Assembly (NCBI GenBank): GCA_024280655.1
Contig: JAJRPR010000099.1
Coordinates: forward strand, 1-34,831
From: Alphaproteobacteria bacterium
GTDB lineage: Bacteria > Pseudomonadota > Alphaproteobacteria > Rhizobiales > Devosiaceae
Reading direction: 5' to 3'
Length of the DNA: 34,831 bases
This document shows positions 1 to 34,831 of this stretch, one piece after another (the first letter of the stretch is position 1; each line of letters starts with the position of its first letter). The translations under genes and the position numbers were made by a program. The notes under the pieces are model-generated. The model was given only the letters and a program-made list of their open reading frames with translations, had not been told where the DNA came from and searched no databases.

Positions 1-1
1 A

Positions 2-97
2 GCCACAAAGTGGCTCTGGACATATAATAACGACAGGCCTAACATGGCTATCGGCGGCATAACGCCAAAACAAAAGCTAGCCATAATGGCTACTTAA
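2..97 (+). mobile_element. 3' end of IS3-family OrfB transposase (partial at window edge)
   Basis: Frame 2 reads ATKWLWTYNNDRPNMAIGGITPKQKLAIMAT*, the typical C-terminus of IS3-family DDE transposases (YNxxRPNMAxGGxTPxxKLA). Probable IS terminal sequence runs on to about position 138 (cgcccctaaatatgggggtattacc). Confidence 0.8.
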
Positions 98-125
98 AAC
101 ACTCTACTTATAAACGCCCCTAAAT

Positions 126-1370
126 ATGGGGGTATTACCGTTTCAACTTATCGGTATTTTGCTTCCTATAGTTGGATTATCTATATTATATTTCAGCCCA
201 ACAGCTGTGATAATGTCGTCTTTAGTTATAATCATTGCTTTTTCATTTGTGTTCATAAGCAATAGCTATTTAACAAGACTTGGAGAATTAAAGCCAATTC
301 AATTTATCGCTAAAATAAGCTATCAGCTTTATCTCACGCACTGGCCGATTATTGTATTTTGGAAATATTGGACGCAAAGAGAATTAACTAGCTTAGAAAT
401 AGTAGTTATATTTATTCTCTCTGTAATTAGCGGTGCTTGGCTTTACCGATTTTCTTTGTGTCTAGTAGGTGAGAAATTCACAGCAAAGAAAACTATTATC
501 GCTCTTGTTGCAGTTTTTCTGTCCTCAAGTTCGTTGCAATTTATCAGCTATAAAGGTGCTGAATGGCGTTTGCCTAATGAGCGTAAATTTGCAACTCCAA
601 AAGAATTGCGAGATTTAGAGAGTGAATATTGCGGTAATACTCATATAATAGGTGAAATTGAATTAGGAGGCAAAGCAGACCAACCATTGGTCACTTGCGC
701 TCGAAAAGTTGCTAAAAGCAAGCCTATATATGTTTTAGGTGATAGTCATGCCCGTCAACTTCTACCTGGACTAAGTGAGAGTTTTCCAAATAACACGATT
801 GCCATTATGTATTTTACTGGTTGTTTAGCCCAGAGTGGACTTTTGGATTACAAACATGACTATGAAGGGCGTGAAATTATCGCAGATGCTTGTGTTAATA
901 GAAATCAAAGAGCGCTTGAGTTCTTCAAAAATGAGCCACCCTCAACTATCATCATTCATCAATATAGCGGTTATAAGGGAGATGATTCTGATGAATGGCT
1001 AGAGGCTGCCGCTTATTTGATAGAGGAGTTGCAGACCTTTGGGCATAAAGTAAGTTGGGTAGGTTCGGTTTTGCGACCAGATATATTGGTGGCAGATTGT
1101 TTAACTGTTCCTGCGCTTTATTCAGATAAATATTTATCAAAACGATGCAAAGGAAAGCAAGAAGCAATAGATGAAGTATTTGAAAATAATATTAGATTAG
1201 GTGAAATATTTCCCAATAACTATATCAATATCAATAGCTTTTTTTGCAAAGAAGACAAAATAGAAAACTGTGAAGCCAGTAGAGATGGAAAGCCATTATT
1301 TAGAGATAAACATCATATGGCAGTTCCTGCTTCAATAAATTTAATAAAGCAAATTAAAAATGAGCTTTAA
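126..1370 (+). pseudogene. 5'-truncated acyltransferase-3 / SGNH-domain O-acetyltransferase (OafA/YrhL-like)
   Basis: Membrane segment with SYQLYLTHWPI typical of the acyltransferase-3 C-terminal half, then an SGNH domain with GDSHARQ and a terminal DKHHM motif. The N-terminal half is missing, there is an in-frame stop at 111-113, and an IS3 end abuts it. Confidence 0.75.
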
Positions 1371-1531
1371 GGATCAAAAATATTTACTTTGACGTGCTCC
1401 CATTAAATAACACCATTTATTTCTGGAACTTTCTAACTATAATCCCAATCTTGAGAGAAGAAGGTTTTTATGAAAGTAAGTGAATTTAGCGAAGCATAAA
1501 TTGCGGTTGCTTTGAAGTAGGGGGAAAAAGC

Positions 1532-2044
1532 TCACACCATTTGCAATACATCTGGATGCACAGCTATTCGGGTAGTTCGCCCCAACATATCTAACAATAC
1601 CCAGACTCGTTGATCTGGGTTGATCTTTTCAACGGTTGCGACAAACTCGGCGAAGGGGCCACTGGACATTTTCACCATATCACCGACCTTGAGTGTCGGG
1701 GGTGGCAGTAACTTGCCGTCCTCATCGCAGCGCTGCATCAGCCTTGAGATCAAATCGAACGGTACTGGCTGGGGGTCTCCGCAAAAGTTGACCAACCTTG
1801 TGACCCCATAGGTGTTGTTAATGGCACTCCATCCTCCTTTCGAAATGTCAAATGCTACAAACAAATAACCTGAAAACAGTGGACGCAATGTAGTGATAAA
1901 TTGACCTGATCTCCGTTTGGTTTCTTCTTGCATGGGTAGGAATGTTTGAAAGTTTTGCCGTCGCAGATTACGTACGGCAATCTTGTGGCAGTTCGGCTTG
2001 AACTGCGCCAGAAACCAAATGCTTTCTATTTGTAAGTGTTGCAT
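1532..2044 (-). CDS. NusG-family transcription antiterminator, RfaH-like paralogue
   Basis: 170 aa. N-terminal NGN-like WFLAQFKPNCHKIAVRNLRRQNFQTFLP...LFSGYLFV and C-terminal KOW-like VGDMVKMSSGPFAEFVATVEKI. Confidence 0.88.
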   Translation of the reverse strand: MQHLQIESIWFLAQFKPNCHKIAVRNLRRQNFQTFLPMQEETKRRSGQFITTLRPLFSGYLFVAFDISKGGWSAINNTYGVTRLVNFCGDPQPVPFDLISRLMQRCDEDGKLLPPPTLKVGDMVKMSSGPFAEFVATVEKINPDQRVWVLLDMLGRTTRIAVHPDVLQMV

Positions 2045-2266
2045 GTATTCTCCTTTGAATCAATTAATGATGTGCCCCAGCTTTTATAGATACTTTGTTA
2101 CTTCATTTTGCCATCATCAGTCTAGAAAAATGTGAGGTAAAGTGATTTTAGGGGTTTCCCCCAGAGAAAAAATCATATATTCGTTCGGACTTGAACTATT
2201 ATGTTGATTGGTTCGAAAACAATGCTGTCAAACCTTTTTCAGAGGCTCATTAAGGTGAGTTTCCAT

Positions 2267-2274
2267 GCGGTAGC
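2267..2274 (+). promoter_or_regulatory. ops/JUMPstart-like core GCGGTAGC in the leader of the EPS operon
   Basis: catGCGGTAGCTGTGTATC lies about 40 nt upstream of the MarR-like ATG. It matches the core of enterobacterial ops (GGCGGTAGC) and the GGTAGCTGT part of JUMPstart, next to a divergent RfaH-like gene. Confidence 0.5.
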
Positions 2275-2313
2275 TGTGTATCTTTGCGAACATCACAATG
2301 ACAACAGGTTTCA

Positions 2314-2682
2314 ATGTCTTATAAACGTAAAAGCCAGATTAGAGCCGAGGATATTCGTTTTCGCGTCTTGCGCTTTCTTGAGGGAAGTCCGGCCAGCAGC
2401 CAGCGCGACATTGCAAAAACTCTCGGTATCAGTCTTGGTGGTGTTAATTACTGCCTCAATGCGCTGATAGAAAAAGGCCACATCAAAATGCGTAATTTCC
2501 GAAAGTCGAATGACAAGCGGAAATATGTGTATTTTCTTACATCTAAGGGAATTGCAGAAAAGGCGGCGCTGACGGGGCGATTTTTGGCGCGCAAGATGCG
2601 GGAATATGAAGCACTGAGAGCGGAGATAGATGAGGTGCAAGCGGAACTACAATCTGAGAAAGAAGAGAAGTTTGCTCCATAG
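2314..2682 (+). CDS. MarR family EPS-associated transcriptional regulator
   Basis: 122 aa winged HTH: EDIRFRVLRFLEGSPASSQRDIAKTLGISLGGVNYCLNALIEKGHIKMRNF, plus a C-terminal coiled coil, as in the MarR EPS-associated regulator family. Confidence 0.85.
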   Translation: MSYKRKSQIRAEDIRFRVLRFLEGSPASSQRDIAKTLGISLGGVNYCLNALIEKGHIKMRNFRKSNDKRKYVYFLTSKGIAEKAALTGRFLARKMREYEALRAEIDEVQAELQSEKEEKFAP

Positions 2683-2867
2683 GCTTTTCTATACAAACCA
2701 CATTTAATAAAATTGCGAGAGGAATGGTTGCGTTTGTGCCTTGTGCGAAATTTGATACGACTTGCAATGCATTGGGACAAATCTGCGATCTATATTCGAC
2801 AAACGAATGCAAGAGCTACTTCAAAACCGCAAGGTATGAGGGCAATTAAAGGTACACGCTTTAACAC

Positions 2868-4037
2868 ATGAAAAAAAGAACAGATTGCAGGGTATGCGGT
2901 TCAAATGATCTTCGTATCATTTATGACTTTGGTCAACAGCCTCTTGCTGGCGAGTTCCCCTCTGAGCCAGAATCCATACGTCAAGCACGACGGCTTCCGC
3001 TTGAACTTGCACAATGTGATGTTTGCGGCTTATTGCAAGTGATAAATTTGCCTCCAATCGAAGATGTATTTCACGATAACTACCGCTATTCATCTTCAAC
3101 CGTGCCAGCGCTTGTCAACCATTTTACTGCCTATGCTGGGTGGTTAGCCGAACGTTTGCCGAGGGGTGCAAGCATTCTCGAATTTGGCTGTAATGACGGG
3201 GTATTGCTTTCTCAGCTGATAAAAATGGGTTTTTCCTGCGTTGGCGTTGATGCATCCGATAATGTCACAGAATTGGCGCGAGCTAAGGGTGTCGAGGTTC
3301 ATACTGCGTTTATGAACGAAACGCTGGTAAAGGAAAAAAATCTTGAGCGTAAATTTGATCTGGTAACCTGCTCAAACGTTCTGGCGCATATTGACGATTT
3401 GCACAGCGTTCTGAAATCTGTGCGCTTAGCGCTCAAGCCTAATGGTCTTTTTATGATCGAAGTGCACGCTGCAGATGCGTTGGTACGCGATATGCAATTT
3501 GAAACTGTGTATCATGAACATCAAAGTTATTACACCAAGTTGACTTTGCGCCGTATGATAGAGTCTGGTGGGTTTGCCTTTGAAGAATGTGTGAATACAC
3601 CTATGCATGGCGGTGGGCTTCGCCTTGTTTGTCGGCGCGCTGACAGTAAACTCAAAGGGGGGGGTGCCCCGAAGTACAACCGTACCGAGAGGGTTGATGG
3701 TTTGCGTTTTGCTGCTGTTATTGAGCGCTGTGCTGATGATATCCGCCGCGCGGCAGACCAGTACGGCCCGCTAGATGGGTACGGTGCGGCTGGTCGGGCG
3801 CAAATGTTTGTGAATATGACACGAACAGCCGATTGTTTTGTGCAGGTCTTTGATGATAGTCCATTGCGCCAAGGACGTTATATCGTAGGGACTGACGTGC
3901 CAATTCGCCCATTCTCCAACAAAAACGGGAAAGCCGTTATTATCCTTGCTTGGAATTACGCACCTTCGATCGCCGATCGCATCAGGGATCACTATCAGGA
4001 AACCCTAACGGTTCTGCCGCAAAGGACTGTCTGGTAG
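2868..4037 (+). CDS. Class I SAM-dependent methyltransferase with N-terminal zinc-binding domain (NDP-sugar C-methyltransferase type)
   Basis: CRVCGS...CDVCGLLQ zinc-binding domain, ILEFGCNDGVLL SAM motif, C-terminal GYGAAGRA. Confidence 0.85.
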   Translation: MKKRTDCRVCGSNDLRIIYDFGQQPLAGEFPSEPESIRQARRLPLELAQCDVCGLLQVINLPPIEDVFHDNYRYSSSTVPALVNHFTAYAGWLAERLPRGASILEFGCNDGVLLSQLIKMGFSCVGVDASDNVTELARAKGVEVHTAFMNETLVKEKNLERKFDLVTCSNVLAHIDDLHSVLKSVRLALKPNGLFMIEVHAADALVRDMQFETVYHEHQSYYTKLTLRRMIESGGFAFEECVNTPMHGGGLRLVCRRADSKLKGGGAPKYNRTERVDGLRFAAVIERCADDIRRAADQYGPLDGYGAAGRAQMFVNMTRTADCFVQVFDDSPLRQGRYIVGTDVPIRPFSNKNGKAVIILAWNYAPSIADRIRDHYQETLTVLPQRTVW

Positions 4038-4912
4038 TGCGTATTGCCCTCTTAGGGGTTAATGGCATGTTGGGTGCCGACCTGTTCAGGCACTTGGGCA
4101 GCTACCCCACACTGCAAGTTATGGGGCTGATGCGCGGCGACCCACGTGATACGATGATCGGTACCGTGCCTTCTAGCAAAAATACATCTATCGTAGGTGG
4201 TATTTCGTATTCAGAGGGCAAGTGTCTGGCTAAAGTTCTACGCGAGTTCGCACCCAATGTCATGGTTAATTGCATTGGGTGGCGTAAGCAGCCGCAAAAC
4301 GCATCGCAAACTATCGAAATGATTGCCGCCAACGCTCTTTTGCCGCATCGGCTGGCTATGTTAGCTGGTGAAATCGGAGCTCGGCTGATCCATTTCAGCA
4401 GCGATGCAGTTTTTTCAGGGAAGCGCGGTCGTTACTTGGAACATGATGTGCCAGATCCAGTCGATGCCTATGGAGTTTCAAAACTGCTTGGCGAGCCTAA
4501 TTACCCTCACTGTTTAATCCTGCGCACTTCGATGATTGGACATGTATCTAAAAAAAGTGATCAACTTGTAGATTGGCTTATCAGGCAAAAAGGCATCATC
4601 AACGGCTATCAAAAAACAGTTTTTTCAGGATTACCGACAATCGAAATTGCCTCGATTATGCGAACAATTCTACTACCACGAACCGAGTTGGTTGGCATCT
4701 GGAATCTGGCGGCTGCACCAATCAGTAAATTTGAATTGCTGAAAATGATTGTGGAGAAATACAATATCGATGTTGATGTCGTGCCAGTTGCTCATCCCAC
4801 GTTTGATCGATCGCTCAATGCATCACGATTTCTTGATGCTACTGGTTATGTCGTAAAGCCTTGGCCGGAACTTATCGAACAAATGTACGAAAATTATAAA
4901 AATAACTTCTGA
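4037..4912 (+). CDS. NAD(P)-dependent SDR, dTDP-4-dehydrorhamnose reductase-like
   Basis: RIALLGVNGMLGADLF Rossmann motif and YGVSKLLGE. The likely GTG start at 4037 overlaps the upstream TAG stop (TAGTG); the listed ORF starts at 3950. Confidence 0.82.
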   Translation: MRIALLGVNGMLGADLFRHLGSYPTLQVMGLMRGDPRDTMIGTVPSSKNTSIVGGISYSEGKCLAKVLREFAPNVMVNCIGWRKQPQNASQTIEMIAANALLPHRLAMLAGEIGARLIHFSSDAVFSGKRGRYLEHDVPDPVDAYGVSKLLGEPNYPHCLILRTSMIGHVSKKSDQLVDWLIRQKGIINGYQKTVFSGLPTIEIASIMRTILLPRTELVGIWNLAAAPISKFELLKMIVEKYNIDVDVVPVAHPTFDRSLNASRFLDATGYVVKPWPELIEQMYENYKNNF

Positions 4913-4937
4913 CAATAAAAATATGGAGCGATTTACA

Positions 4938-5962
4938 ATGTTTACGGACAAAACATTACTGATCACTGGGGGAACCGGATCATTTGGAAATACTGTCCTG
5001 CAAAGCCTGTTGGATCGTGGATGGAAGCAAATACGCATCTTTAGCCGCGATGAAAAAAACAGGAAGATATGCGTCTGTCGATTGATCGAGATTTTGTCAA
5101 GTTCTATATCGGGGACGTGCGAAATTATAACTCTGTTCAAGACGCGATGCGCGGTGTTGACTATGTTTTTCATGCCGCAGCACTAAAGCAAGTGCCATCG
5201 TGTGAGTTTTACCCTTTAGAGGCGGTGCGAACTAATGTTCTTGGTGCTGAAAACGTGATACGGGCAGCCATCTATCATGATGTTAAGCGTTGTGTTGTGT
5301 TGAGTACAGACAAGGCAGTATACCCGATAAACGCGATGGGTATGACAAAGGCGTTGATGGAAAAGGTGATGATTGCCCAGTCTCGGTTTTGTGAACCTGG
5401 CAAGACAGTACTCGTTGGTACACGTTATGGTAATGTTATGGGATCGAGAGGTTCTGTGATTCCGTTGTTTCTCGAACAGATTGCAAGAGGTGATGCGATT
5501 ACCATCACTGATCCCAACATGACCCGTTTTTTGATGTCGTTGTACGATTCGGTTGATCTGGTGCTCCATGCTTTTGAGCATGCCAGTCCTGGGGATCTGC
5601 TGATCAAAAAATCTCCAGCATCTACGGTTGCTGATCTTGCCCAGGCGTTGATGCAACTTATGGGGAGGGAAGCTCCAATAAAAATTATCGGTACGCGTCA
5701 TGGTGAAAAGCAACATGAAACATTAATTTCGCGTGAAGAGATTGCCAGAGCTGAGGATCAGGGGCAGTATTATCGCATTCCTGCCGACGGTCGTGATCTT
5801 AATTATAGCAAATATTCTGATGTAGGAGACCTGCAAACCACACAAACGGCGGACTATACCTCTGAAACTACTGATCGGTTGGATGTGGAACAAATTGTAA
5901 GTTTAATATCTGACTTACCGTATATTATGAAAATTCTTAATGATCTTAAAGCAGTCAGGTGA
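4938..5962 (+). pseudogene. CapE/FnlA-type UDP-GlcNAc 4,6-dehydratase, frameshifted (or requiring -1 frameshifting) at 5054-5060
   Basis: The N-terminal part (4938-5060, MFTDKTLLITGGTGSFGNTVL...FSRDEK) and the C-terminal part (from 5060, QEDMRLSIDRDFVKFYIGDVRN...STDKAVYPINAMGMTK) lie in adjacent frames. A -1 shift at A AAA AAC joins them into a canonical protein. Confidence 0.85.
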
Positions 5963-5994
5963 TTGTTTTCGGGTTGCATGATTTGAGTTAGACA

Positions 5995-7491
5995 TTGCGT
6001 ATTCTTCACAACATAACTGCCAACTATCTGGGGCGAGCGTATTCGATAGCCGCAATCTATCTGTTCGTCCCGTTTTATGTAAAAATTCTGGGCATCGAAG
6101 CTTACGGTGTCATTGCCTTTTATACAATTTTGCTAACAATATCCGGGTTAGCAGATATTGGTCTGTCGGCAACTTTTGCACGCGAAGCGGCACGCTCTTC
6201 AGACAAAAGAAAACTACTCAATCTGCTATCGACAATTGAGCGTGTATTGTATCTGGCAACTGGGTTTGTCGCATTAATAATATTCTTTGGTGCGCAGTTC
6301 ATTGCAGAAAACTGGCTTAATGCCGAGGGAAATTTAGATGTGCAAACCATCGTTTGGTCTTTGCGCATTATGGCGTTGATGATAATTCCTCAATTGGGAA
6401 TTTCGCTATATACTGCAGGATTGATCGGTCTTCAAAGGCAGGTTAAAGCAAACATAATTCAATCGCTTTTTGTAACCTTTCGATCAGGATTGGTGGTATT
6501 ACCGATTTTGTGGTGGCCGCAACTGCCGGTCTTTTTTGCCTGGCAGTTGGCCGCAACAATTGTGTTTGTTTTTATCATACGGGCATCTCTTGTGAAAGCT
6601 ATGGGCTTTCCTAGACTGACGCTTGGGCATTTTGATCTCCTCATACTGAAAGCAAATATGGCATTTGCTGGCGGCATGTTATGGATTTCGGCTGTTGCAG
6701 GCATCAATACACAAATCGATAAGCTGTTCGTCAGCAAATTATTTGCTCTTACCGATTTCGGCTACTACACTCTTGCCAGTGCCTTGGCACAAGTTCCCGT
6801 AGCATTGGCAACGCCCATTGCTGTGGCATTTTATCCCTATGTAACTAAACTTGTTGCAAACGGGGATGCGGATCAAGAAAAATTTGCCTTCGAAACTTAT
6901 GGCCAGTGGATTACACTTGTTGGGGCTACTGGTGCCATTGGCATATTCCTGTTTGCGCCCCAGCTATTGGCACTTTGGCTTCAAGATCCGACCCTGCCGC
7001 CATTAATTGCCGAGATATCTGGGTTGCTCGCAATTGGTAGCCTGTTCCTATGTTTGGCGATACCGTCCTACTACCTCGGCCTCGCGCATGGCCAAAGCGG
7101 CTTGATCGCCTTGCTGGCGACGATGACCTTGCTGCTTAGTATCCCTTCGACTATCGTGTCAATACAGGTGTGGGGACTTCGAGGCGCGGCGTTTCCGTGG
7201 ATTGCGCTGAATCTGATCAATATGTTACTGGTGACCACATTCGTCAGTCGGCGCCATCTCGGGCGACACTACCTCTCTCGGCTTGCTCGCACCTTGGGAT
7301 TGCCGGTAGGGTTTGCTCTGTTACCGCTTTTAGGAGCCCGGCTTATAGTCGATACAATCAATGCGTCGCCCTTTTTTGCCCTTGCCCTTGCGGGCGTAGG
7401 AGCGCTTTGTAGTCTTTTGGCATTTGGCGCCCTGCGCCACTTCAAATTGGTGGGCGAAAATGCCTCCACCTCGGCTAACGATATATCATAA
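5995..7491 (+). CDS. Oligosaccharide flippase family protein (Wzx-like)
   Basis: 498 aa, about 12-14 hydrophobic segments; N-terminal RAYSIAAIYLFVPFYVKILGIEAYGVIAFY typical of polysaccharide exporters. TTG start. Confidence 0.85.
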   Translation: MRILHNITANYLGRAYSIAAIYLFVPFYVKILGIEAYGVIAFYTILLTISGLADIGLSATFAREAARSSDKRKLLNLLSTIERVLYLATGFVALIIFFGAQFIAENWLNAEGNLDVQTIVWSLRIMALMIIPQLGISLYTAGLIGLQRQVKANIIQSLFVTFRSGLVVLPILWWPQLPVFFAWQLAATIVFVFIIRASLVKAMGFPRLTLGHFDLLILKANMAFAGGMLWISAVAGINTQIDKLFVSKLFALTDFGYYTLASALAQVPVALATPIAVAFYPYVTKLVANGDADQEKFAFETYGQWITLVGATGAIGIFLFAPQLLALWLQDPTLPPLIAEISGLLAIGSLFLCLAIPSYYLGLAHGQSGLIALLATMTLLLSIPSTIVSIQVWGLRGAAFPWIALNLINMLLVTTFVSRRHLGRHYLSRLARTLGLPVGFALLPLLGARLIVDTINASPFFALALAGVGALCSLLAFGALRHFKLVGENASTSANDIS

Positions 7492-7507
7492 TTAAACAGG
7501 AGTTCAC

Positions 7508-8233
7508 ATGACTTTTTTTAGCAAAATCGCAACCAATCTCGGGTCAAGCTTTGGGGCGCCAACGATAAATGATCACCTCGATAAAATATTGGCTGACACT
7601 GAGGTCAATTTAGCCCTCGACATCGGATGTGGCATCACTTCTCACCTCACGCGATTTCGCCCGCGTATCAAAACTGTCGGGCTTGATGTGTTCACAATAA
7701 AACAAGCCACAGAATCCCTCGCGCATGACCATTACATTTCTGCTGATATCATCAACGACCCAGTAGAGAAGTTACAAGAGGAACTGGTGCGGCTCACAGG
7801 AAGTTCTAAGGCGAACTTGGTGACGTTGTTCGGTGTGATCGAACATCTGCCAAAGAAGGCAGGACTGGAGATGCTTGAGAAAATTGAATTATTGAGTGAT
7901 CGCTATTTGTTGATCGATACACCCAACGGCTTCGTACCCCAAGGTCCTGAGTACGGCAATCCATACCAACGTCATCTGTCAGGTTGGTTTCCTAATGAGT
8001 TCGAAGGATATGGATATTCTGTTCACGGCTCTCTTGGAACTCGCTATCTCAGAGGATATATGGGTGAACCGCGTATCAAGATCCCTGGGTTGCGATTATT
8101 CGATAATGTTGTGATGGCTCGTCTCCTGATGACGCAACGATTTCCGCATCATGCCTTTAATATTTGCGCCATTAAGAATCTTCATGGTGTACCCGCGCGA
8201 TACAAATCATACGATGATCCTCGCCGTCTCTAG
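7508..8233 (+). CDS. Class I SAM-dependent methyltransferase
   Basis: LALDIGCGITSHLTRF SAM-binding motif and FGVIEHLPKK; RBS-like sequence caggagttcac upstream. Confidence 0.78.
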   Translation: MTFFSKIATNLGSSFGAPTINDHLDKILADTEVNLALDIGCGITSHLTRFRPRIKTVGLDVFTIKQATESLAHDHYISADIINDPVEKLQEELVRLTGSSKANLVTLFGVIEHLPKKAGLEMLEKIELLSDRYLLIDTPNGFVPQGPEYGNPYQRHLSGWFPNEFEGYGYSVHGSLGTRYLRGYMGEPRIKIPGLRLFDNVVMARLLMTQRFPHHAFNICAIKNLHGVPARYKSYDDPRRL

Positions 8234-8274
8234 GAAGTATTACACACAAGATCTTGTATAAGGAAGTAAAATAA

Positions 8275-9546
8275 TTGCGTAAATTATACATTCCGATCAT
8301 AGGGTTTATTGTATTTGGTTACATAATTACTACGCCCTTGTTTCTGCTCGCTGATATCTCAAGTAGAGCTCCTAGTCTCTATATAAGGGCAGCCGAAACT
8401 GGCCTCATTTTGCTGGTTATGCTTCTGTCAACTTTCAGCAAGAGAACCGTATTATTGCCGTTAATTTTCTTTTTCATGATCTATGGAATCAGGTTAATTG
8501 ACGATGTGCTCGTTAAAAATATTCTGATGATATATCAGACGCCAACCTATGTGTTTGGATATTTCTTTGGTTTGACGATGATGCCAGTCATAGCTGTTTC
8601 ATTGCTGTACCGACCCAGCGATACCCGTATTATTTTTCGCTATTTTCTATTCTTTCTTGTGGCGGCAAATATTTTATTGTTTATGTATGCGGTGGTTCGT
8701 GGAGATTTTACTGATGGCATATTTTCCGGTCGTATTCAGGAGGCGGGAGAAGTCGCAGGCAATACTGTGCTGGGTCCTATCTGGCTCGGATATGCGGGAG
8801 CAATGCTGGCCTCCATGTTGTTTGGTATATTTGCTACCAGTGGGGGAATTTCTCGCACTAGACTGATAGCTGGCATCGCCTTGATGGGTATTGCTGGTGC
8901 AAATATTCTGTTTGGATCATCTCGCGGGCCTATGGTAGGATTAGCTTTAGCAATATTATTGTTTCTGTTCAGGCCAGGTCGCGTGATGGCTGGCACCAAG
9001 AATTTTGTATCGCGCTGGAGAGGGTGGGCTATCACGCTGGGAGTAATCGGTCTTTCGGTGATTTTGATCATCTTTTCAAATGGTTCAATATTTTTAGTTG
9101 AGCGGTTCGCCTCAATGTATGAAGAGCGTCTTGGTGGTGGGACAGAATTACGTGACATCATCTTTGCGACCGCATGGCAGGACTTCTTGTCATCACCCAT
9201 TATAGGTACAAGCTATGTCGTCTCCGTCGAGAATTGGATGCCCCATAATTTTATACTTGAATCCTTAATAGCTACGGGTGTGGTCGGGTCGGCATTTTTG
9301 TTCGTTGCTTTGGTGCTTGCGCTGAGAGGGCTGTTGCGACTGCTCGCAGGAGCGCATGGCCCCGAAGGGGTGTATGTCGGGCTTGCCGCAACTGTCCAGA
9401 TTGCATTGGGGTTCACGTCAGGATCAATCAGCCAATCTCCTGGATTATGGATATTTATAGCTCTTGTTACGGTGATGGGAGCGCCCGATGCAAAGTCTAG
9501 AAAAATTACCAAACGCGCAAAGGAATACCAAGATGATGAAACCTGA
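8275..9546 (+). CDS. O-antigen polymerase/ligase-like membrane protein (Wzy/WaaL type)
   Basis: 423 aa polytopic protein with GSSRGPMVGLALAILLFLF and a late loop PHNFILESLIATGVVG, typical of the Wzy_C/O-antigen ligase family. TTG start. Confidence 0.75.
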   Translation: MRKLYIPIIGFIVFGYIITTPLFLLADISSRAPSLYIRAAETGLILLVMLLSTFSKRTVLLPLIFFFMIYGIRLIDDVLVKNILMIYQTPTYVFGYFFGLTMMPVIAVSLLYRPSDTRIIFRYFLFFLVAANILLFMYAVVRGDFTDGIFSGRIQEAGEVAGNTVLGPIWLGYAGAMLASMLFGIFATSGGISRTRLIAGIALMGIAGANILFGSSRGPMVGLALAILLFLFRPGRVMAGTKNFVSRWRGWAITLGVIGLSVILIIFSNGSIFLVERFASMYEERLGGGTELRDIIFATAWQDFLSSPIIGTSYVVSVENWMPHNFILESLIATGVVGSAFLFVALVLALRGLLRLLAGAHGPEGVYVGLAATVQIALGFTSGSISQSPGLWIFIALVTVMGAPDAKSRKITKRAKEYQDDET

Positions 9547-10696
9547 TGCAAGTCCCTTATTATCACTGGTTGTGCCAACCAAAAATCGGCAGGAGTATGC
9601 GATCAGTCTGCTTCAAGGCGTCCGGGCTTGCGAGGCGCCGGAGTTGGAGGTAATTGTCCAGGACAATTCCGACGATACCACGCTCCAGGAACTTGTTTCT
9701 GGCTTGAATGATCCGCGCATCCGTTATTTTCATTGTGCCGAGCCGCTGAACATGCACCAGAACTTCGATCTGGCGATCAACAAGGCGAGAGGCGAGTATG
9801 TTTGTGCAATGGGCGACGACGACGGCATTATCATTCCAGCAGCGCTTGCCAGCCTGCACCGAGCAAAGTCCCGTGGCGCTGATGCTTTGCTGACCGAAAT
9901 GTATTCATACTCCTGGCCGGGCATAGTGCACCGGATATGGGGGGACATGGGTGGCCCGGTCAGTTCCGCGCGCGTTTTTCCAGGGATCCGCGAGCAATTG
10001 CTTGATCCAGTGGTCGCGCTTGAAGAGTTATTCAGGCGCGGATCGGTTGGTGGTCTGGGCTTGCTGCCGCGCATTTATCATGGCTATGTTTCGCGCACGA
10101 GCCTGAACGCATTAAAAGAACATTGTGGCACTTATTTTCCGGGGAGCAGCCCTGACCTGGCCAACGCGGTAGCTTTGGTGCCTTTTGTTGATACAATGCT
10201 GTTTGACCCCAGTGTGACGCTTATTTCCGGTCATTCACCGCGCAGTGGCGGCGGCCAGGGTACGGCCGGGCAGCATCATGGCGAACTGGAGGATGTCAGC
10301 CATCTTCCACCAGAAACGCTCAATAATTGGGACCCGGCCATACCCCGCTTTTGGTCAGGCACAACAATCTATGCGCAAAGCGCGGTTGAAGCCGCCAGGG
10401 CGGTTGATTTGTCCCCCGCACAAACCTTCAACTACAAAGCGGTTTGCGTTGGCTGCCTTATCTATCAGCCGACGAAATATCGCAAACATATCCGTGCGGC
10501 GCTGCTTGCCACCGGGCAAGGCGGATCGTATCTTGGGCCTTCGCTTGCCGCAGGATATGTTGCGATGACTTTCCGTCGCTCGAAATCTTTCATCCGCAAT
10601 TTCGCCATTTATTATCTCGGGATAGGTATATTGGGCCGCTTTGACAGTATCAAAGATATAATGATCCAGATGTCGCGCGGCTCGGACACATCATGA
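9533..10696 (+). CDS. Glycosyltransferase family 2
   Basis: LLSLVVPTKNRQEYAISLLQ ... NKARGEYVCAMGDDDGI, the classic GT2 nucleotide-sugar-binding region. The ORF opens at 9488; the ATG at 9533 is more likely. Confidence 0.85.
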   Translation: MMKPDASPLLSLVVPTKNRQEYAISLLQGVRACEAPELEVIVQDNSDDTTLQELVSGLNDPRIRYFHCAEPLNMHQNFDLAINKARGEYVCAMGDDDGIIIPAALASLHRAKSRGADALLTEMYSYSWPGIVHRIWGDMGGPVSSARVFPGIREQLLDPVVALEELFRRGSVGGLGLLPRIYHGYVSRTSLNALKEHCGTYFPGSSPDLANAVALVPFVDTMLFDPSVTLISGHSPRSGGGQGTAGQHHGELEDVSHLPPETLNNWDPAIPRFWSGTTIYAQSAVEAARAVDLSPAQTFNYKAVCVGCLIYQPTKYRKHIRAALLATGQGGSYLGPSLAAGYVAMTFRRSKSFIRNFAIYYLGIGILGRFDSIKDIMIQMSRGSDTS

Positions 10697-10769
10697 TCAG
10701 CTTGACTATGAAGCGGTATTCGAGTGCTGAATATATAAAAAGCAGCCGCAACAATATGCGTAAAAATAC

Positions 10770-11108
10770 ATGAAAACCATTCTCATCTGCCAGAACGAGA
10801 TCATGGCCTATCGCAAGCCGGTCTATAATGGGCTGGCGGAAGAGTATGAGGTGACGGTGTTGCACTCTGGGCAACCGAGCGTGGATGCGGGGGATCTATA
10901 TCAGGAAATCATCGTGCCGCAAAAGCGTGTTGGGCCGTTTCACTTGCAACGTGGTGTTTCAATGCGCAAGAGAATGCAGCAATATGATGTTGTCATCGCC
11001 ATGTTCGATCTGCGCTGGCCGTCTTATTTGCTTCCTCTGTTTTTTAAGCGGCGAGCTAAATACATACTTTGGGGGCATTGCAGGCAATTTTCATGGGGAA
11101 TGAAATGA
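10770..11108 (+). pseudogene. Truncated glycosyltransferase (N-terminal fragment, GT4-like)
   Basis: MKTILICQNEIMAYRKPVYNGLAEEYEVTVLHSG...YDVVIAMFDLRWPSY...KYILWGHC looks like a GT N-terminal Rossmann half. It stops at 112 aa without a donor-binding C-terminal domain. Confidence 0.65.
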
Positions 11109-11713
11109 CGATCACTTATTACTGGACGCGTATAATCAAGAAGTTTCAAGGTGCTGCGATAAAGAATTCAGCAATTCACTTGACTGCTAAAGTCGAGGCT
11201 GGTAGCATGTTTGTCAATTCTAGTATGAATAAACATTCATTTTGCGGTTATAATTGCAAAATAATAAACTGCGATATTGGTTCATTCACTTCTATTGCTG
11301 ATGATGTAGTAATGGGAGTTGGTCATCACTCTTTGGAATGGGTAGCGATGTCTCCGGTTTTTTATGCGGGACGAGACAGCGTAAAAGCTAAATTTTCGAC
11401 CCATGAATGGGAGCCAGTTAAAAGAATTACAATTGGTCACGATGTTTGGATTGGTGAAAAGGTGCTCATCAAACAAGGCCTTACGATCGGAACCGGCTCA
11501 GTAATTGGAATGGGAAGCATAGTAACCAAAAATGTGGGGCCCTACAGTATTGTTGCCGGAAATCCAGCCAGGTTAATTCGGGCAGGATTTGACGCAAAAA
11601 TCGCAAAACGACTTGTCAAAAGCAATTGGTGGGATTTGAGTGATAAAAAGCTTCTTGACGCTGCGAAGTACATCAAGAATCCAGAGCAATTTCTGGAGGT
11701 TATTTCCAAATGA
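11105..11713 (+). CDS. Left-handed beta-helix (hexapeptide) acetyltransferase, CatB/WbbJ-like
   Basis: Hexapeptide repeats and ITIGHDVWIGEKVLIKQGLTIGTGSVIGMGSIVTKNVGPYSIVAGNPARLIR. The likely ATG at 11105 overlaps the upstream TGA. Confidence 0.88.
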   Translation: MTITYYWTRIIKKFQGAAIKNSAIHLTAKVEAGSMFVNSSMNKHSFCGYNCKIINCDIGSFTSIADDVVMGVGHHSLEWVAMSPVFYAGRDSVKAKFSTHEWEPVKRITIGHDVWIGEKVLIKQGLTIGTGSVIGMGSIVTKNVGPYSIVAGNPARLIRAGFDAKIAKRLVKSNWWDLSDKKLLDAAKYIKNPEQFLEVISK

Positions 11714-12870
11714 AAATATTACATTGTTGCCTTGCTAATTTCTATATAGATGACTACGGATACCAAGAAAACATACTTCCAAAGATGCATAAATTACAGG
11801 GGCATAAGGTAACAATACTGGCTTCGACAGAAACGTATCTTGATAATAAGACATTGGGATATGCAGAGCCCGGATCATATATCAACGAATTTGACATACC
11901 AGTGACACGTCTGCCTTATATTTCATATTTGCCAAAATTCCTTGTACGCAAACTACGACTTTATATCGGTACCAGGGAATTTATTGAAAAGATAAAGCCA
12001 GATATTATATTTCTACATGACTGTCAGTTTCTCAGTATTGCAGAAGTAAAAAAATATTGTGAGGAAAATTCACATGTCAAACTGTATGTGGATTCTCATA
12101 CGGACTTCGTAAATAGCGGCAAAAACTGGATATCGAAAAATATACTACATGGGTTGATTTATAGGTGGTGCGCAAAGACCATTGAGCCCTATGTTACTAA
12201 ATTCTATGGAACTCTTCCCGTTAGAAGTAAATTTCTCGAAAATGTATACGGGGTTGCAGCAAAAAAAATCCAATTACTGGAGTTTGGTGCCGATCATACA
12301 GTGGTTGATTGGTCAAAGAAGGATGAATTGCGAAAGGAAAGCAGAAGCAAACTTGGTCTGGAAAACAAATTCGTCTTGGTGAGCGGTGGAAAGATAGATG
12401 AAAGAAAAAATATCCATTTGCTGATGCAGGCGGTATCGGAGTTGAACAATGAAAATTTGACTTTGATTCTATTTGGCACTCCAACTGATAGCATGAGTTC
12501 TGTAGTAAAATCGCTATTACAAAAAAAAACAATTAAGTACATGGGTTGGGCGACAACAGCAGATATATATAATTATATGCTGGCGAGTGATTTAGCCATT
12601 TTCCCAGGTACGCATTCGATATTGTGGGAGCAGGCAATAGGTGTAGGGCTGCCTTGCATATTTAAGCGATGGCCGGGAATGGAGCATCTGGATTTAGGTG
12701 CTAATTGTCTTTTTCTTGAAGATAAACCCACGGTGCGGTCAATAAAAAAATCATTAACAACGATAATTGAGGATCCCAACTTGTTCCGGGAAATGAAGCA
12801 AAGTGCCGTGGAAAAAGGAATACCTCAATTTTCATATTATGAGATAGCAAAAAGGGCGATAGAACAATAG
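11710..12870 (+). CDS. Glycosyltransferase family 4
   Basis: FVLVSGGKIDERKNIHLLMQAVSEL...LILFGTP...YMGWATTADIYNYMLASDLAIFPGTHSILWEQAIGVGLP, a GT4 (GT-B) signature. Confidence 0.85.
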   Translation: MKILHCCLANFYIDDYGYQENILPKMHKLQGHKVTILASTETYLDNKTLGYAEPGSYINEFDIPVTRLPYISYLPKFLVRKLRLYIGTREFIEKIKPDIIFLHDCQFLSIAEVKKYCEENSHVKLYVDSHTDFVNSGKNWISKNILHGLIYRWCAKTIEPYVTKFYGTLPVRSKFLENVYGVAAKKIQLLEFGADHTVVDWSKKDELRKESRSKLGLENKFVLVSGGKIDERKNIHLLMQAVSELNNENLTLILFGTPTDSMSSVVKSLLQKKTIKYMGWATTADIYNYMLASDLAIFPGTHSILWEQAIGVGLPCIFKRWPGMEHLDLGANCLFLEDKPTVRSIKKSLTTIIEDPNLFREMKQSAVEKGIPQFSYYEIAKRAIEQ

Positions 12871-12916
12871 TGCCTGATAAGGCTTCCGGTTGACCAATGA
12901 CGCCTACAACCAGAGA

Positions 12917-14038
12917 TCAACTCACCACCGCCCGATCCGTCATTCGCCGCCAGTTTGTGCCGTCGGAAAATGCCATCACCGCGCCGCCGCTTTCGTCACT
13001 GACATAAATCATAGCGCCTTCGCCCACAGTCGCGGCACCCGGCAATGTCGTTATCGTATAAGAGCCCGTCCGCACGGGGCCATCAACATGCAGCTTGCAG
13101 GTCGGGGATGTTGTGCCAATCCCGAAATCACCCGCTTGGGTAATGCCCGCTCGGTAAGTACCTTCTGTCTCCCAGAAGACGCCGTAATAGGAGGAAAAGT
13201 GAAGAGCTGAATTTGAGAATGCTCCATCGCCAAGATTTTTGAACCCCAACACTCGCCCTTTGTTGTTTACGTAACTATAAAATGGTTCATTTGAATCCCA
13301 CTGCTGGACAAAATCGGTGAAATAGCCCGTTGGGCTTGAGGGGTGGGATAGCCGAAAACCTGTGCTACTATTGATTTCTAATCCTTTGGCAGGGCTGTCT
13401 GTGCCGATACCTACCCGATTGTTTGTCGCATCAATGGTGATGTTTTCGTACCATGTACTGCCGTCTGCACTGGTCTTGAAATGAAAATTATTATCACCAG
13501 TGAGGCCTATTTCAGCCCGGCCAGACCAGTTGTCCTGAAACAGGAGTGATGCGGTATCGCCAACGGCGTTTTTGTTTAGCTTGGCCTGTATTCCGGCACC
13601 AGCATTAGAAAACAAAACCGCATCAGTTCGCACCGATAGCTTGTTGGTTGTATCCGCAGTTGCATTGATTCCTAGCAATGAAAGATTTTGCAATTCTGAG
13701 CCGATAATATCTCCCCAGTTTGCACCGTCATAGCTTTGCAAAATGCCTTCATCAATTATTTGACATGTCCAGCCCGTTTTAGGCGTATGAAAGATCCATG
13801 CGCCATCCTGATAGGCAGCAATTTGCCCATCATTGCCGCTCCATGCACCAGTTGCACTTGCGGCAACAAGGTAGCGGTCTCCTTCATCTGGCGATGCAGG
13901 TGGCGTTGCCAGATCACGATCCATAACCGCCAGCATGACTAAAGCGTCCAGCGCCCTGATCGCCTCGTTGTGAGTGACATGTTTTTGTGCCTGTGCCGCC
14001 ATGATGTAGGGCAGATTCAAATTAGCAGTTATATCCAT
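12917..14038 (-). CDS. DUF2793-containing protein (phage/GTA tail-fibre or spike-like)
   Basis: N-terminal LNLPYIMAAQAQKHVTHNEAIRALDALVMLAVMDRD...PDEGDRYLVAASATGAWSGNDGQIAAYQDGAW is the recognisable DUF2793 signature. C-terminal fibre-like repeats end FSDGTNWRRMTDRAVV. Confidence 0.8.
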   Translation of the reverse strand: MDITANLNLPYIMAAQAQKHVTHNEAIRALDALVMLAVMDRDLATPPASPDEGDRYLVAASATGAWSGNDGQIAAYQDGAWIFHTPKTGWTCQIIDEGILQSYDGANWGDIIGSELQNLSLLGINATADTTNKLSVRTDAVLFSNAGAGIQAKLNKNAVGDTASLLFQDNWSGRAEIGLTGDNNFHFKTSADGSTWYENITIDATNNRVGIGTDSPAKGLEINSSTGFRLSHPSSPTGYFTDFVQQWDSNEPFYSYVNNKGRVLGFKNLGDGAFSNSALHFSSYYGVFWETEGTYRAGITQAGDFGIGTTSPTCKLHVDGPVRTGSYTITTLPGAATVGEGAMIYVSDESGGAVMAFSDGTNWRRMTDRAVVS

Positions 14039-14168
14039 TTTTGGTTACTCCGTTATACGTTGACTGTTTTCATAACGATGATACTAGAAAGAATAGCGGT
14101 GGGGATTATTTTTTAGACCTACCAAAGGTGCATAAAATTCAGTTCCATATGAAGAAGGAAAACTAGGA

Positions 14169-15506
14169 ATGAAAATAAGCTATGCTTCACTACTCTCCGA
14201 TAAGATAAGCTCCCGTGCCGCAGTTATTGGCGTCATCGGTCTTGGCTATGTCGGATTGCCATTGGCTTCTACTATGGCGCGGGGGAAATTTCGCGTCTGC
14301 GGATTTGATGTGGACGAACAAAAGGTTACTATCCTTAATAAAGGTAATTCTTACATTGACGCAGTAAGCTCAGAGGAACTTGCCGGACACATTGAATCTG
14401 GATTGTTCCACGCGACGACCAATTTTGATGAACTCTTGGAATGTGATGTTATCATTATCTGCGTGCCAACACCCCTATCAAAGCAACGCGAACCAGATCT
14501 TTCGTATGTCGCTGCAACAGCGGAGACAATTAAAAATCGGTTGCGGCCAGGTCAGGCCATTATCCTTGAATCAACAACTTACCCTGGCACAACGATTGAG
14601 CTGTTGAAGCCAGTTTTAGAAGCGACTGGTCTAAAAAGTGGTCAAGATTTCTGGCTAGGATTTTCTCCCGAGCGCGAAGACCCAGGCAATAAGAACTTTC
14701 ATACCATATCGATCCCGAAAGTCGTTAGTGGTGACGGGTCAGTGGCAAGAGAAATCATTAAGGACATCTACGATGCGGCATTTGAGAAAGTTGTTTCAGT
14801 GTCATCACCATCCACCGCTGAAGCCGTAAAAATAACAGAGAATGTTTTCCGAGCGGTCAATATTGCCCTAGTGAACGAACTGAAGGTCATCTTTAGCGAA
14901 ATGGATATTGACATCTGGGAGGTTATCGATGCCGCAGCGACAAAGCCATTCGGATTTATGCCTTTTTATCCAGGACCTGGGCTTGGTGGACACTACATCC
15001 CCATTGATCCATTTTATTTAACTTGGAAGTCTCGGGAATTCGGATTACCAACCCGATTCATTGAGCTTGCTGGTGAAATCAATCTCTCGATGCCGCGCTA
15101 CGTAATTGCTAACTTGGAAAAGGCGCTGGACTATTATCAGTCTGTTTCTCTCGGTAATGCGCGTGTTCTCCTGCTTGGTTTGGCCTATAAGAAAAATGTT
15201 TCCGACATCAGAGAAAGTCCAGCATTCGCCCTAATGGAAATTTTGACACAGCGTGGGACAAGTTTCGACTACCACGATCCTTATGTTCCAGAGATTCCAA
15301 TGACCCGAGAACATTCACAGTTTGCTGGTAACAAGGGAGTGACGCTGACACCAAAGCTCTTGAAGGAATACAACGCAGTACTTGTATGTACCGATCACGA
15401 CACGATCGATTATCAGATGATTGCCGACCACGCTGAGCTCTTGATCGATACCCGCAACGCATTTAAGAATCGCAGAATTGACGTTCAGAACCTAGTTAAA
15501 ACGTAA
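14169..15506 (+). CDS. Nucleotide sugar dehydrogenase (UDP-N-acetyl-D-glucosamine 6-dehydrogenase, WbpA/TviB-like)
   Basis: IGVIGLGYVGLPLA, PTPLSKQREPDLSYV, GFSPEREDPGN, PFYPGPGLGGHYIPIDPFYL (the catalytic Cys position is not assigned precisely here). Confidence 0.88.
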   Translation: MKISYASLLSDKISSRAAVIGVIGLGYVGLPLASTMARGKFRVCGFDVDEQKVTILNKGNSYIDAVSSEELAGHIESGLFHATTNFDELLECDVIIICVPTPLSKQREPDLSYVAATAETIKNRLRPGQAIILESTTYPGTTIELLKPVLEATGLKSGQDFWLGFSPEREDPGNKNFHTISIPKVVSGDGSVAREIIKDIYDAAFEKVVSVSSPSTAEAVKITENVFRAVNIALVNELKVIFSEMDIDIWEVIDAAATKPFGFMPFYPGPGLGGHYIPIDPFYLTWKSREFGLPTRFIELAGEINLSMPRYVIANLEKALDYYQSVSLGNARVLLLGLAYKKNVSDIRESPAFALMEILTQRGTSFDYHDPYVPEIPMTREHSQFAGNKGVTLTPKLLKEYNAVLVCTDHDTIDYQMIADHAELLIDTRNAFKNRRIDVQNLVKT

Positions 15507-15786
15507 TTGGGTTCTCTTCGTCATTTTGATTATCTATTTTTTAAGACGATTAATTTTTGCGACGGGTTCAAGTTTCTGTTGCCGTCCCTAAATATAATCT
15601 TAGCGATGATTGATTCGGACGCTTAATTGCAAAATTAGGCAGACCATATCAATTTAAGAACTCTACGCTTAAATGAAACTAGCTTAGGGGCAAGGTCAGG
15701 CAGTGTCACCATATATCTCATAATTAGTTTATATGTGGTACTTTGCTTTTAGAATCTAATTATTGTAATAAATTGAAAGGTTTTTT

Positions 15787-16920
15787 ATGACAAAATATAG
15801 AATCTGTTCAAACTGCGTTATGGATACTAGTGATAGTGCTATTTCATTTGATAATGATGGTCTATGTGATCATTGCTCAGGTTTCAGAGAGAATGTTTTA
15901 CCAAACTGGTTTCCCAATGACGAAGGTAAACGTCGTGTTGCACAAATGGTTGATAAAATTAAGGAAGCTGGAAAGGGAAAGGAATTTGATTGTATTTTAG
16001 GCATGTCAGGCGGTATTGACAGTTCTTACATGCTACATCTTGTTGTAACTGAATTTGGCCTTAGGCCTCTTGTGTTTCATGTCGATGGCGGATGGAATAC
16101 AGATATTGCGGTAAACAATATCCAAATGCTAGTCGAAAAACTGGATCTCGATCTTTATACTGAGGTTATCAATTGGCAAGAAATGAAAAATTTTCAACTA
16201 TCGTTTTTCAAGTCTGGCGTACCTCATTTAGACATACCTCAAGATCATGCTTTCATTGCAACCCTATACCATTTTGCTAACAAAAATAGTATAAAATACA
16301 TTATTAATGGCGGCAACTATTCAACTGAATGTGTTAGAAATCCATTGGAATGGCTTTATTACGGTACTGACATGGCTCAACTAAAAGATATTCAAGGTAA
16401 ATTTGGCACAATCCCACTTAAAACATACCCATTTAGCTCTATCCTATTTCATAAAATTTATCTGCGTTATTTGCGTAGAATTAAGGTTGTAAAGCCACTG
16501 GATTTTTTACCCTATACAAAAGAAATGGCTATTGATACGCTTTCAACAAAATATGGTTGGAAGCCTTATCCTCAAAAACATTTTGAAAGCCGCTTCACTA
16601 AATTTTATGAGGGTTACTGGTTACCAACTAGGTTTGGGTATGACACACGACGCGTGCAATATTCATCACTAATTCTTACTGATCAAATGACACGCGAAGA
16701 TGCTTTAGAGAAATTAAAACTGCCAGCTTATAGTCCTGAAACAATAGAAGAAGAATTTGAGTATATTGCTACTAAGCTAGGAATAAGTGCCAAAGAATTG
16801 CGCTCTTATCATGAAATGCCTCTTAAAACATACCGTGATTACAAAAATCAGGAAGCTATGTTCAATTTTGGAGCCAAAGTTTTGAATTTACTTGGAATTG
16901 AGAGAAATATAAAAAGGTAA
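15787..16920 (+). CDS. wbpG: N-acetyl sugar amidotransferase (WbpG/WbuX-like, PP-loop)
   Basis: CSNCVMDTS...CDHCSGF Cys pairs and PP-loop ILGMSGGIDSSYMLHL. Confidence 0.88.
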   Translation: MTKYRICSNCVMDTSDSAISFDNDGLCDHCSGFRENVLPNWFPNDEGKRRVAQMVDKIKEAGKGKEFDCILGMSGGIDSSYMLHLVVTEFGLRPLVFHVDGGWNTDIAVNNIQMLVEKLDLDLYTEVINWQEMKNFQLSFFKSGVPHLDIPQDHAFIATLYHFANKNSIKYIINGGNYSTECVRNPLEWLYYGTDMAQLKDIQGKFGTIPLKTYPFSSILFHKIYLRYLRRIKVVKPLDFLPYTKEMAIDTLSTKYGWKPYPQKHFESRFTKFYEGYWLPTRFGYDTRRVQYSSLILTDQMTREDALEKLKLPAYSPETIEEEFEYIATKLGISAKELRSYHEMPLKTYRDYKNQEAMFNFGAKVLNLLGIERNIKR

Positions 16921-16927
16921 ATATGGC

Positions 16928-17545
16928 ATGATAGGTATAATCGAATATGGGTCTGGCAATGTGTTTGCCATTATGAATATATTAAAGCAGCGCAAAATTG
17001 CTCATTTTTTATCAGGAGATCCAAAAAAATTGGCAAAAGCGGATCGCTATATTCTTCCTGGTGTAGGGGCTTTTGATCCAACAATGGAGAATCTTACCAG
17101 CTCTGGAATAGTTGATTGTTTGAATGAGCAGGTGCTGGAAAAAAGGAAAAAAGTCTTAGGAATTTGTGTGGGCATGCATCTTTTGGCAGAAGGTAGTGAT
17201 GAAGGGGAGCGGCCAGGGCTTGGTTGGATTAAGGGTCGGGTACACCAAATTGATGAGCGAAGACTAAATACTCCTCCCCATCTTCCTCATATGGGTTGGA
17301 ACGATATTCAGCTAACTGATAAGAGATCGCTGTTCTTTGGTGTGGATATTGATCATGGGTATTATTTTTTGCATAGTTATTATTTTGATCCAACTAACAA
17401 AGAGCATATAGCAGCAAGGGTTAATTATGGGTCAAGTATGCCTTGCGCTGTTGAGCGTGATAATATTTTTGGTGTGCAGTTCCACCCCGAAAAAAGCCAT
17501 TCTAATGGCGTGCGTCTTTTGCAAAATTTTGCGGAGATGCTATGA
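16928..17545 (+). CDS. hisH: HisH-like glutamine amidotransferase subunit (surface-sugar amidation partner)
   Basis: IIEYGSGNVFAIMN, PGVGAFDPTMENL, nucleophile motif GICVGMHLLAEGSDEG, GVQFHPEKSHSNG. Confidence 0.88.
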   Translation: MIGIIEYGSGNVFAIMNILKQRKIAHFLSGDPKKLAKADRYILPGVGAFDPTMENLTSSGIVDCLNEQVLEKRKKVLGICVGMHLLAEGSDEGERPGLGWIKGRVHQIDERRLNTPPHLPHMGWNDIQLTDKRSLFFGVDIDHGYYFLHSYYFDPTNKEHIAARVNYGSSMPCAVERDNIFGVQFHPEKSHSNGVRLLQNFAEML

Positions 17546-18285
17546 TGTTGAGATCTCGGATTATTCCCTGCCTTTTGCTACGTGATAAAGGCCTTGTTAA
17601 AACACAACAATTCAAGAATGCTAAATATGTTGGTGACCCAATTAATGCTGTTAAAATATTTAATGAAAAACAAGTTGATGAACTAACTATTTTTGATATT
17701 GATGCCACAGTAAATGGCTCAGAACCTGACTATGAACATTTGAAAAGCATTGCTATCGAAAGCCGAATGCCATTATGCTATGGGGGAGGTATTACTTCAG
17801 CTAAACAAGCAGCAAAAATAATTTCTCTTGGTTATGAAAAAATTTCAATTAGTGCTGCAGCAATCTCTCGTCCTGCCCTAATACAAGAAATGGCTGACAC
17901 TATTGGTCGTCAAAGTGTTGTTGTTACTATTGATGTAAAAAAAGGGAAACTGCTGACTAGCCATACGATTTATACCCATAATGGGCAACAAAAAAACAAA
18001 GTTAAACTATTAGATTTTGTTAGCAAGGCAGCTGATCTTGGCGCAGGTGAAATTGTTATAAATTCGATTGATAGAGATGGAATGATGCAAGGTTACGATC
18101 TTGAACTCGCTAAAATAATTCGTAATCAAGTTACAACTCCTTTGACTTTTCTAGGAGGTGCTGGCAGTACCAAAGATATGTCAGATTTAATTAAAAGCGT
18201 TGGTGTCGTTGGTGCGGCGGCTGGTTCTTTTTTTGTCTTTAAGGGTATATATCGTGCCGTATTAATCAACTACGCACGCCCATAG
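17542..18285 (+). CDS. hisF: HisF-like protein associated with sugar amidation (WbuZ type)
   Basis: RIIPCLLLRDKGLVKTQQFKNAKYVGDPINAVKIFNEKQVDELTIFDIDAT; SIDRDGMMQGYDLEL. ATGATG start overlapping the hisH-like stop. Confidence 0.87.
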   Translation: MMLRSRIIPCLLLRDKGLVKTQQFKNAKYVGDPINAVKIFNEKQVDELTIFDIDATVNGSEPDYEHLKSIAIESRMPLCYGGGITSAKQAAKIISLGYEKISISAAAISRPALIQEMADTIGRQSVVVTIDVKKGKLLTSHTIYTHNGQQKNKVKLLDFVSKAADLGAGEIVINSIDRDGMMQGYDLELAKIIRNQVTTPLTFLGGAGSTKDMSDLIKSVGVVGAAAGSFFVFKGIYRAVLINYARP

Positions 18286-18310
18286 ACAACAGATATAGGT
18301 TATATTCTTA

Positions 18311-20452
18311 ATGAAACAAATACTTCAAAATCTTTCAAATGGTAAGTCAGAACTTGTTACTGCCCCTGCCCCAAAAGTAACAATTGGCACATTGTTGATT
18401 GATACTACTATCTCTCTTATTTCTACTGGCACCGAGCGTATGCTGGTTGATTTTGGCACGGCAAATATGTTGCAAAAGGCAAAATCTCAGCCAGATAAGG
18501 TTAAGCAAGTGCTTAAAAAAGCTCAAACTGATGGAGTGATGACGACTATTGATGCAGTACGTTCAAAACTTGGTCAGCCAATTCCATTAGGTTATAGCAA
18601 TGTAGGTCAAATAAGAACAGTTGGCGCTGGCGTTAAAGACTTTCGCAAGGGAGATAGAATTGTCTCTAATGGTGCTCATGCAGATGTAGTGCGAGTGCCA
18701 GAAAATCTTTGTGCTAAAATTCCTGAGAATGTTAGTGATGAAACAGCCTCTTTTACAGTGGTTGGCGCTATCGGGTTGCAAGGTATCAGATTAGCTGAAC
18801 CTACACTTGGCGAAGCATTTGTTGTTATTGGTGTTGGGCTTATTGGGCTTTTAACTGTGCAGCTTTTACGCGCTCATGGCTGTCGTGTGTTAGCTATTGA
18901 TTTTGATAAAGAAAAACTAAAATTAGCTTCCAAATTTGGTGCGCAAATATGTAATCTTTCCTCTGGTCAAGACCCCATCGCCATTGCTATGGAGTTTAGT
19001 CGTGGCGCAGGAGTTGACGGAGTGATCATCACCGCTTCAACAAAATCTTCAGATCCTGTTACGCAAGCCGCACAAATGTCACGTCAACGTGGGCGTAGTA
19101 TTTTGGTCGGAGTTACTGGTCTTGAATTAAATCGTGCAGATTTCTATAATAAAGAGCTTAGTTTTCAAGTGTCCTGCTCTTATGGTCCAGGGCGTTATGA
19201 TCCATCTTATGAAGAAGATGGCAATGATTACCCAATTGGCTTTGTTCGCTGGACAGAGCAAAGAAATTTCGTAGCTGTTTTAGACATGATGGCAAGTGGG
19301 CAGCTTGATGTTTCCTCGCTCATTTCACATCGATTTGATTTTGAAGAAGCCCCTAAGGCTTATGACTTGCTAACTACCGATAAATCTGCTCTTGGAATAT
19401 TACTTCAATATAATCACAGCATTAAAGACCGACATATTGATGTGGTTTCACTAAGCGATAATACTCCAAAATTAAATAACGATCCTATTGTTGGTTTTAT
19501 TGGCGCAGGCAATTATGCTTCACGCATGTTGATACCAGCATTTAAAAGTGCTGGGGCTTTTCTGCATACTATCGCCTCTTCAGGTGGCACTAATGGTGTG
19601 GTGCATGGCAAGCGCTTGGGTTTTTCTAATGCCTCATCTAATGCAGACAATTTAATTTCAAATAGTGAAATAAACACACTTGCAATAGTTACTCGCCATA
19701 ATAGCCACGCAGATTTGACTGCAAAGGCTTTGAATGCTGGCAAGCATGTTTTTGTTGAAAAGCCGCTAGCAATGACACTAAAAGAGCTTTCTAAGGTCGA
19801 AAAAGCATATAATAATGCCAATCAGCACTTGATGGTTGGCTTCAACCGACGTTTTGCGCCGCAAGTGCAAACAATGAAGAAATTGTTAGATAATGCGAGC
19901 GAGCCAAAGAGTTTTATTATGTTAATGAATGCTGGCTCTATTCCAGCAGATCACTGGACGCAAGATTCTGAAATTGGTGGAGGAAGAATAATTGGTGAAG
20001 CCTGTCACTATATTGATTTAATGCGCTTTTTAGCAGGGTCTGAAATAGTTTCAGTTCAGGCAAGAAGAATGGGAGATAATGATGGTGTTGAAGTAAGCGA
20101 AGATAAAGCATCAATTACTTTGGGTTTTGCTGATGGATCATTTGGCACAATTCATTATTTTGCTAATGGCGCGGCTTCTTTTCCAAAAGAACGAATAGAA
20201 ATCTTTGCAGCTGGCAAAGTGTTGCAGTTAGATAATTTTCTAAAGCTAAAGGGCTATGGCTGGAAAGGTTTTAAAAAGCAAAACCTAATGCGTCAAGACA
20301 AAGGTCAAAATGCCTGCTCAGCAGCTTTCTTAAACGCCATTAAAACAGGCACACAAACACCCATTCCTGCATCTGAGTTATTTGAGGTTGCGAAGGTGAG
20401 TATAGAAGTTGCTGAGGGTTTAAGAGATTTATCACAATTCTCGAAAGTGTAA
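18311..20452 (+). CDS. Bi-domain oxidoreductase (Zn-type alcohol dehydrogenase-like + Gfo/Idh/MocA-like)
   Basis: N-terminal MDR-type GVGLIGLLTVQLLRAHGCRVLAIDFD; C-terminal VGFIGAGNYASRMLIPAFK ... GKHVFVEKPLAMTLKEL ... GEACHYIDLMRFL. Confidence 0.9.
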   Translation: MKQILQNLSNGKSELVTAPAPKVTIGTLLIDTTISLISTGTERMLVDFGTANMLQKAKSQPDKVKQVLKKAQTDGVMTTIDAVRSKLGQPIPLGYSNVGQIRTVGAGVKDFRKGDRIVSNGAHADVVRVPENLCAKIPENVSDETASFTVVGAIGLQGIRLAEPTLGEAFVVIGVGLIGLLTVQLLRAHGCRVLAIDFDKEKLKLASKFGAQICNLSSGQDPIAIAMEFSRGAGVDGVIITASTKSSDPVTQAAQMSRQRGRSILVGVTGLELNRADFYNKELSFQVSCSYGPGRYDPSYEEDGNDYPIGFVRWTEQRNFVAVLDMMASGQLDVSSLISHRFDFEEAPKAYDLLTTDKSALGILLQYNHSIKDRHIDVVSLSDNTPKLNNDPIVGFIGAGNYASRMLIPAFKSAGAFLHTIASSGGTNGVVHGKRLGFSNASSNADNLISNSEINTLAIVTRHNSHADLTAKALNAGKHVFVEKPLAMTLKELSKVEKAYNNANQHLMVGFNRRFAPQVQTMKKLLDNASEPKSFIMLMNAGSIPADHWTQDSEIGGGRIIGEACHYIDLMRFLAGSEIVSVQARRMGDNDGVEVSEDKASITLGFADGSFGTIHYFANGAASFPKERIEIFAAGKVLQLDNFLKLKGYGWKGFKKQNLMRQDKGQNACSAAFLNAIKTGTQTPIPASELFEVAKVSIEVAEGLRDLSQFSKV

Positions 20453-20455
20453 CAA

Positions 20456-22120
20456 ATGCTAAGCAAAGCTCTTCTATATTGGCATACAATCAAATACCTT
20501 AAAGCTAAACAAATTTTCTTTAGAATATGGAAGAAAATATATAAACCTCGACTAGAGATAATAAATGTTTCATCTCTTAAAATCCAGAATGCTGTTGGTT
20601 GGAAGAAGCCAATTAAAGCAAAGCAAACAATATTTGGGGTAGGTGAATTCATTTTTCTTGGGCAATCAGGAACCTTAAAAGAAATTGGCTGGAATGGTTC
20701 TGAAAGAGAAAAATTATGGAGATATAACCAACATTATTTTTCTGATTTGATGGCAGAGAATGCTGATGAACGAGTAATACTTCATAGTAACCTTATTAAA
20801 TCTTGGATTAAAAATAATCCGCCTAGTATTGGTGTCGGCTGGGAGCCATATCCATGCTCCTTACGAATAGTAAATTGGATAAAATGGTCACTAAATGGAA
20901 ATGAACTTGGTAATGTTGAAATAAATAGTCTTGCTAATCAAGCCAGTTGGTTAGCAAAAAACCTTGAATGGCATATACTTGGCAACCATCTTTTTGCAAA
21001 TGCAAAAGCCCTCATTTTTGCAGGGCTTTGTGTCGAACATTCACAAGCAAAAAAGTGGCTAGATAAAGGGCTTAATATCCTTAAAAAGGAATTCCCTGAA
21101 CAAATACTTAGTGATGGCGGGCATTTTGAACTCAGCCCTATGTATCATATAATAGTTATGGAAGATGTTCTTGATCTAATAAATATTTGCCGATGTTTTG
21201 AAAATGAATTGTCGAATGAACAAAAGACACAAGTAAAAACTTGGGAGTTGATGATCCCAACTATGCAATTTTGGTTAGAAACAATGTGTCATCCAGATAG
21301 TGATATTTCATTATTTAATGATTCAGCATTTGAAATTGCCCCTCATCCAGAGCAGATTCGACGCTATGTAAGTCGTTTAAATATTTCAACAGAAATTACT
21401 AAAGATAAAATTAACTATTTAATAAAAAGTGGTTACATTAGGCTTGAAAACAAGCATGTAGTTTTATTAACAGATGTTGCGTCAGTTGGGCCAGATTATC
21501 TGCCAGGTCATGCACATGCTGATACATTAAGTTTTGAAATGTCCCTAAATAAGAAGCGTATAATATGCAATTCAGGAACTTCTATCTATGGAAAAAGTTC
21601 CGAACGGCTAAGACAAAGATCTACTGCTGCACATTCAACATTAGAAATAGATAAAAAAAACTCTTCTGAAGTTTGGGGCGGATTTAGAGTAGCACGCAGA
21701 GCAAAAGTTTTTGGGATTAAAACTAAAAAAACAGATGCTATATTGTATGCAGAGGCTACTCATGATGGATATAATAGGCTTGGTAAAAATTTACTACACA
21801 AAAGGTCATGGATATTAAAGAATAAAGACTTATGTATTAAAGACAATGTTTTTGGTTATGGTAATCACGAAGTTGCAATATATTATTACTTTACACCAGG
21901 CTGGAAACCTTCAATTAAAGAAGCTAACAAAATACTCGTGCGGAATGCTGATAATGATCAATGCCAAATCAAAATTATATGTGAGAAGGATATAAAAATC
22001 AGTATAGATCCAACTACTTACCACCCCACTTTTGGAACTTCGATACCAAACTGGCGCTTACGAATTTCTTTTTTAGGTATAGTTCCATTAGAGATAAAAA
22101 CTTTGATAGAGTGGAAATAG
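20456..22120 (+). CDS. Heparinase II/III family / alginate-lyase-like protein
   Basis: LWRYNQHYFSDL, SWIKNNPPSIGVGWEPYPCSLRIVNWIKW, GNHLFANAKALIFAG, GHAHADTLSFEMSLN, RSTAAHSTLEID. Confidence 0.88.
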   Translation: MLSKALLYWHTIKYLKAKQIFFRIWKKIYKPRLEIINVSSLKIQNAVGWKKPIKAKQTIFGVGEFIFLGQSGTLKEIGWNGSEREKLWRYNQHYFSDLMAENADERVILHSNLIKSWIKNNPPSIGVGWEPYPCSLRIVNWIKWSLNGNELGNVEINSLANQASWLAKNLEWHILGNHLFANAKALIFAGLCVEHSQAKKWLDKGLNILKKEFPEQILSDGGHFELSPMYHIIVMEDVLDLINICRCFENELSNEQKTQVKTWELMIPTMQFWLETMCHPDSDISLFNDSAFEIAPHPEQIRRYVSRLNISTEITKDKINYLIKSGYIRLENKHVVLLTDVASVGPDYLPGHAHADTLSFEMSLNKKRIICNSGTSIYGKSSERLRQRSTAAHSTLEIDKKNSSEVWGGFRVARRAKVFGIKTKKTDAILYAEATHDGYNRLGKNLLHKRSWILKNKDLCIKDNVFGYGNHEVAIYYYFTPGWKPSIKEANKILVRNADNDQCQIKIICEKDIKISIDPTTYHPTFGTSIPNWRLRISFLGIVPLEIKTLIEWK

Positions 22121-22123
22121 AAT

Positions 22124-23305
22124 ATGAGAATTCTAATTCTAAGTTTTTACTACCCCCCAGATCTTTGTGCTGGTTCATTCCGTGTAAAAGCGTTAGAACA
22201 GGCACTTTGCAATATGGCAGACGAAAATTTATATATAGATATTATAACAACGATGCCAAATAGGTATAATTCTTTCGCAGTAGATGTTGATGAAGTAGAA
22301 AAAACGCAAAATACTTCTATAACTCGTGTGAATTTGCCATCTCATAAGAGTGGTATGCTGGATCAATCTTTAGCTTTTGCAACTTATGCAAAAAAAGTAT
22401 TGCACGAAACTAATAACAAAGAATGGGATGTAGTTGTAGCAACCTCTTCGCGTTTAATGACTGCTGTGCTTGGCCAAAAAATAGCAACCAAAACAAAAGC
22501 GCATCTATACTTAGATATTCGTGACCTATTCACAGATACAATGGCGGATATACTAAATAAAAATATTTCTACTATTCTTATGCCAGTTTTTCGCTGGTTA
22601 GAAAAACGCACTTTTTTGAAAGCAGATCGCATTAATCTTGTGTCTGAAGGTTTTTTATCACACGCTATGGCAGTATCACCAAAGCATGATTATAGGTTAT
22701 TTACAAATGGTATTGATGAAGAGTTTCTGAAGATAGACTTTACCAAACAAAATAAAGAAACTTCTTCCCTTCCACTTATCGTATATGCTGGAAATATGGG
22801 GGAGGGGCAAGGTTTGCATAATATCTTACCTAAAGCACTCAAATTGCTAGATGGTAAAGTTAGATTTCGATTGCTGGGTGATGGCGGCAAACGCAATCAA
22901 TTGGAAGATGCATTTAAAAAAGAAAATATCTCAAATGTTGAACTACTCAATCCCATACCACGAAAAGAACTTTTCGCTCAATACCAAGAAGCAGACATTT
23001 TGTTTCTCCATCTTAATGACTATTCTGCATTTCATAAAGTATTGCCTTCAAAAATATTTGAATACGCAGCTACAGGCAAACCAATTCTAGCAGGAGTTGC
23101 TGGTTATGCAGCTGATTTTTTAAATAAAGAAGTTGAAGGTAGCCAAGTTTTTTCTCCTTGTGATGAAGTTGGAATGGTACATGCTACTAATAATATTCTT
23201 TCTCTTGATTCACATTTTAACAGAGATGAATTTTGCAAAAAATTTGCCCGCAATACAATTATGCAAAAAATGGCAATTGACATTCTGCAGTTAGGTGAAG
23301 GCTAA
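22124..23305 (+). CDS. Glycosyltransferase family 4 (WbuB-like)
   Basis: MRILILSFYYPPDLCAGSFRVKAL; YLDIRDLFTDT; LPLIVYAGNMGEGQGLHNILPKALKLL; FRLLGDGGKRNQLE; ADILFLHLNDYSAFHKVLPSKIFEYAATGKPILAG. Confidence 0.9.
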   Translation: MRILILSFYYPPDLCAGSFRVKALEQALCNMADENLYIDIITTMPNRYNSFAVDVDEVEKTQNTSITRVNLPSHKSGMLDQSLAFATYAKKVLHETNNKEWDVVVATSSRLMTAVLGQKIATKTKAHLYLDIRDLFTDTMADILNKNISTILMPVFRWLEKRTFLKADRINLVSEGFLSHAMAVSPKHDYRLFTNGIDEEFLKIDFTKQNKETSSLPLIVYAGNMGEGQGLHNILPKALKLLDGKVRFRLLGDGGKRNQLEDAFKKENISNVELLNPIPRKELFAQYQEADILFLHLNDYSAFHKVLPSKIFEYAATGKPILAGVAGYAADFLNKEVEGSQVFSPCDEVGMVHATNNILSLDSHFNRDEFCKKFARNTIMQKMAIDILQLGEG

Positions 23306-23323
23306 TTTCTTAGTAAAAAAGCA

Positions 23324-24538
23324 TTATTGTTTTACTTTATCTCCTTGCCCACGACCAGTTGCTGTTGCGAGTATTATTTTTATGTCCATGGTAATGCTAC
23401 GCAAGTCCAGATATTTAGTATCTAGTTTAGCTAACCGTTTAGGATCACTCATATCTATACCTCTTATTTGCGCCAATCCAGTTATTCCACCTTTTACATC
23501 TAAAACACCCAGCTTTTCTCGCTCTGAAATAAGTTCCTTTTGCACTGGCAAGCAAGGACGTGGACCAACAAGAGAGAGTTCATTTTTAATGATATTCCAT
23601 ACTTGAGGTAATTCGTCTATTTTAGTTTTTCGCAGAATTTTTCCTATTTTAGTGACAGAAGAAACTGATACTTCATGCGTGCCTGCTTGTTTTGTGCCAA
23701 TAGTCATGGTTCTAAATTTATAGCAGATAAATGATTCCCCATTCTTCCCAATTCGTTCTTGGGCAAATATTGCTGATCCTTTTGAAGAAAATTTTATCGC
23801 CAACCATACAATAATCATTAACCACCATAAAAGAACAATTACAGAAATAGAGAAAGTTAAATCAATTATTCTCTTAGTGAGAGCATAAAACCAATTTCCT
23901 CTTTGGCGATCAGAAAGTGTGATTTTATAGCTTTTTGGATTATTTATAGTTTTTTTAATTTCACTAATAATAAGTTTAATATGAACGCTTGGTTTTAAAG
24001 AACTAAGAACTGTAAAAAGCAATGAACGCAAAAATTTAGGAAGCGGATTTAATATTTTTAGCTTGCCAGAAAATTTATCTCCATAAACAATTGGTAAACG
24101 AAATATGACAATATTCATATCTCTTATAGTGGCTAAGAATTCTTCTGCTTCTCGTTTTGTTTGGGCGTATGGGCTTTGATTTTTTGAATCGCTTGCGTGA
24201 AAAGAAGTAGTATATATGAAAGTCTTAATCCCAGCAGCTTTTGCAATATTTATTACGCTTCTTAAATTATCTACATTTGCTTTTCTAAACTCTTCTAAAC
24301 TAACTTGCTTGTCGTTATTATGAATGGCCAAATGAATGAGAGTATCATATCCTTTAATTTTTTTTAGGAGGCTTTGATAATCTGCGATCCTTTCATTTGG
24401 AAAGGTTTCCTGCATATATTCTTTATTACGTCCAACTAAAAGTAAGTCATTGTCAAAATTTTTTAATTTTGGCACAATTTGTTGTCCAAGAAATCCTGAC
24501 GCTCCAGTAATTACAATACTCATCAATTTACTCTTCAA
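23324..24538 (-). CDS. Hybrid NDP-sugar epimerase (SDR) / bacterial sugar transferase
   Basis: N-terminal SIVITGASGFLGQQIVPKL Rossmann motif; C-terminal KRIIDLTFSISVIVL...FAQERIGKNGESFICYKFRTM...KIDELPQVWNIIKNELSLVGPRPCL..GITGLAQI initiating transferase signature in the same ORF. Confidence 0.92.
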   Translation of the reverse strand: MKSKLMSIVITGASGFLGQQIVPKLKNFDNDLLLVGRNKEYMQETFPNERIADYQSLLKKIKGYDTLIHLAIHNNDKQVSLEEFRKANVDNLRSVINIAKAAGIKTFIYTTSFHASDSKNQSPYAQTKREAEEFLATIRDMNIVIFRLPIVYGDKFSGKLKILNPLPKFLRSLLFTVLSSLKPSVHIKLIISEIKKTINNPKSYKITLSDRQRGNWFYALTKRIIDLTFSISVIVLLWWLMIIVWLAIKFSSKGSAIFAQERIGKNGESFICYKFRTMTIGTKQAGTHEVSVSSVTKIGKILRKTKIDELPQVWNIIKNELSLVGPRPCLPVQKELISEREKLGVLDVKGGITGLAQIRGIDMSDPKRLAKLDTKYLDLRSITMDIKIILATATGRGQGDKVKQ

Positions 24539-24619
24539 AGTTAGTTGTCATTAGCTTTGCTATAAATGAACACCTTCAATATGTCATTAGTTATAATAAA
24601 ATGAAATACTACTTTTCAA

Positions 24620-24775
24620 GGAACATGCTCCGAGATATATTTAGAAAAAGCATTTGATGGAACAGGATTTCAACCAAAAGAACGCTTGCCAAATGCTAAA
24701 CATCTCGGCGAAACTAGCTTAATGTTCTTAGTGCATCTGGGTGTTAAAAAAGTGCGAATCACTCTGCCTGTTTAG
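24620..24775 (+). pseudogene. Remnant C-terminus of DegT/DnrJ/EryC1/StrS aminotransferase
   Basis: Frame reads GTCSEIYLEKAFDGTGFQPKERLPNAKHLGETSLMFLVHLGVKKVRITLPV*, with LPxAxxLGETSLMFLVHP typical of sugar aminotransferase C-termini. There is no upstream catalytic portion. Confidence 0.7.
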
Positions 24776-24786
24776 TGTTTTATATT

Positions 24787-26061
24787 TTAGGACTTCTCTA
24801 ATTTCAGCTTCTTTTTAACGGCACGAGTTATGCTAAGCATGAATACCAAAACTATACCTATAAAACCACCAGCTAAAATTGCTAAAATAATAATAAGTTT
24901 TCTTGGCGATGTTTTAGTTATAAAGTCTGTGCCACTAAGTGAGGAAGTAACTTTCACAAATTCTGGAGAAAATGAAGCTAGGTTTCCTTCGCTTAAAAAT
25001 AGCAAATATGTAGAATTAGCAATCTCATTTTCAAGTTCAAGTAATTCTCTATTAAGGCCTGCGAGCTCGTATGAAAAAATTAATTTCTCGCTTTTGTTCT
25101 CTAATGTTCCCACTTTAATTTTCAAATCTCGAAGCTCTTTAGAAAATATTTCAAAATCAGTGCTATTTTCTATAAAACCTAATTCCTCTTCGAGTGCGAT
25201 ATAACCTCGCATAAAGAGAGGTGTCTCACCTGTTTCAATGTAATTATATAGGTTAATTCTATCAGTTGATGCCGCTCGGATTTGCCCTGGTTGTTCTATG
25301 TTTAATTTACGAGCTATTGTAATTTGATTTTTTAATTTTGCTACTCTTGCTTGTATATCCGCTTCAGCTATAGCCTGAACTTCCGCAATTTTTTCATTCA
25401 TTTTTGCTACATCAGCACTTAATTGAGTTTGAGAGGAGTTGATTACAATTAGTTTTTCTAGATTAATTCTGTCTATTTCCTGTTGAATACCATTCTTATA
25501 TTGATCATTTTTTACCTGAATATAATCTATCAGATCGATTGTTGAGGCTTTTTTAATGTGCGCGAGGAAAGCAACAATAAAATCTTTTAGTTCAGGCCGC
25601 GATAGAGTTTCACTTGTGAAAGTAAGCCTCGCACCTGTTTTTGTAATGTTATAGCTAAAAGCAATATCCTTGTTTTCTTTTGGCTCATTTGAGTTGGATT
25701 TATCAAATTGAGAATTTATATATTCATTGATAAATTGCTCAATAAACTGACCATTGTTAAATTGGCTGGTGTAAAAAGAAGTAGCAGTCTCGTCATCTAA
25801 CTCTACGTCAGGTAGATTTGAAACCCTATCCAGCCAAGTAGCCTCCTGCTGAGTAAGCGCTTGCAAGTCAACATTTGCCTCTAGTTGTGTTGGAGACATT
25901 AAATAATAACCAACACCAATAAGAGTTGCAAAAATAGTGCTGGCTATAATAATCCATTTTCCTTGCCAAATACCAACTGTTAAATCAATCAAGTCGATCT
26001 CGTCTTCTTGCACAAAATTTTGTGATTCATTATTTACATTCGCTATAAAAAGTCCGATCAA
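24787..26061 (-). CDS. Wzz/chain-length determinant-like protein
   Basis: DEIDLIDLTVGIWQGKWIIIASTIFATLIGVGYYLMSP N-terminal Wzz domain, central coiled coil, C-terminal TM with SPRKLIIILAILAGGFIGIVLVF. Confidence 0.87.
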   Translation of the reverse strand: MIGLFIANVNNESQNFVQEDEIDLIDLTVGIWQGKWIIIASTIFATLIGVGYYLMSPTQLEANVDLQALTQQEATWLDRVSNLPDVELDDETATSFYTSQFNNGQFIEQFINEYINSQFDKSNSNEPKENKDIAFSYNITKTGARLTFTSETLSRPELKDFIVAFLAHIKKASTIDLIDYIQVKNDQYKNGIQQEIDRINLEKLIVINSSQTQLSADVAKMNEKIAEVQAIAEADIQARVAKLKNQITIARKLNIEQPGQIRAASTDRINLYNYIETGETPLFMRGYIALEEELGFIENSTDFEIFSKELRDLKIKVGTLENKSEKLIFSYELAGLNRELLELENEIANSTYLLFLSEGNLASFSPEFVKVTSSLSGTDFITKTSPRKLIIILAILAGGFIGIVLVFMLSITRAVKKKLKLEKS

Positions 26062-26188
26062 TCATGTTGGTTAGTATGCTTTAATAATCACTCAATATCA
26101 GCAAAAATACTGAGAATCAAGGAAATTGATAAGCGAAAAAATGCACCGCTTTCCTAGAGCAATAGCTTGATGCTAATCGCTCAAGCAG

Positions 26189-28105
26189 TTAGTTTGGAGC
26201 ACGCTTGATTCGCACAACACGATCATCAGTGCTAGACCTATCATCACTTTCAATCAAATTAAATAATATCTGCCTTGCGCTTATTTCATCTTCATCATTT
26301 TTTGCTTTTTCTAACACCTGCAATTTAGAGCTAATATCACTCCTGATATACACTTTATTCCCAGCTTTTAATATCTTTTCATGTTTAGTCGCTTGAACAT
26401 TTTGCGGATCATAAAAGAGTTCCTCATGCGTTTTTTCACCCGGACGACGACCAATAATTTCTATCGCAATATCGCCAGTTGGATTTTGCTCATCACGCAC
26501 GCTTTGCCCAGATAATCTAATCATATTTTCAGCTAAATCACGAATAAGAACAGGCTCGCCCATCTCAAGTAGAAAAATATCACCACCCTCAGCCATTGAT
26601 CCTGCTTGCACAATAAGTTCTGCTGCTTCATGAATAGACATGAAATATCTAGTCATCACCTCATCAGTCACAGTTACTGGCCCACCAGCGGCAATTTGTT
26701 CTTTAAATAGAGGCACAACTGATCCGTTAGATCCAAGCACATTGCCAAATCTAACTGCGCAAAATTTTTGCCCTTTGCCCATCGCCTTCGCTTTTTTGGC
26801 ACAATCACGAATAATCAGCTCAGCCCATCGTTTTGTTGCTCCCATAACATTTGTTGGGCGCACCGCCTTATCGGTCGAAATCAACACAAAATGCTCAACC
26901 CCAATTCCAAGAGATGCTTTTGCAATCGTTTCAGTGCCAAAAACATTATTGCTAATTCCCTCCAGCACATTTGCTTCGACCAATGGAACATGCTTATGCG
27001 CTGCGGCATGAAATACCACTTGCACCGCTTCTTGCTTAAGTGTTCGCTCAACCAATTTCTTATCAATAACAGAGCCCAAAATTGGAATAATCGGCAAGTT
27101 AGTTCTTTTTTTCAAAACTCTTTCAATCTGATAAAGCGCGAACTCATTAGCTTCAAATAAAACCAACTTACGTGGTTTCCACTTTATAATTAGACGACAT
27201 AATTCAGACCCTATTGAGCCACCAGCCCCACTAACAACTATTGATTTACCTTCTATCATCTGTTGCAAAAGTTTAGTATCAGCAGGAATTGATGAGCGAC
27301 CCAACACATCATCAATGTCAATTTCACGAACCTGAGAAATTAAATATTTCCCAGAAGCCAAATCTGCCAGTGCGGGGAGTGAGCGAATTTTTATATTATG
27401 CTTTGAAAGTTCAGCAAAAATGACTTGTCGCTTACTTGAAGCAATTGATGGCATTGAAAGAATTACCTCTTTCACTCCAAGATTATCTATCAAATATTCT
27501 AATTTACTTGGCTCATAAACCCTGACCCCAGCTACCTCACTGCCTTGCAAAGACTTATCATCATCAAGAAAACCAACAACATATTTACTTCCTTCACGTT
27601 GCAATGCCGTTGCCAGCTGAGAGCCAGCCGCACCAGCACCATAAATTACAATCTGGCTAGAATATTTGCGCCCATTTGATGAACTCAAAAGATATTTCAT
27701 ACCAAAGCGCGAACCGCCGATAATAATGATTGCCAAAATCACATAGATTAGTGGCACCGATCTTGGGAAAACTCCCATTCTAGAAATTTCTAAGATAAAC
27801 AGCACGCCAACCCATAAAAGAGTAGCAATTACGATGGCATTAATAATAGTCCATATTGCCTTTTCAGGAAGATAGCGAGTGACTGCTCGATAAAGCCCAA
27901 AGCGAATAAAAACAGGAATGGCCGTAAGAGGCGCAGCAAAAACAACCAATAATTGCAGTAAATCTGGTCTAAATATTTCATTTAAGCGAAACGAATAGGC
28001 TGCCCAAACAGCAAAAGCCAAAGCTACAAAATCAAAGGCAAGCAAAATTCCTCTTTTTAGAGGGCGAGGAAGATTGAGCAAATAATTTCGGATTGAATTA
28101 AACAT
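26189..28105 (-). CDS. Nucleoside-diphosphate sugar epimerase/dehydratase (WbpM/CapD/PglF-like, long form)
   Basis: N-terminal TM bundle; IYGAGAAGSQLA; SIVVSGAGGSIGSELCR; FHAAAHKHVPLVE; STDKAVRPTNVMGATKRWAE; GRRPGEKTHEELF. Confidence 0.93.
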   Translation of the reverse strand: MFNSIRNYLLNLPRPLKRGILLAFDFVALAFAVWAAYSFRLNEIFRPDLLQLLVVFAAPLTAIPVFIRFGLYRAVTRYLPEKAIWTIINAIVIATLLWVGVLFILEISRMGVFPRSVPLIYVILAIIIIGGSRFGMKYLLSSSNGRKYSSQIVIYGAGAAGSQLATALQREGSKYVVGFLDDDKSLQGSEVAGVRVYEPSKLEYLIDNLGVKEVILSMPSIASSKRQVIFAELSKHNIKIRSLPALADLASGKYLISQVREIDIDDVLGRSSIPADTKLLQQMIEGKSIVVSGAGGSIGSELCRLIIKWKPRKLVLFEANEFALYQIERVLKKRTNLPIIPILGSVIDKKLVERTLKQEAVQVVFHAAAHKHVPLVEANVLEGISNNVFGTETIAKASLGIGVEHFVLISTDKAVRPTNVMGATKRWAELIIRDCAKKAKAMGKGQKFCAVRFGNVLGSNGSVVPLFKEQIAAGGPVTVTDEVMTRYFMSIHEAAELIVQAGSMAEGGDIFLLEMGEPVLIRDLAENMIRLSGQSVRDEQNPTGDIAIEIIGRRPGEKTHEELFYDPQNVQATKHEKILKAGNKVYIRSDISSKLQVLEKAKNDEDEISARQILFNLIESDDRSSTDDRVVRIKRAPN

Positions 28106-28220
28106 AATTTACTCTATCAATTTAAACTATGTGTGTGAAGTATGAAATATAACAAATTTAACAAGGAAAAGCTATTTCAACAAATAGATGAAATTTTGCT
28201 ATACATTATAGTATTTTCTA

Positions 28221-28322
28221 AATTCAATTATGCTAATTGAATTACGCTGGCTTCGCCGCGCACCGCAGACGCTGTCGCTTCGTGCGGTGATAGTATTTAG
28301 CATTGAAAATGCTAAATACTAT
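28221..28322. repeat. Cluster of three adjacent inverted repeats (hairpin array)
   Basis: aattcaatt-atgct-aattgaatt (28221-28243); caccgca-15 nt-tgcggtg (28261-28289); atagtatttagcatt-gaa-aatgctaaatactat (28290-28322). All arms are perfect by eye. Confidence 0.8.
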
Positions 28323-28380
28323 ATGCCATACAAAATGCTAAACATGATTTTTGTAACTAATTGAAATATAACGATTAAAT

Positions 28381-28539
28381 CACATCATTCAAAGCATGAG
28401 CCGTAAAGGTGATTGCTGGGATAATGCGGTGGCTGAAAGTTTTTCATACGCTGAAAACAGAATTCATTTTGCTAATGATTACGCATCACCAGTGGATTTT
28501 GAAAAATTCAGAACGTCGCATAAAAAATTGTCCCGTTAA
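28381..28539 (+). mobile_element. IS3-family OrfB transposase remnant (internally deleted)
   Basis: Frame reads HIIQSMSRKGDCWDNAVAESF...RIHFANDYASPVDFEKFRTSHKKLSR*. SMSRKGDCWDNAVAESF is a hallmark of IS3 OrfB and SPVDFEK is normally far downstream. Confidence 0.85.
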
Positions 28540-28604
28540 CTGTTGCCAGATCAATTTGAATGTCTCTGCCCTCTGATTGAACCACTGAGTATGATTTATG
28601 TCCA

Positions 28605-29672
28605 TCATTTTGTATTTATTCTATATCGGGTTGCTCTAGCCTGTCCAAATCGTTCAATCTTGTTCATTTCGACTAATTTGCGCAGGGTATGATCTACTGT
28701 TCTTGGGTTAAGTCCTGTTGCTTTAACAACCTCAGAGCGATTAAAAGATTCAACTAAATTGGCATATTCCCAAACTTTTAATTGCAACTCTGATAAGAAT
28801 ACCTCTGTTGGCTCGTCTGTCATCAACTTCAAGGCTTGTTGACTTTGAGAAATTACTACTTTTAAGAAAAATAGAATCCAAGGTGATAAATCTTCATCAT
28901 CACTCTTCCAGCTTTGCTGTGTTTTATTCAAAGCAACGTAATAATCTGCTTTATGCTCTTCAATGATTTTCTCATGAGAAATAAAAGGAATAAAAGCATA
29001 ACCAGCTTTAAGCATTAAAAGGTTGGTCAATACCCGACTTAAACGCCCGTTACCATCTTGAAATGGATGAATTGCCAGAAACTCAAAAATAAAATTCCCT
29101 ATAATTAAAAGCGTTGGAAAATTATCTTTTGCTAATTCCTTCGTTGTCCAATCTAAAAGCTCTTGCATCTCTTTGGCTACAAGATGGGGTGGTGTTGGAT
29201 CAAAAATAACACCTACCAATTCACCAGCTTGATCTCTTGCTTCAACTCTGTTTGAGCCAAATTTATAAGTTCCTTTGTGTCTGATGTCTTTTTCAGAATA
29301 TTGTAAAATTTGTTGGTGAAGCCCTAATATTGAACTTTCAGTAAAAGGAATATCACTCCAATGCTCAAAAACTGTTTTTAAAACTTCCAAATATCCCCCA
29401 ACCTCTTGTTCATCACGTGTTTTAAATTTTGTGATGCGCTGTTTTTGGAAAAGCGCCTGAACATCTTTATCGCTTAGTTTACTTCCCTCAATACGTGTTG
29501 AAGCACCAGTTGAGGTTACTAACACCGAAGTTTGCAACCGTTGCGCCATCTGTGGCGATAGAGTATTTGCAATTCTCCAATGCCCCTTGATTGCATCAAT
29601 AGATGCAATTTGGCTATAAATTTTGGTAGCTAATTTAGCTGAAAATTGAAGTCGCTTTTCGAATCGTTGCAT
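28605..29672 (-). CDS. Fic family protein (putative AMPylase) with C-terminal winged helix
   Basis: HPFQDGNGRLSR active-site motif; N-terminal STRIEG inhibitory-type motif; C-terminal SEVVKATGLNPRTVDHTLRKLVEMNKIERFG. Confidence 0.92.
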   Translation of the reverse strand: MQRFEKRLQFSAKLATKIYSQIASIDAIKGHWRIANTLSPQMAQRLQTSVLVTSTGASTRIEGSKLSDKDVQALFQKQRITKFKTRDEQEVGGYLEVLKTVFEHWSDIPFTESSILGLHQQILQYSEKDIRHKGTYKFGSNRVEARDQAGELVGVIFDPTPPHLVAKEMQELLDWTTKELAKDNFPTLLIIGNFIFEFLAIHPFQDGNGRLSRVLTNLLMLKAGYAFIPFISHEKIIEEHKADYYVALNKTQQSWKSDDEDLSPWILFFLKVVISQSQQALKLMTDEPTEVFLSELQLKVWEYANLVESFNRSEVVKATGLNPRTVDHTLRKLVEMNKIERFGQARATRYRINTK

Positions 29673-29964
29673 TTTTCACCTTAGTTGCTTGTGAGATATG
29701 GTATGATATGGTGAAAGAAATGCAAGTCTAAATTATAAAAAAATGAAATAAAAATCGGAGCCAATTAAAAAACTCTAACGGGTTTTATATTAAATGCAAA
29801 TCAATAAAATATATCTATAAATACTAAAATCATGTTTTAATATGATCAAATATTTACAAGTGAATACTGATTATCCTGATAAAAATATCGTGAACATTTA
29901 ATCAGCCTATTGCAATTTTTATAAAGTTTAGCAACTATCAATCGTTCTTTTGGGGGAAAAGAAC

Positions 29965-31962
29965 ATGGACTTAAATTTATTTGGAATTCCTAGATTTAAT
30001 TTAGAGAATCGATCAATTCAAAGATTGCCAGCTAAAGCCTATTTAGCGATAGCGCTTCTATTAATTAAATATGATGGGTTTGTGCGCCGTGCAACTTTGG
30101 CAAGTTATTTATGGGAAGATCGTGATACAAATTTAGCTAATGCAAACCTAAGACAATTGCTGGCTGCAATACGCCGATTTGAAAAGCAAAATTCACTTGA
30201 AATCATTAAAGCAGATAGAAATAATATCTATTTAGCAAATTCTGTCGTATGTGATCTAGATGAATTTACCTCTATTAAAAAGCTGACCACTTCTGAGGGG
30301 TTAAAAAGATATGTAGCAAATTATCAAAGAGATTTCTTGCAAGGGTTAGAAGATAGTTCAGGAGACAATTTAAATAAATGGATTTTAATCCAGCGACAAA
30401 ATTTCTCTAATCAATTTTTGCAAATTGCATATAAAGGCGCTTTAAAGATTGGCGGCAAAGATGGAGAAATTGCTTTAGAAAGTTTGCTTTTATCACATCC
30501 ATATGATGAAAAATTGCTACAAACCCTTATTATATCTCTTACAAAAAATGGCGATTATATAAAAGCCAAAAGATGCTTTGATATGTTTGCAAAAAGATTA
30601 TCTCAAGACCTTAATGTAAATCCAACTAATAAAACAATAACATTGGTCGCTCGATTGCTCCCTGATTTAATTCCTGAGCTTCATAGAAAATATTCATTTC
30701 TTTCCAGAAGAAACACCAGCAACATTATATTTACTGGCTTTGAGAATAATCCTCTAAGAGAAGAAGCTAAAGTCAATAATAATCCGCTTCCTCGATTATT
30801 AATTCTACCCCCAACATCTGGAGCATCTGAACTGCCAACATATAGTCACAGACTGGTGGATTCTTTGATAGAAGATATAACCTTGTCATTATCTAGAATG
30901 AGTAATTTTGTTGTTCTTGCTCCACATACCGCAAAACAATTTGTAAAAATGGAGCATGTTCAAATGCAACCAACGCTCGATGTAGATTTTATTATATCAA
31001 CAAGGTTGATGCCAAATGGTAGCAATTTAAATCAAGAAGAAAAAAGATACATAATAAAATTAACCTCTGTTTCAAGCGGAGAGGTTTTGATAACAGAAGA
31101 GATTCGTTTAACGTCAATGGGTCTTTATGAAAGCTATTGTGATGTAATTCAATCATTAGTCAGTAGGATTGGATTAAAAATTGACTGGTCAGTTTTATCT
31201 GACTTTCGTAATACTGGTTTTGCCAATGCTTACATTTTCTATTTGATTGGGAAAGAGAAATTGAATATTGGTGATCTGCCAAATGTTCGTGCTGCACGCA
31301 AAGCATTTAAGCATGCCATAAAGCTAGCACCAGATTTTTATTTGGCTCAACAAATGCTAGCACGAACTTATCATCTTGAATGGTATCTTTTGGGGCGCCC
31401 CGAATGCGAATTACTTTTGAAAACAAAAAACATCGCAACCAGACTTATCAAAACAAACCCCTCTTTAGCAGGGGGTTATTGGGAATATGGAAATTCACAA
31501 TTGTATTTGGGAGATATAGGTAGTGCTTTAGAAATTACATCTGTCGCTATATCCTTAGCTCCGAACCATTCAGATATAATTGCACACAAAGCTGATATTC
31601 TTTGTCATCATGGCGAGCATAACATGGCTCTTAAACTAATAGGCAAAGCGCTAGAACTTAACCCACTACCACCAGATATTTATTATTGGACTGCGGCTGG
31701 CAGCAAATTTTTTCTTCGTGACTATAAAGGCTCTCTAAAAATAATATACAAAACAAAGCCTATTAGTCCTTTATGCTGGCGTTTAACGGCAGCTTGCTAT
31801 GCGATGCTTGGCAATAAAAGAGAATCAAAAAAATATAAAGAACTCTATCTGAACGAATATCCCGATTTTAGAGTAAGTGTATGGCCAAAAATGTTTTCAG
31901 CAAATAGTCAAAACGATATTGAGCATTATACGGAGGCCCTATATCTAGCAGGTTTTAACTAG
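29965..31962 (+). CDS. SARP/BTAD-type transcriptional regulator with TolB/FlgO-like middle region and TPR C-terminus
   Basis: MDLNLFGIPRFNLENRSIQRLPAKAYLAIALLLI..GFVRRATLASYLWEDRDTNLANANLRQLLAAIRR winged helix; BTAD helices; LLILPP...LVDSLIEDITLSLSRMSNFVVLAPHTA; TPR-like helices at the C-terminus. Confidence 0.85.
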   Translation: MDLNLFGIPRFNLENRSIQRLPAKAYLAIALLLIKYDGFVRRATLASYLWEDRDTNLANANLRQLLAAIRRFEKQNSLEIIKADRNNIYLANSVVCDLDEFTSIKKLTTSEGLKRYVANYQRDFLQGLEDSSGDNLNKWILIQRQNFSNQFLQIAYKGALKIGGKDGEIALESLLLSHPYDEKLLQTLIISLTKNGDYIKAKRCFDMFAKRLSQDLNVNPTNKTITLVARLLPDLIPELHRKYSFLSRRNTSNIIFTGFENNPLREEAKVNNNPLPRLLILPPTSGASELPTYSHRLVDSLIEDITLSLSRMSNFVVLAPHTAKQFVKMEHVQMQPTLDVDFIISTRLMPNGSNLNQEEKRYIIKLTSVSSGEVLITEEIRLTSMGLYESYCDVIQSLVSRIGLKIDWSVLSDFRNTGFANAYIFYLIGKEKLNIGDLPNVRAARKAFKHAIKLAPDFYLAQQMLARTYHLEWYLLGRPECELLLKTKNIATRLIKTNPSLAGGYWEYGNSQLYLGDIGSALEITSVAISLAPNHSDIIAHKADILCHHGEHNMALKLIGKALELNPLPPDIYYWTAAGSKFFLRDYKGSLKIIYKTKPISPLCWRLTAACYAMLGNKRESKKYKELYLNEYPDFRVSVWPKMFSANSQNDIEHYTEALYLAGFN

Positions 31963-32041
31963 GTAATGCTTACTAACCTCTACTACGGAAGCGTAGAAAT
32001 TCAAATTCCCATATTATTGCTATGGATAAAAGGAGGAAAAA

Positions 32042-32224
32042 ATGACAAGTATAATTAATTATGATCCACATAAAGGTGGTATTCAAATTCAAGATTCTGT
32101 CACAGGAAAAACTGAAAATATACAGGCCACTATGCTCAGAAAGATTGCTAAACGAAAAATGAAGTTCGCTATTAAAAGTAATCAACTGGCTGCTCATGTG
32201 TTGATTAAGCTCTCCACTACTTAA
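32042..32224 (+). CDS. Small cationic peptide, candidate RiPP precursor for the adjacent YcaO-TfuA
   Basis: 60 aa MTSIINYDPHKGGIQIQDSVTGKTENIQATMLRKIAKRKMKFAIKSNQLAAHVLIKLSTT. Perfect SD AGGAGG 5 nt before the ATG; immediately upstream of ycaO on the same strand; no Cys. Confidence 0.65.
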   Translation: MTSIINYDPHKGGIQIQDSVTGKTENIQATMLRKIAKRKMKFAIKSNQLAAHVLIKLSTT

Positions 32225-32294
32225 TTATGGGGATATTAAAAATAACACTCTACAAAATGAATATCACCCCTATTTTGAATTAGTAGGTGTTGCG

Positions 32295-33491
32295 GTGATG
32301 ACCAATAATACCATCTCCCAGTATCATGATAGGGTAATATCCCCAAATGAAACAATGCACCGAGTCAGTCAGTCATTTGAACAACTTGGAATAACACGAG
32401 TTGCTGATCAAACAGGGTTAGATAAAATTGGCATCCCTTGCTTTGCTGCCTTTAGACCCAATTCCAAGACCCTTGCCAATAGTCAAGGTAAGGGTCTTGA
32501 TCGAGATTCAGCAAAAGCTTCTGCTGTTATGGAGGCAGTAGAACATTCAATTGCAGAAAATCAATATATTCCAACACTGGTAGGAAATATTAAGGGATTG
32601 AGTGAGAGAGGTCAGACTTTAGTTGATATTCGTCACCTGTTGCCAATCGGAGAGATTATCCCTGATAATAAAAAGCTTAGATGGGTTAAAGGCTATAATT
32701 TGTTATCGCAAGATGCGGCTTTGATCCCATTTGATGCAGTAAATATAGATGGCAAAAAAACTGATTTAATAGGCATATGCAAATCCACAAACGGGCTTGC
32801 CTCAGGAAATTGTGAAGAAGAAGCAATTTTTCATGGTCTTTGTGAACTAATAGAGCGTGACGCAGGATCACTTTGGTCTTTGAAAAACAAAGAAATGCAA
32901 GCTCTAACAGCTATTGATCCCGCCACCTGGAAAGATAAAACAGTTGTAGAACTTTTTCAAAAAGTTGAAAATGCTGGATTGAGTATGAAATTATTTGACC
33001 ATACTAGCGATATTGGTATGCCATGCGTTATGGCTGTGATTGGTGAGATTGGCAAAGATGAATATCAACATTTTGACCTTGCAGCAGGTTATGGAGCTCA
33101 CCCAATCGCTTCTCGTGCTGCAATTCGTGCAATTACTGAGGCGGCGCAAACACGTATAACTTCAATTGCTGGATCTCGTGATGATATTGACCCAGATTCT
33201 TATAGTGAGATAGCAGCTCTTGAACATATAAAGTTGCTTGAAGTGAAAGCTACTCCTAATAGATCGATGTCAAAAGGAATGCCGCTTGGAACTTCATTAC
33301 CTGAGTTACTAAGTTATACAATGTTGGCTCTTAGAAAAGTTAGAATTGAAGATATTTTCGCTTTCCCACTCTGTGGGGATGAATTTGATTTCTCAGTAAT
33401 GAAGTTAGTAGTCCCACCTTTGGAAGATCGTGATGCAAACAGCAATTGGCGTCCGAATATAAGAGCATTAGAAGTGATGTTGGCGGCATGA
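32295..33491 (+). CDS. ycaO: YcaO-domain protein (ATP-dependent backbone cyclodehydratase/thioamidation-type)
   Basis: SQGKGLDRDSAKASAVMEAVEHS; STNGLASGNCEEEAIFHGLCELIERDA; ASRAAIRAITEAAQTRIT, the three YcaO ATP-binding signature segments. GTG at 32295 or ATG at 32298. Confidence 0.95.
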   Translation: MMTNNTISQYHDRVISPNETMHRVSQSFEQLGITRVADQTGLDKIGIPCFAAFRPNSKTLANSQGKGLDRDSAKASAVMEAVEHSIAENQYIPTLVGNIKGLSERGQTLVDIRHLLPIGEIIPDNKKLRWVKGYNLLSQDAALIPFDAVNIDGKKTDLIGICKSTNGLASGNCEEEAIFHGLCELIERDAGSLWSLKNKEMQALTAIDPATWKDKTVVELFQKVENAGLSMKLFDHTSDIGMPCVMAVIGEIGKDEYQHFDLAAGYGAHPIASRAAIRAITEAAQTRITSIAGSRDDIDPDSYSEIAALEHIKLLEVKATPNRSMSKGMPLGTSLPELLSYTMLALRKVRIEDIFAFPLCGDEFDFSVMKLVVPPLEDRDANSNWRPNIRALEVMLAA

Positions 33492-34222
33492 GGATATTAT
33501 TTGCAGGCCCAAGTATTTATGGTGCGAATATTGATTTAGGTTCAATTGAACTAAGACCGCCAGCAGCTCATGGTGATCTAGCACGAGCTGTTTTGGATGG
33601 AGCTAGTGCCATTGGGTTAATAGATGGAGTTTTTGAAGCTATAGCAGCTGTGTGGCATAAAGAAATATTATTTGCACTTCAACGTGGGGTTGCAGTAGCA
33701 GGTGCTGCATCAATGGGTGCGCTGCGTGCTTCTGAATGTGCTAAATTTGGTATGATTCCAATTGGTAAGATTGCCCATTCTTATCTTGATGGATCTCTAG
33801 ATGACGATGCAGCTGTTGCACTGATACATGGGCCAACTGAGTTAGGAAGCCCACCCTTTACTGATGCATTGGTAGATATAGAACACACGCTTTCTATTAT
33901 GCTAAATTCTGGTTGCATCAACACCAATGAAGCAAAAAAAATACTTGAAAATGCACGTAAAACATTTTTTAAAAAACGCACTATTGATTCAATAGTATCT
34001 GAACTACCCAATGCTGTTTATCTAAGACAGCAATATAAAAAATACTTCACTAGTCTAAAACAGGCGGATGCTCTTGAACTAATTGCGTATATCAAGCAAC
34101 TGTCTGAAAATAATATCGCATCACCATTATCATGGAAACTTGAGCAACCCCGCACTTGGACAAATGCGCTAAATAAGATTGCAAATAGAAAGCAGTTTGT
34201 TCAAAACGGCGAACAAGTATAG
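33488..34222 (+). CDS. tfuA: TfuA-like core domain protein
   Basis: MRILFAGPSIYGANIDLGSIELRPPAAHGDLARAVLDGASAIGLIDGVFEAIAAVWHKEILFALQRGVAVAGAASMGALRASE is the TfuA core signature. ATG overlaps the YcaO stop (ATGA); the ORF track start at 33446 is probably too early. Confidence 0.93.
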   Translation: MRILFAGPSIYGANIDLGSIELRPPAAHGDLARAVLDGASAIGLIDGVFEAIAAVWHKEILFALQRGVAVAGAASMGALRASECAKFGMIPIGKIAHSYLDGSLDDDAAVALIHGPTELGSPPFTDALVDIEHTLSIMLNSGCINTNEAKKILENARKTFFKKRTIDSIVSELPNAVYLRQQYKKYFTSLKQADALELIAYIKQLSENNIASPLSWKLEQPRTWTNALNKIANRKQFVQNGEQV

Positions 34223-34233
34223 AATAGTTTTTT

Positions 34234-34254
34234 AGATTCACGCAAGATTCACGC
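34234..34254 (+). promoter_or_regulatory. Direct repeat agattcacgc-a-agattcacgc (11-bp period), candidate regulator-binding site
   Basis: Perfect 10-bp repeat spaced one helical turn apart, about 57 bp upstream of the luxR-type ATG. Confidence 0.45.
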
Positions 34255-34310
34255 TTTCTATCTTCTCTTGTCAAAAGGCTACAAAAAGTAGTCATAACAG
34301 GGGGAAATAA

Positions 34311-34571
34311 ATGTCACAAAATTATGTATCTATTACTATTCCAACAGACTTGCGTATGTTTGCAGTTCAAGGATTAAATAATCTAACGCCTAGAGAAACT
34401 GAAATACTTCAAAATGTCGTTAATAACAAAACTTCTAAAGAAATTGCACGTAAGCTAGGTATTAGCTATCGCACAGTAGAAGCGCATAAATCTAATATGT
34501 TACTCAAAATGGGTTTGCATAGCACATTAGATATTTATCGAGTGCTTTATGTTTTATCCAATGAGGATTGA
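34311..34571 (+). CDS. Stand-alone LuxR/GerE-type helix-turn-helix regulator
   Basis: 86 aa, NNLTPRETEILQNVVNNKTSKEIARKLGISYRTVEAHKSNMLLKMGLHS. No receiver or ligand domain. RBS agggggaaata. Confidence 0.92.
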   Translation: MSQNYVSITIPTDLRMFAVQGLNNLTPRETEILQNVVNNKTSKEIARKLGISYRTVEAHKSNMLLKMGLHSTLDIYRVLYVLSNED

Positions 34572-34676
34572 AAATAAGTCATAACAATAAATTGCTATAA
34601 TTCTTCGTGGTCATATTCAAACTGGTCTATATAACAATGTTTATGATTGCGAAGTTTTTTAATATGAAAAAACCAC

Positions 34677-34829
34677 TCATAATGAAACCTTAGCATCAGC
34701 AATGCTCAAATACATCCTATGCGGATAATCAATGCTCTCAATATTTTTAAAACCAAGCGATTGATAAAAATCTATACGCCTTGTAAATGCAGCATCGTCA
34801 CCATCAACCAACACATCAAGAACAATAAT
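34677..34829 (-). CDS. GNAT family N-acetyltransferase, C-terminal part (runs off the window)
   Basis: Reverse-strand frame IIVLDVLVDGDDAAFTRRIDFYQSLGFKNIESIDYPHRMYLSIADAKVSL*, with the FYxxLGF GNAT motif. Confidence 0.7.
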   Translation of the reverse strand: MIVLDVLVDGDDAAFTRRIDFYQSLGFKNIESIDYPHRMYLSIADAKVSL

Positions 34830-34831
34830 AG

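Follow-up and report, generated by a model that had tools for sequence, protein, structure and literature searches.

A five-gene YcaO-TfuA cassette in a Devosia-related bacterium that probably makes a sulfur-modified peptide

Introduction

All known products of TfuA-YcaO RiPP clusters are actinobacterial, yet most such clusters are proteobacterial according to the main text of a genome-mining survey, in which antiSMASH counted more than 500 TfuA-related/thioamitide clusters in Rhizobium (PMC8120280). One such locus, in a Devosia-related bacterium, raises the question of what its YcaO and TfuA enzymes act upon. We analyzed a window of 34,831 nucleotides, the whole stretch of DNA available to us, in which a preliminary description made from the sequence had recognized five consecutive plus-strand genes, and all five were found in place (Table 1). 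Together, these genes would probably make a sulfur-modified peptide.

Table 1. Coordinates of the cassette features in the window.
Feature	Position	Strand	Basis
SARP/HilA-like transcriptional regulator	29965..31962	+	665 aa; Pfam BTAD and several TPR families
Proposed RiPP precursor peptide	32042..32224	+	60 aa; ORF kept in this position in 74 of 80 related loci
Leader motif D-x-x-T-G-K-x-E (aa 18-25)	32093..32116	+	Alignment; common to the four closest precursors
Proposed core AAHVLIKLSTT (aa 50-60)	32189..32221	+	AAH(V/I) common to the four closest precursors
YcaO, proposed ATP-dependent backbone thioamidation enzyme	32295..33491	+	Pfam 1.2e-59, full-length
TfuA, proposed sulfide-delivering partner	33488..34222	+	Pfam 1.5e-39
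Small LuxR/GerE-type HTH protein	34311..34571	+	86 aa; Pfam GerE 2.7e-19

Results

The cassette is a conserved unit

Comparison with a same-genus genome by blastn gave homology over positions 29948-32111 and 32335-34562, and the immediate flanks had no match. Because the homology is restricted to the cassette genes, the grouping is not due to chance. We then took the 80 closest named ycaO-tfuA loci as a sample of relatives and ran the neighborhood check that had been proposed for this locus; its result was the reverse of the one that would have spoken against a RiPP system. TfuA lies directly downstream of ycaO in all 80 loci and the SARP/TPR gene directly upstream in 72, and a complete, SD-preceded small ORF occupies the SARP-ycaO gap in 74, with one more cut by a contig edge. 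Gene order is unchanged, and the conserved core in this sample consists of the SARP, peptide, YcaO and TfuA genes. The loci with an intervening small ORF include those of Devosia, Rhizobium, Agrobacterium and Aureimonas. At the level of the YcaO family, 62 of 398 sampled Hyphomicrobiales genomes (about one in six) carry the enzyme, including R. johnstonii 3841, where the precursor, ycaO, tfuA and SARP genes are RL_RS40325, RL_RS32810, RL_RS32805 and RL_RS32815, respectively. Judged by these comparisons, the cassette recurs across the rhizobial order.

No neighbor family is conserved beyond the cassette, and the neighbor families of related loci contain no conserved transporter, protease, C-protein or dehydrogenase. 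Terminator and promoter counts within the cassette were no different from those in shuffled sequence. Between the peptide gene and ycaO we found AT-rich imperfect repeats only and no hairpin.

The small ORF resembles a RiPP precursor

The 60-aa ORF is preceded by a AAAAGGAGG-type ribosome site, is present in single copy in the genome and encodes a peptide with no Pfam or NCBIfam match. Its earlier designation as a cationic peptide holds for the window (net charge +7), but charge is not a shared feature of the relatives; the C-terminal AAH core is. This precursor family has only four clear members, the window peptide and its orthologues L051, L052 and L053. The Rhizobium form encodes a precursor of 41-51 aa and has a dN/dS of 0.16, compared with more than 1.7 in the wrong frames (pN/pS 1.8-2.4), which shows that the small ORF is genuinely coding.

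Several relatives carry more than one copy of the core. L053 duplicates it as VAAHVLYRESP/IAAHVLYRDTP; no tandem repeat exceeded the TRF threshold at the DNA level, so this duplication rests on the protein sequence. In other families, tandem core copies follow a conserved leader (8 copies in L143, 6 in L153, 7 in L163, 5 in L142 and about 8 in L144), with repeat units such as 8x ..DAAAHILYG, 6x ..DAASHIFYG, 5x ..AASHYYYP and 7x ..GGLFERSE. The C-terminal LAAHVL of the window peptide matches the units found in L142-L144 and in L153. The motif [AS]-[AS]-H was chosen after inspecting the precursors and is missing from about 60% of the non-redundant set. A leader common to all precursor types looked plausible by eye and was given no support by hhalign, which detected no leader homology among the window, Devosia/Agrobacterium and Rhizobium types (probability <2%).

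Precursor type follows the enzyme: mapped onto the YcaO tree it requires 8 changes, compared with 35 when shuffled. YcaO and SARP distances are also correlated (r 0.97 for all loci, 0.89 once the Rhizobium type is left out). Because relatives have tandem core repeats and precursor type is tied to YcaO clade, the small ORF is, from sequence comparison, best read as a RiPP precursor with leader and core.

The YcaO and TfuA enzymes

Translation of ycaO may begin at GTG 32295 or ATG 32298. All three ATP-binding segments that had been noted in YcaO are present (residues 76-83, 164-189 and 282-287, nt 32520-32543, 32784-32861 and 33138-33155). Their motifs SxxxExxE, SxNGxASGN...ELIERD and ExxQxR are kept, with most positions invariant across 11 sequences. 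The closest PDB match is MJ1094 (6pe3, 9.5e-30). The tfuA start codon overlaps the ycaO stop as ATGA, in agreement with the start-stop coupling described before.

TfuA matches PDB 6xp8 (7.6e-26), with Ser75 (SMGALRA) and Lys94 both in aligned positions, which makes them candidates for the catalytic Ser-Lys pair of the TfuA mechanism cited in PMC13185837. The MGALRA motif is found in 71 of the 80 relatives and a simple Ser..GK pattern in only 6, showing that the Lys is not fixed at the Ser..GK spacing. ThiS is the usual sulfur donor. It was not found in the genome (93% complete), where the only ThiS-family match is a MoaD beside MoaE.

The regulators

The larger regulator scores 22.9 bits against Pfam BTAD, just above the gathering cut-off of 22.1. 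Its AlphaFold model (mean pLDDT 85) resolves a winged HTH (aa 1-92), BTAD (about 95-242), a TolB_N/CadC-like alpha/beta domain (277-382) and a TPR superhelix (384-662), and Foldseek matched the model to TPR superhelices and to the CadC periplasmic domain. No transmembrane segment was predicted (maximum hydropathy window 1.28). With a predicted N-terminal winged HTH followed by BTAD, the protein is a SARP, and both Pfam and the modeled domain layout agree with the original SARP-TPR call. SARP/TPR proteins are common across the bacterial class, including at loci without ycaO.

The LuxR/GerE protein has neither a receiver nor an autoinducer domain. It is present in 8 of the 80 related loci, all belonging to one YcaO clade, a Devosiaceae subclade. 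Dual regulation by SARP and LuxR had been suggested for the locus; the SARP part extends to 72 loci, but LuxR marks a single subclade, so the suggestion is only partly general.

Discussion

We consider it likely that the cassette is a self-contained unit for a thioamidated RiPP, a thioamide being expected from the YcaO-TfuA pair. The preliminary description had proposed a minimal RiPP pathway, and this reading is supported by the conserved gene order, the tandem-core precursors and the pairing of precursor type with YcaO clade. The scheme that we infer also covers how regulation runs, the thioamide chemistry and the position modified, as well as the processing, export and biological role of the product. 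In it, the SARP/TPR protein would control the operon, joined by the small LuxR in the window subclade. The 60-aa peptide would be synthesized as leader plus core, and the DxxTGKxE leader region would dock it on the enzymes. TfuA would deliver a sulfide equivalent, and YcaO would phosphorylate a backbone amide in the C-terminal core (around LAAHVLIK), leading to replacement of oxygen by sulfur. Neither a dedicated protease nor an exporter recurs among the relatives, and we therefore propose that housekeeping proteases free the core. Against this reading stand the missing ThiS, the leader types without detectable homology, the absence of the [AS]-[AS]-H motif from most precursors and the small size of the window-type family.

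We weighed three other explanations for these genes. The enzymes could act on a housekeeping protein, as happens with methanogen McrA and E. coli uL16, with the small ORF being incidental. The nearest NCBIfam models of both enzymes are indeed those for McrA-glycine thioamidation, MJ1094 being the closest solved YcaO structure, and EcYcaO thioamidates uL16 (PMC13063428). The window enzymes nevertheless fall far below the McrA-type cut-offs (205.4 versus 365 bits for YcaO, 158.2 versus 235.2 for TfuA) and the genome has no McrA (MCR_alpha), so McrA was rejected as substrate. So was uL16: YcaO scores 29.8 bits against NF040716, where 700 are needed, and has an adjacent TfuA, whereas no YcaO that modifies uL16 has a tfuA gene nearby (PMC13063428). 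The enzyme is also missing from three of five genomes of the host's genus, and relatives keep the small ORF, several of them with multiple cores; a housekeeping target is thus extremely improbable. It is very improbable that the small ORF encodes an accessory protein, for instance a sulfur carrier or substrate-recognition adaptor, rather than the substrate. Part of it may fold, as the N-terminal half of a 72-aa relative is semi-ordered in the AlphaFold model (pLDDT 71-76), but the tail is disordered, Foldseek gave no significant fold match for this model (best E 1.5), a C-terminal GG is absent and the Rhizobium form has only 41-51 aa. The 5-8 tandem repeats of several families fit cores rather than a carrier.

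YcaO might instead form azol(in)es or some other group derived from an amide, such as an amidine, since YcaO enzymes are capable of both and residues 58-60 of the window core include Ser/Thr. The shared core segments AAHVL, VHALKFR and AAHILYG, however, contain no Cys, Ser or Thr to cyclize, and TfuA is adjacent in every relative sampled. A PxPxP C-terminus is a mark of azoline-forming YcaO proteins; the window enzyme ends in ...RALEVMLAA, and PxPxP occurs in 1 of 72 relatives checked. A Pfam scan of the 26 window proteins found no C-protein (E1-like/RRE partner) or FMN dehydrogenase, which upholds the mismatch with classical azol(in)e clusters remarked on earlier. We regard this chemistry as very improbable.

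The thioamidated-RiPP explanation is compatible with a peptide-sensing circuit, which would supply a role: the modified peptide would be the SARP/TPR ligand, and the cassette would be autoregulated as in Gram-positive RRNPP systems. The SARP/TPR protein is the one constant non-biosynthetic partner and co-diverges with YcaO, and the TPR superhelix that makes up its C-terminal half, predicted with confidence, is a fold that binds peptides. The neighborhoods contain no conserved exporter, and the core of the Rhizobium type is highly conserved, not hypervariable. Nevertheless, any cassette-specific regulator would give equal linkage, and members of the regulator family are found throughout the class, at loci lacking ycaO as well. 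Contact between ligand and TPR is hypothetical, and a conserved product could also be a metallophore or antibiotic. We hold sensing to be possible but doubtful. In a broader and about equally doubtful form, either a widespread alphaproteobacterial RRNPP-like circuit senses short thioamidated peptides with a His-centered A-A/S-H core through the TPR, or the product is a Cu/Ni-binding peptide; cleavage before the core might then expose a free X-X-His N-terminus (ATCUN-like) beside the thioamide. A constant TPR regulator next to a conserved peptide raises a testable signaling hypothesis.

Adjacent ycaO and tfuA genes, intact YcaO ATP segments and a leader/core precursor place the cassette among TfuA-YcaO RiPPs. 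The product class, which the preliminary description could not name, is that of the thioamidated (TfuA-type) RiPPs, which antiSMASH surveys have counted by the hundred in Rhizobium (PMC8120280). The class itself is known; titles and abstracts gave no earlier account of the regulator-precursor-YcaO-TfuA unit, of its multi-core precursors or of the AAH core, which we take as new. A precursor and likely core can now be named for a group of thioamide peptides that is among the largest orphan ones, and with the tractable R. johnstonii 3841 included, the group becomes directly testable. Mined Rhizobium/Agrobacterium TfuA clusters are very probably identical to our relatives from these genera; the main text of that survey mentions neither SARP nor LuxR and sets out no leader/core anatomy for them (PMC8120280).

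Thioviridamide-type thioamitides share backbone thioamides made by YcaO-TfuA. Their clusters contain many further tailoring genes, none of which is conserved at the window-type cassette. We know of no likeness between the TfxA-type precursor of trifolitoxin and the window precursor. Thioamidated biarylitides, also His-containing, do not match, as their formation depends on a P450 together with a hybrid precursor obtained by engineering. The regulator shares the winged HTH-BTAD-TPR layout of SARP/HilA/CadC-type proteins, and its central domain resembles the CadC periplasmic domain, but it differs in having no transmembrane segment and a fixed YcaO-TfuA partnership. The thiovarsolin cluster of Streptomyces varsoviensis (varA, varY, varT) differs in being actinobacterial, with an APR core and a precursor unrelated to the window peptide, and in its additional amidinotransferase, ATP-grasp, heme-oxygenase-like and MFS genes; the paper describing it mentions neither SARP/TPR nor LuxR (PMC6511847). 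It is nonetheless alike in combining YcaO-TfuA with a precursor and no dedicated protease, its relatives also have repeat-bearing precursors, like those of the window cassette, and varA-varY-varT alone are enough for thiovarsolin B (PMC6511847).

Gene layout and surroundings

The genome holding the window is a 2.0-Mb draft, 93% complete, and most closely related to Devosia and Devosia-like Hyphomicrobiales MAGs; the window is one entire contig of 34,831 bases. All five genes named in the preliminary description are present, as is the start-stop coupling of tfuA to ycaO, and the intergenic gaps are 79 nt (SARP-peptide), 70 nt (peptide-ycaO) and 88 nt (tfuA-LuxR). The contig ends 260 nt past the LuxR gene, which limits the view of the right flank. 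On the left, the transposase fragment is, judged by its sequence, the remnant of an insertion between the capD-like and Fic genes.

Features of the window
Feature	Position	Strand	Remarks
Surface-polysaccharide cluster	126-28105		large; NusG-like antiterminator, flippase, polymerase, glycosyltransferases, PP-loop/HisH/HisF-like trio, heparinase II/III-like protein, CapD-like dehydratase
IS3-family transposase fragment	28396-28539		short ORF beginning MSRKGDCWDNAVAESF; recognisable
Fic/DOC protein	28605-29672	-	adjoins cassette
SARP/TPR regulator	29965-31962	+	
Small ORF	32042-32224	+	60 aa
YcaO	32295-33491	+	
TfuA	33488-34222	+	ATG overlaps YcaO stop
LuxR-type HTH	34311-34571	+	

The cassette as a unit

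The same five genes occur in a congeneric genome (G002), where nucleotide homology to the window covers 29948-32111 and 32335-34562, corresponding to the cassette, and the immediate flanks are unmatched. The sole further nucleotide match is a Fic-like gene elsewhere on that G002 contig, where it is broken by a stop. Three other genomes of the genus lack both ycaO and the regulator. Among the Devosiaceae genomes listed, a full ycaO is always accompanied by a SARP/TPR gene, and the only ycaO-less one with a regulator match (G014) has a weak match of 75 bits. No further gene family was common to the 14-kb neighbourhoods of 20 relatives. Together, the limits of homology, the co-occurrence of ycaO and regulator and the lack of another shared neighbour family indicate that the cassette travels as a minimal unit with no transporter, protease or additional tailoring enzyme. 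The Rhizobium cassette of R. johnstonii 3841 (L137) lies on the conjugative plasmid pRL11 with an IS110 element nearby, a setting consistent with mobility.

A YcaO-alignment scan of 85,462 species genomes confirmed 319 relatives, of which the best 80 were retained. Among these best 80 of 319, TfuA follows ycaO in 80/80, and the neighbourhood comparison proposed in the preliminary description found a co-oriented SARP/TPR gene 172-605 nt 5' of ycaO in 72 and a complete small ORF with a ribosome site ahead between SARP and ycaO in 74. The proposed dual regulation is only partly general: LuxR occurs in 8/80, only in the Devosiaceae-type clade that includes the window (branch support 87/84). The exceptions to an upstream SARP/TPR gene comprise L064, which meets a contig edge, L069, in which the regulator sits downstream, and loci from Aureimonas, Agrobacterium, Ruegeria, Sorangium and Thermocatellispora. 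In a further Hyphomicrobiales sample, 62 of 398 genomes hold such a ycaO; the majority of the 30 retrieved loci also show regulator and precursor. Three genomes of a separate alphaproteobacterial family (L168-L170) have the same gene order of regulator, 136-aa ORF, YcaO and TfuA; the 136-aa protein, overall unlike the short precursors, may be a further precursor type.

Proposed precursor types and co-evolution

The small ORFs fall into four sequence types and a few singletons: the window type; a 68-80-aa type (Devosia, Agrobacterium, Antarcticirhabdus); a 41-51-aa type (Rhizobium, some Aureimonas); and a short Devosia type ending RKFFRQ/RKFFKH. The Rhizobium-type ORF has a dN/dS of 0.16 (309 pairs), with pN/pS of 1.8 and 2.4 in the two remaining frames, and is already annotated in RefSeq as a hypothetical protein on pRL11.

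Mapped onto a maximum-likelihood tree built from 81 YcaO proteins, precursor type requires 8 changes, compared to 35 with shuffled labels, and the window, Rhizobium and RKFF types form one clade each. YcaO and SARP distances are correlated (r = 0.97; 0.89 without the Rhizobium type), with 0 of 999 permutations as high. These sequence comparisons indicate that precursor, modifying enzyme and regulator evolve together.

An AlphaFold model of the regulator (29 sequences, mean pLDDT 85) predicts a winged HTH, a BTAD, a CadC-like alpha/beta domain and a TPR superhelix. TPR superhelices are its best Foldseek matches, and the CadC periplasmic domain also ranks near the top. The wider regulator family is common in Alphaproteobacteria, including without ycaO nearby. 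Its TPR domain might bind the cassette product.

Enzymes and predicted chemistry

The YcaO retains the ATP-site segments, lacks a PxPxP tail and best matches MJ1094 among solved structures. Ser75 and Lys94 of TfuA line up in its match to 6xp8, though a simple Ser..GK spacing does not hold generally. Both enzymes score far under the McrA-modification models and the 93% complete draft holds no McrA, which speaks against McrA modification. No dedicated ThiS was found in that draft either, the sole ThiS-family match being a MoaD beside MoaE (L131, contig C72). Cys, Ser and Thr are absent from the core segments common to the precursors. This speaks against azol(in)es there and would fit thioamidation. 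We consider the full model of a thioamidated RiPP likely, in which TfuA and YcaO would thioamidate the precursor core, as the enzyme pair suggests; that the small ORF is a precursor peptide, taken alone, is in our judgement more probable still.

The cassette itself is real, and its earlier reading as a RiPP pathway is well supported by a conserved coding ORF, leader and tandem cores in relatives, and precursor-YcaO pairing. Product, modified position and role are directly testable.

Relation to known systems

Malit et al. 2021 (PMC8120280) counted >500 TfuA-related clusters in Rhizobium, so the class is already known; the paper names Rhizobium and Agrobacterium among the dominant families and notes that the known products are all actinobacterial, and its main text is silent on SARP and LuxR. 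Among the openly accessible papers searched, none brings TfuA together with BTAD, or thioamitide together with Devosia. The cassette architecture and precursors thus appear undescribed in the accessible literature.

The window peptide ends KSNQLAAHVLIKLSTT. In its relative L053, SSDGVAAHVLYRESPGIAAHVLYRDTP is a duplicated unit that aligns with RSDAAAHILYG of L143; the SARP gene there (120-868) is split into two frames (in-frame stop, G023), so in this locus with a duplicated precursor core the regulator may be in decay. A motif of two small residues, His and a hydrophobic or polar residue occurs in the C-terminal half of 19 of 49 non-redundant precursors, compared to an expectation of 3.6 under shuffling, which gave at most 10 in 5000 rounds, a supportive rather than decisive figure given that the motif was picked after inspection. 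In other Hyphomicrobiales families, a conserved leader of the 72-aa type is followed by 4-8 tandem cores (about 700-1500 in these loci).

Tandem-core precursors
Locus	Copies	Repeat	Period
L142	five	..RS(D/E)AASHYYYP	
L143	eight	..RS(D/E)xAAHILYG	
L144	about eight		
L153	six	..RSDAASHIFYG	60 nt (TRF, 94% matches)
L156	four		
L163	seven	..GGLFERSE	42 nt

These six loci offer the best experimental entry point to the system. Multi-core RiPP precursors, VarA of thiovarsolin (PMC6511847) among them, characteristically have a leader followed by a repeated core, and the precursors of these relatives are built likewise.

Follow-up and report, generated by a model that had tools for sequence, protein, structure and literature searches.

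The name TfuA stems from work on trifolitoxin. The protein is a hallmark of backbone thioamidation, in which a Ser-Lys pair of TfuA frees sulfide from thiocarboxylated ThiS while YcaO uses ATP to activate the amide (PMC13185837, citing Liu et al. 2021). Besides its own products, a 2026 preprint names only thioviridamide-like compounds, thiovarsolins, thiopeptides and chimeric lanthipeptides as characterized YcaO-TfuA RiPPs (PMC13174530). For thiovarsolin B, a thioamidated tripeptide, varA, varY and varT suffice; precursors of the thiovarsolin family range from non-repeating forms to forms with up to five repeats, and trimming by host peptidases has been proposed (PMC6511847). According to a 2021 survey, all TfuA-YcaO products known at that time were actinobacterial and most predicted clusters proteobacterial, and antiSMASH and RiPPER predicted more than 500 TfuA-related clusters in Rhizobium, including automatically called small ORFs (PMC8120280). 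A literature search, with subscription papers mostly outside its reach, returned no paper on BTAD-controlled multicore precursors or on a product of these clusters.

The window analyzed here is the whole stretch of 34,831 nucleotides. It is an entire contig and ends 260 bp past a LuxR-type gene, the last of five genes that lie on one strand in the order SARP-like BTAD/TPR regulator, peptide, YcaO, TfuA and LuxR-type HTH protein. The cassette has the following features.

29965..31962, + strand: SARP-like regulator that opens the cassette, with a BTAD domain and TPR repeats (Pfam BTAD and several TPR families)
32031..32036, + strand: Shine-Dalgarno sequence AGGAGG with a 5-nt spacer to the ATG (direct reading of the sequence)
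32042..32224, + strand: predicted precursor peptide gene, 60 aa, single-core (same-place orthologues at loci L077 and L076; rank 1 with a leader profile)
32042..32125, + strand: predicted leader (residues 1-28) with short beta strands, three in number, and the motif VxIxD..TGK.E.I (three-way alignment; AF2)
32126..32176, + strand: putative basic linker, residues 29-45 (ATMLRKIAKRKMKFAIK), with a K/R run
32177..32221, + strand: candidate core, residues 46-60 (SNQLAAHVLIKLSTT), with an AAH motif at 32189-32197
32295..33491, + strand: YcaO, ATP-dependent amide-activating enzyme of the TfuA-associated type (PF02624, 1.2e-59)
33488..34222, + strand: TfuA, sulfide-delivering partner, with a 4-nt overlap with ycaO (PF07812, 134.9 bits)
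34311..34571, + strand: stand-alone LuxR-type HTH regulator, final gene of the cassette (PF00196, 2.7e-19)

The BTAD domain of the regulator scored 22.9 bits in Pfam (cut-off 22.1) and 25.4 bits when the N-terminal part was searched alone. As in other YcaO-TfuA clusters, ycaO and tfuA are adjacent and score above the PF02624 and PF07812 cut-offs, and a small candidate precursor gene conserved with the pair lies next to them. The nearest solved structure to the window YcaO is MJ1094 (6pe3, E=9.5e-30), and the enzyme scores 205 bits against TIGR03266, the McrA-glycine thioamidation family, under its cut-off of 365. The NGLASGN...E..ERD motif is present, and the C-terminal PxPxP, a feature of azoline-type YcaOs, is absent. 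TfuA matches structure 6xp8 (E=7.6e-26) with conserved ASMGALRASE and GK motifs. No protease, exporter or RRE protein is conserved in the cassette, which also encodes neither a cyclodehydratase partner (E1-like/ocin-ThiF) nor a dehydrogenase. The 93%-complete draft of the window genome has one gene of the ThiS family and only this YcaO, and McrA is absent from it.

A Fic-domain gene (28605-29672, - strand) lies directly upstream of the cassette. At L077, the related locus in genome G134, the region downstream of the cassette has two fragments of a related gene, with a HipA-like toxin-type gene (417 aa) among the genes between them, and these surroundings look like a site of turnover. The GC content of the window falls from ~46% at 3-15 kb, where polysaccharide genes lie, to ~36% from 21 kb to the end, cassette included. 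Self-acetylation by an acetyltransferase-like frame at the contig end was considered and rejected, the frame being unconserved and without Pfam support. A terminator or attenuator between the peptide and ycaO found no clear support: a short hairpin there is unremarkable (z=-1.1), and promoter and terminator scans gave no excess over shuffles. A long, somewhat stable fold of 131 nt extends from the peptide end to over the ycaO start (32215-32345, -33 kcal/mol, z -2.8, 2/200 shuffles). As modeled, this fold would bury the ycaO start and might control the precursor-to-enzyme ratio.

A sequence-only reading of this stretch had singled out the small ORF for its optimal Shine-Dalgarno sequence, and our re-examination confirmed its coordinates, its sequence, the absence of Cys and the AGGAGG 5 nt before the ATG. 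The ORF has 60 codons with an ATG start and zero Cys, and the two remaining forward frames across it are stop-rich. Four AGGAGG and start pairs with 4-9 nt spacing occur in the whole 34.8-kb window, and a frame of more than 25 aa follows from that of the peptide ORF only. The same reading had named beforehand a lack of homologues beside other ycaO genes as grounds for its refutation. We looked for such homologues and found them beside ycaO in G134 (L077, same genus, 44% identity) and in G007 (L076, same family, 35% identity). YcaO and TfuA of G134 are 71% and 74% identical to those of the window; the precursor thus diverges faster than both enzymes, in keeping with a RiPP precursor. With the window peptide kept out of the leader profile, the window ORF ranked first among 507 window ORFs (E=6.4e-6), and when the same-genus L077 was left out as well the ORF still ranked first, at a non-significant E=0.14. 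Codon-position identities between the window and L077 (0.58/0.60/0.52) are too weak alone as proof of coding. Pfam and NCBIfam gave no match to the peptide, a PHROGs search gave a single match below significance (E=0.035) and plasmid tblastn merely one chance-level haloarchaeal match.

Among the window genome and 13 relatives from genera g1-g4, TfuA and the peptide are found together in the window genome, G134 and G007 only, and the 11 genomes that lack TfuA also lack the peptide. The peptide's own family was seen in three draft genomes only. TfuA itself occurs in 25/136 of the genomes sampled at family level, in 44/298 at order level and in 21/385 at class level. In G007, an in-frame TAG interrupts the C-terminal half of tfuA (L076:8101-8802, G007:C218), with both ycaO and the peptide intact; this is either recent decay or an assembly error.

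We fetched about 80 YcaO-TfuA loci, 55 of which have a BTAD/TPR regulator upstream of ycaO. The gap between these two genes holds an ORF of at least 30 aa with a Shine-Dalgarno sequence and an ATG in 47/55 cases, compared with 5/55 when the antisense strand is read and 98/1100 when the gaps are shuffled (~9%). The remaining 8/55 gaps contain candidate frames with TTG starts or weaker Shine-Dalgarno sequences, some of them leader-like. Many gap ORFs share the leader MAKxxxLGxxGxxGxWLVDLxxGTV, followed by a variable C-terminus. A profile of this type-A leader (MAKxxxLG... type), built without the window clade, gave no significant match to the window or L077 and E=0.29 for L076. The arrangement of the window is that of the BTAD-peptide-YcaO-TfuA cassette, with a BTAD/TPR regulator upstream, a candidate precursor in the gap and a YcaO that falls in the BTAD-associated clade. 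The same BTAD-peptide-YcaO order is found on pSK03 of R. leguminosarum BIHB 1148 (L119), on pTH2a of Rhizobium sp. TH2 (L118) and on S. meliloti pSymB, with an annotated TfuA in the first two. Given the homologues beside ycaO-tfuA and the 47/55 gap census, the sequence-only reading was very probably right to call the peptide a precursor, and we consider the case strong that ORF 32042-32224 supplies the neighboring YcaO-TfuA pair with its precursor.

The BTAD/TPR regulators are annotated as 'peptide antibiotic resistance protein' at L119 (NZ_CP022567.1, R. leguminosarum) and as 'adenylate cyclase' at L120 (CP090106.1, S. meliloti pSymB); both names look misleading. Candidate precursors of other kinds were also seen. 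L103, L105, L111 and L113, which form one YcaO clade, have candidates of 31-63 aa that end in LP(A/P)[LM]PRIPSRKFF(R/K)x and do not have the usual leader. A third precursor type, unrelated in sequence, occurs at the BTAD-YcaO-TfuA loci L074, L080 and L083 (43-47 aa, ending in HAL[KR]FR). At L052, L066 and L059 the candidates reach 211-224 aa, with another leader, long internal AGVQSQ or QQAQQG arrays and, after these, a segment conserved at the C-terminus (ALKELFG / ALRQLIG ... VLSD).

A maximum-likelihood tree was built from the YcaOs of 73 loci. In it the window groups with G134 and G007 (support 100/96) within a clade of nine loci (95/92), and these nine are exactly the loci with a LuxR gene downstream of tfuA. 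The BTAD-associated clade of 51 rows has a support of 97/98. Seven precursor types mapped onto the tree with six changes, which is the minimum (shuffled mean 27.1, 0/200 as low). The precursor thus moves and changes along with YcaO, as a substrate would with its enzyme, with the caveat that close relatives inherit both genes by descent and that clustering alone is no proof of interaction. The ORF, the co-directional gene order, the conserved placement and the co-inheritance of precursor type with YcaO are what we observe at these loci.

The peptide carries a net charge of -1 in its first 28 residues and of +8 in the rest, and the leader/core boundary at about residue 28 had been well guessed from this polarity. 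AF2 models of two distant precursors, both of low confidence, place the leader strands at nearly coinciding positions within residues 3-28 (3-8, 13-18 and 24-28 in one, 4-9, 15-19 and 24-27 in the other). Because pLDDT is just 66 and 60, we used these strands merely as a hint. In the alignment of the three closest leaders (window, L077 and L076), I16, D18, T21, G22, K23 and E25 are invariant. The K/R run of the putative linker is retained solely in these three (window KRK, L077 GKRKEKF, L076 AKKRFHV). Further downstream, A50, A51 and H52 are invariant in all three peptides. The L076 peptide joins a window-type leader to two AAH copies, VAAHVLYR and IAAHVLYR, and L099, which branches beside the window clade, has PAAHTM. 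By the leader profile, the window peptide matches the leader motif of the LuxR clade at E=6.4e-6 with the same-genus member included and at E=0.14 without it; of the core, the three closest peptides have only AAH in common.

Tandem-array C-termini are present in about nine loci (L081, L073, L056, L060, L058, L064, L065, L052 and L066), for example (TRSDAAAHILYGAD)x8. The repeats read (TRS[DE]xAAHILYGAD)x8 at L081, with a DNA period of 42 nt x6.5, (TRSDAASHIFYGVDRAVAAD)x5-6 at L073, with a DNA period of 60 nt x5.3, (RSDAASHHYFPNRG)x8 at L056 and (RS[DE]AASHYYYPS)x5 at L060, and at these four loci A(A/S)H cores stand in tandem. A conserved leader followed by tandem copies is the signature of a multicore RiPP precursor. 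The window peptide has no tandem repeat; it is linked to the tandem cores by synteny and the YcaO tree, without similarity of core sequence. A profile of 15 tandem-core repeat units (L073, L081, L056, L060) did not recover the window ORF, which ranked 86/507, and we do not claim core homology to these A(A/S)H repeats, which are a feature of one sub-clade. Since this profile misses the window ORF, our assignment of the core to AAH rests on the L076 bridge and on synteny. AAH occurs in 2.3% of random 60-aa segments and was chosen after viewing the alignment. Because the motif is short and was picked in this way, we hold with moderate confidence, at about an even chance, that the window core is centered on the AAH of SNQLAAHVLIKLSTT.

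Taken together, we consider it likely that the ORF encodes a precursor with a single core, from which a RiPP with a backbone thioamide is made by a minimal thiovarsolin-like logic. We propose the same minimal logic as for thiovarsolin because the cassette has no conserved protease, exporter or RRE protein. From the cassette we infer co-transcription, modification, site, processing, export and function of the peptide along the following lines. Both regulators, the SARP-like BTAD/TPR one and the LuxR-type one, would switch on a five-gene operon. The N-terminal ~28 residues would serve as the leader and bring the remainder of the peptide to YcaO and TfuA; as no RRE protein is encoded, the two enzymes would recognize the leader themselves. 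YcaO would use ATP to phosphorylate a backbone amide, TfuA would deliver sulfide from a ThiS/MoaD-type carrier, and a thioamide would form in or next to the AAH of SNQLAAHVLIKLSTT. As has been suggested for thiovarsolin, trimming might be left to host peptidases. With TfuA next to YcaO and no partner that cyclizes Ser/Thr, backbone thioamidation is our best guess. On the same grounds we agree with the earlier suggestion of thioamidation, whereas for the Ser/Thr-derived oxazolines suggested alongside it the cassette offers neither a cyclodehydratase partner nor a dehydrogenase or an RRE protein. The absence of Cys did not hold up as a clue either: the L077 orthologue has a Cys beside AAH, and the L112 peptide has two.

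The ORF could be a precursor from which YcaO-TfuA makes an azoline, amidine or macroamidine, or for which enzymes encoded elsewhere finish another scaffold. YcaOs are known for several amide activations, and we found no chemical test of alphaproteobacterial TfuA clusters in the literature. We nevertheless consider this unlikely: TfuA is tied to sulfide delivery, the cassette has no E1-like/ocin-ThiF cyclodehydratase partner, dehydrogenase or RRE, the cores are often poor in Cys, Ser and Thr (RSDAASHIFYG, AAHVLYR), and the best YcaO match is of the McrA-thioamidation type. It is less probable still that the small protein is an operon regulator or chaperone that binds DNA, RNA or YcaO while the enzymes act on another target. 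The basic residues would suit such a role, modification of the peptide is itself deduced, and some YcaOs modify the folded protein uL16, a possibility raised for others without a precursor gene (PMC13063428). Yet the tandem C-terminal segments of the relatives fit a substrate and not a regulator, and net charge past residue 28 ranges from -13 to +8 across related precursors. Furthermore, TfuA is missing from the neighborhood of uL16-type YcaOs (PMC13063428). The window YcaO lies next to TfuA and reaches 29.8 bits in the uL16 family NF040716, where the cut-off is 700, so that we rejected it as a uL16-thioamidating enzyme of the E. coli type. McrA, as another target, is absent from the 93%-complete draft.

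The sequence-only reading had also seen a basic amphipathic, membrane-active tail. A membrane-active antimicrobial peptide with a cationic amphipathic core would agree with the net charge of +8 past residue 28 and with an AF2 helix at 29-59, but the helix is of low confidence, 1278/5000 shuffles had an equal or larger helical moment, the charge is not conserved among relatives, and their repeated segments are neutral or acidic, aromatic and short. This idea is therefore not supported, and we regard it as very improbable. That the gap between the two genes is open here just by chance is hardly credible: the uninformative codon-position identity and the lack of Pfam/NCBIfam matches would allow it, but the Shine-Dalgarno sequence is optimal, presence, position and leader motif are kept in two relatives, and 47/55 BTAD-ycaO gaps hold such an ORF against 9% in the controls.

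With the ORF read as a thioamidation precursor, the cassette names the precursor of each cluster, and the tandem repeats of the relatives mark the core. The cassette also predicts a minimal three-gene set and raises the question of how YcaO-TfuA recognizes a leader without an RRE. Tentatively, and at somewhat less than an even chance, the Hyphomicrobiales cassettes may make thioamidated peptides of an undescribed class, very short and possibly multicopy (e.g. AAHVL / ASHIFY / ASHYYY), under SARP-like control. Such a class would need no RRE, dedicated protease or exporter, and its leader, folded into beta strands, would be recognized by YcaO/TfuA directly; its products would perhaps be intracellular or signaling peptides of soil and nodule bacteria, with the window peptide as a single-core form.

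Among described systems, the archaeal McrA-glycine YcaO-TfuA pair (MJ1094, 6pe3; TfuA 6xp8) is the closest characterized pair by sequence, but its substrate McrA is absent from the window genome and the window scores lie under the equivalog cut-offs. Trifolitoxin and azol(in)e peptides are rhizobial RiPPs as well; lacking a cyclodehydratase partner and dehydrogenase in the cassette and Cys in the peptide, the window locus does not belong to the azol(in)e RiPPs (LAPs). Global mining covered Rhizobium, Agrobacterium and other Proteobacteria; a word search of that paper's text gave neither repeated cores nor SARP/BTAD regulators, and no product is reported there (PMC8120280). The thiovarsolin cluster is actinobacterial and, unlike the window cassette, includes a heme oxygenase-like dehydrogenase and other genes (PMC6511847); a BTAD/TPR or LuxR cassette is not reported in the accessible part of that paper. 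The thiovarsolin core is APR/GPR, compared with AAH in the window peptide, and as neither APR nor GPR occurs in the latter, the likeness is an analogy of mechanism only. That analogy is plain in the gene content: in the thiovarsolin cluster of Streptomyces varsoviensis, as in the window, the precursor is encoded with YcaO and TfuA and no dedicated protease (PMC6511847).
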